From NCBI GenBank assembly GCA_030528355.1, contig JAUMZA010000001.1, positions 1-64,000 on the forward strand: a stretch of 64,000 nucleotides of DNA, in the 5' to 3' direction. The notes below the pieces were generated by a model. The model saw only the letters and a list, made by a program, of their open reading frames with translations. It ran no database searches and was not told the DNA's origin. Origin of the DNA: Candidatus Saccharimonadota bacterium (lineage in GTDB: Bacteria; Patescibacteriota; Saccharimonadia; Saccharimonadales; Saccharimonadaceae). Shown here piece after piece: positions 1-64,000 of the stretch; within the stretch, counting starts at the first letter, position 1, and each line of letters starts with the position of its first letter. The position numbers and the translations under genes are program-made.

Positions 1-1779
1 ACGAGCAGCCAAGCTACCAGCCAAGCTAAAGGCAAGTTCGCTTGAGTCTACATCGTGGTAGCTACCATCGTACAGTGTTGCCTTTACGTCAACTACCGGG
101 TAGCCAGCAATCACACCGCCTTCGAGCGTATCCTTGATGCCCTTTTGTACGGCTGGGCGATATTCCTGAGGAACCACACCACCCTTAATTTCATCGATGA
201 ATTCAAAGCCTTTACCAGCTTCGTTTGGTTCAAAGTGTACCCATACATCACCGTACTGACCACGACCACCAGACTGCTTGGCATGCTTACCTTGCACTTC
301 GGCAGTGCCACGGATAGTTTCACGGAAGGCAACCTGTGGCTCGCCAATGTTGGCTTCAACCTTAAATTCGCGCTTCATGCGGTCGATGAGAATGTCAAGG
401 TGAAGCTCACCCATACCGCTCATAATAGTCTGACCAGTTTCTTCATCGGTGTGCACACGGAAGGTTGGGTCTTCTTCCGCTAGACGTTGCAAGGCAATAC
501 CCATCTTTTCTTGGTCAGCCTTGGTTTTTGGCTCAACCGCAATCGATACTGGTGGATCTGGGAATTCGATTGATTCAAGTACGATTTGGTTTTGCAAATC
601 ACACAAAGTTGCACCAGTTGTAGTATCCTTCAAACCAACGATTGCCGCAATGTCACCTGCTTCAATCACATCAATATCTTCGCGCTTGTCGGCATGCATA
701 CGCACGATACGACCAACACGCTCCTTATTGCCAGTCATGCTGTTCATGATGTAGCTACCGCTAGTAATTTTACCGCTGTAGACACGCACGAATACCAGCT
801 TGCCAACAAATGGGTCGGCTGCAATCTTAAAGGCCAAACCGGCTGCCGGTTCGTTAATGGCAGGCTTGCGCTCAATTTCGTCGCCAGTCTTAGGGTCGGT
901 ACCCCAAATTGCATCAACGTCAAGTGGGCTTGGCAGGTAATCGGTGACAAGGTCGAGCACCTTTTCTACAATCACGCCACGGCCGTCACCACCAGTTACA
1001 AGATAGAAGTCGCCCGCCAAAACGCGCTTACGCAAGGCAGCCTTTAGTTCATCAACTGAAATTGCTTCTTCACCGCCTTCGAAGAACTTTTCCATCAGCT
1101 CATCATCAGCTTCAACTGCAGCTTCCACCAACAAGGCACGGGCATTTTTTGCCTTTTCTACCATGTCTGCTGGGATTTCACCAACCTGTAGCTCGTGATC
1201 GGTGAAGTCGTTGTAGGTGTAGGCTTTCATGTCGATAAGGTCTACCACACCATTGATGTCTTTTTCGAAGCCAATTGGCAGGTGAATTGCCAAGGCATGG
1301 CGAGAAAGGCGGTTATGGATTGACTCGAGCGACTTGTAAAAATCACCACCAGTCTGGTTAATCTTATTGATAAAGCAGATGCGAGGCACACCGTACTTGT
1401 TAGCCTGGCGCCATACAGTTTCGGTTTGTGCTTCTACACCCATCTTACCGTCAAACACGGTTACCGCACCGTCAAGCACGCGCAGTGAGCGCTCAACTTC
1501 GGCAGTAAAGTCGATGTGACCCGGGGTGTCGATGATGTTAATTTTGTGACCCTTCCAGAAACAAGTCACGGCCGCGCTGGTAATAGTAATACCACGTTCA
1601 CGTTCTTGATCCATCCAGTCAGTAGTTGCACCACCGTCGTCACCACGCACAGTACCAATCTTGTGATTAATACCGGTGCGATACAAAATACCTTCGGTAG
1701 TTGTCGTTTTGCCTGCATCGATATGCGCAATAATACCAATATTGCGATATTTATCCAGGTCGTATTTTTTCTCTGCCAT
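1..1779 (-). CDS. fusA: Elongation factor G, 3' end outside window
   Basis: This is the ribosomal translocase GTPase. I read it from the minus strand: ATG at 1779, open for 593 codons to the window edge, so about 100 C-terminal residues are missing. It begins [20 protein letters not shown]. The P-loop AHIDAGKTT, switch [12 protein letters not shown] and G3 DTPGHIDF are present, and domain IV begins after [10 protein letters not shown]. The G4 motif, NKxD in the family, reads NKIN, which is unusual for a guanine-specific GTPase. The leader has AAAGGA about 13 bases before the ATG, which is a rather long spacing. The gene lies downstream of rpsL and rpsG as in the classic str operon, but an unknown gene separates them. 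The identity is very secure. Confidence 0.97.
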
Positions 1780-1898
1780 AGGGCTTGTTACGTTCCTTTA
1801 CTTAGTATTATTTCTCGTGCTCTTTGCTTGATTTTTTCGCATCAAGAAAGAACTCCTCGTCTATTATTTTACCAGATATTATGCAATTACACCAGTGG

Positions 1899-4058
1899 TT
1901 ACTCTTGGAAAAAGCGTGAAATATAGGCTTTATCGAGCTGCGAAACAGGAATGCTACCAAGGGTAGGTTCAAGCTCTGCTAAACGCTTGCCGCACACCAT
2001 CAGCTCGCCCTCATCCGTTTGTATGACCGATTCTGCCTGCAAGACCGTTTTATGCTCACCCGAGGTGACGATAATCACCCGAGACGCCAACAGTGCTGAC
2101 AAACCTTCGCACACTGCCTCAACGTTCTTTTCGTTCACACCATCTACCACATCAGCCAATAGTTGCGACGGCACCTCTACCTCTGTGCCCTGCACGTGAC
2201 GTTCTGTCTCACACAGGTGTCGGCTGAGGGCCTGCAAGGCTTCATCTGCTTTTGTTCCATCGGCGGTGAGTGTATCAATCGTATGCATTACCTCTCGAGC
2301 ATGATCGAGCCGAGCTTTTTGTAGCGACACAATACTACTGTGCGAGATATCCTCAAGCACCATACGTGGCGACACAGCCACTTGTGCTCCTGGCAGCGAT
2401 AGCCGATATGATACTTCTGTCACGTGATCAAATATCATACCAACTTTTAGCCGCCAGCTTTCGGTTTCGGTATCATACACCCCTTCAGCAGCACTATCGT
2501 GCAGCACGCCATTCACCATATCAAACGGCCGAGATTCTCGATCTAAAATCACTGATTCAATATAGGCATCATCTTCTTGATTGACCTTAATTAATCCCTG
2601 TTGTGGCATATGGTGGGTGATATTACGAGCATCGATTCGCACGTGCAGTGCCGGATAGTTGTAATCGTTTGCGATCACCTGCAGTTGCTGCAAAATGGCT
2701 TGCAACTCCACGCCTGCTCGCAGCAACTCTTCCTCATCGGCATACTCAGTGGCAACTAGCTCTGCAACCCGAGCGAACGACTGATCGGTAATAATGCGAC
2801 AATACTCCTCGTGGCGAGCCTCGTACGCCTCGTGCATTTCTTCAACCTCTGCTTGATACTGCTGATCGTATAGGCGATAGGCCTCTTCCGTTTCCTCTGC
2901 AAGTGTATTTGTATATGCCATTGGCACCACGCCAGGCTCAGCATCTGCTGGCGAGGTGAGTGTTTCATCCAGTCGCTGACCTTCTGTTCGCAGAGCAATT
3001 TTTGCCATAAAATCAAACACCTCATCCTTGTGTGGACGCAAACTTTCCATCTGTACGATGCGGTCTGGGTCGATTGCACCAATAATCGCCCCTTCGTTAC
3101 GACCCGGTAGCAATACGGCAATTTCGATTACCGGGCGGACTTCAACCGTCTCGCCTTCAGATGCAGCCTGCAGTAACCGTATACGGCGGATTGTGCCAGT
3201 CATCTGCATACGCTCATCATCCTGCCCACGCAATGTTAATAAATACGGAGCAGTGTCAGCCTCGTACTCATCATCAATCATTGCTTCGAGCACCGCAATT
3301 GCTCGATCATTGTCATAGTAACGATCGGTTCGCACTTCTAGCGTTAGCTGCATATCACGCAGCAATTCGATACGCTCCTGCTCATTACGAGCGTGCAGCA
3401 ACTCCATTCGCAGCACTTCAAACTCATCGGCATATTCTTCCTCTAACTCCTGACGGATGCGAGCTGATGATGGCTGTAAGAGCTCAATTTCTTCAATATC
3501 ATCTAGCCGAGCCACCATATCTGGTGCAATTGAATCATCCTCCACCCATTGACGCACTTCTAGCGAGTGGGCCTTGCGTGCCGCCATATCATCAGCCGGA
3601 CTGACCGTGTCGGTCAAAAGACTATCTACCTCACCAGCGACATCATCATACTCAAAAAATGAAATCGCACGAGTATTCTTATACCCTTCCTCCGATTGCA
3701 GCAAAGCCTCGTACAAAGCCCCCATAAATAGCCGCTCGCCATTTACATACACGTATTCTCCTTCTTCATCCTGCTGCGAAACCAGCTTGCGTCGAGCGAT
3801 AAAATCCTCCCAAGCATCAGCAAAGCTCATCTCGTGTGGGCGCAGCTTGCCGGTTACTAGTACCTCCGCCCCGACCAACCCCTCTTGCTCGAGGTGGTGT
3901 GCCAAATCTTCTTCTGCGTACTGAATCGCAGTATACTCATCTGATTCGTATGCCTCGTGCAACTTTTCACGCAAGGCGAAAAACGTGTCGATTGCAGGGT
4001 CGGCGAGCCGACTGGCAAGTTCTTTACTAATATGCTTGAAGGATTCTGGTGTATTCAT
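1899..4058 (-). CDS. Very acidic 719-aa protein of unknown function in the str operon
   Basis: I recognise no known domain. The protein is soluble (no signal peptide or membrane segment), extremely rich in Glu and Asp, and probably largely helical; a stretch around residues 395-430 (EEAYRLYDQQYQAEVEEMHE) looks like coiled coil. It starts MNTPESFKHISKEL. A longer reading from 4145 is possible, but it begins next to the terminator after rpsG and adds an unlikely leader peptide, so I prefer ATG 4058. No good ribosome binding site precedes it. It sits between rpsG and fusA, where most bacteria have nothing, so a role near translation is possible but unproven. Confidence 0.8.
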   Translation of the reverse strand: MNTPESFKHISKELASRLADPAIDTFFALREKLHEAYESDEYTAIQYAEEDLAHHLEQEGLVGAEVLVTGKLRPHEMSFADAWEDFIARRKLVSQQDEEGEYVYVNGERLFMGALYEALLQSEEGYKNTRAISFFEYDDVAGEVDSLLTDTVSPADDMAARKAHSLEVRQWVEDDSIAPDMVARLDDIEEIELLQPSSARIRQELEEEYADEFEVLRMELLHARNEQERIELLRDMQLTLEVRTDRYYDNDRAIAVLEAMIDDEYEADTAPYLLTLRGQDDERMQMTGTIRRIRLLQAASEGETVEVRPVIEIAVLLPGRNEGAIIGAIDPDRIVQMESLRPHKDEVFDFMAKIALRTEGQRLDETLTSPADAEPGVVPMAYTNTLAEETEEAYRLYDQQYQAEVEEMHEAYEARHEEYCRIITDQSFARVAELVATEYADEEELLRAGVELQAILQQLQVIANDYNYPALHVRIDARNITHHMPQQGLIKVNQEDDAYIESVILDRESRPFDMVNGVLHDSAAEGVYDTETESWRLKVGMIFDHVTEVSYRLSLPGAQVAVSPRMVLEDISHSSIVSLQKARLDHAREVMHTIDTLTADGTKADEALQALSRHLCETERHVQGTEVEVPSQLLADVVDGVNEKNVEAVCEGLSALLASRVIIVTSGEHKTVLQAESVIQTDEGELMVCGKRLAELEPTLGSIPVSQLDKAYISRFFQE

Positions 4059-4145
4059 CGTGTCATTATCATAACAGGAAACAGCCCATTTGCAAATCAT
4101 AAGCACCATACTGCCCGCTACTTTACAGGTCCTACTTGCCACCAT

Positions 4146-4180
4146 ATAAAATACCCCACTAAATGTAGCGAGGTATTTTT
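4146..4180 (-). terminator. Terminator after rpsG
   Basis: On the minus strand a 9-bp stem (TACCTCGCT with AGTGGGGTA, two wobble pairs) and a 6-base loop are followed by TTTTAT. It separates rpsL-rpsG from the acidic-protein gene and fusA, so the downstream genes need readthrough or their own promoter. Confidence 0.75.
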
Positions 4181-4208
4181 ATGTACAAGCCTGTGTACTG
4201 GCAGCCAA

Positions 4209-4688
4209 CTAGCTGCGAGCAAAGTGGGCAAAGGCACGGTTAGCTTCTGCCATCTTGTGGGTATCTTCCTTCTTCTTGAAGGCAGCACCAGCTTCGTTGT
4301 AGGCATCAACAATTTCGAGTGCCAAACGCTGCTCGTATGGCATACCGCTGCGGGCACGAGCTGATTGTACCAACCAGCTAAATGCGTAGTGCAACTGGCG
4401 ATGGCCCTGTACGGGGAACGGAATCTGGTAGTTCGCACCACCGACACGGCGGCTTTTGACTTCAAAACTTGGCGATACATTCTTCAACGCTTTCTCGAAC
4501 ACTGCTAGTGGATCTTCACTATCAAGCTTCTTGGCAGCTTGCTCGAGTGCACGGTAGACGGCACGTTCGGCAACCAATTTTTTACCATCAAGCATTGATT
4601 TGTTGATAAGACGCTGTACCAAAATACTCTGGTATTTGCGGTCCGGCTTGAGCTGACGTTGCAACTTTTTGGTTACTTTACGAGGCAT
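4209..4688 (-). CDS. rpsG: 30S ribosomal protein uS7
   Basis: Primary binder of the 3' domain of 16S rRNA in the small subunit head. The 159-aa product begins MPRKVTKKLQ and contains the uS7 features NKSMLDGKKLVAERAVY, FEVKSRRVGGANYQIPFPV and the C-terminal AEANRAFAHF. The length is normal for bacteria. It starts two bases after the rpsL stop, so the two are cotranscribed and probably translationally coupled. The terminator at 4146-4180 follows. Confidence 0.97.
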   Translation of the reverse strand: MPRKVTKKLQRQLKPDRKYQSILVQRLINKSMLDGKKLVAERAVYRALEQAAKKLDSEDPLAVFEKALKNVSPSFEVKSRRVGGANYQIPFPVQGHRQLHYAFSWLVQSARARSGMPYEQRLALEIVDAYNEAGAAFKKKEDTHKMAEANRAFAHFARS

Positions 4689-4690
4689 GA

Positions 4691-5104
4691 TTACTTATCC
4701 CCTTTCTTAGTACCGTATTTAGAGCGACCTTGCTTACGATTGTTCACACCCTGAAGGTCGAGTGCACCACGTACGATATGGTAACGCACACCCGGAAGGT
4801 CTGGCACACGGCCACCACGCACCAACACAACGGCGTGCTCTTGCAGGTTGTGACCTTCACCGCCAATATACGCCCACACTTCATGATTGTTAGTAAGACG
4901 CACACGGGCAACCTTACGAAGCGCTGAGTTAGGCTTTTTAGGTGTTTTAGTGGTTACGCGGATACATACACCACGCTTAAGCGGTGCATTTTGGTTGTAG
5001 TAGCGTACTTTTAGTGCGTTATGAATACGGCCAAGTGCAGGAGATTTTGACTTTTTCGTCGCAATCTTGCGTGGCTTACGCACCAATTGGTTAATAGTAG
5101 GCAT
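4691..5104 (-). CDS. rpsL: 30S ribosomal protein uS12
   Basis: Decoding-centre protein of the small subunit. The 137-aa product begins [10 protein letters not shown] and contains [19 protein letters not shown] and [11 protein letters not shown]. The conserved loop that reads [11 protein letters not shown] in most bacteria reads [11 protein letters not shown] here, so Pro replaces the Lys (E. coli Lys87) at which streptomycin-resistance changes occur. The Asp next to it, the site of beta-methylthiolation, is kept. A ribosome binding site AAAGGGAG lies five bases before the ATG. It is the first gene of the str operon, with its promoter at 5242-5270. Confidence 0.97.
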
Positions 5105-5241
5105 GTAAACTCCCTTTATGTTACTAATTTGTTATGATTTGGGATCAGCATTCCCGCCTCATGTCTTTCTCGCAGCCTTTTGCCGTGAGCGTGTACACAT
5201 CCTTTCGCCAAGCAAAATCCACAAGAGGAAACTCGTGTTTG

Positions 5242-5270
5242 ATTATAGCAGATACCGGGCTATTCGGCAA
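5242..5270 (-). promoter_or_regulatory. str operon promoter
   Basis: On the minus strand TTGCCG, a 17-base spacer ending in TGC, then TATAAT: a -35 box plus an extended -10. It starts just beyond the stop codon of the upstream M16 gene. The leader to rpsL is about 130 bases and can form a small hairpin, CACGAG with CTTGTG. Confidence 0.8.
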
Positions 5271-5273
5271 GCA

Positions 5274-7058
5274 TTATGCCTTTGGTTTTGCACGTAACGC
5301 TTGTACGCTACGAATTAACACCATCACCGGCAGCATGCCAAGTGCAATAAACTGCACACCACCCACGATATGACTCCACAGCCCTAGCGATACTTCTTCT
5401 GTTTCAATCGTGCTAATCATAATTGAGCCAGTCAACAAAACAACCGCCCCCACCAGTGCAACCACAGCTCGCCATTTTACAAGAAAAGTCATTCGTGGCA
5501 TGTAGCACAGTAGTAAACCGCCAATCAACCATAACCAACCAGCAAGCGGATATTGCAATGCAAGCTCATATAGGGTAATTGGCTTCATCTTGTAGCCTTC
5601 TACCGCCACCAAGCCAGCTGTGAGTGCGGTAAATCCTAACAGTAGTGGTGCTAGGGTTCGCACTACTGGGCGAGTCTCCTCTTCTTTAATAGCCACCGGC
5701 AGCTCTGCGATATCAGCCCGCCACTTAGCGTACGCCTTTTTCGCTGCCGTAATTGAATCAGTTTCGTGCAACGTTTGCTGCAATTTACGTAAGGCATCGG
5801 TAAACTCCGTTTCGTCTGGGTCGTCCGGGAGAACAATTCGCCATTGTGATGTTGTCAACTTTTTGTAAGCTCGTATCCGCACATCCTCCGGAGTAATGCG
5901 CTGATACGTCTTACGTAGCTCTTCTGTGTGGATTGGCTGGCCGTGCCAGAGAAAATCCGCCAGATATTTATTCGCTAGCTCATCAGTTGTCTGGAACTCG
6001 GCGGCAAATGAATTAGTCACGTACGATTTTGTATCAGCAAAATTCTTATCGTCATCGGATAATTCCATCGCCTGAAATAACGTATCGAACACTGCCAATA
6101 TTACCGTACGAGCCGAAGCCGCTTGTATCATAGAAAAGTACGAAAAGAGCGTATAGCCGCACATACGATCCTGATCAACCTGCAGCGAATATACCGCCCC
6201 TTCATCACGCAACTTCCCAAACATACCCGCACTTGGATCCTTAAAGTACAAGGCATGTATAAACGAATCAACACACAATGTTCGCTCCATTTCTTGCACG
6301 GTATCACTTTGTTTATCTTCTAGCAAATTAACATTTATCATGCCCAAGTAGTTTTCATCGTTTGGCACCGTATCAACCATCATTGTGTGATTAATTTTAG
6401 TAAGCTTCATGTCAGAAAACGCCGCTCGTGGCTGCAAACCCGATAGTACTACACCTATCTTTTTACCGATAGCAGCTGGGACTGCACCAACTATTACCGC
6501 TCGCACCCCACACGTAGCAAGCTGTGCACCAGCCTCTACCACCGCCGACGGCTGAAGTGATGCCAAACTCGCAAACACCTCATCGGCATTTACTGGGGCA
6601 AATTCACTTGCCAGCATAGCATAAGTGTCATAGCTGACATGTGCCGCCAAGCCATCAAGCGACTCCTCAAGCTCTCGCTGCACCACTTCAATCTCACGGT
6701 TGATCTTCGTTTCATCCACCCTAAAAGCGGTGGCGTATTTTACGACCACCTCAAGCACCGTCACGACGTGCTCAGCTGGAGTAGTAGCGATAAATGTCAA
6801 CGCCTCAGCATCAGTGCTTGCATTAACATTCACACCAAGCGGCTGCAATCGTTGCGACATAGTCTTGCCATCAATCTGAAACTCCATCAGCATATGCTCA
6901 ACAATGTGCGGGGCATGGTACGCTTCTGGGGTAAAATTACGAAATCCCACATCAAACGCAATACGAATATCTACTACCTCGCTAGATGGCACATGCATAA
7001 TTGCATAGGTAACGTTATTTGGTAGCTGTTTGACTGACGATGTGCTATGGGCAAGCAT
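5274..7058 (-). CDS. M16-family zinc peptidase with C-terminal membrane domain
   Basis: Residues 1 to about 440 resemble an M16 (pitrilysin/insulinase-like) peptidase. The inverted zinc motif HxxEH appears as HIVEH near residue 51, followed about 75 residues later by INREIEVVQREL, where family members carry the third zinc ligand Glu. After about residue 460 come four hydrophobic segments (starting near LAPLLLGFTALTAG, YPLAGWLWLIGG, AVVALVGAVVLLTG and IALGMLPVMVLI), so the enzyme is membrane-anchored at its C-terminus. The domain prediction implies a peptidase body on one side of the membrane; there is no N-terminal signal peptide, so a cytoplasmic body is likelier. SD AGGGAG and the -10 TATACT at 7089-7094 precede it. 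Substrate unknown. Confidence 0.75.
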   Translation of the reverse strand: MLAHSTSSVKQLPNNVTYAIMHVPSSEVVDIRIAFDVGFRNFTPEAYHAPHIVEHMLMEFQIDGKTMSQRLQPLGVNVNASTDAEALTFIATTPAEHVVTVLEVVVKYATAFRVDETKINREIEVVQRELEESLDGLAAHVSYDTYAMLASEFAPVNADEVFASLASLQPSAVVEAGAQLATCGVRAVIVGAVPAAIGKKIGVVLSGLQPRAAFSDMKLTKINHTMMVDTVPNDENYLGMINVNLLEDKQSDTVQEMERTLCVDSFIHALYFKDPSAGMFGKLRDEGAVYSLQVDQDRMCGYTLFSYFSMIQAASARTVILAVFDTLFQAMELSDDDKNFADTKSYVTNSFAAEFQTTDELANKYLADFLWHGQPIHTEELRKTYQRITPEDVRIRAYKKLTTSQWRIVLPDDPDETEFTDALRKLQQTLHETDSITAAKKAYAKWRADIAELPVAIKEEETRPVVRTLAPLLLGFTALTAGLVAVEGYKMKPITLYELALQYPLAGWLWLIGGLLLCYMPRMTFLVKWRAVVALVGAVVLLTGSIMISTIETEEVSLGLWSHIVGGVQFIALGMLPVMVLIRSVQALRAKPKA

Positions 7059-7140
7059 TTTTTCTCCCTATGTTATTACTAGGCTATGAGTATAGCGTAG
7101 CACAGGATGCACAATCATGCTATATCCCAACACAGGCTCA

Positions 7141-7213
7141 AAAAGAAAACCCGCCCCGACACATATAACTCAAACCTATTAGTTTGGTGAATTACATCTG
7201 TCGGCCGACGGGT
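7141..7213 (-). terminator. Long-hairpin terminator after the 118-aa gene
   Basis: Read on the minus strand, ACCCG pairs with CGGGT, CCGACA with TGTCGG, and a further 9-bp arm plus CAAAC/GTTTG closes the tip. The result is one interrupted hairpin of about 65 bases followed by TTTTCTTTTT. It is much longer than the other terminators here. Confidence 0.7.
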
Positions 7214-7222
7214 AAGATTGGA

Positions 7223-7579
7223 CTAGAGTAGCGATAGCATGCTTGGATCGGTATCTGGATTACCTTTATTACTACCCAGCACTATGACACGATCATCGCT
7301 ACGGCCAGTAAACCACACTGCCCAGCGGGCATCTTTACCCGACACTCGTCGTCCAAACGAAATATCATAAAAGCCCGGTTTACAGCGCGTAAGCAGTTTG
7401 ACAATCGCACAATATAAATGGTCTGCTATCCATTTATCCCTGCTCCAACTGACACACTTTTTCACTGCTAAATCGAGCGAGGTGCGGTCTATTTTAGATG
7501 GCCCCTTAAACGTGCCACCTGTAATTGCAACCTTTAGTGTCACCTCTTCGTGCAGTGATGCAGTCTTGTTTGGGCTCAT
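7223..7579 (-). CDS. Unknown 118-aa protein
   Basis: I do not recognise the protein. It is basic and soluble, beginning MSPNKTASLHEEVTLKVAIT, with a centre rich in Trp, Cys and Lys (KKCVSWSRDKWIADHLYC) and a C-terminal half that looks like beta strands (ARWAVWFTGRSDDRVIVLG). The gene itself looks real: it has a strong promoter (7651-7679), a leader with a hairpin, the SD GAGAGGAG, and its own terminator. Its start context GGAGCTCGCCATG is nearly shared with the gene at 58271-58966, and its promoter spacer with both genes near 58 kb, which suggests common regulation. Confidence 0.75.
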   Translation of the reverse strand: MSPNKTASLHEEVTLKVAITGGTFKGPSKIDRTSLDLAVKKCVSWSRDKWIADHLYCAIVKLLTRCKPGFYDISFGRRVSGKDARWAVWFTGRSDDRVIVLGSNKGNPDTDPSMLSLL

Positions 7580-7596
7580 GGCGAGCTCCTCTCTGC

Positions 7597-7612
7597 TCTA
7601 TCGCTAGAGCGG
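7597..7612 (-). promoter_or_regulatory. Leader hairpin upstream of the 118-aa gene's SD
   Basis: In the mRNA sense GCTCTA, loop GCGA, TAGAGC forms a perfect 6-bp stem ending a few bases before the SD GAGAGGAG. Comparable hairpins lie just upstream of the SD in the 57-59 kb paralogue leaders. Confidence 0.6.
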
Positions 7613-7650
7613 TCCTAGAAATAAGCCGAATGCCTATTTCCCTATTATTT

Positions 7651-7679
7651 ATAATATACTATTTTTGTAAAATAGTCAA
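7651..7679 (-). promoter_or_regulatory. Promoter with a palindrome across spacer and -35
   Basis: Minus strand TTGACT, 17 bases, TATTAT. The spacer and -35 contain a perfect inverted repeat at 7658-7676 (ACTATTTT, three bases, AAAATAGT), well placed for a repressor. Confidence 0.8.
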
Positions 7680-7705
7680 GAGTAGCACACTGACAGTCCG
7701 CCCAA

Positions 7706-7736
7706 CAAAAACACCCCACCAATGTTGGCGGGGCGT
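7706..7736 (-). terminator. Terminator after rpoC
   Basis: On the minus strand ACGCCCCGCC pairs with GGTGGGGTGT around a 6-base loop, followed by TTTTTGTT. It ends the rpoB-rpoC unit. Confidence 0.85.
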
Positions 7737-7757
7737 TTGTTTGGACAATGAAGAGCG

Positions 7758-10700
7758 TTAGGCGTCGATAGTTACATCTTCGAACTCATCGATAGCCTCG
7801 ATATCAGCGTCGATATCTGCTTCATCAACCGGCTGAACTGCACCTGTACCAACAGGAATCTTGCGGCCGATAATCACATTCTCCTTCAAGCCGTGGAGAC
7901 GATCCACACGACCAGAGGTTGCAGCGTTAATCAGCACACGAGTTGTATCCTGGAAGGATGCGGCCGAAAGGAAGCTGTCGCTCCAAATTGATACCTTAGT
8001 AATACCAAGCAGCAGCTGCTTGTAGGCAACTAGCTCTTTACCTTCGGCTGCCAAACGAGCGTTTTCATCAACCACAGCGGCCTTCGATACGATATCACCA
8101 GTGACAAAGCTGCTGTCGCCAGATTCTTCAATCTGCACACGACTAAACATTTGACGCACGATGATCTCAAGGTGCTTATCTGCCACATCCTGACCCTGTG
8201 CAGCATAGATACGCAGGATTTCGTTAATGATGTAACGCTGGGTGGCCTGTGTACCCTTGAGGCGCATCAAATCTTGTAGGTTGAGCGAGCCAGCCGTAAT
8301 GCGATCACCCGCCTCGACACGATCACCTGCCGCTACTACAAGCTGTGCAGTGTTTGGTACTTCGTAACGAGCTGGCGCACTGGCATTAGCAGCAATGATA
8401 AGTGTATCATCAGTTGCTTCAACCACGCCATCGAATGGTGCCACAATTGGTGCAACACCTTCATCGCCGGTCGCAATCACATCACCAACCTTTACATTGC
8501 TACCTTCCTTTACAACAACCTTGCGGCCATCAAGGGCAATCTTTTCAACCTTGCCAGATTCTGGAGTTACCTGCACCACGTACTTCTTGCCATCTTCCCA
8601 TACATCAACCAAGCCAGTTACTTCAGTTACATATGCCTGACCCTTTGGTGTGCGAGCTTCAAACAATTCTTCTACACGTGGCAAACCTTGGGTAATGTCG
8701 CTACCAGCCACACCAGAGTTATGGAAGGTTCGTAGTGTTAGCTGCGTACCAGGCTCACCAACTGATTGCGCGGCAATCACCCCAACTGGCTGTGCATTGT
8801 CAACCAACTGTCCAGTTGCCATATCGATACCGTAACTCTTGCGCGGAATACCACGAAGGTTATTGGTTGAAAGCACGTTTTGAATGGTTACTTCGGTTAC
8901 TTCGCTGTCGTTTTCGATTGCATCGGCCACTTCACGGGTAATTAGCTCGTCTGCACCAATATGCCCTGGCACTTCCTTGGCAGTATAGCGGCCAGCTAAG
9001 CGATTACCGAAGTCGATCATAGTGTCTTCGGTTTCTGAGCGGTAAATGGTGTAGCCGTCATCGTCACCAGCCTCGTCTTCAACAGTAAAGACATCTTGTG
9101 ATACATCCACCAAACGGCGAGTGAGGTAACCCGAGTCAGCGGTCTTAAGGGCGGTGTCGATCAGACCCTTACGGGCACCACGAGTTGCCACGAAGGCCTC
9201 CAAGCTTGAAAGGCCGTGCTTAAAGTTTGAGCGAATTGGTAGCTCGATCTCACGGTTAGTAGCATCCACCTGAATACCAACCATCGCACTTGCCAACTTC
9301 ACGTTTGAGATATCACCACGTGCACCCGAGTTCACCATCACCGAAATACTGGTGTCCATATGGGCAAGCTGATCTCGCAGGAAGTTTTCAATAGTATTGT
9401 CAACGTTACGCCAGTTCGATACGGTTAGGCTATAGCGTTCTTTCTCCGTAATCAGACCTTGATCAAACTGATCTGAAATCAAAGCCGCTTTTGCATCGCC
9501 TTCGGCAATGAAATCATCAATCTGGCTGAATGAGATGTAATCTTCCTTACCAGTCGACACAGCTGCAATTGTCGCAAAGCGGAACGCTTGCCCCTTCATG
9601 CGGTCGGCAGTCTTGGCAGTTTCTTCAGCACCGTATTGGGCAAAAATCTTGGCAAGCACCTTCTTTAGCTGCTTCTTGTTTTGCACGTTATTATCGTACG
9701 GGAAGTCTGCTGGCAGAATTTCATTAAAGAATACACGACCAAGGGTAGTATCACGAATCTCACCCTTCGCAAACACACGAATTGGGCTTTGCAAGTGAAT
9801 TACGCCATTATCGTACGCCATTTCTGCTTCATACACACTACTAAATACCTTGCGGTCTTCGGTTTGTGCACTTGGCTTATCGTATGTAAGGTAGTAGTTA
9901 CCTAGCACAATATCCTGGCTAATATTAAGCACTGGCGAGCCATCAGCAGGCTTAAGTAGGTTGTTAGTAGCACTCATCAATGTGCGAGCTTCTTCTTGTG
10001 CCTCTTTTGAAAGTGGCAAGTGAACCGCCATCTGGTCACCGTCGTAGTCGGCGTTAAAGCCGTTGGCTACCAATGGGTGCAGCTGAATCGCTTTACCCTC
10101 AACCAATACCGGCTGGAAGGCCTGGATTGACAAGCGGTGCAGTGATGGTGCACGGTTAAGTAGTACGTAGCGACCTTCGATCACCGCATCAAGTGCGTCC
10201 CACACTTCAGCAGTACCAGCTTCAATCAAGCGAGTTGCACTGCGGATGTTATGTGCATAATCCTGCTCGAGCAGCCAGCTAATTACAAACGGCTTAAACA
10301 GCTCGAGCGCCATTTGCTTTGGCAAGCCACACTGGTGAATCTTCAGCTTTGGACCAACCACAATTACTGAACGGCCAGAGTAGTCCACACGCTTACCCAA
10401 AAGGTTTTGGCGGAAACGACCCTGCTTACCCTTAAGCATATCACTCAAGCTCTTCAGGCGGCGACGACCGCCAGCGGCTGATACCGCACGACCACCACGA
10501 GCAGCACTGTTATCAATCAATGCATCTACTGCTTCTTGCAACATACGCATTTCGTTGCGACGAATCACTTCTGGGGCGTTCAAATCAAGCAACTTCTTAA
10601 GACGATTGTTACGGTTAATTACTCGGCGATACAAGTCGTTAAGGTCGCTAGTTGCAAAGCGGCCACCGGTAAGCTGCACCATTGGGCGTAGATCTGGTGG

Positions 10701-11603
10701 GATTACTGGCAACACTGTTAGTGCCAAGGCACCCGGTTCAATACCTGCAGCATGCATGCCTTCTAGCACCTTCAAACGCTTGAGAATCTTCTTCGCACGC
10801 TGACCCTTGGCGTTTTCGGCTTCTTCCGTCAGCTCTTCAATCAATTTTGGTAAATCGATTTCATCAAGCAAGGTTTTTAGCGCAGTACCACCCATGCCAA
10901 CTTCAATGAGCTCTTCATACTCTTCTGGCAGGTTGCGGTAGTCAGATTCACTCATCAACGCACCCTTTACCAAGCTTTCAAGCTGAGCAGTTTTTGTGTT
11001 GTATGAGTCGTTAAGCTCTTCCACTTCACGTGATTGCTCCGCAGCAAGCTGCTTCACATCGGCACCATCTTCTTGAGCGGCTTTTTCGTAGCGAATCTTA
11101 ATTGCAGCACGGGCAGCTTCGGTTTCGGCATCCAAATCAGCCTTAAACTGGTCACGGGCAGCCTCGTCCACCTTTAGCACTACATAGCTTGCAAAGTACG
11201 CAACACGTTCAAGATTGCGCACCGTCATACCAAGCAACAAGCTCATTGCACTTGGGGTGCCACGCATAAACCAAATGTGGGCAACTGGTGCAGCTAGTTC
11301 AATATGACCCATACGCTCACGACGAACGATTGACTTAGTGACTAGTTCACCATTTTTATCCACGGCAGCCTCACGGCTTCGCACGCCCTTCAGCTTGCTG
11401 TCGTGTGGGTTAATGTCTTTTACCGGCCCAAAAATACGCTCACAGAACAACCCATCACGTTCTGGTTTCTGGGTGCGGTAGTTAATCGTTTCTGGCTTGG
11501 TTACTTCACCGTAGCTCCACTTGCGGATATCATCGGCACTCGCAACCGCCAGACGCACTGCATCAAAATCTGCAATGCCAGTACTTGCAACTACTCGCGA
11601 CAT
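7758..11603 (-). CDS. rpoC: RNA polymerase beta' subunit
   Basis: Largest subunit of RNA polymerase, 1281 aa from ATG 11603 (MSRVVASTGIADFDAVRLAV). That start has the SD GAGGAGGAAG, which lies inside the end of rpoB, and sits one base from the rpoB stop; a start ten codons earlier is less likely. The catalytic motif reads NADYDGDQMAVHLPLS (NADFDGD in most bacteria). Bridge-helix and trigger-loop parts such as QSVGEPGTQLTLRTFHNSG and the following GLPRVEELFEAR are present. The N-terminal zinc ribbon after CERIFGPVKD is replaced by cysteine-free sequence (INPHDSKLKGVRSREAAV), and the second zinc site before ATGQLVDNAQPVG also lacks its cysteines (SVLSTNNLRGIPRKSYGID). Confidence 0.98.
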   Translation of the reverse strand: MSRVVASTGIADFDAVRLAVASADDIRKWSYGEVTKPETINYRTQKPERDGLFCERIFGPVKDINPHDSKLKGVRSREAAVDKNGELVTKSIVRRERMGHIELAAPVAHIWFMRGTPSAMSLLLGMTVRNLERVAYFASYVVLKVDEAARDQFKADLDAETEAARAAIKIRYEKAAQEDGADVKQLAAEQSREVEELNDSYNTKTAQLESLVKGALMSESDYRNLPEEYEELIEVGMGGTALKTLLDEIDLPKLIEELTEEAENAKGQRAKKILKRLKVLEGMHAAGIEPGALALTVLPVIPPDLRPMVQLTGGRFATSDLNDLYRRVINRNNRLKKLLDLNAPEVIRRNEMRMLQEAVDALIDNSAARGGRAVSAAGGRRRLKSLSDMLKGKQGRFRQNLLGKRVDYSGRSVIVVGPKLKIHQCGLPKQMALELFKPFVISWLLEQDYAHNIRSATRLIEAGTAEVWDALDAVIEGRYVLLNRAPSLHRLSIQAFQPVLVEGKAIQLHPLVANGFNADYDGDQMAVHLPLSKEAQEEARTLMSATNNLLKPADGSPVLNISQDIVLGNYYLTYDKPSAQTEDRKVFSSVYEAEMAYDNGVIHLQSPIRVFAKGEIRDTTLGRVFFNEILPADFPYDNNVQNKKQLKKVLAKIFAQYGAEETAKTADRMKGQAFRFATIAAVSTGKEDYISFSQIDDFIAEGDAKAALISDQFDQGLITEKERYSLTVSNWRNVDNTIENFLRDQLAHMDTSISVMVNSGARGDISNVKLASAMVGIQVDATNREIELPIRSNFKHGLSSLEAFVATRGARKGLIDTALKTADSGYLTRRLVDVSQDVFTVEDEAGDDDGYTIYRSETEDTMIDFGNRLAGRYTAKEVPGHIGADELITREVADAIENDSEVTEVTIQNVLSTNNLRGIPRKSYGIDMATGQLVDNAQPVGVIAAQSVGEPGTQLTLRTFHNSGVAGSDITQGLPRVEELFEARTPKGQAYVTEVTGLVDVWEDGKKYVVQVTPESGKVEKIALDGRKVVVKEGSNVKVGDVIATGDEGVAPIVAPFDGVVEATDDTLIIAANASAPARYEVPNTAQLVVAAGDRVEAGDRITAGSLNLQDLMRLKGTQATQRYIINEILRIYAAQGQDVADKHLEIIVRQMFSRVQIEESGDSSFVTGDIVSKAAVVDENARLAAEGKELVAYKQLLLGITKVSIWSDSFLSAASFQDTTRVLINAATSGRVDRLHGLKENVIIGRKIPVGTGAVQPVDEADIDADIEAIDEFEDVTIDA

Positions 11604-11604
11604 A

Positions 11605-14600
11605 TTACGCTTCCTCCTCGTAGTCAGCTTCATCAGCTATATTTTGTTTTGCTTCATCATCGCCTAGTTCTTCAAGCGAAATACCGCCATCCTCTAGGTC
11701 ACCTTCAATTACGATGTCATCACCTGGCAATGCGGCAGATTCATCGGCCACTACGCCAGCTTTTTCTTGGCTTACGCCCGATAGTACGTGATCAGCATCT
11801 TTTGCACTGTCAACCGTACCGTCACCATCGGTGTCTTCCATCAAATCAACACGCAAACCTAGGCCTTGCAATTCCTTCACCAACACGTTAAACGACTCTG
11901 GCAATTTAGGCCCAACAATTGGCTCGTTCTTAATGATTGACTCGTAGGCCTTGGCACGACCATACACATCGTCCGACTTAATGGTGAGCATTTCCTGCAA
12001 GGTTGATGCAGCACCGTATGCTTCTAGTGCCCACACCTCCATTTCACCAAAGCGCTGACCACCGTTTTGTGCCTTACCGCCAAGTGGCTGCTGGGTCACC
12101 ATCGTGTATGGGCCGGTCGAGCGGGCGTGAATCTTATCGCTTACCATGTGGTGCAGCTTAATCATGTGCATCACACCAACCGTGGTACGTTCTTCAAATT
12201 TTTCACCGGTACGGCCATCGATCAGCTGCACTTTACCGTCACGGGCAAAGCCAGCTTTTTCTAGCTCATCGCTGATTGTCTTATCGCTCACCCCGTTAAA
12301 TGGCGGCGTCGCTACCTTGTAGCCAAGGGCGGTTGCAGCCATGCCAAGGTGGGTTTCAAACAACTGGCCAATATTCATACGACTTGGCACACCGAGCGGG
12401 TTCAAAATCACATCAATTGGTGTACCGTCTTCCATAAATGGCATATCTTCCACCGGCAAAATCTTGGCAACCACGCCCTTGTTACCGTGGCGACCAGCCA
12501 TCTTGTCACCAACGCTAATCTTGCGTGCCTGGGCAACAAAGATTTGGATTTGCTTCAAGACACCGGCCTTCAGCTCGTGGCCATTTTCGCGGCTAAAGAC
12601 ACGTACACCGACCACTTTACCGCCACCGGTGTTGTTCATGCGTTGTGAAGTATCACGCACATCTTTGGCTTTTTCACCAAAGATAGCACGCAATAGCCGC
12701 TCTTCGCTTGAAAGTTCCTGCTCGCCCTTTGGCGTAATCTTACCAACCAGCACATCACCAGCCTTTACTTCGCTACCAATCTGCACGATACCCTCTTCGT
12801 CGAGGTGACGCAGGCTGTGCTCGTTGACATTTGGAATATCACGGGTGATTTGCTCGTTACCAAGCTTGGTTTCACGAACCTCCACCATGTAGTCCTTAAT
12901 GTTGATACTGGTAAGTTCATCGTCTTGCACCAAGCGGCTGCTAATAATCACTGCGTCGTCCATATTGTAGCCGCCCCATGGCATAAACGCCACACGCAGG
13001 TCACGGCCGAGTGCAATTTCACCATCAGCAACCGATGCACCTTCAATCAGAATATCGCCTTCTTTTACCTTTTGCCCACGAGTGACACGGGTCTTTTGGT
13101 TGATTGAGCGATCGTCGTTGCTCTTTTCAAAGTGAATCAGCTCGTACGCCTTGACGCCATCGGCATATTTTACTTCAACTACATCACCATCGGCACGAAT
13201 CACTTCACCATCACCTTCAGCAGTAATCAGCTGGCTTGAGTTGCGTGCAATCACACCTTCAATACCAGTACCCACGGTGGCAGACTGCGGGTTAATAAGC
13301 GGTACGGCCTGACGTTGCATGTTCGAGCCGGTCAACGAGCGGTCGATACGGTTCTTTTCGATAAATGGCACAAGTGCAGCAGTTGAACCAAGAATCTGCT
13401 TGTGTGCAGCGTCCATCAGTGTCACTTCGCTGGCGTCAATCTGTCCAGGTTGCATTTCGATACGGGCACTCACACGCTCTTCGGTAAACGTGCCGTCTTC
13501 ATTGAGCTCCGCACCAGCATCAGCAATGATTTCAGTACGCTCTTTTGCAGCGTCAAGATACACCACTTCATCAGTCACACGACCGTTCTTTACACGAAGA
13601 TATGGTGTTTCAATGAATCCATATTCGTTCACCCGAGCGTAAGTTGCCAGGTTAAGCACCAAACCAATGTTAGCACCTTCTGGTGTTTCCACCGAACAAA
13701 GGCGACCATAGTGCGTTGGGTGAGCATCACGCACATCAAAGCCGGCACGCTCACGAGAAAGACCACCAGGCCCCATTGAGCTCAAGCGACGCTTGTGGCT
13801 CAGCTCTGCCAGCGGGTTGGTTTCATCCATCAGCTGTGAAAGCTGACTGCTTGCGAAGAACTCTCGCACTGCAGCAACTACCGGGCGGGCGTTAATCAAC
13901 TGGCCAGGAGTAGCGTTTTCAATGTCGGTCATACTCATGCGATCCATTGCGTTACGCTGCATGCGAAGCATACCAACACGGAACTGACGAGCTACTAGTT
14001 CGCCCACCAAATTTACACGGCGGTTTGACAGTGCATCGATATCGTCAGCTGGCTCTTGTGTGTTGTTAAGGCGAATGATTTCCTTAATGATTGCAATCAA
14101 GTCACTCATCTGGAAAGTGCGATATTCAGTCGTATTTGGTAAATCAATACCCAGTCGCTGATTAATCTTATAGCGGCCAACTCGGCTGTAATCAAAGCGC
14201 TTAAAGTCAAAGAACATACGCTCAATCATGCTGCGGGCGTTCTCGACTGTTGCAAGATCGCCTGGTCGCAAGCGGCGGTATACTTCAATCAATGCTTCAT
14301 TAGTACCACGAGTTGTGTCTTTTTCAAGCGTTGCCTCAATATATTTCACATCACCAGTATCTACATCAGCAAATAGCTCTTTAATCTCACTGGTTTTGCT
14401 ATGGCCAAAGGCACGTAACAATGTAGTGACCGGCAGCTTGCGGCGACGATCAATTTTTACATACATGACCCCGTTGCTGGCAGTTTCAAACTCAAGCCAT
14501 GCACCACGGCCAGGAATTAACTTCGCCCCGTAGTGATTGTGCCCTGCTACAGTATCGGCCGTAAAGAATACGCCCGAGCTGCGAATCAACTGGCTTACTA

Positions 14601-14994
14601 CGACACGCTCGGTACCGTTAATAATAAACGTACCACGATCGGTCATCCATGGATAATCACCAAGGTAGATTTCTTGATTCTTAACTTCACCAGTTACTTT
14701 GTTTACCAACTCTACATGCACATATAGCGGTGCGTCGTAAGTAATGTTGTTCTCTTTTGCAAAGCGTTCTGGGTTTTTTGGATCCTGGAATGCATATTCC
14801 TTAAATCGAAGCTCCAGCTTTTGTCCGGTATAATCCTCGATTGGGTTAATTTCCGCAAATATCTCGCCCAAGCCGGTTTCGACGAATTCTCGCCAAGAAC
14901 CCTTTTGATGCGCGATGAGATCCGGAACTGATAGTGCAGTATCGTCATCCGTAAAAAAGACACGGGTAGACGCACGTGGTGACATATGTGCCAT
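11605..14994 (-). CDS. rpoB: RNA polymerase beta subunit
   Basis: Second-largest RNA polymerase subunit, about 1129 aa, short as in Actinobacteria. Two adjacent ATGs (14997 and 14994) follow the SD GAGGAG; the second has the better spacing. The rifampicin pocket reads SSQLSQLMDETNPLAELSHK followed by RRLSSMGPGG. The residues equal to E. coli Asp516, His526, Arg529 and Ser531 are wild type, while 514 is Leu and 533 is Met. C-terminal active-site motifs include HGNKGVVAKILP and TPFNGV-like PPFNGVSD. The C-terminal tail is acidic and ends EADYEEEA. It is transcribed from its own promoter (15127-15155), with rpoC immediately downstream. Confidence 0.98.
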   Translation of the reverse strand: MAHMSPRASTRVFFTDDDTALSVPDLIAHQKGSWREFVETGLGEIFAEINPIEDYTGQKLELRFKEYAFQDPKNPERFAKENNITYDAPLYVHVELVNKVTGEVKNQEIYLGDYPWMTDRGTFIINGTERVVVSQLIRSSGVFFTADTVAGHNHYGAKLIPGRGAWLEFETASNGVMYVKIDRRRKLPVTTLLRAFGHSKTSEIKELFADVDTGDVKYIEATLEKDTTRGTNEALIEVYRRLRPGDLATVENARSMIERMFFDFKRFDYSRVGRYKINQRLGIDLPNTTEYRTFQMSDLIAIIKEIIRLNNTQEPADDIDALSNRRVNLVGELVARQFRVGMLRMQRNAMDRMSMTDIENATPGQLINARPVVAAVREFFASSQLSQLMDETNPLAELSHKRRLSSMGPGGLSRERAGFDVRDAHPTHYGRLCSVETPEGANIGLVLNLATYARVNEYGFIETPYLRVKNGRVTDEVVYLDAAKERTEIIADAGAELNEDGTFTEERVSARIEMQPGQIDASEVTLMDAAHKQILGSTAALVPFIEKNRIDRSLTGSNMQRQAVPLINPQSATVGTGIEGVIARNSSQLITAEGDGEVIRADGDVVEVKYADGVKAYELIHFEKSNDDRSINQKTRVTRGQKVKEGDILIEGASVADGEIALGRDLRVAFMPWGGYNMDDAVIISSRLVQDDELTSINIKDYMVEVRETKLGNEQITRDIPNVNEHSLRHLDEEGIVQIGSEVKAGDVLVGKITPKGEQELSSEERLLRAIFGEKAKDVRDTSQRMNNTGGGKVVGVRVFSRENGHELKAGVLKQIQIFVAQARKISVGDKMAGRHGNKGVVAKILPVEDMPFMEDGTPIDVILNPLGVPSRMNIGQLFETHLGMAATALGYKVATPPFNGVSDKTISDELEKAGFARDGKVQLIDGRTGEKFEERTTVGVMHMIKLHHMVSDKIHARSTGPYTMVTQQPLGGKAQNGGQRFGEMEVWALEAYGAASTLQEMLTIKSDDVYGRAKAYESIIKNEPIVGPKLPESFNVLVKELQGLGLRVDLMEDTDGDGTVDSAKDADHVLSGVSQEKAGVVADESAALPGDDIVIEGDLEDGGISLEELGDDEAKQNIADEADYEEEA

Positions 14995-15001
14995 CATTAC
15001 T

Positions 15002-15120
15002 CCTCGCAGGTTTGATTAATGTTGTTGAATCGATTCGGCGCCGAAGATTCACTGTCTTCAGCCTTGCCTATAATGCTGCCACACATCAATACACAACTAG
15101 CCGAAGATACACTACTTCTT
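15002..15120 (-). promoter_or_regulatory. rpoB leader
   Basis: About 120 transcribed bases precede rpoB. They contain the perfect 12-base palindrome TTCGGCGCCGAA at 15034-15045, flanked by GAATC and GATTC, which can close a hairpin, plus a second copy of ATCTTCGGC nearer the 5' end. I see no reading frame with support here. Confidence 0.5.
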
Positions 15121-15126
15121 GCTACC

Positions 15127-15155
15127 ATTGTAGCATATTTTTGTAAAATGTACCA
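15127..15155 (-). promoter_or_regulatory. rpoB promoter
   Basis: Extended -10 TGCTACAAT on the minus strand. The -35 position (TGGTAC) is weak. The spacer carries TTTTACAAAAATA, also found in the 7.6 kb promoter and close to those at 58.2 and 59.1 kb. Confidence 0.65.
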
Positions 15156-15200
15156 GCCTTTTTGGCCACATACACCCTTTTACGCCCAGGAGTATACTGC

Positions 15201-15229
15201 TTGACTTTTTAAGGTAAAACACGTATAAT
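15201..15229 (+). promoter_or_regulatory. Promoter of the 132-aa membrane protein gene
   Basis: TTGACT, 17 bases, TATAAT. The leader begins with a perfect hairpin at 15239-15256 (CTTTATC, loop ACTC, GATAAAG), then GGAG eight bases before the ATG. Confidence 0.85.
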
Positions 15230-15287
15230 AAATATATGCTTTATCACTCGATAAAGTTGTCCCTTCTAGTAGATTGGAGACGCTGTC

Positions 15288-15686
15288 ATGTCAACCGATT
15301 ACCGCAGCCGCAAGCCGTACCGCAGCGAGGACATCTTGCTTTCGAACGCCCAAGTTACAATTAATGTACTTTTAGGCGGACTGATAATATGGGCTATACT
15401 AACCGCTATTGCCTATCTGCAAGATCCTTCCGCCGGCCTTACCAGTAGCCTACTGCAAGCGCTTGCCTATAGCATGATGCTTATTGCAGCTTTACTATTG
15501 GTAAACCATCTGGCTTCGGCCATCATGCCGCTACCTCGCCCACTAGAGGCTCTCGCAGAATTTTCAGCAGAGCACGCTGATGCCTTTTTCATTGTCATTG
15601 GTATTTTCTATCTGCTTGGCTCAATCGGCTTTGATGTATATCATGGTGAATCACTTTTGCATGTATACGTGCCCGCTGTCCGCTAG
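15288..15686 (+). CDS. Small three-helix membrane protein, unknown
   Basis: The 132-aa product starts MSTDYRSRKPYRSEDILLSN: a short basic cytoplasmic head followed by three hydrophobic segments, about residues 24-45, 55-80 and 98-115. No family is recognised. It has a near-consensus promoter, a leader hairpin, an SD and a terminator (15693-15724), so it is a free-standing, well-expressed gene. Function unknown. Confidence 0.75.
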   Translation: MSTDYRSRKPYRSEDILLSNAQVTINVLLGGLIIWAILTAIAYLQDPSAGLTSSLLQALAYSMMLIAALLLVNHLASAIMPLPRPLEALAEFSAEHADAFFIVIGIFYLLGSIGFDVYHGESLLHVYVPAVR

Positions 15687-15692
15687 AGCCAC

Positions 15693-15724
15693 ACGCACAC
15701 CAGTATGATTGGTGTGCGTTTTTC
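15693..15724 (+). terminator. Terminator after the 132-aa gene
   Basis: ACGCACACC and GGTGTGCGT form a perfect 9-bp stem with a 9-base loop, followed by TTTTTC. Confidence 0.9.
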
Positions 15725-15759
15725 CTTTGTGGCAGATATTTGCTATAATAAGTAAAAGT

Positions 15760-16464
15760 ATGTCAAAAAAAGAAATCATCAACGAACCTATCGCTAGCAA
15801 TCAATCGCTCAACCGCCTCCGTGCGGCAGTGCTCGGAGCAAACGATGGCATCGTAAGCATTAGTGCATTGCTTATGGGTGTCACCGCTGCCACCAACAAC
15901 ACCTCTCACATCTTCACAGCCGGCCTGGCTGCACTCGTATCTGGTGCATTAAGTATGGCAGTTGGTGAGTATGTATCTGTCAGCAGCCAAAGTGATACCG
16001 AAGCTTCACTTATCAATAAAGAAAAGGCTCGCCTTACTGCCAATCCAAAAGCAGAAATCATCAACCTTGCCCACGCCTATGTGGATATGGGACTCAGCAA
16101 ACCAACCGCCCTACAGGTCGCCAAGGAGCTTACCAAGCACGATGTGCTTAAAGCACACCTGCAAGTAAAACATGGTATTGACGAGGCCGACTTAAGCAGC
16201 CCAATGCAAGCTGCCATTGCCTCATTTATTGCCTTTGCTGCCGGCGGTGCGTTGCCGTTTATCATTGCTATCGTCACTCCACACATCCTACGCGAACTTG
16301 CCATTGTAATTGCCGTAACAGCCGCCTTGGCGATTACTGGCTTTTTGAGTGCCAAGGCAGGCGATGCCCCTCGGTTGCGAGCTATCATGCGTATTATCAT
16401 TGGCGGCCTGATCGCCATGGGCGTCACCTATACAGTTGGTGCACTGTTTGGCACCATCATATAA
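15760..16464 (+). CDS. VIT1/CCC1-family metal transporter
   Basis: Predicted Fe2+/Mn2+ transporter of the vacuolar iron transporter family in the cytoplasmic membrane. The 234-aa product has the family signature LRAAVLGANDGIVSISALLM in TM1 and ALSMAVGEYVSVSSQ in TM2, a Glu/Lys-rich cytoplasmic metal-binding domain (about 75-135), and three more hydrophobic segments. I chose MSKKEIINEP at 15760: the upstream reading runs through the terminator and promoter, while TATAAT (15744-15749, preceded by TGC) ends ten bases before this ATG. Which metal it moves, and in which direction, cannot be told. Confidence 0.9.
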   Translation: MSKKEIINEPIASNQSLNRLRAAVLGANDGIVSISALLMGVTAATNNTSHIFTAGLAALVSGALSMAVGEYVSVSSQSDTEASLINKEKARLTANPKAEIINLAHAYVDMGLSKPTALQVAKELTKHDVLKAHLQVKHGIDEADLSSPMQAAIASFIAFAAGGALPFIIAIVTPHILRELAIVIAVTAALAITGFLSAKAGDAPRLRAIMRIIIGGLIAMGVTYTVGALFGTII

Positions 16465-16479
16465 GCTCTCTTGCCCCAA

Positions 16480-16551
16480 TAAAAAAATCCGATGTATCCT
16501 GCATAAAAACTGGCAGGATACTTTTTACCTTGCGGTAAGGGCGTTCGGATT
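16480..16551 (-). terminator. Terminator shaped as a three-way junction
   Basis: Read on the minus strand, AATCCGA (16551-16545) pairs with TCGGATT (16492-16486), and TTTTT follows. Inside lie two further hairpins: GTATCCTGC/GCAGGATAC (9 bp) and TTACC/GGTAA (5 bp). It ends the lipoprotein gene and faces the VIT gene end. Confidence 0.7.
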
Positions 16552-16564
16552 ACGCCGCTAGAGT

Positions 16565-17023
16565 TTAGTAGCAGATTGTTGCCTGGACAAGTGTACTATA
16601 TGATACACCGCTGCCTGACTGTGCAAGAATACGACTTTCTTGCGTACGGTGCGAGATATCATAGCTGATACGCTGGCTCGTCATATGGTCAGCATATTCT
16701 ACAATCACCCCGCTTGGCAGCCCTTCTACAAAGGTAAATTCAATATCGCCAGTCTCACCAGCCTGCATCAGCACGCTATAATGTGGGCCGTAAATATTCG
16801 CCCGTGATTCAATATCGTGCGAAGGCTGTTCGGGCGTGAGCGTAACTGCATCATACCCATTCTGGCATTTGAATGTCGCTTCGTCCAGCCAAGGAGCATC
16901 ACCATCGCCATTTACCGTATGAGGAATTAGGATCATTGGCGGCTCACTAGTAAAAATCGACGAGCAGCCGCTGAGCATCACTACTCCTGCAACTGCCACA
17001 ATCATCCTACTAAAAGTGGACAT
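16565..17023 (-). CDS. Small lipoprotein, unknown
   Basis: The 152-aa product has a classic lipoprotein signal: basic start MSTFSRMIVAVAGVV, then lipobox LSGC with Cys near residue 20, so it should be lipid-anchored outside the membrane. The mature part is Ser/Thr/Gly-rich with two further cysteines (KCQNGYDAV and the C-terminal ICY), perhaps a disulfide. No domain is recognised. SD AAGGGG lies five bases before the ATG; the leader carries a hairpin CCTGCA/TGCAGG at 17043-17065. Confidence 0.8.
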   Translation of the reverse strand: MSTFSRMIVAVAGVVMLSGCSSIFTSEPPMILIPHTVNGDGDAPWLDEATFKCQNGYDAVTLTPEQPSHDIESRANIYGPHYSVLMQAGETGDIEFTFVEGLPSGVIVEYADHMTSQRISYDISHRTQESRILAQSGSGVSYSTLVQATICY

Positions 17024-17073
17024 ATTGTCCCCTTTCTACTCGCCTGCAACTTTTGTACGTGCAGGATAATTCT

Positions 17074-17102
17074 ATTATACCACAGAATTTACTTTTTTGC
17101 AA
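17074..17102 (-). promoter_or_regulatory. Lipoprotein gene promoter
   Basis: Minus strand TTGCAA, 17 bases, TATAAT. Confidence 0.8.
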
Positions 17103-17137
17103 TAAGCGACGCTCGCTTGTCGCACCTACCCTACAGA

Positions 17138-17734
17138 CTAGCCGTGTGTTACGACATTATCAATCAAGCCGTACGCCTTTGCTTCGGCAGCACCCATCCA
17201 AAAATCTCTATCGGCATCTTGTTCGATTTTACTGATTTTTTGCCCAGTGTTTTTTGCCATAATCTCGTTAAGCCGTTGCTTAAGGAAAATACTTTCACGT
17301 AAGGTGATTTCCTGATCTGTCACTTTACCGTGCGTGCCACTGCTTGGCTGATGAATCATAATGCGGCTATTTGGCAGTGCAAACCGCTTGCCCTTAGTGC
17401 CGCTACTCAGCAAAAATGCCCCCATGCTTGCCTGTAATCCAATACCAATCGTTTGTACATCTGGTTTGATGTATTGCATCGTATCGTAAATTGCCAAGCC
17501 ATCATATACGCTACCGCCAGGACTATTAATATAAAGTTTAATATCTTTATCTGGATCTTCGTAAGCAAGGTGCAGCAACTGTGCAACCACCAAATTAGCG
17601 GTGTGTTCATTAACATCTTCCCCCAAAAAAATCACTCGCTCTTTAAGTAGACGGCTATAAATATCGAAGGCTCGCTCACCATGGTGCGAGGTTTCAATCA
17701 CAGTTGGTACAAGATAGTTACGTGGCTTTTCCAT
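17138..17734 (-). CDS. clpP: ClpP protease, proteolytic subunit
   Basis: Serine protease chamber that works with Clp ATPases such as the ClpC encoded at 40650. The 198-aa product contains the catalytic Ser in [13 protein letters not shown] (family QAASMGA), the His in [13 protein letters not shown], and the Asp in the C-terminal third. Oxyanion-loop [14 protein letters not shown] is intact. The N-terminus is short, with no propeptide. TATAAT ends six bases before the ATG, so the mRNA should be leaderless; a CIRCE operator covers the -35 box. Confidence 0.97.
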
Positions 17735-17740
17735 GTCTGT

Positions 17741-17769
17741 ATTATATATAAAAATAGCACTCTTGGCAA
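17741..17769 (-). promoter_or_regulatory. clpP promoter, leaderless type
   Basis: Minus strand TTGCCA, 17 bases, TATAAT, then ACAGAC and the ATG. The expected start of transcription coincides with the start codon. Confidence 0.85.
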
Positions 17770-17780
17770 TTGAGTGCTAA
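17754..17780 (-). promoter_or_regulatory. CIRCE operator of clpP
   Basis: GAGTGCTAA and its near-perfect inverse (8 of 9) separated by exactly nine bases: the HrcA-binding CIRCE element. It overlaps the clpP -35 box and part of the spacer, a standard repression position. Confidence 0.92.
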
Positions 17781-17798
17781 ATTTATACCTTATGTTTA

Positions 17799-19082
17799 CT
17801 ACTTTGTGTTAAACTGCACCAGTAGTTCAACCGTCTTTTCGGTAAGAAGGCGGTTGGCAATATCACGCTGCGCTTCTGGGGTTTTTAGCTGCTTGCGAAC
17901 TTCTTCGTTTGGATATTGCTGCCCTAGCTGGTTCATACGCTCAAGCAATTCTTCGTTGGTTGCTTCAACTTTCTCTACCTTGCTGAGTTCCGCCAACACC
18001 AAGCCAGCTTTAACACGCTTTTCGGCCACCTCTTTTACTTCCGATGCAAGCCAAGCATCCTTATCCTTAAACTTCTTTTCGCTCAGGTAGTCATCTAGCG
18101 TCAAGCCACGATACATCAGGTTTTGGGTCATATCTTGTTCGATTGATCGCATTTGATCGTTCACTAAAATCTCTGGCACTGGCACGGTTGATTTCTCTAC
18201 CAGCTCGCTCACTAGCTCATCTTTGAACGCCTCGTGAGCTTCGGCTTCTTTTTGCTTGGTGATTTCACGCTTGATATCATCTTCTAGCTCTTGAACCGTC
18301 TTAAATGGACCGGCCTTGGCGGCTAGCTCGTCAGTCATTTCTGGAGTGATAATCTCCTTCACTTCATTCACGGTCGTTGTGAAGACAACTTTTTGCCCTT
18401 TTAGGTCGGCTGCGTGATATTCTTCTGGGAAAGTCAGCTCAAGATCGAAAGTTTCGCCCGCCTTTTTGCCAACTACGCCCTCTTCGAACCCAGGAATAAA
18501 GCTACCGCTACCCAAGGCAAGATCGTATTTTTCGCCCTTACCGCCAGGAAACGCCACACCGTCCTTCTTGCCCTCAAAGTCAATATTCACTTCGTCACCC
18601 AACTTGGCAGCACGCTTCACTGGCTTCTTCTCGGCAAAGCCAGTTTTAATGCGATCAATAATTTCAGTGAGATCTTTTTTTGTCACACTGACCTTTTTAG
18701 GCTTGGCACTCAGTTTTTTATATTCACCAAGCGTAATCTTTGGCATAATTTCGGCCTCGGCCACAAATTCAAGTTCGCTGCCTGGTACAAACTTCTTAAC
18801 TTCTACTTCTGGGCGATCGAGTGCTTGTAGCTTTTCACCCAAAAACGCATCAGCCACGGCCTTTGACAGGGCACTTTCAAGCGTTTGTTGTGCAAGCATA
18901 TCTGGGTTAACGTGCTTTGCCACCATACTAGCTGGCACCTTGCCCTTCCTAAAGCCAGGCACCTTAAGATCACGGCCAAGGGTTACCAATGCCACCTGTT
19001 CGGCATCTTTTAGTTCTGATGGGTCTAGGGTAACAGTGATTGCTACCTTAGTGTCGGATAGATGTTTTACGGATTTCTTCAT
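17799..19082 (-). CDS. tig: Trigger factor
   Basis: Ribosome-associated chaperone and peptidyl-prolyl isomerase, 427 aa. The ribosome-docking signature GFRKGKVPASMV lies near residue 45. An FKBP-like domain follows (about 155-240, GDEVNIDFEGKKDG and IPGFEEGVVGKKAGE), then the helical C-terminal chaperone domain. Upstream, TATACT (19093-19098) ends ten bases before the ATG; AGGAT in between may act as a weak SD. The gene lies next to clpP but has its own promoter. Confidence 0.96.
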   Translation of the reverse strand: MKKSVKHLSDTKVAITVTLDPSELKDAEQVALVTLGRDLKVPGFRKGKVPASMVAKHVNPDMLAQQTLESALSKAVADAFLGEKLQALDRPEVEVKKFVPGSELEFVAEAEIMPKITLGEYKKLSAKPKKVSVTKKDLTEIIDRIKTGFAEKKPVKRAAKLGDEVNIDFEGKKDGVAFPGGKGEKYDLALGSGSFIPGFEEGVVGKKAGETFDLELTFPEEYHAADLKGQKVVFTTTVNEVKEIITPEMTDELAAKAGPFKTVQELEDDIKREITKQKEAEAHEAFKDELVSELVEKSTVPVPEILVNDQMRSIEQDMTQNLMYRGLTLDDYLSEKKFKDKDAWLASEVKEVAEKRVKAGLVLAELSKVEKVEATNEELLERMNQLGQQYPNEEVRKQLKTPEAQRDIANRLLTEKTVELLVQFNTK

Positions 19083-19121
19083 ACTATCCTATAGTATACC
19101 ATTTTTAAGAGGTGATGAGAA

Positions 19122-20366
19122 CTACTCGAAACTAAATAAAAACTCATCATCGTCATCGTGCTGCACAGTGTGGCGGTAATCCATCACTTTTGTAACAATG
19201 CGTTCGGCACTCAGGCGAGCTTCGGTTTTATCTGCCATGGCTCGCAATGTGTAAATACCTTGGGCAATATCTTCTTCGCCTACAAATACGATAAATAGAG
19301 CCTGCCTGTGCATAGCAGTGGCAACTTGCTGCTCTACCGCCGGGTTCATAATATCAATCTCAACCCGCACCCCTTCTCGCCGCAGTATGTCCGCCAGTGC
19401 GATTGCTGCCGGCATAGCAGTATCCTGCACCACAACCATTGCGACATCAATACCAGATGGCAGCGAGACTGCGGTTCGTGCTACCGACTGTAGCGTTGCG
19501 GTATCGAGCTGCATCGTGACGGCTGGTGGTACATCGATAGATGCAATAACGTTTTCGTAACGACCACCGCTCGCCACCACTACGCCCTGCGTAGTACGCA
19601 ACTCAAATACCATACCCATGTAGCGACCCGCTCCTTGCATCATTGATGCAGAAAATTGTACTGGCAGCTGCAACTGGGTTTGTAGCTGCACCGCTATGTC
19701 GTGTAGCTGTCGCAACTCTGGCAACATTTGCAGCTCTGGTGGCAGCTGTTGCACTGCAGTGGCCGACCATAGCTGCTGCAACTTTTTGGCCGCCCCATCA
19801 ATATCACTAACAATACCATATGCCTTTTCAAGACAGTCTTCCACAGCAAGGCGTGGCTTACTATCGATCAACTTCATTATCAATTGCAACTGCACCGTTG
19901 ATAGCCCAATGTACTGCCGCAGAATTCGTCCCAATGCCATACGGTTATTGAGTACGATGGTGCATTGTTGCCTAGCAATGCCGCTAGCTTCCAGCATAGC
20001 AAGTGCCATGGTAATCAATTCCTGCTCGGCACGAGGCGTTGCCGCACCAATTATATCCGCCTGGAATCGCCAATCCCGACACCATTCATTACAAGTGGGC
20101 TGCACATACGAACATTGTGAAGCCGCATAGAGCCGTATTGGCCGAGTCAACGTTTGCTGCTCAATTGCCGACCAGATAGTATGCCGATGCTGAGGATCTT
20201 GTGGTGAAGAAAGCGGCAAGCCACAATCCTCATACCCGTACTGCTCAGCGGTGCGTCGCCAGGTCGTAACCGTATGATTACACTGCCGCAGCGTCTGCAT
20301 ATACGTGCCCAGTGCATCTCCGCCCGAGGGTGATGATTGTGGTGTCATGTGACTATATTGTTGCAT
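19122..20366 (-). CDS. Degenerate histidyl-tRNA synthetase-like protein
   Basis: The 414-aa product follows the HisRS layout. It has a class II core (AEQYGYEDCGLPL, then RDWRFQADIIGAATPRAEQEL matching motif 2), the region QGAGRYMGMVFELRTTQG with ASGGRYENV, and a C-terminal HGTP-like anticodon domain (GIDVAMVVVQD and FIVFVGEEDIAQGIYTL). Key elements are lost. The RPExTxP substrate loop is absent, and the HisRS signature RGLDYY is replaced by QGAGRY, so the catalytic Arg is Gln. A true synthetase is therefore unlikely; a HisZ-like or other regulatory role is possible. Start uncertain: ATG 20366 or 20348, since a TAAAAT box abuts the first. Confidence 0.7.
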   Translation of the reverse strand: MQQYSHMTPQSSPSGGDALGTYMQTLRQCNHTVTTWRRTAEQYGYEDCGLPLSSPQDPQHRHTIWSAIEQQTLTRPIRLYAASQCSYVQPTCNEWCRDWRFQADIIGAATPRAEQELITMALAMLEASGIARQQCTIVLNNRMALGRILRQYIGLSTVQLQLIMKLIDSKPRLAVEDCLEKAYGIVSDIDGAAKKLQQLWSATAVQQLPPELQMLPELRQLHDIAVQLQTQLQLPVQFSASMMQGAGRYMGMVFELRTTQGVVVASGGRYENVIASIDVPPAVTMQLDTATLQSVARTAVSLPSGIDVAMVVVQDTAMPAAIALADILRREGVRVEIDIMNPAVEQQVATAMHRQALFIVFVGEEDIAQGIYTLRAMADKTEARLSAERIVTKVMDYRHTVQHDDDDEFLFSFE

Positions 20367-20413
20367 ATTTTACATAAATTTACAAGCATAAGTAATAAAT
20401 CCTACTGATTATA

Positions 20414-20447
20414 GCAAAACACACCCCGCCTTGACAACGGGGTGTGT
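20414..20447 (-). terminator. Terminator after the LPXTG gene
   Basis: ACACACCCCG and CGGGGTGTGT form a perfect 10-bp stem; TTTTGC follows on the minus strand. Confidence 0.88.
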
Positions 20448-20467
20448 GTTATCGTTTGCGTAGCGTC

Positions 20468-21745
20468 TTACTGACGACGACTTACGGCGTAGTAGTACGC
20501 AGCAACACTGATGCTAGTAAGGCCAACAGCCGCACCAAGCAGGTCGATTGGACCAGTGGTTGGAAGCTTATCGCTCACAGCCACTTCTTGGCAGTCTGGG
20601 CTATCCTTTGGTAAATGTTCTTTGCCAGGTACTACACACATTTCTTTCTTTGGTGTAGCTGGTGCTGTTTCACAATCTGCACGATTGGTTGAGTATTTTC
20701 GCTGTGCAGCCGGTAGCTTGCTATCAGCTTCAAACTCTTTTTTCGTCACTACCTTATTAAGGTTCTTTGTGGCAAGTTCACACACGGTCATTTTGTCTTC
20801 TTCAGCAACAGTAAATTCCTTTTTACAGTTGGTGCTGGTTTCGACTACTTCTTTGCCATCAACCATAGCTTTAATGGCTGCCTCGACAGTATAGGTGCCA
20901 GCTTTATCTTGTGTGTAAGTAAAGGTCTTGCTGCTTGAAGAGTGGGTCTGGAGTACGGTGCCGTTTGCGTCCTTTACTGTAAAGGTTACCTGCTTGATGG
21001 TTGCATTTTCGGCAGTGTAGCCAACGCTAAAGCGGAACTTTGTGCGATCAATTTGCTCAACACCGAGTGCATCACAGCGTACTAGCGATTGCTTTTGTGG
21101 TTTTGGCTGCGGCTTTGGCTGTGGTTGTGGCTTTGGCTGCGGCTGCGGTGCAGGCGGTTGCTTTGGCGCTGGTGGCGGCACTGGAGTTGCATAAATTGGG
21201 TTGCCGCACGACTTAATCACCGCATACTTAAAGTGTCCACGCTGGTCGAGCACTACCAAGGTTGGTAGCTGTGTGGTACCTGGCTTAAAGGCACGACCAC
21301 CCACGTGGGTAGTTTGGTAGTATGATTTGCCAGCAATCACAATACGATGGCTGTGGGCAATTGCCTGGCGACCAATACTTGCTGCATTACTTGCCACTAC
21401 ACGACCATCTGCCACCACTTCACCACGGTTGTTGGCAATACCTTCAACCACACGAGTGCCTTGTTCTGGTGCACGCTTAATCCAGTAGTGATCCATAATT
21501 GCTCGTAGGTCGCCATGAGCATTTTGATCGTATTTTGTGGTCAAATCTCGGTAACTACCGATACCACATTGAATAATAGAGTTTGCGGAACAATCGCCGC
21601 CGGCAGCTTGTACTTCTGCCTTTTTGTCTAGATAAACACCTACCCCAACAGCCACCAAAACAGCTGCTACACACAAACTAACAGTGGCCTTATGTGCCTG
21701 GGCAATGTGTCGAATTTTTGCAATAGATGATGCTATCCCTCGCAT
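20468..21745 (-). CDS. LPXTG-type cell-wall surface protein
   Basis: The 425-aa secreted protein starts MRGIASSIAKIRHIAQ, with a signal segment at about residues 22-37 (TVSLCVAAVLVAVGVGVY). The extracellular part has a Cys-containing N-terminal domain (about 48-200, RAIMDHYWIKRAPEQG), a Pro-Gln-Pro-Lys repeat linker (about 200-235), a PKD/Ig-like domain (FRFSVGYTAENATIKQVTFT), and a Lys/Asp-rich region. It ends with a sortase signal: KLPTTG, a hydrophobic helix and SRRQ. It should be attached to the cell wall by a sortase not seen in this window. I prefer ATG 21745, with SD GAGAGG, over a GTG six codons upstream. Probably a contact or adhesion protein; substrate unknown. Confidence 0.85.
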   Translation of the reverse strand: MRGIASSIAKIRHIAQAHKATVSLCVAAVLVAVGVGVYLDKKAEVQAAGGDCSANSIIQCGIGSYRDLTTKYDQNAHGDLRAIMDHYWIKRAPEQGTRVVEGIANNRGEVVADGRVVASNAASIGRQAIAHSHRIVIAGKSYYQTTHVGGRAFKPGTTQLPTLVVLDQRGHFKYAVIKSCGNPIYATPVPPPAPKQPPAPQPQPKPQPQPKPQPKPQKQSLVRCDALGVEQIDRTKFRFSVGYTAENATIKQVTFTVKDANGTVLQTHSSSSKTFTYTQDKAGTYTVEAAIKAMVDGKEVVETSTNCKKEFTVAEEDKMTVCELATKNLNKVVTKKEFEADSKLPAAQRKYSTNRADCETAPATPKKEMCVVPGKEHLPKDSPDCQEVAVSDKLPTTGPIDLLGAAVGLTSISVAAYYYAVSRRQ

Positions 21746-21781
21746 ACACACCTCTCTTCTCACATTTAGTATATACTTTAC

Positions 21782-21810
21782 ATAATATCACATAAGTATT
21801 TTTATGTCAA
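21782..21810 (-). promoter_or_regulatory. Promoter of the LPXTG gene
   Basis: Minus strand TTGACA, 17 bases, TATTAT, the closest to consensus in the window. The spacer carries ACATAA and TTATGT as an inverted repeat. It lies immediately beyond the stop of the upstream TrmH gene. Confidence 0.85.
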
Positions 21811-21813
21811 TAG

Positions 21814-22419
21814 CTAGCCTAGTTTTTTATGCTGTTCTGCCCATTTATATAACACAATACCACTTGCTACCCCTACGTTCACCGAACGGGTACTACCCTG
21901 TTGTGGAATATACACAGTCATCGCTGCCGCCTCCCGCATCGCTTGGCTTACACCAGGCCCTTCGCCGCCAAACACCAACACAGCTTGTTCTGGCAAGGTA
22001 GTGGCAGCAATCGACACCGCCCCCGGGATGTTATCAACCGCAATAATCTCCTTCCCTTGTGCAGCCGCACAAAATGCCTCCACGGTAGGGTGATGGTAGA
22101 TGGTAAGATATGCATCTGTAACCATGGCTCCACGCCGATTCCAGTGCCGTTTTCCAATAATATGCACTGCTCGCACATTAAACGCATTAGCATTACGCAC
22201 AATAGTGCCGATATTAAAATCGTGCTGCCAGTTTTCTATTGCGACTTCGAGCGGCACAGCCCGCGCGGCCAAATCCGCCTTAATCGCCTCTACCTTCCAG
22301 TAGCGATATTTGTCCTCTACATTACGAGCATCACCCTCTGCGAGTAGCTTGGGGTCATATTTTTCATCTGTTGGCCACGGCTGAGGGTGCGGCGGCACAC
22401 CAACTGTACGAGTTTCCAT
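21814..22419 (-). CDS. TrmH/SpoU-family RNA 2'-O-methyltransferase
   Basis: The 201-aa SPOUT methyltransferase has all three motifs: NIGTIVRNANAFN (motif 1), VLVFGGEGPGVS (motif 2) and GSTRSVNVGVASGIVLYKW (motif 3), which build the knotted S-adenosylmethionine site. The extra N-terminal 60 residues are probably the RNA-binding part. Target RNA unknown. A -10-like TACGCT preceded by TGC ends six bases before the ATG, suggesting a leaderless mRNA, divergent from the GtrA gene. Confidence 0.9.
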   Translation of the reverse strand: METRTVGVPPHPQPWPTDEKYDPKLLAEGDARNVEDKYRYWKVEAIKADLAARAVPLEVAIENWQHDFNIGTIVRNANAFNVRAVHIIGKRHWNRRGAMVTDAYLTIYHHPTVEAFCAAAQGKEIIAVDNIPGAVSIAATTLPEQAVLVFGGEGPGVSQAMREAAAMTVYIPQQGSTRSVNVGVASGIVLYKWAEQHKKLG

Positions 22420-22429
22420 AGTGTAAGCG

Positions 22430-22443
22430 TAGCAAATTTGCTA
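22430..22443. promoter_or_regulatory. Palindrome between divergent promoters
   Basis: TAGCAAATTTGCTA is a perfect 14-base palindrome. Its ends are the TGC parts of the two outward-facing extended -10 boxes (TATACT to the right, TACGCT to the left). Confidence 0.55.
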
Positions 22444-22455
22444 TACTACATAAAG

Positions 22456-23049
22456 ATGTCAGCAAAAAAACACACAAAACTCCAGCCGTTGCAATTGGCG
22501 TGGGAATTTATAAAATTACAGCTTGCCGGAAATATTCTCTTTTTTGGTACGCTGGGCGGATTTTATATTGGTGACAAAATTCTTCATACACCACAATTTC
22601 CTACCCTGGTAGTGGCCAGTATTTTAGCGAATATTTTATTTTTTATTGTTGATAGAGACTGGGTATTCACCAGCGAAGGCGTGCAACGAAGTGGCAGAGC
22701 CTTGCGGCGGTTTATTATTTTTATGGTATTTAACTTTTTCTTAAATATCGCCCTGATTGAGCTGTTTGGCTGGCTTCTCCGTAGCACGCCCGATGCGACG
22801 ATCACCAAAGGATTGTTTGAGGTATGGATTGCTGCGACCGGCTGGCTTACACCACTAACTGGGTCGCTCGTACACAATTGGGAGCTATACATTGCACAGT
22901 TTTTGAGCGGCCTAGTATTTACAGGCTGGTCGTTTGTTGGCTTGCGATTTTGGGTCTTTGCACCTGTGCGACATCATGCTCGCACTAGCCGCCACCAAGC
23001 CATCACCCCCAAGGTACCGTCCACTACACGCAGAAGGAGCCGCTCATGA
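22456..23049 (+). CDS. GtrA-like four-helix membrane protein
   Basis: The 197-aa membrane protein has four hydrophobic segments and the GtrA-type pattern: NILFFIVDRDWVFTSEG after TM2 and FVGLRFWVFAP after TM4. Family members are thought to move lipid-linked sugars or help glycosylate cell-surface polymers. The C-terminus is a basic tail (TTRRRSRS). The start MSAKKHTK at 22456 lies eight bases after TATACT (22442-22447). Its stop overlaps the next start by four bases. Confidence 0.8.
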   Translation: MSAKKHTKLQPLQLAWEFIKLQLAGNILFFGTLGGFYIGDKILHTPQFPTLVVASILANILFFIVDRDWVFTSEGVQRSGRALRRFIIFMVFNFFLNIALIELFGWLLRSTPDATITKGLFEVWIAATGWLTPLTGSLVHNWELYIAQFLSGLVFTGWSFVGLRFWVFAPVRHHARTSRHQAITPKVPSTTRRRSRS

Positions 23050-23471
23050 TAGCTACCAATCACGCCATTACCGGTGCCGTAATTGGTGCCTTACTGCCTA
23101 CCCCGCTGGCACCTATTATTGCCTTGGTTAGCCATTTTGTACTCGATGCCTTACCGCATTTTGGCGATAGTGAAACCGTCAAACCATATACAAAATCGTT
23201 TATAACTCTGTTAGTTATTGACGCACTCCTGTGTATAGGCGTGGTTGCATTTGGCTGGTTTTTTGCGCCCGATAAGTGGCTGATTATGGGTGCTAGCGCC
23301 TTTTGTGCTGCTACACCAGATATCTTGTGGCTGTTTGAAGGTAAAGTGCGTTGGCTGCGTGGCTATTTTCGATTTGCCAAGCGCATTCAATGGGGCGAAA
23401 TGCCCGAAGGTTGGACGTACGAGCTGTTTTATTTTGCGGTGATGTGCGTGGTATTAGTAGTGGTGATGTAG
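23046..23471 (+). CDS. Small membrane protein, YdjM/DUF457-like
   Basis: The 141-aa product begins MIATNHAITGAVIGALLPTP. An early His in the first helix, then SHFVLDALPHFGD, fits the H...H...D..PH pattern of the membrane-bound metal-dependent hydrolase group (YdjM/DUF457), though the protein is shorter than usual. Three to four hydrophobic segments. It is translationally coupled to the GtrA gene (ATGA overlap), so the two probably act together in envelope work. Catalysis is not shown. Confidence 0.65.
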   Translation: MIATNHAITGAVIGALLPTPLAPIIALVSHFVLDALPHFGDSETVKPYTKSFITLLVIDALLCIGVVAFGWFFAPDKWLIMGASAFCAATPDILWLFEGKVRWLRGYFRFAKRIQWGEMPEGWTYELFYFAVMCVVLVVVM

Positions 23472-23515
23472 CTGCTATTTTTGTTCTTTTTAACTCATCA
23501 GTATAATGACATAGT

Positions 23516-23935
23516 ATGAACCCCATAGCTCACGCAATCCGCACCGGCGATCTTGCCGCATATCAAGCGGCACGCTACCCTACTATTCAAGAGGGTGAAA
23601 GCGTTTATTTTGTAAATGAAGACTTTTCGGGCGTTGATTTTGCGGCGTTTTCGGTGGGATTTTTTGTATTTACCAATTGCAATCTTGACGGCGTACGTAA
23701 TTTATACGGGCAGCCAATCTATCTGCAAGATTCATCTTTACGCCAAGCGGATTTTTGCGGTGCGCACGCAATTTTACACGCCACAAACTGTGATTTTACG
23801 GGGTTGCACTACGATGACGATACAAAGCTCGCTTACGACGACAAAACCGTATCAACCTTACCAACTGCACCTTCGACCCAGCCGCTCAGCAATTCTTTGC
23901 GGCGCAAGGCGTACGATTTTTGTAGCAACATATAG
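23516..23935 (+). CDS. Pentapeptide-repeat-like protein, frameshifted near the 3' end
   Basis: As sequenced this is 139 aa. The middle has loose pentapeptide-like repeats (EDFSGVDFAAF, FTNCNLDGVRN, SLRQADFCGAH, TNCDFTGL). After 23846 the frame looks wrong (STLPTAPSTQPL). One extra A in the run at 23843-23846 gives INLTNCTFDPAAQQFFAAQG and a stop at 23923-23925, which continues the repeat style, so a one-base loss (real or a sequencing error) is likely. TATAAT ends eight bases before the ATG (leaderless type). Confidence 0.65.
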   Translation: MNPIAHAIRTGDLAAYQAARYPTIQEGESVYFVNEDFSGVDFAAFSVGFFVFTNCNLDGVRNLYGQPIYLQDSSLRQADFCGAHAILHATNCDFTGLHYDDDTKLAYDDKTVSTLPTAPSTQPLSNSLRRKAYDFCSNI

Positions 23936-24010
23936 CGGCGGCAAGCCTTTATCCGCAGCTCATCTACCGTATATTATGCTATACTACAAATAGCAAATAA
24001 GGAGGAATGT

Positions 24011-24376
24011 ATGACATACGAAAAAGCAAAGAAGTTGACGCGTATATCGCTAATGACGCTCGTAGTAAGTGTTATCTTGATGACACTAACCGCACTGCCA
24101 CCTACCGGGACAAAGCCAAAGTTTGAATGTGTAGAAAAGGGTGCGCCAAGCTCTGGCTTTTCTGACCCAACACAAAATGACTGTCCGGTAAGTGCCGAAA
24201 GTGTGAAAGCAGTATACCAATGGAAAAAAGGTATTCTTGGTGACACCACCTACACCGTACGTCGCATACTTGCGGTTGTCTTTTTGGCGGCAGCCGTTGG
24301 TAGCATCACCGGTGCCGTAATGAGTCGAAAGGCGAAGAGGCATCGTACGCAAGAAACAGTACAGCAACAACAGTAG
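24011..24376 (+). CDS. Small two-helix membrane protein, unknown
   Basis: The 121-aa product has hydrophobic segments at about residues 12-31 and 84-104 with an extracytoplasmic loop between them that contains two cysteines (KFECVEK and NDCPVS), and a basic, Gln-rich C-terminus. Topology alone gives no function. Promoter TGCTATACT, a 25-base leader and a strong SD AAGGAGG distinguish it from the leaderless neighbours. Terminator 24405-24432 follows. Confidence 0.7.
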   Translation: MTYEKAKKLTRISLMTLVVSVILMTLTALPPTGTKPKFECVEKGAPSSGFSDPTQNDCPVSAESVKAVYQWKKGILGDTTYTVRRILAVVFLAAAVGSITGAVMSRKAKRHRTQETVQQQQ

Positions 24377-24404
24377 CTCACGCTAAATAATTGCGAGCAA
24401 TACG

Positions 24405-24432
24405 AAAGAGCACCGAAAGGGGTGCTCTTTTT
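24405..24432 (+). terminator. Terminator
   Basis: AGAGCACC and GGTGCTCT form a perfect stem, followed by TTTTT. Confidence 0.88.
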
Positions 24433-24444
24433 ACTATTCGATTC

Positions 24445-24531
24445 TGGTACAGATGAGAGGACTTGAACCTCCACGTCCGTAAGGACACTAGCACCTGAAG
24501 CTAGCGCGTCTACCAATTCCGCCACATCTGC
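24445..24531 (-). tRNA. tRNA-Leu(CAG)
   Basis: An 87-base tRNA with a long variable arm. The acceptor GCAGATG pairs with CATCTGT, with CCA encoded. The anticodon stem CTAGC/GCTAG encloses loop TTCAGGT with anticodon CAG. The T arm contains GTTCAAG. It reads CUG. Confidence 0.96.
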
Positions 24532-24576
24532 GTGTATGTATTTTAGTATACCACACAGTTGTTGTAACAAAAAGTA

Positions 24577-26214
24577 TTATCGGGCATAGGTGCTATTTGT
24601 GTGATTGCTATAGGTTGGACGCAATAGGCCGACAACCTCACGGAGCTCGGTAGTCTGCTTTACGCCAGGGTTGAGCGTGCTACATGGATCAAAGATATCC
24701 CGCACAGCATCGTACAGCTTGGTGAGCTCTGGCGACCACTGCTTACGCACAAATGGCGATTTTGCTCGCCCTTCACCCGCAGTTGCCACAATGCTACCGC
24801 CATGAGCCGCTACCAACCCGGCAAACATATCATACACCTTGAGCATTTTTTGACGCTCCTGCACTGTGCGATAGGTAAACTGCGGATAAAAATCATAGAT
24901 ACTACGCACCACATCACCCGTATACGGAAATGTGATTGTATGCTGTAACTCTAGCTTATGCAGGGCGCCGATAAATTCATCGCAGCGTTCTGGTGGGATA
25001 TATACGCCCGTGAAGAATGGCGAGGCAATACTTTCTGTAGTGGTCGTGCGAAGTGCACTGTACACAACTCCATCAAGGGCGGCAATGTCGTCAAGTTCAG
25101 CCTGTGATTCGCTCATATGCACAGCAGTTGCCCCAAACTTCTCGAACAGTTTTTGGCATTTTTTTGCCTTACGCTTGCGAGTACGCTCATTAAAATCAGC
25201 AAAAGTACATCGCAACACGCCCGCCACCCGAGGCTTTTCTGCCTTGGCGGCAGTCAACAATTCGTGTTGATAGCCCTTTTCGTGTGCAGCCGTGACAAGC
25301 TTACCGTCAATCACCAAAACTTGCTCTGGCGAAAGCTTACAAATATCGTCAAATGCATCATGCAGTGCTTGCTGTGATGAAAATGCTGCTGCTACCATGA
25401 TTTGTTCATCACCATAAAACTCAACTTTCATAATCATCTCGGAAATCACACCCAGCGTACCTTGCGAACCAACAAATAACGGCGTAAGATCAAAGCTGCC
25501 GTTCTTTTGCTTGACACGGGCAATCGAAGCATAGCCACTTGCGTCAAAGGTAGTTTGATCAATTGTGTCGACTAGCTGCTGATTTTCTTCAATTAAATTA
25601 TCTACAGCCCGGTAAATTTGCCCCTCAAAGTCGGTTTGTGCCATTTTTTTCGCAAGTTCACGCTTTGAAAGCCGGCGAGTCTGAATTACATCACCATTTG
25701 CAAGTACCACCTCTAGCTCCTCCGTGTGGTCTAGAATGGCACCCGACTGCGACCCGGCCGCCCCTACCGCACCGTTTGCTATAGCACCACCGATTGAACT
25801 ATCAGGAGTATGGGCTGGCACCGCTGGCAAATAATACCCCTGTAGCTTTAGGGCTTCGTTTAGAGCAAGGCAGGTCACTCCTGGCTGCAACCGCACAAGT
25901 CGCTGCTTGGTGTCAAATTCAAAAATACAATTCATGTGTGCACGTGTTGCCAAGGCAATCCCCTTACCAACAGCCGCACCAGTTGTATTGCTGCCACTGC
26001 CACGAGGGGCGATGCCAATTACATGCCCCTTTTCGGCTAGTTGATACGCAAACCGCACCACCTTACGGATATCGCTAGTTGCCCGTGGATACACGACAAG
26101 GTCTGGCTTGGCAGTCACAATACTCGCATCAGTCGCAAATTCTTTACGAACAGCCACATCTGTGGTGACATCACCAAGAATATGTTCGTTAAGATACTGG
26201 GCAATTTTACTCAT
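24577..26214 (-). CDS. FAD-linked oxidase, GlcD/lactate dehydrogenase-like
   Basis: Predicted flavoprotein 2-hydroxyacid dehydrogenase, 545 aa. The FAD-binding type 4 (PCMH) domain spans about residues 35-230, with IAPRGSGSNTTGAA, LQPGVTCLALNEAL and SSIGGAIANGAVGA. A GlcD/D-lactate dehydrogenase C-terminal domain follows and ends near STLNPGVK. No Fe-S cysteine motifs are visible, so any partner is encoded elsewhere. Substrate (D-lactate, glycolate or other) not determinable. Leader with SD AGAGGAAA; -10 TATTAT at 26250-26255 preceded by TGC. Confidence 0.88.
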   Translation of the reverse strand: MSKIAQYLNEHILGDVTTDVAVRKEFATDASIVTAKPDLVVYPRATSDIRKVVRFAYQLAEKGHVIGIAPRGSGSNTTGAAVGKGIALATRAHMNCIFEFDTKQRLVRLQPGVTCLALNEALKLQGYYLPAVPAHTPDSSIGGAIANGAVGAAGSQSGAILDHTEELEVVLANGDVIQTRRLSKRELAKKMAQTDFEGQIYRAVDNLIEENQQLVDTIDQTTFDASGYASIARVKQKNGSFDLTPLFVGSQGTLGVISEMIMKVEFYGDEQIMVAAAFSSQQALHDAFDDICKLSPEQVLVIDGKLVTAAHEKGYQHELLTAAKAEKPRVAGVLRCTFADFNERTRKRKAKKCQKLFEKFGATAVHMSESQAELDDIAALDGVVYSALRTTTTESIASPFFTGVYIPPERCDEFIGALHKLELQHTITFPYTGDVVRSIYDFYPQFTYRTVQERQKMLKVYDMFAGLVAAHGGSIVATAGEGRAKSPFVRKQWSPELTKLYDAVRDIFDPCSTLNPGVKQTTELREVVGLLRPTYSNHTNSTYAR

Positions 26215-26283
26215 ATGTATATGTTTCCTCTATTCTGCTTCTTATGTCTATAATAGCATATGCGTTATGATTCGTGCAGTATA

Positions 26284-26312
26284 TTGTATTATTTTTATTG
26301 GCGTGGTATACT
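26284..26312 (+). promoter_or_regulatory. tRNA-Leu promoter
   Basis: TTGTAT, 17 bases, TATACT, ending 35 bases before the tRNA. Confidence 0.75.
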
Positions 26313-26347
26313 AAAAAAGTTACCAAGCTACTGTTAATAGCGTATAT

Positions 26348-26432
26348 GCACGAGTGGTGGAATTGGTAGACACGCTAGCCTTAGGAGCTAGTGCCTTCGG
26401 GCGTGGAGGTTCGAGTCCTCTCTCGTGTACCA
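26348..26432 (+). tRNA. tRNA-Leu(TAG)
   Basis: An 85-base class II tRNA. The acceptor GCACGAG pairs with CTCGTGT, with CCA encoded. The anticodon stem CTAGC/GCTAG encloses loop CTTAGGA with anticodon TAG. The T arm contains GTTCGAG. Confidence 0.97.
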
Positions 26433-26452
26433 ATTAACAGATGGCTATTATT

Positions 26453-26482
26453 AAAATACACCCTTTAGCGGGGTGTATTTTT
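26453..26482. terminator. Bidirectional terminator
   Basis: AAAATACACCC and GGGTGTATTTT form an 11-bp stem between the tRNA and the convergent small gene. T-runs are present in both directions. Confidence 0.88.
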
Positions 26483-26503
26483 GTTATACTGTCACTACGC
26501 AGG

Positions 26504-26713
26504 CTATTGAATTGAATTTTCAATCCCAATACGAGCCAGCTCCGTTACGGCATGCTCGCGCATAGTATCATCAAGCTCGTGCGGTGCCATTTGCAGCTCT
26601 TGCGGAGTAAAGGCGTTAATTTCGTTTAGTACTATTACATCTGGCGTAATGACAGGAAATTCAACCGTATCACATTCAGATACTGATAGTTGGACTTTTG
26701 GGGTGTATTCCAT
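26504..26713 (-). CDS. Unknown 69-aa acidic protein
   Basis: The product MEYTPKVQLSVSECDTVEFP and onward is acidic and soluble, with no recognised domain. The start is set by SD AAGGAG eight bases upstream; a longer reading from 26779 lacks an SD. It has its own promoter (26808-26837) and a leader of roughly 90 bases with hairpin CTGCAG/CTGCAG, and it ends at the shared terminator. Function unknown. Confidence 0.65.
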   Translation of the reverse strand: MEYTPKVQLSVSECDTVEFPVITPDVIVLNEINAFTPQELQMAPHELDDTMREHAVTELARIGIENSIQ

Positions 26714-26807
26714 GTTTTGCTCCTTGTATTTGAGGCCTGCAGACAACAAGACTGCAGCGGATTGCAGCCCGTATATCACAAACGTTATATTTTAGTAACT
26801 ATATTTT

Positions 26808-26837
26808 AGTATACATCATATATGATATATCACGCAA
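26808..26837 (-). promoter_or_regulatory. Promoter with overlapping palindromes
   Basis: Minus strand TTGCGT, 18 bases, TATACT. The spacer holds two overlapping perfect palindromes, ATCATATATGAT (26815-26826) and TGATATATCA (26823-26832). Confidence 0.65.
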
Positions 26838-26874
26838 CTTTTCCCTGCAGTTTATCGCCAATTACCCATCACGC

Positions 26875-26910
26875 AAAAAAGAAAGATGCAGCAACGAGGC
26901 TACATCTTTC
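26875..26910 (-). terminator. Terminator overlapping the rsmD stop codon
   Basis: On the minus strand a 12-bp stem (GAAAGATGTAGC with GCTGCATCTTTC, one wobble) with loop CTCGTT is followed by TTTTTT. The rsmD stop codon lies inside the 5' arm. Confidence 0.85.
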
Positions 26911-27454
26911 GGCGGTAAAATGTTAGGTTCGCTTGAGAATAACTACGATTGTCCACCACAACAATTTCGTCGTTAGCGATAACTTCCTCACACTTACCTG
27001 GTTTAGATAATACCATAAGCGCACCAGGTTTGAGAAGTCCAAAAAGTCGCTCGATTGTGGAAAAGTGCTGTTCGATTGCGTAATATGGCGGGTCAACAAA
27101 GATAATATCAAACTGTGCATCGGGGTTAGTGGAAATCCAGGCATTAACTCGTGAGCGTACCAATTTTGCGCGATCCTCATCAAGCCCGAGCGTTTCGATA
27201 TTATTGGCAATCACCTTCTGTGCAATGCGGCCGCTTTCTACAAACGTGGCATGTGCAGCTCCACGACTTAAGGCCTCAAGCCCCAATGCTCCCGTGCCTG
27301 CAAATGCATCTAATACCGTCGCCCCCGGCAGCTCGTGCTGAATTGAATTAAATAACGCATTACGAATACGCTCGCCCATCGGATGAGTCCCCCGCCCACG
27401 TGGGGAATCTAATTTACGCCCACCAAACTCTCCCGCAATTAATCGGACTCGCAT
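26900..27454 (-). CDS. rsmD: 16S rRNA (guanine966-N2)-methyltransferase
   Basis: The 184-aa SAM-dependent methylase has VRLIAGEFGGRKLDSPRGRG at the N-terminus, the SAM loop VLDAFAGTGALGLEALSRGA, and the catalytic FVDPPYY (DPPY). The start ATG 27454 overlaps the end of the upstream gene by 16 bases and has AAGGA nearby; an upstream in-frame ATG lacks support. It is the last gene of the tyrS operon. Confidence 0.93.
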   Translation of the reverse strand: MRVRLIAGEFGGRKLDSPRGRGTHPMGERIRNALFNSIQHELPGATVLDAFAGTGALGLEALSRGAAHATFVESGRIAQKVIANNIETLGLDEDRAKLVRSRVNAWISTNPDAQFDIIFVDPPYYAIEQHFSTIERLFGLLKPGALMVLSKPGKCEEVIANDEIVVVDNRSYSQANLTFYRRKM

Positions 27455-28275
27455 ATTAATCCTTCTGTGCGTAATTGCAATATCGACATGTACCAACCCG
27501 CACAGACTGCCTTAATAATCAGCGGCAGCAACTCTTGCTTGGTTTCACGCGCGAGGTGTCGTGTCCAGCCCTTCTTCTGAAATTCTTCGTACATACCCAT
27601 TGCGTGCACCTGCCGTAAAATATCCAAAAAGAACGGACGAAACCCATACGACTCCAAGGCTGTAATATCATCCGCATTGAAGCGATGGTCGGTATCAAGC
27701 TTTGCGGCAGAAATCGTCGTTGCCACACCCAGTTCAAAATTAAAGTGTGTCGTCATCACCCCTTTTGCACCCCAAAATTCCCAATTATTTTTAATTTTTT
27801 CGCGGGCGTTTTTACCCGGTAGTAAAATCTTCTCTTTAGTTGAATTGCGAGTTGCAATACCCTTACCGTCTCGCAGTTTTTCAATCGTTTCTTCTAGTGG
27901 GTAGTGGTGTGCAGGCGTTAGTCCATCGGTAATTGCATGTGCCATCCAGGCGGCTTCAAAAGATGCTCGCTCTACGTTGTGCTCTGCCAGGGCGATAGTA
28001 AGATTTTTGATATGTGCATCAATCATATCAAGCAGCATGGTGTCACTTGGGTCGTCTGGGTTGATAAAATGCCACGGTTCATCTTTGGCGGGGCTTTTAC
28101 GCTTGATGCCATCGGGGCCATTAAGGCCTTCAAAATGCAAAATCTGCTTAATCGATGGGAATCCCACCTGTCGTGAAATAAATGGCGTCACGTGCCGGTG
28201 TGCCACACGGTCAATCCGCTGATGCACACCCATAAGTCGCCCAGATTTGGTTCGAAAAGTTGTTCCTGAATACAT
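27439..28275 (-). CDS. Unknown protein, zinc-dependent phospholipase C-like pattern
   Basis: The 278-aa product starts MYSGTTFRTKSGRLMG, one base after the recG stop, which favours this ATG over the longer reading from 28377. AAWMAHAITDGLTPAHHYPL (about residues 110-130) resembles the H..D....H core of zinc-dependent phospholipase C/S1 nuclease folds, and further His residues occur (HQRIDRVAHRHVT, THFNFE). There is no signal peptide, which is unlike secreted phospholipases. The assignment is tentative. Confidence 0.5.
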   Translation of the reverse strand: MYSGTTFRTKSGRLMGVHQRIDRVAHRHVTPFISRQVGFPSIKQILHFEGLNGPDGIKRKSPAKDEPWHFINPDDPSDTMLLDMIDAHIKNLTIALAEHNVERASFEAAWMAHAITDGLTPAHHYPLEETIEKLRDGKGIATRNSTKEKILLPGKNAREKIKNNWEFWGAKGVMTTHFNFELGVATTISAAKLDTDHRFNADDITALESYGFRPFFLDILRQVHAMGMYEEFQKKGWTRHLARETKQELLPLIIKAVCAGWYMSILQLRTEGLICESD

Positions 28276-28276
28276 A

Positions 28277-30310
28277 TTAATTAAGTCGCGTGAGGCGTTG
28301 ATATGCTTGCACTCGCTGCGATAACTCTTTATATTGTACCAAATCCTCACCAGATTCAATATATTTTTTTGCCGCACGCTGTGCCCGAGCGATTAATTTT
28401 GTATCTGTTACTGATGCAATTTGTAGATTCAACGCCCCGTGCTGCGCCTTACCATAAATTTCACCAGGGCCGCGCAGCTCCAGATCGACTTCGGCCAAAT
28501 GAAAGCCATCGTTCGAACGTTCGATTTCTCGCAGGCGTTGGCTTGGTTTCTGATGGTCACTCAGCATCAAATGGCAATAGCTTTGATATGCCCCACGCCC
28601 CACACGTCCACGTAATTGGTGTAGCTGGCTTAAGCCAAAATGGTCGGCGTTTTCAATTAGCATGACAGTAGCATTTGGCACATTCACCCCTACTTCTACC
28701 ACGGTAGTACTGATGAGAATATCAATTTTACCAGCGGCAAACTCGGCCATCACGGCATCCTTTTCGGCCGGCTTCATTTTGCCATGCAACATGCCCACCT
28801 GGCGATGCCGAAAAATAGTACTACGCAGCTTGCGATATTCCGCCTCGACACTTTTGGTGTCGTTTTCGGGGTTGTCATCAATCAAGCTGCAAATAATATA
28901 GGCTTGGCGACCTTTGGCGAGCTCGGTATCGATCGCTGCATACAGTGCATCGACGCTGGTTGGCGACCATATTTTGGTTTTGATGGGCTTGCGGCCGGCG
29001 GGCAGTTCGTCGAGTACACTTACATCAAGCTCGCCAAATACGGTGAGTTGCAATGAGCGCGGAATCGGTGTGGCAGTCATCGCTAAAAGGTGCGGCATAT
29101 GGGGCGATTTTGCCAGCAAATCCTGCCGCTGCTGCACGCCAAAACGGTGCTGCTCATCAACCACTACAAAGCCAAGTTTGCGATAGCTAACGGTTTTTTG
29201 GATCAGCGCATGCGTACCCACCACCACCTGCACGGAACCATCTGCAATACGCGCAAGCAACGCTTTACGTGCTGTGCCTTTGACGCTGCCGGTTAGCAAT
29301 ACCACCGATACGCCAAAAGGCTCAAGTAGCGACTGCAAAGTTTCGGCATGTTGCGTAGCCAAAATTTCAGTTGGTGCCATAATGGCAGTTTGCAACCCTG
29401 CCTGTGCCGCTGCATAGGCTGCCACGCCTGCCACAATCGTCTTACCAGATCCGACATCACCCTGCAATAAACGGTTCATCGGCGTCGCACTTTCAAAATC
29501 TTGAATAATTTGCCACAGGGCACGACGCTGTGCATTAGTCAACGCAAACGGCAAGCCTTTTACAAACGCCGCAATACGTGGCTGGTCGAACGGAATTCGC
29601 CAGCCTTTCAGTGTAGTGTTAGCTTGCTTGTTTAGCTGGCTCGCCAAAAGTAACTCAAACAATTCTTCAAACGCCAGACGTTCTTTGGCGTGAGCGAGCT
29701 GCTTATCAGTTTTTGGGAAATGCATGCCAAGGTAGGCCTCGGCACGAGACATGAGACCTTCGCTGGCGACAATCTGCGGCGGCAAGGTTTCGGGCAGCAT
29801 AGTGATAGTAGGGCGGATACTCGCTATAAGCTTACGTAATTGTTGCGGCTTTACACCTTTAATGGCACGATATACCGGGGAAAGATATTCGCTCGGTTCA
29901 GACTCGCCAAATTGCTTGGGAATTTCGACCGATGGATTAGTAAGCTGGTAACGATTATAGGTAAATTCGAATGTGCCACTAAACAAAAATTGTTTACCGC
30001 CCGTTAGTTGCGTGGCACGATACGGCTGATTAAACCACACCGCACGCAGCTTGCTGCTGCCATCACTTAAGGTGGCAGTGGTAATTTTCAACCCCCGTCG
30101 CACCTGCTTGGTTTCGATTGTTTCACATGTTGCACAAATCGTCACCTTGCCAGGTCGAAGATCGGCAATTCGTGCCACCGCCGAAAAATCCTCATGCCGA
30201 CGAGGTAAGAATTGCAGCAAATCACCCACCGTACGAATACCCGCACGAACAAGTGCTTGGCTTGTGACATCTCCCACCCCTTTTAGTTCGGCAACTGGCG
30301 TAGATCGCAT
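28277..30310 (-). CDS. recG: ATP-dependent DNA helicase RecG
   Basis: Branched-DNA helicase that remodels stalled replication forks, 677 aa. An N-terminal OB 'wedge' domain is followed by Walker A LLQGDVGSGKTIVAG, box II DEQHRFGVQQRQ, motif III MTATPIPRSL and motif VI QLRGRVGRGAYQSYC. The RecG C-terminal region is present. Its ATG overlaps the pgm stop by one base (TAATG), so translation is coupled. Confidence 0.96.
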   Translation of the reverse strand: MRSTPVAELKGVGDVTSQALVRAGIRTVGDLLQFLPRRHEDFSAVARIADLRPGKVTICATCETIETKQVRRGLKITTATLSDGSSKLRAVWFNQPYRATQLTGGKQFLFSGTFEFTYNRYQLTNPSVEIPKQFGESEPSEYLSPVYRAIKGVKPQQLRKLIASIRPTITMLPETLPPQIVASEGLMSRAEAYLGMHFPKTDKQLAHAKERLAFEELFELLLASQLNKQANTTLKGWRIPFDQPRIAAFVKGLPFALTNAQRRALWQIIQDFESATPMNRLLQGDVGSGKTIVAGVAAYAAAQAGLQTAIMAPTEILATQHAETLQSLLEPFGVSVVLLTGSVKGTARKALLARIADGSVQVVVGTHALIQKTVSYRKLGFVVVDEQHRFGVQQRQDLLAKSPHMPHLLAMTATPIPRSLQLTVFGELDVSVLDELPAGRKPIKTKIWSPTSVDALYAAIDTELAKGRQAYIICSLIDDNPENDTKSVEAEYRKLRSTIFRHRQVGMLHGKMKPAEKDAVMAEFAAGKIDILISTTVVEVGVNVPNATVMLIENADHFGLSQLHQLRGRVGRGAYQSYCHLMLSDHQKPSQRLREIERSNDGFHLAEVDLELRGPGEIYGKAQHGALNLQIASVTDTKLIARAQRAAKKYIESGEDLVQYKELSQRVQAYQRLTRLN

Positions 30311-32097
30311 TATTCTACGGCGGTCAATTGCTGTTCAAAGGCCACAATACTATCAGCCAGCTCCCGCTGCAGATGCTGGTATCTTTGTGCGATTGCCTGT
30401 GTATCGGTTGTATCGATCGCCTCAAACCACTGCACATACAGCTTCAGCTTTGGCTCAGTACCGCTTGGTCGCACTGTCACACGCCGCCTACTATCACCCA
30501 GTTCAAATACAATTACATCGCCTTGCTTGCAATCAATCGCCGTCGTATCGCCAGTCTGCATATCACGAGCTTGGAGCGATGCGTAATCACGCACCACGCT
30601 CACCTCGTACCCGGCTAACACGTGTGGCGGATTGGTTCGCAGTGCTTGCATAATAGCCTGCATCCGCTTAAAGCCATCAGCACCAGGTAGCTGGATAGTT
30701 GCCAATGATTCCTGATACATACCATGTTCGCCATACAATTCAAGCAGTCGATCATACAGCGTTTTGCCAGCTTGCTTTAACATGGCGGCATATTCTGCAA
30801 GCAGCAACGCTCCGACTGCACCATCTTTATCACGAGCATAACTGCCCTTCAGTAACCCGTAGCTTTCTTCACCACCAAGCACAAACACCTCGTTGGTAGA
30901 TTCTTTTTGACGGATTAGTTCGCCAATATACTTAAATCCAACCAACATATTAGTATACATAGCAGCACCATAGGATGCTGCAATTGCACTAAGCATATCG
31001 GTCGTAACAATCGTTTTTGCCAAGTAGTGTTGCGGCGTAAGTTCACCACGAGCCTGCAACTGCTGCAGTGCAAAATCAGCCGCCAAAACTGCCGATTGGT
31101 TACCGTTTAGATACACCGCTTCACCATGCTGATTAACCACCACCCCAATACGGTCGGCATCTGGGTCGTTTGTAATAGCGATGTCGCTATTAGTTTGCAG
31201 CATTTGCTGAACCGCTTGTTCGTTTGCAGCCTTTTCTTCAGGATTTGCCTTACCACCAGGCACGGTTGGAAAGTTACCATCTGGCACCATCTGTGCCTCA
31301 ACCGCCTGCACCGTAAAGCCAGCTTTTTGCAAGACTGGCAATACGCTACGCTGCCCGGCACCATGTAGTGGTGAGTAGGTGATATTTAGCTGACGAGTAT
31401 CTCCTAGTGCTTCGGACAAAACAGCAGCATAATACGCCTCATCAACCGCTTCACCAATCAGCTGTATCTTGCCCTCGTCAACTGCTGCAGTAAACTCACA
31501 GGTGTGAATGGTAGTGATATGCTCCGCCGCAGCTAGCACGCCCTTGTCGTGCGGAGCCACAATTTGTGCACCGTCATTCCAATACGCCTTAAACCCATTA
31601 TCGGCTGGCGGGTTGTGGCTCGCACTAATCACAATGCCGGCAGCAGCCCCTAAATGACGCACCGCAAAGCTGAGCTCTGGCGTAGCACGAAAACCATCAA
31701 ATAAATAGGTAGTAAACCCGTTGGCCGCACAGACACTGGCGGCATACTTGCTCAATTCGTCGGAGGTTAGACGGGTATCACAGGCAATCACTATGCCTTT
31801 TTGCGGTGCAGTTTCATCAAACGATTTTGCATATTCACATAACGCCTGGGCACTTTCGCCAATTGTCACCTTGTTGATACGATTAGAGCCAATCCCTGTT
31901 ACACCACGCCGGCCACCAGTACCAAATTCAATCACCTTAAAGAAGGCATCTTCTAACTCACTCCACTTGCCGTCGGCAATCATCTGGCGAAGCTCATCGG
32001 CATATTCAGCGTACTTTTCTTCCGTCAACCAACGGATAATATTTTGTTCCGCAGCAGCTGATACGTTGCCACGTAGCAGTTCGGTAGTATCCATCAT
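30310..32097 (-). CDS. Phosphohexomutase (phosphoglucomutase/phosphomannomutase family)
   Basis: The 595-aa enzyme interconverts hexose 1- and 6-phosphates. The N-terminal FGTGGRRGVTG, active-site phosphoserine loop IVISASHNPPADNGFK, metal loop DPDADRIGV, sugar loop GGEESYG and C-terminal phosphate loop RPSGTEPKLKLY are all intact. The length matches PgcA-type enzymes. Two ATGs (32097, 32094) follow AGGAGG, which itself lies in the last codons of the yibE/F gene. It supplies sugar phosphates for envelope polymers or glycolysis. Confidence 0.92.
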   Translation of the reverse strand: MMDTTELLRGNVSAAAEQNIIRWLTEEKYAEYADELRQMIADGKWSELEDAFFKVIEFGTGGRRGVTGIGSNRINKVTIGESAQALCEYAKSFDETAPQKGIVIACDTRLTSDELSKYAASVCAANGFTTYLFDGFRATPELSFAVRHLGAAAGIVISASHNPPADNGFKAYWNDGAQIVAPHDKGVLAAAEHITTIHTCEFTAAVDEGKIQLIGEAVDEAYYAAVLSEALGDTRQLNITYSPLHGAGQRSVLPVLQKAGFTVQAVEAQMVPDGNFPTVPGGKANPEEKAANEQAVQQMLQTNSDIAITNDPDADRIGVVVNQHGEAVYLNGNQSAVLAADFALQQLQARGELTPQHYLAKTIVTTDMLSAIAASYGAAMYTNMLVGFKYIGELIRQKESTNEVFVLGGEESYGLLKGSYARDKDGAVGALLLAEYAAMLKQAGKTLYDRLLELYGEHGMYQESLATIQLPGADGFKRMQAIMQALRTNPPHVLAGYEVSVVRDYASLQARDMQTGDTTAIDCKQGDVIVFELGDSRRRVTVRPSGTEPKLKLYVQWFEAIDTTDTQAIAQRYQHLQRELADSIVAFEQQLTAVE

Positions 32098-33269
32098 TTC
32101 CTCCTTGCGTTAATCTTATGCGTTATTATAGCAAATAGCTGAGCTTTACGAGTGATGAGTAGTGCGGCAATTACGGTAGAAATCGGCACCGCCAACACCA
32201 GTGCCATGCTTGATACAAGCGTGCGAACAATTTCCTGGGCGATAAATTCAGAGTTAAAAATCAGAAATGGTGAACTATAGCTATCAAAACTTGCTGAGAT
32301 TGATAAAATAATCGGCAACGAGGCACCAACATAGGCTAGTGCGAGTGTATTAACCACCGCAATCACATGTTCTGTGCCTACCGAATACGCATGGCGAATT
32401 AATTGTAGTAATGACAGCTTTGGCTGAGCCTGGTGCAGCTCATCCACCGTTGCAGTCTGGGCAGTGATGACATCATCAAGCACCCCAAGGGTTGCGATAA
32501 TAATACCACCAAGCAGCACGCCACGCATATCAAGTGCGGCATTATTTACTTGCAAAATGGCAGAAGTCTCATCATACACGCCGGTTAAATAGCCGAACGC
32601 CCCGCCAATAATTGCCAATATAATCGCACATACTAGCACCACATAAATACTAAGTAGCGATACAAAGCTACGCCACCGCCAGCCATGTGCCACAATAATG
32701 GATGCCGTTGCAATAATAAAAGCAGCCACAATACACGCCCAAAACGCATTCGCCCCTTGGATAATAGCAGGAATCAGCCCAGCCGCAATGACCCCGATAC
32801 TAATAAACAACCCCGCCAAGCTTGCAACACCTCGCTTACCACTCACAATCAGTACTAGTAGCACGAATAGCAAGGTTAGCCCAACCAGCCCTGGTACCCG
32901 CCAAAACGAATAAGCATATTCCGACAGCTGCCCTTTTGGCGTGATACTCACCAGTAGCTGATCGCCTGGCTGCGGCTTAATGGAAAGCACCTTAACTGGC
33001 AGCGTCTTGCCCCAGTCTAGCCCATCAATAATGCGTACCGTTGCTTCACCCGGCCGCACCGATACGACCGATACACGCACCAGGTTTGATTGAGCAGCCT
33101 TTTGTGGCGAATAAAACTCCGACGCTACCGCCTGACGTGGCTGATGCGGCGTAGCAAATTGTGCAACTACCATATACACCGCCAAAAATGCTACCGCCAC
33201 GCCAGCCAGCAGCATAATACGACGGGCATGTTGCCGCCATAGTGTGCGACACTTATTCTGCCAGTGCAA
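32094..33269 (-). CDS. YibE/F-family membrane protein
   Basis: The 391-aa protein has one N-terminal TM segment, an extracytoplasmic beta-rich domain (about 50-125, VRVSVVSVRPGEATVRIIDG), then seven hydrophobic segments with family motifs RGVLLGGIIIATLGVLDDVI and the late SEFIAQEIVRTLVSS. YibE/F proteins are membrane proteins of unproven transport function. The start is a TTG overlapping the tyrS stop by 17 bases; a later ATG near codon 19 is an alternative. Confidence 0.85.
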   Translation of the reverse strand: MHWQNKCRTLWRQHARRIMLLAGVAVAFLAVYMVVAQFATPHQPRQAVASEFYSPQKAAQSNLVRVSVVSVRPGEATVRIIDGLDWGKTLPVKVLSIKPQPGDQLLVSITPKGQLSEYAYSFWRVPGLVGLTLLFVLLVLIVSGKRGVASLAGLFISIGVIAAGLIPAIIQGANAFWACIVAAFIIATASIIVAHGWRWRSFVSLLSIYVVLVCAIILAIIGGAFGYLTGVYDETSAILQVNNAALDMRGVLLGGIIIATLGVLDDVITAQTATVDELHQAQPKLSLLQLIRHAYSVGTEHVIAVVNTLALAYVGASLPIILSISASFDSYSSPFLIFNSEFIAQEIVRTLVSSMALVLAVPISTVIAALLITRKAQLFAIITHKINARRK

Positions 33270-34461
33270 AGTTGTTTTTACCCTTCTTAATAAGTGCTGG
33301 CTCGGTAATCGCTATGTCTTCCTGTAGCTTAATCCCATTTTTTGACACTGCACCACTCGCCAAAAGACGCTTTGCTTCGCCGTTACTTTTTGCAAAGCCA
33401 GCTTGCACCAAGGCTTCAAGTACGGTCGTACCGAGTGCCACAACTGGCAGCTCAGATCGCAACACTTCCCGCACGTCGCTCGTGAGTGTAAATGCCTCCT
33501 TACAAAATAGTAGCTCACTCGCCCGCACAACCGCAGCTACACGAGCTTCGCCATGAATTAGCGTAGTTACCTCACGTGCTAACAGCTTCTGCAGTGAACG
33601 AGCACCAGGATTTTCTCGATGTGCTGCCACGGCCGCTTCAATCGTTGGCTTATCGAGCAGTGTGTAGATTTTAATAAGCTCTTCCGCCGATGCGTCATCA
33701 ATATTTAGCCAGAACTGGTAGAATTTATACGGACTGGTTTTAGCAGCATCAAGCCAAATCGCCCCATCTTCACTCTTGCCAAACTTCACGCCAGTTTGCT
33801 TGTTGATTACCAGTGGCGTTGAAAATACGTGTGCCTCGCCGCCAGCTAGTTTACGAATCAAAGACACACCAGTCACGCTATTACCCCACTGGTCAGCACC
33901 GCACAGCTGCAGAGTAGCACCCTTCTCGCGGAACAAATGCAAAAAATCGTAGCCCTGGATTAAGCTGTAGCTAAATTCACCGTAGCTAATGCCACTGCCA
34001 CCTTCGCCAATGCGCTGCTGTACAAAATCACGGTCTAGCAGCTGGGTCATTGATACATGTTTGCCAACTTTATGCAAAAATTCAATGTAATTAATATCTT
34101 TAAACCAATCGTAGTTATTGACGATTTCAAATGATTTACCTGCAAGTAATCGCCGCATTTGCGCAGCCAATCCCTCAACATTTTTTGCAACCACAGCCTC
34201 ATCGCGCACATCACGCTCCTGTTTTTTTCCGTCAGGATCGCCAATCATGCCAGTTGCACCGCCAGCTAGTAAAATCGCTTTATGCCCGTGATCAATAAAA
34301 TGACGCACCACCATCATGGCGGCCAGGTTGCCGATTGTCATACTATCTGCACTTGGATCAACACCAAAATAGAAGGTGCACGGCTCGTTTACATCGGTAA
34401 TATCAGCGAAGGTTGTTTGGTTCACTAACCCACGCCACTGCAGTTCTTCTGCTAGGGTCAT
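33253..34461 (-). CDS. tyrS: Tyrosyl-tRNA synthetase
   Basis: Class I synthetase, 402 aa. The HIGH region is PSADSMTIGNLAAMM, the KMSKS loop reads KFGKSEDGAIW, and the tyrosine/tRNA pocket includes LQLCGADQWGNS. A C-terminal S4 domain (about 340-400) is present. SD AAAGGAG precedes the ATG; promoter TGCTATAAT (34500-34505) lies back to back with the PBP promoter. It is the first gene of a six-gene overlapping operon. Confidence 0.97.
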   Translation of the reverse strand: MTLAEELQWRGLVNQTTFADITDVNEPCTFYFGVDPSADSMTIGNLAAMMVVRHFIDHGHKAILLAGGATGMIGDPDGKKQERDVRDEAVVAKNVEGLAAQMRRLLAGKSFEIVNNYDWFKDINYIEFLHKVGKHVSMTQLLDRDFVQQRIGEGGSGISYGEFSYSLIQGYDFLHLFREKGATLQLCGADQWGNSVTGVSLIRKLAGGEAHVFSTPLVINKQTGVKFGKSEDGAIWLDAAKTSPYKFYQFWLNIDDASAEELIKIYTLLDKPTIEAAVAAHRENPGARSLQKLLAREVTTLIHGEARVAAVVRASELLFCKEAFTLTSDVREVLRSELPVVALGTTVLEALVQAGFAKSNGEAKRLLASGAVSKNGIKLQEDIAITEPALIKKGKNNFALAE

Positions 34462-34569
34462 ATCCGCTCCTTTGTGCGTTTAGTTATCTATGTAACTTTA
34501 TTATAGCAAAAGACTAGCTGGGTGCACTATTTTTTTGCTATAATACTATAAAACAATGCTTATGAAAGA

Positions 34570-37242
34570 GTGAGTCAAAGAATAGTGAAGAAGAACAGTA
34601 AGAATTCTCGTCGAATGAGTTTGTATGCAAACTTATCGCAAAAGCATAAATCTAATAAAGATCTTCGTGCCCGCAAGCAAGCGGAGTATCTTGCCACTTT
34701 ACCAAAGCACCCGCTAAAACGCCTGCTATACCGCATGCATCCAAAGCGTGTTGCTGGCTACTGGTTTAGTCAGAAGGGGCTATTCATGCTGCTCAAGATT
34801 ACTGGGGTAGTGATTTTATTTATCACTCTTTCAGCAGCGGCATTGTTTGCCTACTTCAGGAAAGATATCGAAACGATTCGCCCAGATGAACTCGCCAAGC
34901 GTGTCCAGACAACCATGACCCGCTACTACGACCGCAATGGCGTACTATTATGGGAAGATAAAGGTGATGGTAACTACAAGCATGTGGTTGATGGTAAAGA
35001 CATTAATAAGTACGTCAAACAAGCCACCATTGCTATCGAGGACCGTGATTTTTACAAGCATAAAGGTGTCAGTTTTACTGGGCTAGCTCGTGCAACGCTT
35101 AACAATGCTAGCGGTGGTAGCACTCAGGGCGGCTCAACCCTCACTCAGCAGCTCGTTAAGCAAGTGTTTTTTGCCGATGAAGCCAAGGAGCGTGGCATTA
35201 AAGGTATTCCACGCAAGATTAAAGAGCTTATCCTGGCGATTGAAGTAGAGCGCATGTATAACAAAGAACAAATTATTGCACTTTACCTTAACGAATCACC
35301 TTATGGCGGTCGTCGCAACGGCGTAGAAAGTGGTGCACAAACCTACTTTGGTAAATCCGCTAAAGAACTTACTATTGCAGAAGCTGCCTTACTCGCCGGC
35401 ATCCCTAACCAGCCAGGCCTGTACGACCCTTACAATAAAGCTGGCCACAAAGCACTTATCCAACGACAGCACAAAGTGCTCACCGCCATGCGCGACCTTA
35501 ACTATATTACCCAGCAAGAATTTGAAACTGCCAAGGCATACCCAATTTTGGCAAATATTAAGCCGCAAGTTAGCAGTACCGAAAATATGAAGGCACCACA
35601 TTTTGTAGTGGAGGTTCGCAAGCAACTAGAAGAAAAACTTGGCAAGACAACTGTTGGCCGTGGTGGCTTGACGGTAAAAACCACTCTCGATTGGCGCGCA
35701 CAACAGGCTGCCGAGGCTGCCGTGGCAACTGGTGCAAAGCTACTGCCTCGCTTTGGTGCAGATAACATTGCCCTGTCATCGATTGATGCCCAGACTGGCC
35801 AGGTAATTGCCATGGTAGGTAGTGTCGATTACAATAAGCCAGGCTACGGGCAGCAAAACAGTGCTACCTCACCACTTGAGCCAGGCTCGAGTATTAAGCC
35901 GATTGTAGACTTCGCACCGCTCTTTAAGCAACGTGAAGGGGTTAACTATGCTCCAGGTTCGGTGCTACGAGATGAGAATATCGACTCTATCTATTGTGCA
36001 GGTTACCGTGGTAGCTGTACCGTGCAAAACTATACCCGTAAAACCTACGGCGATGTCACTATTCGTCAATCGCTTGCCGGTTCGCTTAACCGTCCGTCGG
36101 TCAAGGCTATGTACATTGCGGGCGTAAAAGAATCTATCAAAACCGCTCAAGACCTTGGAGACCTTTCTTACTGTGCCAACAACGAAAATGCTGGGCTTTC
36201 GGCCTCGATTGGTGGTGGCTGTACTGTCAAACAGGTTGAACATGCTAATGCCTACGCCAGCCTGGCACGTGGTGGCGTATATAAGCCAGTTGCCTATGTA
36301 TTAGAAGTGAAGAATTCAATTGGTGAAATACTTCGTAAGTGGGAAGAGCCAAAGCCAAAACAGGCCGTTGACCCACAGGTTGCCTATATGCTTACCAGCA
36401 TTCTAAGTGACGCAGCTGCTCGTGGCATCACCTTTGGTGCCCAAGGTCGATCATTTGGCTTTGTAGTGCCGAACGTCGTAACTGCTGCAAAAACTGGTAC
36501 CACCGAAAACGGTAAAGGGGCTGCTAAAGACTCATGGTTGATGAGCTACTCGCCGGTTATTGCAAACGGCGTATGGATGGGCAACCATGATGGACGGCCA
36601 CTCGCTTCGAGCGACAACATGGTGGTGCGACGAGTCATGAATGACTACACTGAAGCGGTACATAAAAATGTTTATGCTGCCGATGGTAAATGGAAACTCA
36701 ATCAACAATTTACCCGCCCGAATGGCCTCAAAGAGTTATCGATTGGTGGCAAGACCGATATCTACCCATCATGGTTCGATCAAAAAGCTGGCCGATCAGA
36801 CGAAAAGATCGCCTTCGACAAGGTATCAAAAAAGAAGGCAACCGATTGTACACCGCCAGAGGCTCGTATCGAGATTGATGTCATCAAAACCACCGACCCT
36901 ATCACCAAAAAGCCAACCTTTATTGCACCAGACGGCTACGACGCAAGCAAAGATGACGATAAGCATCGCTGCGAAGATGTAAAGCCATCGGTTAGTGGAA
37001 TTTCGTTTGGCCGGGCAGGCGGGGCAGATTCGTACAAAATCATCACGAGCGTTACCCAAGGCACCCACCCGCTAGTCAACATTAAAATTGCTGTTGATGG
37101 TAACGTAGTGGCGGATGCGGGTGTATCTGGTGGCGGTACCTTTGCCACCAACGCAACCATCAAAGATGGGCAGACTGTAACTGTCACAGTGCAGGATGAT
37201 GCACTCTATACAGGCACTGCAACCCGTAAGTTTGACGATTAA
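34570..37242 (+). CDS. Class A penicillin-binding protein
   Basis: Bifunctional peptidoglycan synthase, about 890 aa, membrane-anchored. A basic cytoplasmic head (about 1-75) and a TM helix (GVVILFITLSAAALFAYF) are followed by the GT51 transglycosylase (AIEDRDFYKHKG, GGSTLTQQLVKQ). The transpeptidase has SSIK (catalytic Ser), SLN and KTGTT. A C-terminal extension of roughly 130 residues includes a small beta domain. The start is uncertain: GTG 34570 beside AAAGAG, or a later codon such as ATG at codon 16. The promoter is TGCTATAAT (34539-34544). Confidence 0.93.
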   Translation: MSQRIVKKNSKNSRRMSLYANLSQKHKSNKDLRARKQAEYLATLPKHPLKRLLYRMHPKRVAGYWFSQKGLFMLLKITGVVILFITLSAAALFAYFRKDIETIRPDELAKRVQTTMTRYYDRNGVLLWEDKGDGNYKHVVDGKDINKYVKQATIAIEDRDFYKHKGVSFTGLARATLNNASGGSTQGGSTLTQQLVKQVFFADEAKERGIKGIPRKIKELILAIEVERMYNKEQIIALYLNESPYGGRRNGVESGAQTYFGKSAKELTIAEAALLAGIPNQPGLYDPYNKAGHKALIQRQHKVLTAMRDLNYITQQEFETAKAYPILANIKPQVSSTENMKAPHFVVEVRKQLEEKLGKTTVGRGGLTVKTTLDWRAQQAAEAAVATGAKLLPRFGADNIALSSIDAQTGQVIAMVGSVDYNKPGYGQQNSATSPLEPGSSIKPIVDFAPLFKQREGVNYAPGSVLRDENIDSIYCAGYRGSCTVQNYTRKTYGDVTIRQSLAGSLNRPSVKAMYIAGVKESIKTAQDLGDLSYCANNENAGLSASIGGGCTVKQVEHANAYASLARGGVYKPVAYVLEVKNSIGEILRKWEEPKPKQAVDPQVAYMLTSILSDAAARGITFGAQGRSFGFVVPNVVTAAKTGTTENGKGAAKDSWLMSYSPVIANGVWMGNHDGRPLASSDNMVVRRVMNDYTEAVHKNVYAADGKWKLNQQFTRPNGLKELSIGGKTDIYPSWFDQKAGRSDEKIAFDKVSKKKATDCTPPEARIEIDVIKTTDPITKKPTFIAPDGYDASKDDDKHRCEDVKPSVSGISFGRAGGADSYKIITSVTQGTHPLVNIKIAVDGNVVADAGVSGGGTFATNATIKDGQTVTVTVQDDALYTGTATRKFDD

Positions 37243-37257
37243 TCCTATATTTACCAC

Positions 37258-37298
37258 ACAAATAACCCCCTTTCCTACGAAAGAGGGTTATTATTTAT
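37258..37298. terminator. Bidirectional terminator
   Basis: AATAACCCCCTTTC and GAAAGAGGGTTATT (one C bulged or mispaired) with loop CTAC, between the convergent PBP and PIN/TRAM genes. Confidence 0.85.
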
Positions 37299-37310
37299 AC
37301 TAGGCAGTAG

Positions 37311-38294
37311 TTAGCGTTGATTTTCAACTAAATCGAGCAGCCTGTCTTCACTCGTTTGTCGCTTGCGAGTTTGACGATTTACACTGCTAGCGGCAGGTTT
37401 TGTAGCTGCAGTCCGAGTAGTCGTGTTGGCATGCACAGGTTTTTTGGTAGATTTTTTAGATGGCTTTTTGTGAGCCACACTATCTTGGGCGGTTTGTGCC
37501 ACTGGTGCTTTTGCCGCCACTGGTTTTCGGCCAGCAGATGCAACTTTTTTAGTGGCAGTCCGTTTTGCCTCGGGTGTCTTTTGCCCGACTGTGCGAGCAG
37601 CGACCGTTGCAATACGGGCAAACATCATCCTGCCCGCATCCGTCTGCAAAGCACGAATAATCTCAATCGAAACCCGCTTGCCAATATATTTGCTTGCATT
37701 CTCTACCACCACCATAGTACCGTCTTCTAAATAACCTACACCCTGGTGATTATCTTGCCCTTTTTGGATTAAATCAATCTGTACAGTGTCGCCAGGTAGA
37801 TACGCAAGGCGGACGTTCTTTGCCAGTTCATTGACATTCACCACCGCAATACCTTCCACCTGGGCAACCTTATTAAGATTATAGTCAATTGTACATACCA
37901 TGCCGCCATATTTTTTTGCCAAGGCAAGCAGCCGATCATCCACCCCGCCCTGCAAATCTGTATCCGCCAAAATACGGACATTGACCATATCGCACGCACG
38001 CAACTTACGAGCAACATCCAAGCCATAGCGAGCCCTGGCACGTTTATCATTATCACCACCATCAGCCAGTAGCTGCAGTTCGCCAATCACGCTCCGTGGA
38101 ATCACCAAATCGGCTGTAATAAAGCCGGTTTCGGCAATGGGCAAAATGCGACCATCCATCAACACTGATGTGTCAACATACATCGCCGTATTTTTACTTC
38201 GCACATTGGTGCGGGCAGTTACATACACAAGATAGCTTGTTTCTGCTAGCACTGCCAAAAGCATAACTGCCAGCAGCATATATTCTCCGTTCAT
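37311..38294 (-). CDS. PIN-TRAM domain protein, YacL-like
   Basis: The 327-aa product has one N-terminal TM helix (YMLLAVMLLAVLAETSYLV). A PIN nuclease-fold domain (about 37-155) follows with acidic residues VDTSVLMDGRI, PRSVIGELQLLAD, VDDRLLALA and TIDYN, then a TRAM domain (about 165-220, YLPGDTVQIDLIQKG). The last 100 residues are a Lys/Ala/Thr-rich basic tail that may bind nucleic acid. Family members are membrane-tethered putative RNases. SD AAAGGAG; follows radA, as YacL often does. Confidence 0.88.
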   Translation of the reverse strand: MNGEYMLLAVMLLAVLAETSYLVYVTARTNVRSKNTAMYVDTSVLMDGRILPIAETGFITADLVIPRSVIGELQLLADGGDNDKRARARYGLDVARKLRACDMVNVRILADTDLQGGVDDRLLALAKKYGGMVCTIDYNLNKVAQVEGIAVVNVNELAKNVRLAYLPGDTVQIDLIQKGQDNHQGVGYLEDGTMVVVENASKYIGKRVSIEIIRALQTDAGRMMFARIATVAARTVGQKTPEAKRTATKKVASAGRKPVAAKAPVAQTAQDSVAHKKPSKKSTKKPVHANTTTRTAATKPAASSVNRQTRKRQTSEDRLLDLVENQR

Positions 38295-38305
38295 ATATTT
38301 CTCCT

Positions 38306-39658
38306 TTATTTTTGTAGATAGTCAATCAACGCAGTACGCACATCATGCACACCTTTGACAAAGGCATCTTTGGCGGTGCTTGGGGCTAACGCTTGGGTAA
38401 AGCCAAGCTTTTTTGCTTCGGCGATGCGCTTATCCACCCCAATAGCCGAACGAACTTCGCCACCTAGGCCAACTTCGCCAAATACCACAGTACCTGCATT
38501 AAGTTTACGCCCAGCCGCTGCACTGGCAATCGCCATACAAATCGCTAAATCGGCTGCTGGGTCACTTAATTTCATGCCACCAACTACGTTAATGTAGATA
38601 TCTTTATCTGATAATTTCAATTTAGTGCGTCGTTCGAGCACTGCGATAAGAAGGTTGAGCCGATTTAAATCAAACCCACTTGCCGTACGTTTAGGATACC
38701 CGAAATTGGTTGGATTGACAAGTGCCTGAATCTCAACCAGTAGCGGGCGCGTGCCTTCAAGCGTGGCCAGTACCACCGAGCCATCTTCATCACGACGCTC
38801 GGCCAGCAGCGTAGCCGATGGATTTTCCACTACTGCTAGACCCTTCTCGCTCATTTCAAAAATCGCCGCCTCGCTGGTAGAGCCATAGCGATTTTTTACC
38901 GCTCGCACCACCTTAAAGCCACCGTAGCGGTCGCCTTCAAACTGTAGCACCACATCAACCAAATGCTCGAGCACCTTTGGCCCAGCAATTGCTCCCTCTT
39001 TGGTGACATGCCCCACCAAAATGACCGCCGCACCGGTTTCTTTGGCGGCACGAATAATCACGTTGCTACTATTGGTGATCTGGCTCACGGTACCTGGTGC
39101 TGAAGCAATTTCGTCAAGCGCCAAGGTTTGAATCGAATCGACAATCACCAACTGATACTTGCCGGTGCGGATGGTGGCTGCGATATCATCTGCACTAGTG
39201 CTCGCCACAAAGCCGAGTGATTCGCCTTTGCTTGCACCCAAACGCTCGGCCCGTAAACGTACTTGTCCGGCCGACTCCTCGCCACTCACATACAGCACCG
39301 GATATTGCTTGGCAACGTGTGCCACAATCTGCAGCAGCAAGGTGCTTTTACCGATGCCCGGCTGACCTGCCAAGAGCGTCACGCCACCCGGCAAAATACC
39401 GCCGCCCAGCACCGTATCAACATCGGCAATGCCGGTGCTTAGCCGCTGCAAGCCATCTTCAACCGCCACCGATTCAAGCGATTGCACATCCAGTGGACGA
39501 CCACTCGCCACACTTTTTGCCACCGCCGATTTACCCGTGGCAGTTGGCATTTGCTCAACCAGCGAATTCCATTCGCCGCAATTTTCGCACCGCCCCGCCC
39601 ACTTCGTGAACGTTGCACCACACTGCTGACAGGTAAATTGTTGTTTTGCTTTTGCCAT
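38306..39658 (-). CDS. radA: DNA repair protein RadA
   Basis: RecA-like branch-migration ATPase, 450 aa. The N-terminal zinc finger is complete (FTCQQCGATF, GRCENCGEW). Walker A is LLAGQPGIGKSTLLLQ, the RadA-specific motif reads VKNRYGSTSEA (KNRFG in most), and a Lon-like C-terminal domain includes DPAADLAICMAIASA. TATAAT lies eight bases before the ATG and AAAGG two bases before it, so either a second promoter or coupled translation may serve it. Confidence 0.96.
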   Translation of the reverse strand: MAKAKQQFTCQQCGATFTKWAGRCENCGEWNSLVEQMPTATGKSAVAKSVASGRPLDVQSLESVAVEDGLQRLSTGIADVDTVLGGGILPGGVTLLAGQPGIGKSTLLLQIVAHVAKQYPVLYVSGEESAGQVRLRAERLGASKGESLGFVASTSADDIAATIRTGKYQLVIVDSIQTLALDEIASAPGTVSQITNSSNVIIRAAKETGAAVILVGHVTKEGAIAGPKVLEHLVDVVLQFEGDRYGGFKVVRAVKNRYGSTSEAAIFEMSEKGLAVVENPSATLLAERRDEDGSVVLATLEGTRPLLVEIQALVNPTNFGYPKRTASGFDLNRLNLLIAVLERRTKLKLSDKDIYINVVGGMKLSDPAADLAICMAIASAAAGRKLNAGTVVFGEVGLGGEVRSAIGVDKRIAEAKKLGFTQALAPSTAKDAFVKGVHDVRTALIDYLQK

Positions 39659-39667
39659 TACCTTTTA

Positions 39668-40660
39668 TTATAAACTAGGCGCCGGTGCGAGGCTACTATC
39701 TAACGCCTGCTGTAGGCTATTTGATTCATCAACCAGCTGATTATGAGCAACTCGTTTTGCTTCGTACTCCCGAATGTCGGCATCAATCGCTGCCCGCCGG
39801 CTATCAAGCTGCCGTGTGCGTGCCACTAATGCATTACGCTCACTTGTGAACGCACCTTGTGAGCTAAATGCTCCACTTTGTGCCCGGTTATTAAACGAGG
39901 CAATGTCACTGTTGAGTGCCGCAATCGCTTGATTATAGTGGCGAGTTGCGGTGTTGATTTTGACCGATAGCTGCTCGAGCTGCTGACGCAAACTCATCGA
40001 ACCCTGCTGTAGCTCATCAAACTTATGACTGTACCGAGCATGTAGCGCAGTTACTTTTTTACGATCAGAAAAATATTTTTTATAATAGGCTTCAAGCTCT
40101 GGGGCAATATCAGCCACCTCCGTGCCGATAATAGAATGTAGTTCGTTATGGTGCTGCCCTGGTTGGTTGCGACGGTAGTACTCCATACGTTCACGAAATG
40201 CATCATCGGTAATCTTTTTTTCTTCGTTTGTAAGGAGTGCATTTATATTACGCTTATCTGCCGCTGATAGCCGCTCATACACGGCATGCAGCATCTCATG
40301 GGCAGCAGTTACCTCCTTGACACCACGAAGTCGTTCATCATCAATATCGTACAAATATATTTTACCTGCTTTGTAGCACCCTAAAATAGCATTGCCCTGT
40401 TCTTTACGGCGACAATCTTCATTAAAATTGCTGGTCGAATCAAGCTTTGGGTGTGATGCATAATAATAGAACTTTCCCGTTTCATTCATGCCAGCATCGT
40501 TGGCAATTTGAGCAATTTCAGCACTAGGCTGATACTGCCATACTGCAATCTGATCAGCAATATACTGACGGTTGAGCGTTGCCCATACCGCTACAGCAAT
40601 CACCACAATAAATACTATTATACCGACACCGGCAATTCCTTGTGTTACCCTACGATTCAT
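39668..40660 (-). CDS. Membrane-anchored HEMLH metalloprotease-like protein
   Basis: The 330-aa protein has a TM helix (VGIIIVFIVV-like, about residues 12-32), so most of it should lie outside the membrane. A zincin motif AAHEMLHAVYERL (HExxH) sits near residue 122, with a possible third ligand in HHNELHSIIGTEV about 50 residues later. The second half is long coiled coil (about 200-315, LRQQLEQLSVKINTATRHY). It overlaps the clpC end by 11 bases and is coupled to it. Substrate unknown. Confidence 0.72.
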   Translation of the reverse strand: MNRRVTQGIAGVGIIVFIVVIAVAVWATLNRQYIADQIAVWQYQPSAEIAQIANDAGMNETGKFYYYASHPKLDSTSNFNEDCRRKEQGNAILGCYKAGKIYLYDIDDERLRGVKEVTAAHEMLHAVYERLSAADKRNINALLTNEEKKITDDAFRERMEYYRRNQPGQHHNELHSIIGTEVADIAPELEAYYKKYFSDRKKVTALHARYSHKFDELQQGSMSLRQQLEQLSVKINTATRHYNQAIAALNSDIASFNNRAQSGAFSSQGAFTSERNALVARTRQLDSRRAAIDADIREYEAKRVAHNQLVDESNSLQQALDSSLAPAPSL

Positions 40661-43115
40661 ACTCCCCTTTTATGAAAATTGTATTATGTTTTGTAGTTAC
40701 AATCAATACGGAGCCACTTGTAAATTCTCCGTTAATTACACCTTCTGCAATAGGGTGCTCTAGCAAATCTTCAATCGTACGGCGGAGCTCTCGTGCACCA
40801 AATTGCTTACTGTAACCTTCTTTCACTACTAAACGTTTGGCTGCAGGCTGTACTCGCAAAGAAATACCCTTTTGTGCCAAGCGGTCTTGTAGTTGTGCAA
40901 TAAAAATGTCTGCAATCTTACCAACTTCTTGTTTTGAAAGTGCATGGAAGGTGAGTACCGCATCAAACCGATTAATTAGCTCGGGTTTCATAAATGATTC
41001 CAGTGCCTTGCGGGTGGCGGCTGCATTTTTGGTATGCAATGCGGAAAGCTCTTGCTTATCCTGGGCGGTTGCCATCACAAAGCCAAGTTCGGTTTCTTTC
41101 TGCATTTCTTCAGCACCAAGGTTACTCGTAAGAATGATGATGGTGTTCGTAAAATCAACTGTTCGACCCTTGCCGTCGGTCAGCTTGCCATCTTCGAGCA
41201 GCTGTAACAATAGCTGAAAGACTGACGGATGGGCTTTTTCGATTTCATCAAACAATACTACACTGTAGGGTTGGCGGCGAATTATATCGGTTAGCTGACC
41301 ACCATCGTCATACCCTACATAGCCAGCCGGTGCACCCAGCAGGCGACTGGCGGTGTGTTTTTCAGCAAATTCACTCATGTCAATTTTTACCAGTGCGTCA
41401 TCACCACCAAAGACCTCACGAGCCAACACCCGGGCAAGCTCTGTTTTGCCTACGCCAGTTGGCCCCATAAATATAAAGCTGCCTATTGGACGTTTTGCTA
41501 CGGACACCCCGCTGCGACTACGACGAATCGCCTTTGCCACCTGGCGAATCGCCTCTTGCTGGCCAATCACCTGTTTAGACAGGTGTGTTTCAAGCTTGGC
41601 AAGCATAGCTTGTTCACTACGTTGCAGTTTTGTGACTGGAATGCTTGTAATATGAGACACAGCCCGTGCCATGTCATCAGCTGTCAACTTGGTAACTTTA
41701 CGCTTCTTTTTGGTATATGATTCATGCTGCTTTTTTAGTTGCAACAACCGTGTTTTACGTACAGCCGCAGTTTCATATTCCTGCTGCGACACAGCCGTTT
41801 CGATATCACGCTCCAAGGCCGCAATCTCCGCCGCTAACGTACGGACTTTTTTAGGCGTCACATTGTCTCGCACTCGCACCAAGGCGGCTGCTTCGTCAAT
41901 CACATCTAACGCCTTATCTGGCATGTAGCGATCCTTAATATAGCGGTCTGCCAAATACACCGCATCAGCTAGCACCTCATCGCTCATTGTCACTCCGTGG
42001 TGTGTTTCGTACTGCGGACGCAACCCCCGCAAAATTGCCCGCACTTCAGCCAGCGATGGCTCTTTCGCAATCACCGTCTGGAAGCGTCGCTCCAGGGCAG
42101 TATCTTTTTCGATATGCTTTTTGTACTCATCAAACGTAGTTGCTCCAATCAGCCGCAGCTCGCCCCTTGCTAACGCCGGCTTGAGCAAATTGGCGGCATC
42201 CATTGAACCTTCGGCTGCACCTGCACCCACCAACAAATGCAACTCATCAATAAAAACAATTGCCTGCGGTGTATGTTTGATAGCGGTGACGATTTTCTTC
42301 AAGCGTTCTTCAAACTCGCCACGATACTTTGTACCCGCAATAATTGCCGCCAAATCAAGCTGAATCACCGTGGCGTTGCACAAATGGTCTGGCACATTAT
42401 GGGCCGCAATACGAGCCGCCAATCCTTCAACAATTGCCGTCTTACCCACGCCCGGCTCGCCAATCAATAGCGGATTATTTTTGCGACGACGACTTAAAAT
42501 CGTAATTACCCGCTCGACTTCTTTATGGCGGCCAATTACCGGGTCGATTTTGCCAGCCCTTGCCCGAGCCACTAGGTCGGTGCCATATTGCTGCAGCAGT
42601 GCCCGTCGCTGCTGTGAGGCTGTTTGTTTATTTGATGATGACTGCGAATTAGCCTCGGCTGCTTGCCGCTCCAAAAACATCTCAATATCCCGCAGCAGCA
42701 GCGGAACATCTACCCCCATGTGCACCAATAGGTTCGCCGCTTTGCTTTTACGCTGCACCAGCAGCCCGTGAAGCATATGCTCGGTGCCGAGCTGCTCACT
42801 GCCTTGCTCCTGTGCTAGCTGCCAGGCCAATTTTAGCGACACCACGGCTGGCTCACTTAATGTATTAACGCCAATGCGAAGCTGTCGCAAGCCAGGCCGA
42901 AGCTCCAACGCTTGCTCCGCTCTATCAAGGGTGATACCCGCATCAGCCAAAAGCTTTGCCCCTAAACTTGCCCCTTGTGCCAAAATCCCTAACAGTAGAT
43001 ACTCCGTGCCGATGTGCGAGCTGCCATACCCACGTGCGATAGAATCCGCATAGTATAAGCTAGTGCGTGCGTTATCGCTCAATCGTCCTACAAAATCTGC
43101 AAAATCTTCCGACAT
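40650..43115 (-). CDS. clpC: ClpC-type AAA+ unfoldase
   Basis: The 821-aa HSP100 partner of ClpP has two N-terminal Clp repeats (about 5-150), AAA-1 with [16 protein letters not shown] and [10 protein letters not shown], a middle domain with a UVR-like segment ([19 protein letters not shown]), and AAA-2 with [15 protein letters not shown] and [11 protein letters not shown]. It unfolds proteins for ClpP, encoded at 17138. SD AAAGGGA. Promoter and CIRCE lie upstream; the leader has a hairpin ACGACT/AGTCGT (43142-43160). First gene of the clpC-metalloprotease-radA-PIN/TRAM operon. Confidence 0.96.
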
Positions 43116-43169
43116 CGTATCCCTTTATTATCAGCGTTTTGACGACTATTTGCAAGTCGTTCTCTTGTT

Positions 43170-43198
43170 ATTATACCGATAGTTTAGCACTCTTGCAA
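43170..43198 (-). promoter_or_regulatory. clpC promoter
   Basis: Minus strand TTGCAA, 17 bases, TATAAT. The -35 lies inside the CIRCE centre. Confidence 0.85.
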
Positions 43199-43210
43199 GG
43201 CGAGTGCTAA
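43184..43210 (-). promoter_or_regulatory. CIRCE operator of clpC
   Basis: A perfect TTAGCACTC, nine bases, GAGTGCTAA. It overlaps the -35 and half of the spacer of the clpC promoter; HrcA is the expected repressor. Confidence 0.96.
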
Positions 43211-43218
43211 AATTGCAA

Positions 43219-43250
43219 CACCCCCGCACACGTAGTTTCGTACGGGGGTG
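43219..43250 (-). terminator. Terminator after nusA
   Basis: CACCCCCG and CGGGGGTG stem with a long loop; the T-tract on the minus strand is weak (TTGCAATTTT). Confidence 0.65.
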
Positions 43251-43274
43251 AAATAGCCTTGCTATAGCTGCTAA

Positions 43275-44396
43275 TTACGCTTCGTTTGATTCTTCCAGTG
43301 CACTAAACAGGCTATCTTCAACATTCTTGCGAGGTTTTTCTTTCGGTGCCTCGAGCTGCTTGGTTTCGATGTCAAGCTCGTAACCCGTCAAACGACTGGC
43401 GAGGCGTACATTTTGCCCACCACGGCCAATCGCAATTGACTGCTGGTCTTCCGTCACAAGCACCTTGGCGCGAGTCGCCTCTTCATCAATTTCGATTGAA
43501 AGCACCTCGGCTGGACTCAACGCATTGCGGATATATTCCTTAGCATCTTCATCAAACGGCACGATGTCGATTTTTTCACTCTCGCCCACTTCGTTCATCA
43601 CCGCCTGAACACGAGTGCCGTGGCCACCCACAAAAGTACCAACTGCATCAACCCCTGGCACAGTGCTTGCAACTGCAATCTTTGTGCGGCGGCCAGCCTC
43701 ACGGGCGATGCCTTTAATTTCTACCGCACCAGTTTCCATTTCTGGCACTTCTTGGCGGAAGAGATATTCCATAAAAGCTTCGCTGCCACGGCTCAAAATG
43801 AGCTGCGGGCCACGATTTTCACGCTCGATGTCCTTAATATACACCTTAATGCGGGCACCAACGCTGTAATACTCACCCTGAATTTGCTCGCTTTGTGGCA
43901 AAATACCGGTTGCCTTGCCAAGTTCAACTCGCACCACTCGTGGCTCAACTCGCTGCACGATACCAGTTACGACAGTGCCGATTTTATCTTCAAATTCAGC
44001 CAACACCACTTCACGCTCAGCTTCACGCAAACGCTGCAATACTACCTGCTTGGCAGTTTGTGCTGCTACACGACCAAAGGTGGTGACTTCGTGCATTTCT
44101 TCTACAACACCGCCAATTTCTGCATCTGGATTATCTTGCTTAGCCTCTTCAAGGCTAATTTCGGTAATATCGCTAGTTGGCTCTTCTACAATATCACGTA
44201 CCACAAACACCTTTGCCGTACCTTCTACGGTATTAAGCTCGGCACGAACGTTTTGTTCACGCTCACCGTTATCACGCCGCCAAGCTGCAGCGATAGCTTG
44301 TTCAATCACGCTCAGCACGGTTTCTTCGGGGAGATTCTTCTCCTCGGCAATGGCACGCACTGCAAGTGTGAGTTGTTTTAGATTAATGTCTTCCAT
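43275..44396 (-). CDS. nusA: Transcription termination/antitermination factor NusA
   Basis: RNA polymerase-associated factor, 373 aa. An N-terminal polymerase-binding domain is followed by S1 (about 135-200, GTVVTGIVQRVEPRVVRVEL) and two KH domains (VGTFVGGHGTRVQAVMNEV and SIAIGRGGQNVRLASRLTG). The acidic repeats of some Proteobacteria are missing, as usual outside them. SD GAAGGAG. The leader carries a terminator-like hairpin (44426-44449), suggesting autoregulation. Confidence 0.96.
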   Translation of the reverse strand: MEDINLKQLTLAVRAIAEEKNLPEETVLSVIEQAIAAAWRRDNGEREQNVRAELNTVEGTAKVFVVRDIVEEPTSDITEISLEEAKQDNPDAEIGGVVEEMHEVTTFGRVAAQTAKQVVLQRLREAEREVVLAEFEDKIGTVVTGIVQRVEPRVVRVELGKATGILPQSEQIQGEYYSVGARIKVYIKDIERENRGPQLILSRGSEAFMEYLFRQEVPEMETGAVEIKGIAREAGRRTKIAVASTVPGVDAVGTFVGGHGTRVQAVMNEVGESEKIDIVPFDEDAKEYIRNALSPAEVLSIEIDEEATRAKVLVTEDQQSIAIGRGGQNVRLASRLTGYELDIETKQLEAPKEKPRKNVEDSLFSALEESNEA

Positions 44397-44425
44397 TACA
44401 TCACTCCTTCTTTTTATTCGTTACG

Positions 44426-44449
44426 AAAAATCCCGACCTGCCGGCCGGG
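44426..44449 (-). promoter_or_regulatory. Terminator-like hairpin in the nusA leader
   Basis: On the minus strand CCCGGCC, loop GGCA, GGTCGGG (7 bp, one wobble) is followed by ATTTTTC. It lies between the promoter and the nusA SD, so it can stop transcription before the gene. Confidence 0.75.
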
Positions 44450-44462
44450 TGAGTACAATACC

Positions 44463-44491
44463 AGTATAGCAGATATGCAGATGGGCGTCAA
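44463..44491 (-). promoter_or_regulatory. nusA promoter
   Basis: Minus strand TTGACG, 17 bases ending TGC, TATACT. Confidence 0.88.
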
Positions 44492-44539
44492 GCAGAATGA
44501 CGCCCCGGTCTTGCATACCTATACCTGTACACGCAAGAG

Positions 44540-45034
44540 TTAGCGTGCGGTTGACTGCCCAGTCTGTAAGCAATGCTCATCAGTGCGTAGTTTTTCGATT
44601 GACACTATGAACGCAAGGGCTACAATTACCATTGCAATACCTGCCAATTTGAGCCATAATGCACCTTTTTTACATTGTAAAGTCGCCACAAATACCGTAC
44701 GCATCACAAACAATAATGCTACTGCAGACACCAAAGTGTATACCACACCACCAGAGCCTGCCAGCATCCACAGACCAGCCATCACGGCCGCACTAATACT
44801 CGCCCATAGTTGTACGCATGTATCCACTTTTACATCACGCATCACCGTATACAGCACCCAGCCAATCCCAGCGAGTAGTGCAATGTAGCCACCGTACACC
44901 ACCACACGCATCGCCATATCATGCTGCGGCGATTGCACCGCGCCATAAAGCCACGCACTTACGTACAGCCCGGCCAGACCTAAAACAACAGCCAAGAAAG
45001 TTTTTCTATCTATACTCATCTTGCAATTACTCAT
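44540..45034 (-). CDS. Small multi-helix membrane protein, unknown
   Basis: The 164-aa product from ATG 45034 (MSNCKMSIDRKTFLAVVLGL) has five hydrophobic segments and no recognised family. I prefer this start because TATGAT ends six bases upstream, preceded by TGC two bases earlier, which matches the leaderless pattern of the region; the longer reading from 45238 runs back through the divergent gene's promoter. Confidence 0.6.
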   Translation of the reverse strand: MSNCKMSIDRKTFLAVVLGLAGLYVSAWLYGAVQSPQHDMAMRVVVYGGYIALLAGIGWVLYTVMRDVKVDTCVQLWASISAAVMAGLWMLAGSGGVVYTLVSAVALLFVMRTVFVATLQCKKGALWLKLAGIAMVIVALAFIVSIEKLRTDEHCLQTGQSTAR

Positions 45035-45072
45035 TTCATCATCATAGCATAGTACACCTACTGCGGTAAGTA

Positions 45073-45099
45073 TTGACGGTCCCCTGCCATATCTATAAT
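45073..45099 (+). promoter_or_regulatory. Promoter of the DUF2690 gene
   Basis: TTGACG, 15 bases (short), TATAAT; about 45 bases later AAGGAAGGAAG precedes the ATG. Confidence 0.6.
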
Positions 45100-45152
45100 T
45101 AAAAGACACCCTCATCCTACGTCTATCTACTAGCAAGGAAGGAAGCGACGTT

Positions 45153-45488
45153 ATGAGAGGCATCTTTAAATCAATTGCTGCGCTGACATTTACCTGTCTC
45201 ATTGTCGCATTTACACCACACACAGCGGTAGCCAACACCCCTAATCAGGGGTGTTACGGATCAGAATGCATTGGCAAAGATCCTGCAAGCACGTCCTGTG
45301 TCAATGATGCGATTGCAGTCGGTTTAAACATCGCTACATCCACCGCTTTCGGCCGCAACCTACCACGCAAGAAACAAATCACCAAACATAAAACACAGAC
45401 TCTTTGCTTTTTTCGCCCTGTGCGATATACTAAAAAGAGCTTATGCTTTTGTTATGAAACAGATTTCTATTCTCACCATCGGCGATAG
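45153..45488 (+). CDS. Secreted DUF2690-like protein, probably 3'-truncated
   Basis: The 111-aa product has a clear signal peptide (MRGIFKSIAALTFTCLIVAF, cleavage after AVA) and then QGCYGSECIGKDPASTSCVN, the Cys-rich start of a DUF2690 domain. The second half of that domain (aromatic strand and last Cys-x-x-Asn-Trp) is missing. After GRNL the frame turns into basic, low-quality sequence (PRKKQITKHKTQ) and runs 35 bases into the next gene, across its promoter. It looks like a remnant whose end was lost. Confidence 0.6.
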   Translation: MRGIFKSIAALTFTCLIVAFTPHTAVANTPNQGCYGSECIGKDPASTSCVNDAIAVGLNIATSTAFGRNLPRKKQITKHKTQTLCFFRPVRYTKKSLCFCYETDFYSHHRR

Positions 45489-47454
45489 TGCCACCAATGC
45501 AATTATCCACCTACAAAAAAACGGTGTCCAGCTTGATACAAGCGATCCAAAACTACACCGCCTGCAATTGTCGCACGGCGATGAAACGCTCTACGACCGA
45601 GTTGATATTGTCCAGGCAGTTGGCTCAGCACCAAACGTTGCACTCGCTTGCACCAAATTACAGCTACAAAGTGCGGTACTTACCTGTATTGGTGATGATG
45701 CCGCCGGTTCGAATATGGTACGATACTTACAATCACACCAAGTAGCGACCGATGCCATCACGACCGCGCCACACACTAAGACCAATTATCACTACACCCT
45801 AAGCTACGACAAAGAACCAACTACACTAGTACGATACGAACCCTTTACGTACACCTGGCAATCGCCGGCAACCCCCCCGGATTGGATTTTCCTTGGCGAA
45901 CTCACCACCCAGCAGCCAGCCATTTACAACGATTTACTACAGTACCTACAGGCCAACCCTACGGTACAGTTTGCCTTTAGCCCAAGCACTACTCAGTTGT
46001 CGCAACCGGCAGAGCTACTTACTGCTTTGTATGCTCGTACCAATCTGTTGGTGGTGAATACGTCTATTGCGAACGCCATCGCCCCAAATCACACCACGAT
46101 TGAAGCCCAGTGCGAAGCCTTGCATAAGCTTGGCATTGATACGATAATTATTACCGACGGAGCAAATCCACTTCATACCAGTAGCGATCAAGGCATTATT
46201 TCGCTACCAGCCTATCCTGCAACTGCCAAAATTATTGATCGTACTGGGGCGGGCGATGCGTTTGTTGCAACCGTTATTGCCAAGCTTGCTCAAGGCAGCG
46301 ATCTCACCACAGCCGCACAGCATGCCGCCATCAACAGCATGAATGTATGCCAGCACATTGGGCCGCATGCAGGCCTGCTTACCAATGAAGGTATTGATAA
46401 GCTATTTGCTGCCGCACCTGCCGAATTCACTCCAACGGTTATCGCCCAGCCAAAGGAACTCTCTATCGAAGAAGTTGCTGCCAAGCTAGTTGCTTCGCCA
46501 AAAGGGATTTTTGCAGCCGATGAAAGTGGTGGCAGTATCGAAAAGCGTTTTGCGGAATTTGCAATTCCCTTTAGCGAAGAAAACCGTCGCTTATACCGCC
46601 AACTATTCTTTACCACACCTCATATCGAAGAATATGTCAGTGGAGTAATTTTATTTGATGAAACCGCCAGGCAACAGGCAGACGATGGCACTCCATTTGT
46701 GGAATTGCTCGAAAAGCGAGGCATTATTCCAGGCATTAAAGTTGATACTGGCCTTGTCGCCCTACCTAACTTTCCTGGCGAAACCGTTACAAGCGGACTA
46801 GATGGCCTACCTGCTCGGCTTGCAGAATATCGCAACATGGGGCTACGCTTTGCCAAGTGGCGGGCTGCCTTTGTGATCGATGGCGATAATGGTACGTTGC
46901 CAAGCAATGGAGCGATTGCCGCTAATATCCATGCCCTAGCTCGCTATGCACTAGAGTGTCAGCATGCAGATATTGTACCGATCATTGAACCAGAGATTGT
47001 CCATGCCGGTAACTTTAACCTAGAGACCTGCCGCCAAGTCACTGCCAAAGTACTTGATGCATTATTTGATGAAATTGCCCTCTTTAAGGTCAATCATAAA
47101 GCTCTACTTCTCAAAACCAGCATGGTGCTTGCGGGTAGCCAGCAGGCAATTACTCCGCCACACGAAGTAGCCGCAGCCACCGTTGATACGCTGCGAGCTC
47201 ATGTGCCACATGATGTCGCTGGTGTCGTATTCTTATCGGGCGGACAAGGTGTAGAGCAAGCCACTGAGAACTTGCGAGCCATCAACCAGCGTGGTCGCCA
47301 GCCGTGGCCACTCACCTTTAGCTACGCCCGTGCACTGCAAGAACCTGCCATCGCCCTATGGAAGGGTGACAACGCCAACACGCACGCCGCCCAACATGCT
47401 TTCCTTGCACGAGTCGAAGCAAATAGCTACGCTGCAGCTCGCCCAAATGGATAG
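45454..47454 (+). CDS. PfkB sugar kinase-class I fructose-bisphosphate aldolase fusion
   Basis: The 666-aa protein contains two complete enzymes. Residues 1 to about 320 are a PfkB/ribokinase-family kinase: substrate region GSAPNVALACTKLQLQSAVL and catalytic DRTGAGDAFVATVIAKL. Residues about 335-666 are a class I aldolase: KGIFAADESGGSIEKRF, GIIPGIKVDTG, GLRFAKWRAAF, EPEIVHAGNFN and the Schiff-base region ALLLKTSMVLAG. If the kinase acts on a hexose monophosphate, one polypeptide would make fructose 1,6-bisphosphate and split it into triose phosphates. Kinase substrate unproven. TATACT at 45426-45431 gives a leader of about 20 bases. Confidence 0.93.
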   Translation: MKQISILTIGDSATNAIIHLQKNGVQLDTSDPKLHRLQLSHGDETLYDRVDIVQAVGSAPNVALACTKLQLQSAVLTCIGDDAAGSNMVRYLQSHQVATDAITTAPHTKTNYHYTLSYDKEPTTLVRYEPFTYTWQSPATPPDWIFLGELTTQQPAIYNDLLQYLQANPTVQFAFSPSTTQLSQPAELLTALYARTNLLVVNTSIANAIAPNHTTIEAQCEALHKLGIDTIIITDGANPLHTSSDQGIISLPAYPATAKIIDRTGAGDAFVATVIAKLAQGSDLTTAAQHAAINSMNVCQHIGPHAGLLTNEGIDKLFAAAPAEFTPTVIAQPKELSIEEVAAKLVASPKGIFAADESGGSIEKRFAEFAIPFSEENRRLYRQLFFTTPHIEEYVSGVILFDETARQQADDGTPFVELLEKRGIIPGIKVDTGLVALPNFPGETVTSGLDGLPARLAEYRNMGLRFAKWRAAFVIDGDNGTLPSNGAIAANIHALARYALECQHADIVPIIEPEIVHAGNFNLETCRQVTAKVLDALFDEIALFKVNHKALLLKTSMVLAGSQQAITPPHEVAAATVDTLRAHVPHDVAGVVFLSGGQGVEQATENLRAINQRGRQPWPLTFSYARALQEPAIALWKGDNANTHAAQHAFLARVEANSYAAARPNG

Positions 47455-47542
47455 TTAATATTATTAACAAGGCAAAGACACAGCCCACACTGTTGTAGCG
47501 GCTATCTTTTCATATTGCCAACCAAACTATACAATAGAATAT

Positions 47543-48550
47543 ATGGAGCAACGCATCCCTGTTATTATTCTGGCCGGATTTCTCGGTGCCGGCAAAACCA
47601 CCGCCCTAAACCATATCCTGCGGCACAGTAATGGGCAAAAGATTGGTGTCATTGTCAACGATTTTGGCGAAGTTAATATTGACGCTCTACTTGTGAGCAA
47701 ACAGACCGAAAACACCATGGAACTTTCGGGCGGCTGCATTTGTTGCCAGATGAGCGATGGCGGACTTGATGAAACGCTGCAAACCTTTGCCCACCCCGGT
47801 TCGACTATCGATGCAATTTTGATTGAGGCCAGCGGCATCGCCGAGCCATCAGATCTGCGTAAGCTGGTTTTGTATAGTAGTAACAAGCACATTTCGATGA
47901 ACGGCGTAGTGTATTTTGTAGATGCCGCCAATATTCGCCAGCAGCTGGTTGATCACCCCGACATCGCTCATCACATTGCTGCCGCCGATTTGCTGGTACT
48001 TAACAAGATAGATTTAGTTTCTGCAGCAGCACTTACTCACATCGAACAGCTGCTACGCACCCATAATCCAGAAGCGATCATCACTCGCACAACCAATGGA
48101 GCAGTTAGTCCAGAATTATTATTCGATGCCCATCACACCAAATCAAACGAACAGCTCAGCCTTGCTGCGGCAGAGGCGGATCATCACCATAACCACCTGC
48201 ACGACGCTTTCACTTCCATTAGTTTCACCACCGAACAACCGCTCAGCCCACAACGCTTCGAACACTTTTTAACCACATTGCCAAGCTCGGTTTATCGACT
48301 AAAAGGTATCCTATATTACGGCATGAAGGGCTTTGAGCAAAAAATTGTCATACACAAAGTGGGCAATCATCTACAGCAAGCGGCTGAAGAATGGCGGGGT
48401 TACGAAACGCCTGGTACGCGACTAGTGGCAATTGGGGTTGCGATTGATGAACCAGCCCTGCGTCAAGCACTTGAAGCCTGTATCGACCCGACACCAGATG
48501 ATATTTCGGCTGATGATATGGTTGATATTATGCGGCTAAAAGGCTTTTAG
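47543..48550 (+). CDS. COG0523 (CobW/P47K) GTPase, putative metallochaperone
   Basis: The 335-aa G3E GTPase has Walker A LAGFLGAGKTTALNH, the metal motif GGCICC (CxCC), Walker B/G3 ILIEASGIAEP and NKID. A His cluster DHHHNHLHDAF (about 213-223) and a CobW C-terminal domain follow. Family members bind zinc or other metals and deliver them to client proteins. The mRNA should be leaderless: TACAAT ends seven bases before the ATG. Lone gene between the kinase-aldolase and the nuclease. Confidence 0.92.
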   Translation: MEQRIPVIILAGFLGAGKTTALNHILRHSNGQKIGVIVNDFGEVNIDALLVSKQTENTMELSGGCICCQMSDGGLDETLQTFAHPGSTIDAILIEASGIAEPSDLRKLVLYSSNKHISMNGVVYFVDAANIRQQLVDHPDIAHHIAAADLLVLNKIDLVSAAALTHIEQLLRTHNPEAIITRTTNGAVSPELLFDAHHTKSNEQLSLAAAEADHHHNHLHDAFTSISFTTEQPLSPQRFEHFLTTLPSSVYRLKGILYYGMKGFEQKIVIHKVGNHLQQAAEEWRGYETPGTRLVAIGVAIDEPALRQALEACIDPTPDDISADDMVDIMRLKGF

Positions 48551-48557
48551 CTACTTG

Positions 48558-49292
48558 CTATTTTGCAGGGAGTGGTTGTGTAGGGCAGCTTGATAATACC
48601 CGCTGCATTGCCATGTTTTCACCAGGCGTTACCCATAAGCCATACTTATGCTTCACTGCAATTTGCCGTGCCACGTACGCACAACGGTACGGCTTGTGCG
48701 ATGGCAGCCAGGTTGCCGCATCACTATCACCCTTTTCCTGGTTAGCTGCACCATCCACCGCCAAAAGATTGAGTGGATCGTTGGCGAATTCATTGCGACG
48801 TTCTGGCGAAAGCAGCTGTGCACCAGTTTGCCAGGCATTACTTAAAGCCACTACATGGTCAATCTGCACCTTTTCGCTACTCGTTGGTCCACGTAAAAAC
48901 TCTATTACCTTGCCAGTATACGGATCGTGCAGTGTACCACGCTGCACTTTACATCGTTCATCAACCACAACATCTCGCAAATCCCTATGCAAAATCTCAT
49001 TGCGTGTATCACACCCGTTTGCAAATCGCTGCCAACCAGCCCCAAACTGTGCCCGTCGATACGCTGTTTTCGGTGCCCGACCTTTCACCTCTAGCTGGGC
49101 CAGATAATGCATCGCACCTGCTACTGACTGCGTAGCCTGCACTTGCAAGGGTCGCCCTGCCGGAGCCGCAGCTGGTGGCGTTTCTTGCCACTTGGCAACA
49201 ATTGCCCCGCTCGTTGCCACCGCAGCCAACAACAAACTTGCCACTAAACGACGAACTCGATAATTTGGCCGATATGAACGTGCATGCTTCAT
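48558..49292 (-). CDS. Secreted HNH-type nuclease, DUF1524-like
   Basis: The 244-aa protein begins MKHARSYRPNYRVRRLVASL with a signal/TM helix (about residues 15-33). The C-terminal half matches secreted DUF1524 HNH endonucleases: VQIDHVVALSNAWQTGAQLL with the catalytic DHVV, NDPLNLLAVDGAANQEKGD, and AATWLP. It should cut nucleic acid outside the cell. TATACT ends seven bases before ATG 49292, so that start is chosen over 49409, which lies in the divergent gene. Confidence 0.85.
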   Translation of the reverse strand: MKHARSYRPNYRVRRLVASLLLAAVATSGAIVAKWQETPPAAAPAGRPLQVQATQSVAGAMHYLAQLEVKGRAPKTAYRRAQFGAGWQRFANGCDTRNEILHRDLRDVVVDERCKVQRGTLHDPYTGKVIEFLRGPTSSEKVQIDHVVALSNAWQTGAQLLSPERRNEFANDPLNLLAVDGAANQEKGDSDAATWLPSHKPYRCAYVARQIAVKHKYGLWVTPGENMAMQRVLSSCPTQPLPAK

Positions 49293-49330
49293 ACTTTTCA
49301 GTATACCGCAAAGCTTGCTACAATAGATAT

Positions 49331-51844
49331 ATGCATACGTTTTCTCGACTTTTAGAAACATTTTCACCAAGCAACTATAATCTATCGCTTCATCTTGATC
49401 GTGCGGCACGTACCTTTGGTGGCGTTGTGACGATTACCGGCACATTACAGCAATCAGACTATCTGCCACTACACGCCAAAGATCTCACTATTGAATCTGC
49501 CAGTATTGATGGCAAAGCCGCCCATGTTAGCCAGCACGAGCATGACGAAATCCGCCTTTCGCAAGCCGATTTGCAACCCGGCGAACATATCGCCGTCATC
49601 GCCTTTTCTGGCACTATCACCGATACTATGACCGGCCTGTACCCGTGTTATTTTGAACACGATGGCGTGAAAAAAGAGCTGCTCGCCACCCAGTTCGAAA
49701 GCCACCACGCCCGAGAAGCCTTTCCGTGCGTTGACGAACCAGCCGCCAAGGCCACGTTTGATCTTACCCTTAGCACTGAAGCGGGGGTTAAAGTGCTCAG
49801 CAATATGCCAATCGCTCACCAAAAGCCAGGCAGCGACACCACACCAATGGTAACCGTGTTTGAAACCACGCCTAAAATGAGCACCTACCTGCTCGCCTGG
49901 GTGGTCGGCGAACTCCACAAACAAACTGCCCACACCAAAAGCGGCGTCGAAGTCAATGTCTGGGCAACGCCCGCCCAGCCAACTGCCAACCTTACATTTG
50001 CGCTTGATATTGCCACCCGCTGTATTGATTTTTACGATGATTATTTTGGCGTACCATACCCGCTCCCAAAGTGCGACCACGTTGCCCTGCCAGATTTTAG
50101 CAGCGGTGCCATGGAAAACTGGGGCTTGATTACCTACCGCGAAATTGCCCTGCTGGCCAGCCCTAACAGCAGCGTGGATACTCGCCGCTACGTCGCCACC
50201 GTCATCACCCACGAACTCGCCCACCAATGGTTTGGCAATCTTGTGACAATGCAATGGTGGGATGATTTGTGGCTAAATGAAAGTTTTGCCACCATGATGG
50301 AATACATCGCCGTGGACGCCCTCGAGCCAAGCTGGAATATTTGGCGAGATTTTGCCGCCAACGAAGCGGTGATGGCATTGCGTCGTGATAGCCTTGATGG
50401 CGTACAGCCGGTGCATCTACCCGTCAATCACCCAGATGAAATCAGCACACTATTTGACGGGGCGATTGTCTACGCTAAAGGTGCCAAGCTGATGCGTATG
50501 ATGCAGCACTACATTGGTGATACTGATTTTCGAGCTGGGCTACGCACCTACTTTACCAAGTTTGCCCACCAAAACACCACCGGGCAAGATTTGTGGGATA
50601 CGCTCGGTGAGGCTAGTGGTAAAGATATATCCGGCTTGATGAACGCCTGGATTCACCAAAGCGGCTTCCCGCTCGTCACTATCGCAGAAACAGCCGATGG
50701 TGCCACGCTGACGCAGTCACAATTCTTTGTCGGGCCGCATCAACCAAGCACGCAAACCTGGCCAATTCCGTTAGTAGCAACCAACCTAGATTTGCCCGCT
50801 ATTCTTGAAAGCAAATCACACACTACCGCCACCACCGAGCCGTTCTTCTTAAATAACGAAGACACCTCGCACTTTATCACGCACTACCCAGCTTCGTTCA
50901 TCCAGGCTCGCCTAGCGGATATTCGCAACCTTGCCGCCAGCGAAATTACCCGCCTGCAGTTCCTACACGAACAAACCTTACTTGCCAAAGCGGGCATTAT
51001 TCAGCTAGCTGATATTTTACCAATCCTTGATGCCTACCGCCACGAAACCAACGAAGCCGTCTGGGGCATTATTAGCCTGGCGATTGGCGAAATCCGCCGC
51101 ACGATTGAAGGTGACGACGATACCGAAGCACGGCTCAAACAGTACGTCGCCGCATTGGTTCGCCCGCAATACGACCGCCTTGGCTGGCAAGCGATTGATG
51201 GTGAATCTGACAATGACGCCGTGCTGCGCGGCACGATTATCTCGCTGATGCTCTACGCTGAAGATAAGGATGCCATCAGCACCGCCCACCAGCTTTACAC
51301 CAGCAGTAGCCTGCACGACCTTAACCCAGAGCTACGTGCCAGCTTGATTGCTAACGAAGTGCGTCATTTTAAGGCCGATATTACCGCCCTACTCGCCACC
51401 TACACAAAAGAAACTGATGGCGATGTACAGGGTGATCTTGCCAGCGGCATTACCGCTACTCGCACACCCGCCCACGTTCAGGCTATTCTTACCGCCCTGC
51501 AGCAAAAAGACACCATCCGTCCGCAAGATGTCTTCCGCTGGTTTGCCTACCTTATGCGCAACCGCCACACCCGCACCGCTACCTGGCAGTGGATGCGTGA
51601 TAATTGGCAGTGGATTGAACAAACCTTTGCTAGCGATAAAAGCCTTGATTACTTCCCGCGTTACGCCGCCAATTCACTCTGCACTGCTAGCGAGCTTACC
51701 GAATACACCACCTTCTTTACCCCGCATCTGCAAAACCAAAGCTTGGCTCGTGCTATTACCATTGGCGAGGGCGAAATTACTGGCCGAATCGAGCAAATCG
51801 AACGCGACAAGCCGGCAATTATTGCAGCGCTGCAGCAGATGTAA
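49331..51844 (+). CDS. pepN: M1-family zinc aminopeptidase
   Basis: The 837-aa aminopeptidase N-type enzyme has the exopeptidase motif GAMENWGLITYRE, then zinc motif HELAHQWFGNLVTMQWWDDL with the third ligand Glu in WLNESFATMMEY. The ERAP-like C-terminal domain completes a full-length enzyme. It trims peptides to free amino acids, sensible for a cell that imports its amino acids. No signal peptide, so cytoplasmic. The start is fixed by TACAAT ending six bases before ATG 49331 (TGC extended). Confidence 0.94.
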   Translation: MHTFSRLLETFSPSNYNLSLHLDRAARTFGGVVTITGTLQQSDYLPLHAKDLTIESASIDGKAAHVSQHEHDEIRLSQADLQPGEHIAVIAFSGTITDTMTGLYPCYFEHDGVKKELLATQFESHHAREAFPCVDEPAAKATFDLTLSTEAGVKVLSNMPIAHQKPGSDTTPMVTVFETTPKMSTYLLAWVVGELHKQTAHTKSGVEVNVWATPAQPTANLTFALDIATRCIDFYDDYFGVPYPLPKCDHVALPDFSSGAMENWGLITYREIALLASPNSSVDTRRYVATVITHELAHQWFGNLVTMQWWDDLWLNESFATMMEYIAVDALEPSWNIWRDFAANEAVMALRRDSLDGVQPVHLPVNHPDEISTLFDGAIVYAKGAKLMRMMQHYIGDTDFRAGLRTYFTKFAHQNTTGQDLWDTLGEASGKDISGLMNAWIHQSGFPLVTIAETADGATLTQSQFFVGPHQPSTQTWPIPLVATNLDLPAILESKSHTTATTEPFFLNNEDTSHFITHYPASFIQARLADIRNLAASEITRLQFLHEQTLLAKAGIIQLADILPILDAYRHETNEAVWGIISLAIGEIRRTIEGDDDTEARLKQYVAALVRPQYDRLGWQAIDGESDNDAVLRGTIISLMLYAEDKDAISTAHQLYTSSSLHDLNPELRASLIANEVRHFKADITALLATYTKETDGDVQGDLASGITATRTPAHVQAILTALQQKDTIRPQDVFRWFAYLMRNRHTRTATWQWMRDNWQWIEQTFASDKSLDYFPRYAANSLCTASELTEYTTFFTPHLQNQSLARAITIGEGEITGRIEQIERDKPAIIAALQQM

Positions 51845-51865
51845 TCACGCTGCCAACCACACCAA

Positions 51866-51898
51866 CACAAAAGACTGCCGCCCTGCGACAGTCTTTTG
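51866..51898 (+). terminator. Terminator after pepN
   Basis: AAAAGACTG and CAGTCTTTT form a perfect 9-bp stem with an 11-base loop. Confidence 0.82.
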
Positions 51899-52005
51899 TC
51901 TATACGTGCAATTTACTTGCTATTATTTTGCCTTGTACACATCACAATCTGGCGAATCCAGCTTGGCAGTGCTCTTTAGTTCGCACACTTCACGCTGCAA
52001 CTTTT

Positions 52006-52206
52006 CTAATTTTCATCCGCCTTTGCCGCACGCAGCTGCTGAACTTCAGCTCGCAACTGCACCAGCTTGTTATGCAGCTGTGCATCTTGCTGCAAGCTAT
52101 ACTGCACTGCAACCATCAATGCCGAAAGCTGCAGCAATACCGCCACAGCCACAAATAGCACCACGTTACGCAGGCTGCAATGTTCTTTTATCGCTATCTT
52201 TTTCAT
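52006..52206 (-). CDS. Membrane/coiled-coil small protein, frameshifted at its 3' end
   Basis: As sequenced this is 66 aa: MKKIAIKEHCSLRNVVLFVA, one TM helix (about 15-36), then coiled coil (LHNKLVQLRAEVQQLRAA). One extra A in the AAAA run (T-run 52010-52013 on the plus strand) extends it with KLEKLQREVCELKSTAKLDS to a stop at 51923-51925, which continues the heptads, so the true gene is probably 51923-52206 (about 95 aa). It lies 13 bases after a paralogous gene. Confidence 0.65.
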   Translation of the reverse strand: MKKIAIKEHCSLRNVVLFVAVAVLLQLSALMVAVQYSLQQDAQLHNKLVQLRAEVQQLRAAKADEN

Positions 52207-52219
52207 ACCGCTAAAGCCC

Positions 52220-52411
52220 TTATTGCGCCGCCTTTAGTTCGCTCACTTCTTTGCGCAGCTGCAACATCTCTGCCTCAAGCTTCATATCACCCTGCTGTGC
52301 GTAATACGTCGCCCCAAATACAACTGCAACTTGCACCACAATCAGTACAGTCACCGCGATTAGCACCTTAAAAACAGCCGATTCTGCGTTGCTTCGTTTT
52401 TGTTTTTCCAT
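52220..52411 (-). CDS. Membrane/coiled-coil small protein
   Basis: 63 aa: basic head MEKQKRSNAESAVFKV, one TM helix (about 15-36), then a short coiled coil (KLEAEMLQLRKEVSELKAAQ). It is homologous in layout to the next gene, apparently a tandem duplicate. SD AAAGGA precedes the ATG. Single-helix proteins of this type often assemble in membrane complexes; function unknown. Confidence 0.7.
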   Translation of the reverse strand: MEKQKRSNAESAVFKVLIAVTVLIVVQVAVVFGATYYAQQGDMKLEAEMLQLRKEVSELKAAQ

Positions 52412-52489
52412 ACTATGTCCTTTTTATATTGATAAATATTAGCTCTAGTGTAGCACATAACACCAAGCAATACACTATCATAAGTATCG

Positions 52490-53455
52490 CTAGGCAATAC
52501 GTATAATTTCGCAAACCTCGCCGCCGGTAACACTCGCCGCCAATAGACCCATATCATAACCACTATACTGCGGATGCTTTACCATAAACAACTCGGCAGC
52601 AAAGCGTATTTGTTGCTGTTTTTTGGCGGTAATTGCCGCAAAGCCATCACCAAAATGGGCGTTTTTACGGGTTTTAACCTCGGTAAAATACAGCGTTCCA
52701 TCTTTGGTGGATACAATATCTATTTCACAGTAGCGTGTCCGCCAATTGCGGGCAATAATTGTGTGGCTGCGCTGTTCAAGTTCACGCACCACCCGGGCTT
52801 CGCCTGCGTCACCAATCTGTTTGGTGGTTTTGGTGGATAGGTGCTGCTGCGCTAAAGTACCGCCGCCATCAATCACCGTGCGACCAAGCTTCTCGGCGTA
52901 CTGCCGCAGCGGTGCAAAGCTCACTCGGTGCTCGGGTATTACGCCGTGCGCATCAATCGCTGCCCGATGCTTGGCAGTACCATACCCCGCATGCGAGCCA
53001 AAGCCGTAGCCATCATACCTATTATCTAATTCTGCCATGTACGCATCACGCTCCACCTTTGCCAGTACACTCGCAGCACTAACGCTCGGCACCAATAAAT
53101 CCGCCTTGGGCATAGTTTTTACATAGGCACCTTTTTTGGTGTGCTGCAAAAAATTAATCGTGCCATCAATAATAATTTCGGTATAGGGCACGGTAATTTG
53201 CTGCACCGCACGGATGGTAGCCAGCTGCAAAGCAGCACTCATGCCAACTTCATCAAGCTCGGCGGCACTTACCCAGCCGGTTGCGTAGGCGACTGCCTTT
53301 TCTTTTATAATCGGCAGCAAAGCTTCACGGCGTTTTTTGGTGAGCTTTTTGCTATCGGTCAATCCTTCAATTTCAGCACCACCCAACACTACCGCACCCA
53401 CCACCAGCGGCCCCGCCCACGGCCCGCGCCCAGCTTCGTCTATACCAAGTATCAT
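52490..53455 (-). CDS. rnhB: RNase HII-YraN fusion
   Basis: The 321-aa protein contains two modules. Residues 1 to about 200 are RNase HII, which removes RNA from RNA/DNA hybrids: MILGIDEAGRGPWAGPLVVG with the catalytic Asp-Glu pair, DSKKLTKKRRE, the Asp of EIIIDGTINF and ADLLVPSVSAASVLAKV. Residues about 215-321 are a YraN/UPF0102 nuclease-fold domain: IGDAGEARVVREL, NWRTRYCEIDIVS, YFTEVKTRKN. The start is ATG 53455, because TATACT preceded by TGC ends six bases upstream. Confidence 0.93.
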   Translation of the reverse strand: MILGIDEAGRGPWAGPLVVGAVVLGGAEIEGLTDSKKLTKKRREALLPIIKEKAVAYATGWVSAAELDEVGMSAALQLATIRAVQQITVPYTEIIIDGTINFLQHTKKGAYVKTMPKADLLVPSVSAASVLAKVERDAYMAELDNRYDGYGFGSHAGYGTAKHRAAIDAHGVIPEHRVSFAPLRQYAEKLGRTVIDGGGTLAQQHLSTKTTKQIGDAGEARVVRELEQRSHTIIARNWRTRYCEIDIVSTKDGTLYFTEVKTRKNAHFGDGFAAITAKKQQQIRFAAELFMVKHPQYSGYDMGLLAASVTGGEVCEIIRIA

Positions 53456-53461
53456 ATGTTT

Positions 53462-53467
53462 AGTATA
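53462..53467 (-). promoter_or_regulatory. rnhB -10 box fused to the rplS terminator
   Basis: TGCTATACT starts directly at the end of the T-tract of the upstream terminator. Confidence 0.75.
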
Positions 53468-53468
53468 G

Positions 53469-53495
53469 CAAAAAGCCCCGTACAAGGACGGGACT
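53469..53495 (-). terminator. Terminator after rplS
   Basis: Minus strand AGTCCCGT and ACGGGGCT (8 bp, one wobble) followed by TTTT; the next promoter begins in the T-tract. Confidence 0.82.
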
Positions 53496-53519
53496 TCTCT
53501 ACATTTTTAGCGATGAGAA

Positions 53520-53951
53520 CTACTTCTCTTCTGCAGCTTCAGCTTTTTCTTCTGCTTTTGGTGCTGGCTTTTCTGGCAAGGTGTTTACTGCTTCGCGATC
53601 AAACTTTACTGCCTTTAGGCGAGCACTCTTACCGCTACGTTCACGCAAGAAGCTCAGGAAGTTGCGGCGAACCTTTGCACGGCGTACGATTTCGATCTTT
53701 TCTACCAATGGACTGTGTAGCAAGAAGCTCTTTTCTACGCCAACACCGCTGGCAATTTTACGTACGGTAATACGGCTGGTGTGGCTTTTTTTGTTATCGG
53801 TGCGGATTACCACGCCTTCAAACACCTGCACACGTTCTTTGTTGCCTTCTTTAATGCGCTGGTGAACACGAACGGTATCACCACTGCGTGCGTCAACTAC
53901 GGCGTGCTTTTTTTGCTGTTCGTTCACTTTTTGAATCAGTGCAAAACTCAT
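53520..53951 (-). CDS. rplS: 50S ribosomal protein bL19
   Basis: Large-subunit protein at the interface with the 30S, 143 aa from ATG 53951 (MSFALIQKVNEQQKK). The core contains SGDTVRVHQRIKEGNKERVQ, FEGVVIR and GVGVEKSFLLHSPLVEKIEI. An acidic/Ala C-terminal tail (KPAPKAEEKAEAAEEK) extends it. SD AAAGGA selects this start over 54005. The leader can fold into a nested stem. Confidence 0.96.
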   Translation of the reverse strand: MSFALIQKVNEQQKKHAVVDARSGDTVRVHQRIKEGNKERVQVFEGVVIRTDNKKSHTSRITVRKIASGVGVEKSFLLHSPLVEKIEIVRRAKVRRNFLSFLRERSGKSARLKAVKFDREAVNTLPEKPAPKAEEKAEAAEEK

Positions 53952-53992
53952 TATATCATTCCTTTTATCGTTACTTGTGCGCCCGTGCAAAC

Positions 53993-54036
53993 GGCGACTG
54001 GCCACGCAGTTGTATCACCTGCGGCTCCACATCGCC
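53993..54036 (-). promoter_or_regulatory. Structured rplS leader
   Basis: In the mRNA, GGCGA/TCGCC, then TGG/CCA, then CGCAG/CTGCG nest into one interrupted stem-loop between the promoter and the SD. Confidence 0.5.
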
Positions 54037-54074
54037 ACACTGTACGCGTTTATATGCAATACAATTTCTTTGCC

Positions 54075-54103
54075 ATTATACCACAGGTGGCCAGTGGTAG
54101 CAA
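54075..54103 (-). promoter_or_regulatory. rplS promoter
   Basis: Minus strand TTGCTA, 17 bases, TATAAT; it diverges from the SecG-like gene's TGCTACAAT at 54112-54117. Confidence 0.8.
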
Positions 54104-54126
54104 GGTGATGCTACAATAGAATTATT

Positions 54127-54318
54127 ATGGAACTTATCCTAGAACTCATCAGACTATCACCTTACATTTTAGGCGCGCTTATCGTTGCCCTGCAGATCAC
54201 CGCTTATCTTGCAAAAGGTTCGCGATCAAAAAAGCTACTACTAGCCAGTATCATTACTACGATCCTCTTCTTTATTAGCCTTGCGGCTAGTGCTCGCCTG
54301 CTTGTGATTGGCGGCTAA
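54127..54318 (+). CDS. Small two-helix membrane protein, SecG-like
   Basis: The 63-aa product has two hydrophobic segments (about 10-30 and 39-60) joined by a basic loop AKGSRSKKL. Size, topology and the early VALQ resemble the SecG subunit of the SecYEG translocon, but the glycine-rich loop typical of SecG is missing, so this is only a suggestion. TACAAT ends nine bases before the ATG. Confidence 0.5.
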   Translation: MELILELIRLSPYILGALIVALQITAYLAKGSRSKKLLLASIITTILFFISLAASARLLVIGG

Positions 54319-54349
54319 GAGCATCTCGGCTACACAGGAAACCTACCAA

Positions 54350-56167
54350 CTATCGATCATCTTGCGGCAGCTGCGAAGCAAACATGGTTACATACTCGCC
54401 ACCACGCGCCACCAACTCCTGGTGCGTGCCACTTTCAGCGATAGCACCATCCTTTAGTACATAAATCATATCGGCTTTTTCAACAGTACTTAGGCGATGA
54501 CTAATGGTAATAATCGTCTTGTCTTTTTCACGGAATAATCGCTGAAAAATTCGCGACTCTGCCAGTGCGTCGACTGCACTAGTTGGCTCATCAAGAACTA
54601 CGATTGGACTGTTGCGATAGAAGTTTCGCGCCAAAGCCAAGCGCTGCCACTGACCACCTGACAGCTCAACACCAGATGTATTTTCATCCTTTTCAACCAT
54701 CCATTTGTCTGGATAAGTTGCACCCTTATCCGGCAACTCAGCAACAAACTTTGCCGCTTCAGCCTTCTTGAGCGCTTCACGAATCCGTCTCGCACTTCGT
54801 CGCGATGACGTATCGCCAAACCAAACATTATCCTCAACTGTTGCAAACGTATAGCGAAGAAATTGTTGATCTAGCACCGCCAACTGCCGATGCCACGAAT
54901 CACTGTCGTACTCTGCAATATTTTTACCATCAATCAAAACACGACCTTTTGTTGGCTGATATAGTCCAGTTAGCACCTTAAGAAGTGTCGTCTTACCGGC
55001 CCCATTTTCGCCTACGAGCGCGATGTGTTGCCCGCGCTTAATAGTTAGTGATACACCACGCAATACATCTTTTTTCGCCTGCGGATAGCGAAACTTGATA
55101 TTATCTAAAACAATCGAATCGGCTAGTGCGGGCATTTTTGGCCGAGAATGGTCTTCTGCTGGCAATGCCATAAACTGTTGATAGTCGGCCAAGTTTGCCA
55201 AATCTTCATCAACGCTATTGATTTGCGTAATCAGCCCCTGAGCACCGTTCATCACTCTTCCGACCATCTGCTGCACAAACAAGAATTGACCAATCGGCTG
55301 ACGATGGCTAATAATCTCCATCGCCACCCACAATAACGCACCAACCTCAGCTACCGCTGCCGCAATATCACCTGAAAGACGCCAAGCAATCATTCGCCGA
55401 TCAAAATCAAGCCGCTCTTTCTGGTCTCGGTCGCGTAACGTTTGACGCAAAGAGAGCAAATGACGCACGACACCATACAGCCGTAGCTCTGCCATATTCA
55501 CCGGCTGCAAAATATGAAATTCAACCCTGGCTAACTTACGTCGAGTGACGACCGTTTGCTGCCAATGCCTAGTCGAAAAGCGCGACACATAGATTTGAAT
55601 GATAATACTTGGCACTACAGCTAAAGTAATCAATACTGCCAGCCAGCCATTCACCACCGCCAGGGCAACGATTGACGCAACCAAAGTTAATACATTAACT
55701 AGCAGCCTGGTGAGTGCAGTAAATACATACGAAAAAAAGCGAGCAAACTGACTTGCGCGATCAAACATATCAGCCGTCGCCTTATTATCGTACTCAGCAA
55801 AAGAAATCGCATGAAGCTGTTCATACATCTGCATCGAAATAGCCGAATTCACCCTATACCCCATAAGATCACTGATATAAGAATGAAGTGTTTGCCAGGC
55901 TGCACTAATCACGCCGAATCCAGCCGTTAGTGCCACATACCACATAACTCGCTGCCCAGCACCAGCATCGCCTACGTAGGCTTCTGCCAGTGCTGTTGTG
56001 GTTAATGCAGCAAAATACGTTGTCAACACCGGCAGTCCTGCTGTTATCGCCGCACCAGCAAGCTGCACCACTGATAAAAATGGTGCTACTTGAAAGGTTG
56101 TCTTTACTATCATCCCTAGCGATTGAGCAATCTGCCAAGGTGTCATTTTCTTACGCGTCTCGTCCAT
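54350..56167 (-). CDS. ABC exporter, fused membrane and ATPase domains
   Basis: The 605-aa half-transporter, expected to work as a dimer, has an N-terminal exporter domain of six TM helices (about 20-330). The ATPase has Walker A LVGENGAGKTTLLKV, Q-loop region AVLDQQFLRYTFATVEDNVW, signature ELSGGQWQRLALARNFYR, Walker B PIVVLDEPTSAVD and switch ISHRLST. Substrate unknown; such exporters carry lipids, peptides or drugs. A -10-like TTTAAT precedes the ATG closely; no SD. Confidence 0.92.
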   Translation of the reverse strand: MDETRKKMTPWQIAQSLGMIVKTTFQVAPFLSVVQLAGAAITAGLPVLTTYFAALTTTALAEAYVGDAGAGQRVMWYVALTAGFGVISAAWQTLHSYISDLMGYRVNSAISMQMYEQLHAISFAEYDNKATADMFDRASQFARFFSYVFTALTRLLVNVLTLVASIVALAVVNGWLAVLITLAVVPSIIIQIYVSRFSTRHWQQTVVTRRKLARVEFHILQPVNMAELRLYGVVRHLLSLRQTLRDRDQKERLDFDRRMIAWRLSGDIAAAVAEVGALLWVAMEIISHRQPIGQFLFVQQMVGRVMNGAQGLITQINSVDEDLANLADYQQFMALPAEDHSRPKMPALADSIVLDNIKFRYPQAKKDVLRGVSLTIKRGQHIALVGENGAGKTTLLKVLTGLYQPTKGRVLIDGKNIAEYDSDSWHRQLAVLDQQFLRYTFATVEDNVWFGDTSSRRSARRIREALKKAEAAKFVAELPDKGATYPDKWMVEKDENTSGVELSGGQWQRLALARNFYRNSPIVVLDEPTSAVDALAESRIFQRLFREKDKTIITISHRLSTVEKADMIYVLKDGAIAESGTHQELVARGGEYVTMFASQLPQDDR

Positions 56168-56291
56168 ATTATTATTTTTCTATTAAACCATAAAACATAC
56201 CTTATGTCTATCTATTTATTTCTGTCTATATCCCTACTTTACGTATGTGACAGGTGATATCTCTTCTAACGTCTAGTGCTATACTAGATAC

Positions 56292-57425
56292 ATGGACTAC
56301 AATCAACTTGCACTCGATTTACACAAGCAATACAAAGGTAAAATTACCACCCGTCTGCGGGATGAGGGCGAACTTACGCGCGAAAAGCTCAGCGCCTACT
56401 ACAGCCCGGGCGTTGGTGCGGTCAGCAAAGCAATTGCCGAAGACCCATCTACCCTACCAGCCTACACCTGGACCAACAATCTGGTAGCGGTCATTAGCGA
56501 TGGTTCGGCGATTTTGGGCCTAGGTGATTTAGGCGCCAAGGCCGCTATGCCGGTGATGGAAGGTAAGGCTCTATTGTTTAAGCACTTTGCCAATGTTGAT
56601 AGTGTACCGATTGTGCTTGATGTACACACGCCAGATGAAATCGTTGCCACCGTTAAGGTGATGGCGGGCAGTTTTGGGGCAATTAATCTAGAAGATATTG
56701 CCGCACCAAAATGTTTTGAGATTGAAGAACGCCTGAAGGCAGAACTCGACATCCCTGTGTTTCACGATGACCAGCACGGCACTGCCATTGTTACCCTCGC
56801 TGGGCTCATTAACGCTGCCAAGGTGGTTGGTAAAAATCTACACGACTGTAAAATTGCCACCGTTGGCGCGGGGGCTGCTGGCACGGCGATTATTAAGCTA
56901 CTGCATTTATATGGTGTACGTTCGCTAGTGGCGGTTGATAGTCGTGGCATTATTGGCGATGCCCGTGATGATCTTAATGCAGAAAAGCAGGCACTGCTGC
57001 CGTATCTTGATACCACCCAGCACGGTTCGCTTGATGATGCGATTGCCGGGGCAGACATCTTTATCGGTGTAAGCAAAGCAGGGCTACTTACCCCAACTAT
57101 GGTGCAGTCAATGGCGCACGACCCAATTATTTTTGCCTTGGCCAACCCTGTGCCAGAAATCATGCCAGAGGAAGCCAAGGCTGCTGGTGCTGCCGTAGTT
57201 GCGACCGGCCGTAGCGATTTTGCCAACCAAGTAAATAACGCACTCGCCTTCCCTGGTATTTTTAGAGGTGCACTAGATAATGGTGTGCAAAAAATCACCG
57301 ATGAACATAAAATAGCCGCTGCCGAAGCCTTGGCTGCACTCATTCCACGCCCAACTGCTGATGAAGTTATTCCATCGCCGTTTGACGAACGTGTAGTGCC
57401 AACAGTTGCTGCAGTTATCAAATAA
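56292..57425 (+). CDS. Malic enzyme
   Basis: Oxidative decarboxylase of malate to pyruvate, 377 aa (the short prokaryotic form without the phosphotransacetylase domain). SAYYSPGVGAVSKAIAED, GDLGAKAAMPVMEGKALLFK (catalytic Lys), metal site NLEDIAAPKCFEIEE and FHDDQHGTAIV, and the NAD(P)-binding TVGAGAAGTAIIKLL are present. Coenzyme preference is not settled. TATACT (TGC-extended) ends six bases before the ATG: leaderless type. Confidence 0.95.
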   Translation: MDYNQLALDLHKQYKGKITTRLRDEGELTREKLSAYYSPGVGAVSKAIAEDPSTLPAYTWTNNLVAVISDGSAILGLGDLGAKAAMPVMEGKALLFKHFANVDSVPIVLDVHTPDEIVATVKVMAGSFGAINLEDIAAPKCFEIEERLKAELDIPVFHDDQHGTAIVTLAGLINAAKVVGKNLHDCKIATVGAGAAGTAIIKLLHLYGVRSLVAVDSRGIIGDARDDLNAEKQALLPYLDTTQHGSLDDAIAGADIFIGVSKAGLLTPTMVQSMAHDPIIFALANPVPEIMPEEAKAAGAAVVATGRSDFANQVNNALAFPGIFRGALDNGVQKITDEHKIAAAEALAALIPRPTADEVIPSPFDERVVPTVAAVIK

Positions 57426-57443
57426 TTATCACCCAAAAAAGAA

Positions 57444-57466
57444 AACCCCCGCACAAAGCGGGGGTT
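57444..57466. terminator. Bidirectional terminator
   Basis: AACCCCCGC and GCGGGGGTT, perfect, loop ACAAA, between the malic enzyme gene and the convergent unknown gene; the T-tract is stronger on the minus strand. Confidence 0.88.
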
Positions 57467-57470
57467 GTTG

Positions 57471-58112
57471 TTAGGAATAGAAACGCTCAAGACGCAACTG
57501 TTGCAAGGCAGTGTGCATCATTTGTACGGTGGTGTGCATAATGGTAAATACCAGCTGCCACGATATACCGACACTGTCATATTCAACCAACGCACGTCGT
57601 GTTGCATCGAGCAAACTTCTTGGATCATCGGTCGCAAACACGATCGACATATGCTCTCGTATCGCTGCATCGTCACAAGCTGCTGCTACTACGCCAACCA
57701 TTTCACAGAAACGTTCATAGTTAGCAACAATCTCTTGCGACATACGCCCGAGTGCATATTCTGCATCACGCAACGCATCTAGTGCTTGATCGGCTGGCAA
57801 AAGCTCAACCCCATCCACCGAACGAGCGATGTCACCCATGTGCAAAATCAAGGAGATTACCTCACGGGCTCCCCAAAAGCTCGGCAGCACAAGCCCTGCA
57901 TGCGCAGAAATATATTCGAGCACCTCGCTGCAAGTTTGCCGCTCGACTGTATAATCAGTTCGGTCGATATCATTTGGGGCGATTGCACTATCAGCCAACC
58001 AAAATCCATCGTGTGCAGCAAATGATAATGCCCGTACTGTTTTCACCGTATCCTTAAAATGCGGCTCCCTACGGCAGGCAACTTGCTCAAGTGCAGTCAT
58101 TTCCCTAAACAT
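57471..58112 (-). CDS. Unknown 213-aa protein, paralogue 1
   Basis: A soluble, helical protein with no recognised domain. It is a paralogue of the next gene: MFREMTALEQVACR against MLKEMASLERFVCG, SEVLEYISAHAGLVLPSFWG against REVLEYISACVDMPLPDFWS, and similar C-termini (WQLVFTIMHTTVQMMHTALQ). I choose ATG 58112 because it aligns with the paralogue's start and has SD GAGAGGAT; ATG 58133 is possible. Leader with hairpin CAGGG/CCCTG (58136-58150). Confidence 0.72.
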   Translation of the reverse strand: MFREMTALEQVACRREPHFKDTVKTVRALSFAAHDGFWLADSAIAPNDIDRTDYTVERQTCSEVLEYISAHAGLVLPSFWGAREVISLILHMGDIARSVDGVELLPADQALDALRDAEYALGRMSQEIVANYERFCEMVGVVAAACDDAAIREHMSIVFATDDPRSLLDATRRALVEYDSVGISWQLVFTIMHTTVQMMHTALQQLRLERFYS

Positions 58113-58184
58113 CGCTAGATCCTCTCTACTCATTCGTCAGGGGACCTCCCTGTACGATACCCTACCACAATTGCAGCAGGACGA

Positions 58185-58226
58185 CTAGCGTAGTTATTAT
58201 TATATACTATTTTTATAAAAACACAA
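58185..58226 (-). promoter_or_regulatory. Promoter and 5'-end box of paralogue 1
   Basis: TTGTGT, 16 bases, TATAAT (58199-58204), spacer TTTTATAAAAATAGTA. The predicted RNA starts with ACGCTAG (58185-58191), complementary over six bases to CTAGCG just before ATG 58112. Confidence 0.7.
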
Positions 58227-58236
58227 TCCCTACAAA

Positions 58237-58265
58237 GGAAAGCCCCCGTCGCAAAACGGGGGTAG
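58237..58265 (-). terminator. Terminator after paralogue 2
   Basis: CCCCCGT and ACGGGGG stem, loop of six bases; CTTTCCTTT follows on the minus strand. Confidence 0.75.
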
Positions 58266-58270
58266 CGGCA

Positions 58271-58966
58271 TTATGCTGTGTACTTGTGTCCAATTGCAGT
58301 ACGCAACAATCCGCAGGTTGTATTAAGAGTATGGAATGCAGTATTCCAGGACAATCCGGCCGCCGAACACCTGAATGTAAGACTCAGACGCCCAAGGCGC
58401 CAATCTACAATCGTATGAAATGGTTCGCCGCATAGTGCGTCAAAGGATCGCTCGATGAGCTCTTCTGCATCATCCTCGAACAAATCCTCTAGCAAGCTAC
58501 ACACCATTACACCCTTCGTGAGTGTCGAAAGCGTCTTGCACGCTTCTCGATAATACTGAAAGTTGTCTTCGATGATAGTCGCCGTTGCGTCAAAAGATCG
58601 TTCAATTTCGAACAGCTCAGCTGAGCGAGGTGCAGCATTTGCCACACGGATGGCGATAGTGCCTAGTGTCTTGAGTAGCTGATGCACAGCCTTCGCCGAC
58701 CAAAAATCTGGTAGCGGCATATCAACACAAGCTGATATGTATTCTAACACCTCCCTATCTGTCGCCTCTAGCAACAACCCGTCATCTGATATGTCAGTAG
58801 TCTGGTTGTCACTATCTGGCGTAATCAGCCCAGGACCTATCCATTTACCCTTAGATACCGCCGACAGCAGTGTATAAAATTGTGCAGTTGTGCCTTCGTA
58901 TAGGGCTCGCTGCTCCACACCCTGTCCGCATACAAAACGCTCAAGAGAAGCCATCTCCTTAAGCAT
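58271..58966 (-). CDS. Unknown 231-aa protein, paralogue 2
   Basis: A soluble, mostly helical, acidic protein with no recognised domain, paralogous to the gene at 57471-58112. Shared blocks are at the N-terminus, around EVLEYISA, and at the C-terminus (WNTAFHTLNTTCGLLRTAIG). A central insert DDGLLLEATD and the acidic stretch LFEDDAEELIE differ. SD AAGGGAG, with CTGGCG directly before the ATG. It has its own promoter and terminator, so the pair is separately transcribed. Confidence 0.72.
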   Translation of the reverse strand: MLKEMASLERFVCGQGVEQRALYEGTTAQFYTLLSAVSKGKWIGPGLITPDSDNQTTDISDDGLLLEATDREVLEYISACVDMPLPDFWSAKAVHQLLKTLGTIAIRVANAAPRSAELFEIERSFDATATIIEDNFQYYREACKTLSTLTKGVMVCSLLEDLFEDDAEELIERSFDALCGEPFHTIVDWRLGRLSLTFRCSAAGLSWNTAFHTLNTTCGLLRTAIGHKYTA

Positions 58967-59047
58967 CGCCAGCTCCCTTCTCTTCTACTGATAGAGACGC
59001 TCTCTATACAGTTGCTGTCAGTACAGCCAAAGCCGCCATGACATGGT

Positions 59048-59090
59048 CTAGCGTGATCATTATTATACACTATTTTTTACAAAAAAGCAA
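59048..59090 (-). promoter_or_regulatory. Promoter and 5'-end box of paralogue 2
   Basis: TTGCTT, 17 bases, TATAAT (59062-59067), spacer TTTTGTAAAAAATAGTG. The RNA is expected to begin near ACGCTAG (59048-59054), which can pair with CTGGCG before the ATG with one wobble. Further down the leader is hairpin ATAGAGA/TCTCTAT. Confidence 0.7.
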
Positions 59091-59121
59091 TATCATCCTT
59101 TGGGATGGGTAATGTACTCCA

Positions 59122-60744
59122 TTAGATCACTCGGTTCACTTCTTCGAGAGTTGTTTCGCCTCGCAATGCTGCCAACACCCCTGCCTGCAGCAAGGTTATC
59201 ATCCCCTGCTGGCGAGCGACCGCCTCGATCGCTTCGGTGTGCACATCAGTGACATCACCACGCAAAAAGCGCTGAATCTCCTCTGTTACCACCATTTGCT
59301 CCATCACTGGAATACGACCCTTATAACCAAACGGCACTTCTGGCGTCGGTACTGGTCGCCATAATGTAAACGTGTCAAGATCCGGATGCTCAATCGTATC
59401 AGGAATACCCTTCAACACCTCCTTCACCCAGCGGCGAGTAGCTTCATCCGGCTCGTATTCTTGTTTGCTGCCATCCCACAAACGTCGCACCAAACGCTGG
59501 GCAATCAGCAATCGCACCGAGCTACTAAAAATAGGGTTTTGACCAATCATATCAATAATACGACTAAAGGCAGCACTGGTTGAGTTGGCATGGAAGCTTG
59601 AAAGCACCAGGTGCCCGGTGATTGATGCCTGAATGGCAGTACGGGCAGTTTCTTGGTCACGAATCTCACCCACCATCACGACATCGGGGTCAAGACGCAG
59701 CACGCTACGCAAGCCATCGGCAAACTGCTGGCCGCTTGTTGTATCGATTGGGATTTGCGTAATGCCAGGAATGGTGTTTTCAACCGGGTCTTCCAGGGTG
59801 ATGATTTTACGATCATCCGTATTAAGTGCGTTCAAGATGCTATACAGTGTGGTAGATTTACCAGAGCCAGTCGGGCCGACCATCATCAACAAGCCACGAG
59901 GATGGCTCACTACTTCATCAATCTCACGCCGCTCTTTATCGGCAATCCCAAGCAGATCAAGATTTAGTTGTGAGGTATCAAAGTTAAATAGACGCATCAC
60001 TACATCTTGTCCATACATGGTCGGCACGGCCTCGATACGCAAGTTCAAAAGGTGCGTCGCTCCGTCTCGTGACACCTCTTTATTCATGTGGCCAGATTGC
60101 GGCGTGGTGGCAGCGGTCGAAATATTTGCCCGTGAGCTTAAAGCCGCCATCAGCACACGGTAGCGATCTTTTTCAAGATTTGCCACTGGGTGCAATGCAC
60201 CATCAATACGCATACGCACCCGAATATAGGTACGCTGATTTTCGATATGAATGTCGCTTGCCCCTAGGCGATCTGCCTGATCCACCAGATAGTCAAACAC
60301 CATGTCGGTACCAACCGAATTAAGGGTCTGGCTCACACTTGAAATGGTTTCACTATCACCTTTTTTGGCGATTTTAATATCATCGTAAATGATCTCTTTT
60401 GGCGGATCGTACCGGTTCATAAAGACGTTATATGCAGACTGACTAATCAGCAGAAACTGCACGGCACGACCATCTTCGGCGTATTCTTTTTCCATACTCC
60501 GCAAAACACTTTGTGGAGTTGTACTCGTGACACCAAACCGATAGGCACTTGCCGCTTCGTTTGCCATGAGCGGGATAATGCGATTAAGGTGCATTTCCTT
60601 AATTGAAATAACATCCTTAATGAGCGGCAGTGTATTTTCGATCTCACGTGCATCAAGATATTGCAGTCCAAGAATCGCCGCCCGACGCTGGGTAGATTCT
60701 TCATCGTTTTGCCGACGGGCTTCTTGTACCTTTTTCTCGTCCAT
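59122..60744 (-). CDS. GspE/PilB-type secretion or pilus ATPase
   Basis: The 540-aa hexameric ATPase of type IV pilus/type II secretion systems has GASDIHIENQRTYIRVRMR at the N2 domain start, Walker A MVGPTGSGKSTTLYS, Asp box ITLEDPVENTIPGITQ, Walker B DPDVVMVGEIRDQETA and a His box SFHANSTSAA. The zinc tetracysteine segment of PilB/GspE (usually RLCxxC...CxxC) is degenerate: RRLWDGSKQEYEP and PVPTPEVPFGYKGR, without cysteines. ATG 60744 follows TATAAT by seven bases (TGC extended). Confidence 0.92.
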   Translation of the reverse strand: MDEKKVQEARRQNDEESTQRRAAILGLQYLDAREIENTLPLIKDVISIKEMHLNRIIPLMANEAASAYRFGVTSTTPQSVLRSMEKEYAEDGRAVQFLLISQSAYNVFMNRYDPPKEIIYDDIKIAKKGDSETISSVSQTLNSVGTDMVFDYLVDQADRLGASDIHIENQRTYIRVRMRIDGALHPVANLEKDRYRVLMAALSSRANISTAATTPQSGHMNKEVSRDGATHLLNLRIEAVPTMYGQDVVMRLFNFDTSQLNLDLLGIADKERREIDEVVSHPRGLLMMVGPTGSGKSTTLYSILNALNTDDRKIITLEDPVENTIPGITQIPIDTTSGQQFADGLRSVLRLDPDVVMVGEIRDQETARTAIQASITGHLVLSSFHANSTSAAFSRIIDMIGQNPIFSSSVRLLIAQRLVRRLWDGSKQEYEPDEATRRWVKEVLKGIPDTIEHPDLDTFTLWRPVPTPEVPFGYKGRIPVMEQMVVTEEIQRFLRGDVTDVHTEAIEAVARQQGMITLLQAGVLAALRGETTLEEVNRVI

Positions 60745-60827
60745 TGTCTTTATTATAGCAAAGCATAACCAAAAAAACACCCGTGATCTCGCCCAAAAAT
60801 ATCTCACTATGCTATACTAAACACACT

Positions 60828-61316
60828 ATGTCAATTATTGTGATTGCACATAATATCCGCTCAACCCACAACGTAGGGGCGATCTTTCGTACCGCTGAAG
60901 GTTTTGGGATTGAGAAGATTATTTGCAGCGGCTACACACCGTACCCTGCACTTATTAATGGCGACCCCCGCCTGCCGCATTTGCGTGAAAAAATCACCAA
61001 GCAAATCCACAAAACTGCACTAGGTGCCGAAACCCTGGTGCCGTTTGAGCGATGCGACAAACCGCCGCTTACCGCCCTGCGTCAAGCAGGCTATAGTATT
61101 ATTGGGCTTGAACAGGACGAACAGTCAATCCCCCTGCAAACCTACCATCCAACGGGCAAGGTTGCCCTATTGCTCGGCGAAGAGGTTGATGGCATTTGCC
61201 AGGAATTGCGTAGCCAATGCGATGGTTTTGTCGAGATACCAATGGCTGGCAAGAAAGAAAGCTTTAATGTAAGTGTAGCAGCCGGCATTGCACTCTATCA
61301 GCTATGCGTACGATAG
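60828..61316 (+). CDS. TrmH/SpoU-family RNA methyltransferase
   Basis: The minimal 162-aa SPOUT methylase has NIRSTHNVGAIFRTAEGFGI (motif 1), KVALLLGEEVDGI (motif 2) and IPMAGKKESFNVSVAAGIAL (motif 3). It lacks the N-terminal RNA-binding domain, as in TrmL-like enzymes, so it may form a dimer to bind tRNA or rRNA. Target unknown. TGC-extended TATACT ends nine bases before the ATG; no SD. Confidence 0.92.
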   Translation: MSIIVIAHNIRSTHNVGAIFRTAEGFGIEKIICSGYTPYPALINGDPRLPHLREKITKQIHKTALGAETLVPFERCDKPPLTALRQAGYSIIGLEQDEQSIPLQTYHPTGKVALLLGEEVDGICQELRSQCDGFVEIPMAGKKESFNVSVAAGIALYQLCVR

Positions 61317-61366
61317 TTTTCCACTATATGTAGCGTAGGTTACTACATTATATACACTAATCGCTC

Positions 61367-61395
61367 TTGCTGTTTAGCGACTGGTTCGGTACAAT
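61367..61395 (+). promoter_or_regulatory. nrdH promoter
   Basis: TTGCTG, 17 bases, TACAAT. Confidence 0.8.
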
Positions 61396-61401
61396 AAAAA
61401 G

Positions 61402-61511
61402 TACGTTCAACGCTAGCTAGGGTAGAGCTAGTCGCCATCTCTTGGCGGTAGATGTTCCCCTGTGCTATCGCATCGGAACCTATCGCCCCTTGACAAGAAA
61501 GTAGTAAACCA
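61402..61511 (+). promoter_or_regulatory. Long structured leader of nrdH
   Basis: About 110 bases between the promoter and the ATG. CTAGCT/AGCTAG and GCCA/TGGC form hairpins. GGCGGTAG (61444-61451) can pair with either of two CTATCGC copies (61465-61471 or 61480-61487). No known riboswitch is recognised. SD weak (AGAAAG). Confidence 0.5.
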
Positions 61512-61766
61512 ATGACCGTAACTGTTTACAGCAAGCCAGCCTGCGTCCAGTGCAATGCCACCAAAAAGGCACTCGACCGTGCGGGGATTGACTATACACT
61601 GATTGATATCAGTACCGATAGTCATGCCCGAGAACACGTGCTAGGGCTTGGGTATTTACAAGCACCTGTCGTAGAAGCCTACGGTATGCATTGGTCCGGT
61701 TTTCGGCCAGAACGCATTAAAGCACTGGCACACCATGAGGCGTCGCTTACAGCCAAGCCAAGTTGA
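61512..61766 (+). CDS. nrdH: Glutaredoxin-like NrdH redoxin
   Basis: 84-aa thioredoxin-fold electron donor for class Ib ribonucleotide reductase. MTVTVYSKPACVQCNATKKA carries the CxxC motif CVQC. LGYLQAPVV (cis-Pro loop) and HWSGFRPERIKAL are hallmarks of NrdH and closely resemble actinobacterial NrdH. No nrdI/E/F genes are adjacent. Strong promoter, long leader and own terminator: a free-standing, regulated gene. Confidence 0.92.
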   Translation: MTVTVYSKPACVQCNATKKALDRAGIDYTLIDISTDSHAREHVLGLGYLQAPVVEAYGMHWSGFRPERIKALAHHEASLTAKPS

Positions 61767-61780
61767 CGCTAAGGGGCAGA

Positions 61781-61816
61781 TATGCCGCACACCCTGTAGT
61801 GGTTTGCGGCATCTTT
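61781..61816 (+). terminator. Terminator after nrdH
   Basis: ATGCCGCA and TGCGGCAT perfect, with partly paired inner bases, followed by CTTT. Confidence 0.75.
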
Positions 61817-61891
61817 GCATTGGCTGTGTAACGCTTGATGATAATCACGCTACCTTTTCAACCTGCTACACAGCAATATACAAGCGGGCAA

Positions 61892-64000
61892 CTACTTTAC
61901 CACCACCGCTTCTTCACCCAAATGCTGCACCAGGGTGGCTAGCAGAGTTTTATTATCATCCACCTTAAATGGCAAACGAATAGCCGACTTTTTCTCTTCG
62001 CCCAGCACCAAAATAATTTCGGTCACACCGGGGTGTGCTTTACATGTCTTTTTTAGCATCATCAGTGCATTATGATCATCAGGGTTTTTAATTTGCACAT
62101 AAAGCGTTTTGGCCACAGGCGGCTCGACTGGGTGATAGGTTGGCTTATTTTCGGCACTCGCATCATCCACCTTTGGTTTTTTTGACGGCAACGGTGTACC
62201 GTTTTTGGCCGCCTTGTACTGGGCACGGCGTTCTTTTTTGACGGCCGAGCTCATTTTTGGACCATCCATTTTGCGACCGGTTGATTCATAGCTTTGAATT
62301 TCTTTATCATCAATCAGCACAATTTCATTGGCGATCATTTTACTTTCGCTACCCAAATTACCATCACGGTCACGAGCCGAATTTTTACCGGTTACCCGCA
62401 CTACGGCATCTTGCACCAATTTAGCACCAACTTGCTCGAACAGATTTGGGAAGACAATCACCTCACCCTCGCCAAATTTATCTTCTAGTGCCACAAACGC
62501 CATTTTGGTACCGCTTTTCGTGATGATGGTACGTACGCTGGTAATAATGCCACCAATGGTCATTTCACGGCCATCGTAATCTGGCTTTAGGCGTGTGAGC
62601 GGCTGGGTTTGCTCGCTAAGATAGGTGGCGTAGCTATCGAGCGGATGTGCTGAAATATACAATCCCATCAGCTCACGCTCCCACATCAGGCGTTCTTTAT
62701 CGGTATGCTTGGCCGGTGCAGTCTGTAGCTGCATAGTCGCCTGCACACCCTTGGCTTCCTCGCCGAGCAGCCCAAATAGGTCAGTCTGCCCACTGGCAGC
62801 TTCTTTTTGGGTTTTTTGAGCAAAGGCGGTAATGGTGTCGAGATTAAACAGTAGGTCTGAACGGTCACCGAAACTATCAAACGCACCACATTTAATCAGC
62901 GACTCCCAGGCTTTGCGGTTAAACTTGCTGGTCGAAACACGCTTGGCAAAATCTTCAATGCTGGTGAATTTGCCCTCTTCACGTGCCCGCAGCAGCTCCT
63001 CGACCGCACCAACACCTACGCCCTTCACCGCCGCCATACCAAAGCGAATTTTATTTTCGCCCGGCACCACGGCAAACTCGACAAAGGATTCATTGACATC
63101 TGGGCTGAGTACCGAAATGCCCATATGCTTACATTCCGTCATTTCGATGGCCAGGCGTTCGGTATCGTCTTGGTCGCTGGTCATCAAGGCTGCCATAAAG
63201 GCATCCGGATAGTGTGCTTTAAGATACGCCGTCCAGTAGGCGATCAGGCCGTAACACGCCGCATGACTTTTGTTAAAACAGTAGTTCGCAAACTCTTCTA
63301 GCGCCGCCCAGAACTGCTCGGCAATTTCCTTAGTGGCACCGCCAACTTTGATGGCACCTTCCACAAATTCCGGTTTGACCTTCTGCATGAGGTCGATTTT
63401 TTTCTTTCCCACCGCCTTACGCAGCGTGTCCGCTTGGCCGCCGGTAAAGCCACACCATTCTTTCGAAATCTGCATAAACTGCTCTTGGTACACCAAAATG
63501 CCGTAGGTGTTTTTGAGCGAGTTTTCCATGCCGGGGTGTAAATAGGTAATTTCTTCCTCGCCGTGTTTACGCTTAATAAAGCTATCGATAAACTGCATTG
63601 GGCCAGGGCGATACAACGCCACCATCGCAATAATATCCTCAAACACACTTGGCTTCAGCTCACGCAAATAGCGTTTCATGCCGGCCGATTCAAGCTGGAA
63701 CACGCCCGTCGTGTCGCCGCGCTGGAAAAGCTCGTAGGTTTTTTGATCATCCAGCGGCAAGGTTGAAAGATCAATTTCGGTTTTGTACACCTTGCGGATA
63801 ATACGCAGCGCGTTGTTGATGATGGAGAGGTTTGAAAGACCCAAAAAGTCCATCTTCAAAAGTCCCAGCTCTTCGACCGGCCCCATCGGATACTGCGTCG
63901 CCACCACACCTTTTTGTGCCATTTCGAGCGGCACAAACTTCACCAAATCATCGGGGGCAATCACCACGCCGGCAGCGTGCACACCGTGCGAGCGAATTGT
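61892..64000 (-). CDS. dnaE: DNA polymerase III alpha subunit, 5' end outside window
   Basis: Replicative polymerase; about 702 C-terminal residues are visible and the frame is open at the right edge. Present are HGVHAAGVVIAPDD (palm), FLGLSNLSIINNAL, YRPGPMQFIDSFIKRKHGEE, the finger/thumb block GILVYQEQFMQISKEWCGFT, FNKSHAACYGLIAYWTAYLK, the helix-hairpin-helix region, and an OB fold (MTIGGIITSVRTIITKSGT). The linker (about 590-640) is basic and longer than usual. The start and the PHP domain lie beyond the window. Confidence 0.97.
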   Translation of the reverse strand, partial: TIRSHGVHAAGVVIAPDDLVKFVPLEMAQKGVVATQYPMGPVEELGLLKMDFLGLSNLSIINNALRIIRKVYKTEIDLSTLPLDDQKTYELFQRGDTTGVFQLESAGMKRYLRELKPSVFEDIIAMVALYRPGPMQFIDSFIKRKHGEEEITYLHPGMENSLKNTYGILVYQEQFMQISKEWCGFTGGQADTLRKAVGKKKIDLMQKVKPEFVEGAIKVGGATKEIAEQFWAALEEFANYCFNKSHAACYGLIAYWTAYLKAHYPDAFMAALMTSDQDDTERLAIEMTECKHMGISVLSPDVNESFVEFAVVPGENKIRFGMAAVKGVGVGAVEELLRAREEGKFTSIEDFAKRVSTSKFNRKAWESLIKCGAFDSFGDRSDLLFNLDTITAFAQKTQKEAASGQTDLFGLLGEEAKGVQATMQLQTAPAKHTDKERLMWERELMGLYISAHPLDSYATYLSEQTQPLTRLKPDYDGREMTIGGIITSVRTIITKSGTKMAFVALEDKFGEGEVIVFPNLFEQVGAKLVQDAVVRVTGKNSARDRDGNLGSESKMIANEIVLIDDKEIQSYESTGRKMDGPKMSSAVKKERRAQYKAAKNGTPLPSKKPKVDDASAENKPTYHPVEPPVAKTLYVQIKNPDDHNALMMLKKTCKAHPGVTEIILVLGEEKKSAIRLPFKVDDNKTLLATLVQHLGEEAVVVK

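Follow-up and report, generated by a model that had tools for sequence, protein, structure and literature searches.

In published accounts of Saccharibacterial metabolism, phosphofructokinase (PFK) is absent, and a bypass through the pentose-phosphate pathway is assumed in its place (PMC6031116, PMC7786006, PMC8386444). For Nanosynbacter lyticus TM7x, a recent prediction assigns the PFK role to a PfkB protein encoded in an operon with fructose-bisphosphate aldolase (FBA) (PMC12815258), and E. histolytica and clostridia have been described as closing the pentose pathway with a kinase and FBA that act on sedoheptulose 7-phosphate (review: PMC12203962). In the open literature, with most subscription journals outside the search, no report of a fusion of PfkB to FBA, or of a pseudokinase form, turned up. 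Here we describe such a fusion in a genome of Candidatus Saccharimonadota (assembly GCA_030528355.1), within a window that comprises the first 64,000 nucleotides of contig JAUMZA010000001.1. We favor, with a probability of roughly two in three, a reading in which the protein would serve as an aldolase whose kinase half is weak or dead, redundant with a second type of PfkB kinase encoded in an operon on the same contig, and decaying.

The fusion gene spans positions 45454-47454 of the forward strand and encodes 666 residues: a PfkB kinase domain of the type that we call B (approximately aa 1-325, 45454-46428; delimited by Pfam, column conservation and identities), a linker (aa 326-337, 46429-46464) and a class I FBA domain (aa 338-661, 46465-47436; delimited by Pfam, a structure match and column conservation). 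Pfam places PfkB (PF00294) at aa 57-306 (E = 5.9e-29, 101.8 bits against a cut-off of 25.8) and class I FBA at aa 339-661 (E = 1.8e-111). A first-pass annotation had described one frame encoding these two enzymes and had pointed to the motifs DRTGAGDAF and LLKTSMVLAG. The open reading frame, Pfam and NCBIfam uphold that architecture, and both motifs are present, the first at aa 262-270 (46237-46263) and the second around K554 (47107-47136). An AlphaFold model of the whole protein is confident in both halves (pLDDT 84), with a pTM of 0.55 that leaves their mutual packing uncertain. The genome is a draft of 21 contigs, in which an assembly chimera or a misread frame could mimic a fusion; we consider this next to inconceivable. 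The frame is unbroken, and three genomes of a sister genus have the identical architecture. The fusion adjoins NusA (43275-44396, reverse strand, in the window) and ClpC both here and in the two sister-genus genomes that were checked. Because the sister genus shares this architecture and context, and because both halves are modeled confidently, the locus is not an assembly join and is a genuine translational fusion of a Saccharibacterial type-B PfkB kinase to a class I FBA. A near-identity search of plasmids matched nothing.

The search for the same fusion in other Saccharibacteria was productive: among 295 genomes of the order, a full-length fusion with a recognizable kinase is found in the window genome and in the three sister-genus genomes, whose proteins are 52-54% identical to the window protein. 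About 40 further genomes of the family encode a protein of 600-650 aa in which the aldolase half matches and the kinase half barely does. A single branch (support 100/99) sets all 52 fusions to one side of an aldolase tree, and the window and sister-genus proteins form a clade (support 100/98); the fusion may have had a single origin. Outside Saccharibacteria, there was no true fusion among the best 80 loci of the genome collection; apparent FBA fusions there (L085, L100, L117) are spurious upstream frame extensions in GC-rich DNA. A further candidate (L101) was rejected, as FBA and kinase are separate genes there, the kinase being of the type that we call A. Relatives of 505-515 aa are neither kinases with a novel 180-aa C-terminal domain nor KDPG-aldolase fusions: their additional part lies at the N-terminus and is similar to the beginning of an operon gene, X, that is described below.

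Within the genus of the window genome, the fusion was found nowhere in a congener (G295; 96% complete, 8% contamination). NusA is followed there, after 142 bp, by the CobW-family GTPase gene that lies at 47543-48550 (forward strand) in the window. Judged by gene content, the fusion is dispensable within the genus. Adjacent sequence in the window (48558-49409, reverse strand) encodes a protein that appears to bear a signal peptide and contains a GmrSD C-terminal (HNH-type) nuclease domain.

The aldolase half scores 422.3 bits against the NCBIfam class I FBA model NF033379 (curated cut-off 250), and its best solved relative is the bacterial class I FBA 3MMT from Bartonella (47% identity). It keeps 57 of 58 near-invariant columns and the Schiff-base lysine K554, which is invariant in the alignment; the proposal that the aldolase active site is intact therefore holds. 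We infer that the fusion works as an aldolase, splitting fructose bisphosphate (FBP), and possibly sedoheptulose bisphosphate too, to triose phosphate.

The parallel proposal for the kinase active site fails, and the presence of DRTGAGDAF does not imply that this site is intact. Residues were mapped by alignment to Pfk-2, with letters verified against 3CQD, and, more provisionally, to RbsK (positions D16, D255, E143 and K43). The GxGD motif is present (G265-D268), its catalytic D268 aligning with Pfk-2 D256 and RbsK D255, and the anion-hole glycines are retained. Five positions that are invariant in all 65 kinases of both types (48 type B, 17 type A) are replaced, all on the forward strand: D15N, the N-terminal substrate-binding Asp (45496-45498; aligned with RbsK D16); K44E (45583-45585; aligned with Pfk-2 K27); R122P (45817-45819); E205I, the Glu of the NxxE motif, which reads N202-T-S-I205 (46066-46068; aligned with Pfk-2 E190); and G239P, the Gly of the DGxxG ATP loop (46168-46170; aligned with Pfk-2 G229). 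The window kinase keeps 44 of 60 columns that are invariant among 48 other type-B kinases, a set of stand-alone kinases, kinases with an N-terminal extension and kinases fused to FBA. Each of these 48 orthologues keeps 95-100% of the 60 columns, and all three sister-genus fusions keep 60 of 60. We take D15 and K44 to act in substrate binding and G239 in the nucleotide loop. The NXXE Glu of Pfk-2 is a ligand of the catalytic Mg2+ (PMC10339645). In the window kinase, residues that serve substrate, Mg-ATP and nucleotide-loop binding are gone; by its motifs, it is a PfkB homologue in which NxxE is damaged and which should not be presumed an active member of the family.

Divergence of the kinase half is consistent with this assessment. 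Its identity is 41% between window and sister genus and 37% between window and family, against 62.5% between sister genus and family, and the end branch of the window kinase measures 5.9 against a median of 0.29. The aldolase halves of window and sister genus are equally close to outgroups (51.4% and 50.5% identity, respectively). The rate acceleration is confined to the kinase half, with the aldolase half under normal constraint; the window lineage is represented by one copy in these data. The surviving GAGD and the well-kept residues 263-325, the best-kept stretch of the window kinase (58% identity to the sister genus), count against decay, since a fully unconstrained domain would show neither; the open frame speaks against it too. 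Conservation that is best in GAGD and the C-terminal ATP half, together with the intact frame, could also suit a neofunctionalized kinase, active on another substrate, for which loss of D15 and K44 would mark changed specificity. We judge this very improbable: the NxxE Glu (for Mg) and the nucleotide-loop Gly are required in PfkB kinases for any sugar, and E205 and G239 are both gone from the window copy.

A gap in pfkA, which the first-pass annotation had suggested the fusion could fill, does exist: there is no pfkA (PF00365) in the window genome, and none was found in 291 of the 295 genomes of the order, which otherwise gave two clear and two weak matches. One genus (g51) has a clear PfkA (L144; G023:C3:287342-288256) and has also kept kinase B; this PfkA is probably a horizontal gain. 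That the fusion fills the gap is not borne out, since the same contig carries, about 14 kb past the window, an operon rpiB-rpe-tktN-tktC-class II FBA-PfkB with a type-A kinase (G000:C15:77521-82459, equivalent to L053:13521-18459; reverse strand). From their gene context, the PfkB and class II FBA of this operon are the likely PFK and aldolase of the genome, and the operon kinase is more likely than the fusion to be its gap-filling kinase. An active bifunctional 6-phosphofructokinase-aldolase, filling the gap and channeling FBP, would agree with the near absence of pfkA from the order, with the operon arrangement of most of the order, in which a type-B kinase neighbors FBA, with the retained catalytic GAGD and with the fully conserved kinase of the sister-genus fusions. 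For the window copy, we find it quite improbable, given the loss of five residues common to both kinase types, the complete FBA II-PfkB operon on the same contig and the dispensability of the gene in the genus. The bifunctional idea is plausible for the sister genus, where the kinase half looks intact.

The gene order rpiB-rpe-tktN-tktC-FBA-PfkB-X-uvrB is conserved across the families sampled, with class II or class I FBA in the aldolase slot and type A or B in the kinase slot. In 146 genomes outside the window's family, kinase B occurs in 114, A in 25, both in none, and neither or a fragment in 7; within the family, kinase A is present in 50 of 52 genomes, and a recognizable B also in about 20. 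Because A and B take the same operon slot and exclude each other outside the family, they probably share one function, resembling that of phosphofructokinase and perhaps extending to sedoheptulose 7-phosphate. The near absence of transaldolase, found in 11 of 198 genomes and not in the window genome, suggests this second role: if kinase and FBA also accepted sedoheptulose 7-phosphate and its product, the pentose pathway would be closed without transaldolase. In 4 of the 11 genomes that have it, transaldolase lies between the FBA and PfkB kinase genes on the opposite strand (G113:C14:118632-119642, G182:C2:84018-85031, G098:C1:466228-467241 and G016:C5:11628-12632). Gene X, which follows the kinase, is conserved and encodes about 410 aa (L101:8509-9750, L153:7200-8447, L161:6396-8348); the L101 copy has no Pfam match. 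Several genera of the family have type-B kinases to which the N-terminal part of X is joined.

Gut and rumen relatives have lost the kinase motifs completely. Of 48 fused proteins from other genera, none retains GxGD; their catalytic Asp, NxxE motif and ATP loop have disappeared as well, and Pfam no longer detects the kinase domain. Homology of this pseudokinase domain to type B can still be recognized (hhalign probability 98%, E = 1e-14), with a weaker match to type A (E = 2e-7). Genomes with a pseudokinase fusion are without class II FBA, and transketolase was not found in 17 of 17 tested; 16 of the 17 have a PGI-family protein, and kinase A is retained in nearly all pseudokinase-fusion genomes. 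The window genome is the opposite, with transketolase and class II FBA and without a PF00342 PGI. By gene content, ordinary glycolysis in the pseudokinase-fusion genomes appears to have kinase A as its PFK and the fused aldolase as its FBA. One pseudokinase-aldolase (L047:506-2407, from G290) has a degenerate aldolase too (about 73-75% of invariant columns, branch 2.1), and this protein may have lost both activities.

Conservation within the pseudokinase domain is uneven: mean identity is 57% over the first 60 residues and 22-44% over the remainder, against 63-66% for the aldolase half. In PfkB kinases, the lid is the dimer interface, and the conserved first 60 residues presumably contain it. 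Because the lid region is kept nearly as well as the aldolase, the dead PfkB domain could be retained as a docking module that pairs with active kinase A and joins PFK to aldolase, with the window copy as an intermediate between bifunctional enzyme and scaffold. We regard such docking as unlikely.

Family models leave the window kinase outside the named classes that we compared. It scores 18.1 bits against the Pfk-2-type 6-phosphofructokinase model PRK10294 (curated cut-off 353), 44.8 and 41.4 bits against the 1-phosphofructokinase/hexose kinase models TIGR03168 (cut-off 216) and TIGR03828 (cut-off 292), 67.1 bits against ribokinase TIGR02152 (cut-off 299.7) and 28.2 bits against the IolC kinase/aldolase fusion NF047869 (cut-off 600). 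A fold search does not single out a substrate for the kinase, with similar scores for ribokinases, an SF kinase and a nucleoside kinase. Types A and B could instead be ribokinases that feed a pentose-phosphate operon, in which case the fusion never joined consecutive steps. The operon does contain rpiB and rpe, the nearest solved folds are ribokinases, and TM7x_02415 was originally annotated as a ribokinase (PMC12815258). Nevertheless, type A/B kinases score 67 and 134 bits, far under the equivalog cut-off of 300; RbsK E143 and K43 are not conserved in them; and all 65 type A and B kinases compared carry a Lys aligned with Pfk-2 K27. The kinase adjoins or is fused to FBA, and the transketolase-less genomes retain the fused aldolase together with kinase A and a PGI-family protein, which is a classical PGI-PFK-FBA set. 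We therefore hold the ribokinase assignment to be doubtful.

An aldolase with a decaying kinase half remains our preferred account. Phosphorylation of sugar phosphates would fall to the separate type-A PfkB of the rpiB-rpe-tkt-FBA II-PfkB operon, and the kinase half of the window copy would be weak or dead. Redundancy of the fusion in the window genome would explain both the decay of the kinase half and the loss of the gene from the congener. It would likewise explain why gut and rumen relatives, which have lost the operon transketolase and aldolase, keep the aldolase in fused form while the attached kinase domain is entirely dead. The fusions can be arranged as a series from an intact bifunctional form (sister genus) through a damaged kinase (window) to a pseudokinase with a working aldolase (gut and rumen), a series suited to the question of whether enzyme fusions become scaffolds.

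These observations offer an alternative to the view that Saccharibacteria are missing PFK: two interchangeable PfkB kinases, encoded next to transketolase and aldolase in a single conserved operon. Transaldolase, which the assumed pentose-phosphate bypass needs, is nearly absent. Like the window genome, TM7x has a PfkB kinase beside FBA and no pfkA (TM7x_02415/02420), probably in the same operon slot as kinase A of the window genome, a likeness drawn from operon position. The TM7x genes are separate, whereas the fusion in the window is a further copy, of the other kinase type. The aldolase half shares the fold, Schiff-base Lys and near-invariant columns of class I FBA (PF00274; e.g. 3MMT) and differs in its added N-terminal PfkB domain. 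The IolC-type fusion (NF047869) and the KDPG aldolase/sugar kinase fusion (NF041633) also join a PfkB kinase to the aldolase of a neighboring step, but they belong to other aldolase families and pathways, and the window protein scores 28 against 600 bits and 22.5 against 700 bits, respectively. The decayed kinase domains find a parallel in the plant fructokinase-like proteins FLN1 and FLN2, which are PfkB-type and have a non-metabolic role in a complex (PMC3409070); unlike the proteins described here, FLN1 and FLN2 act in a plastid transcription complex and are not fused to a metabolic enzyme.
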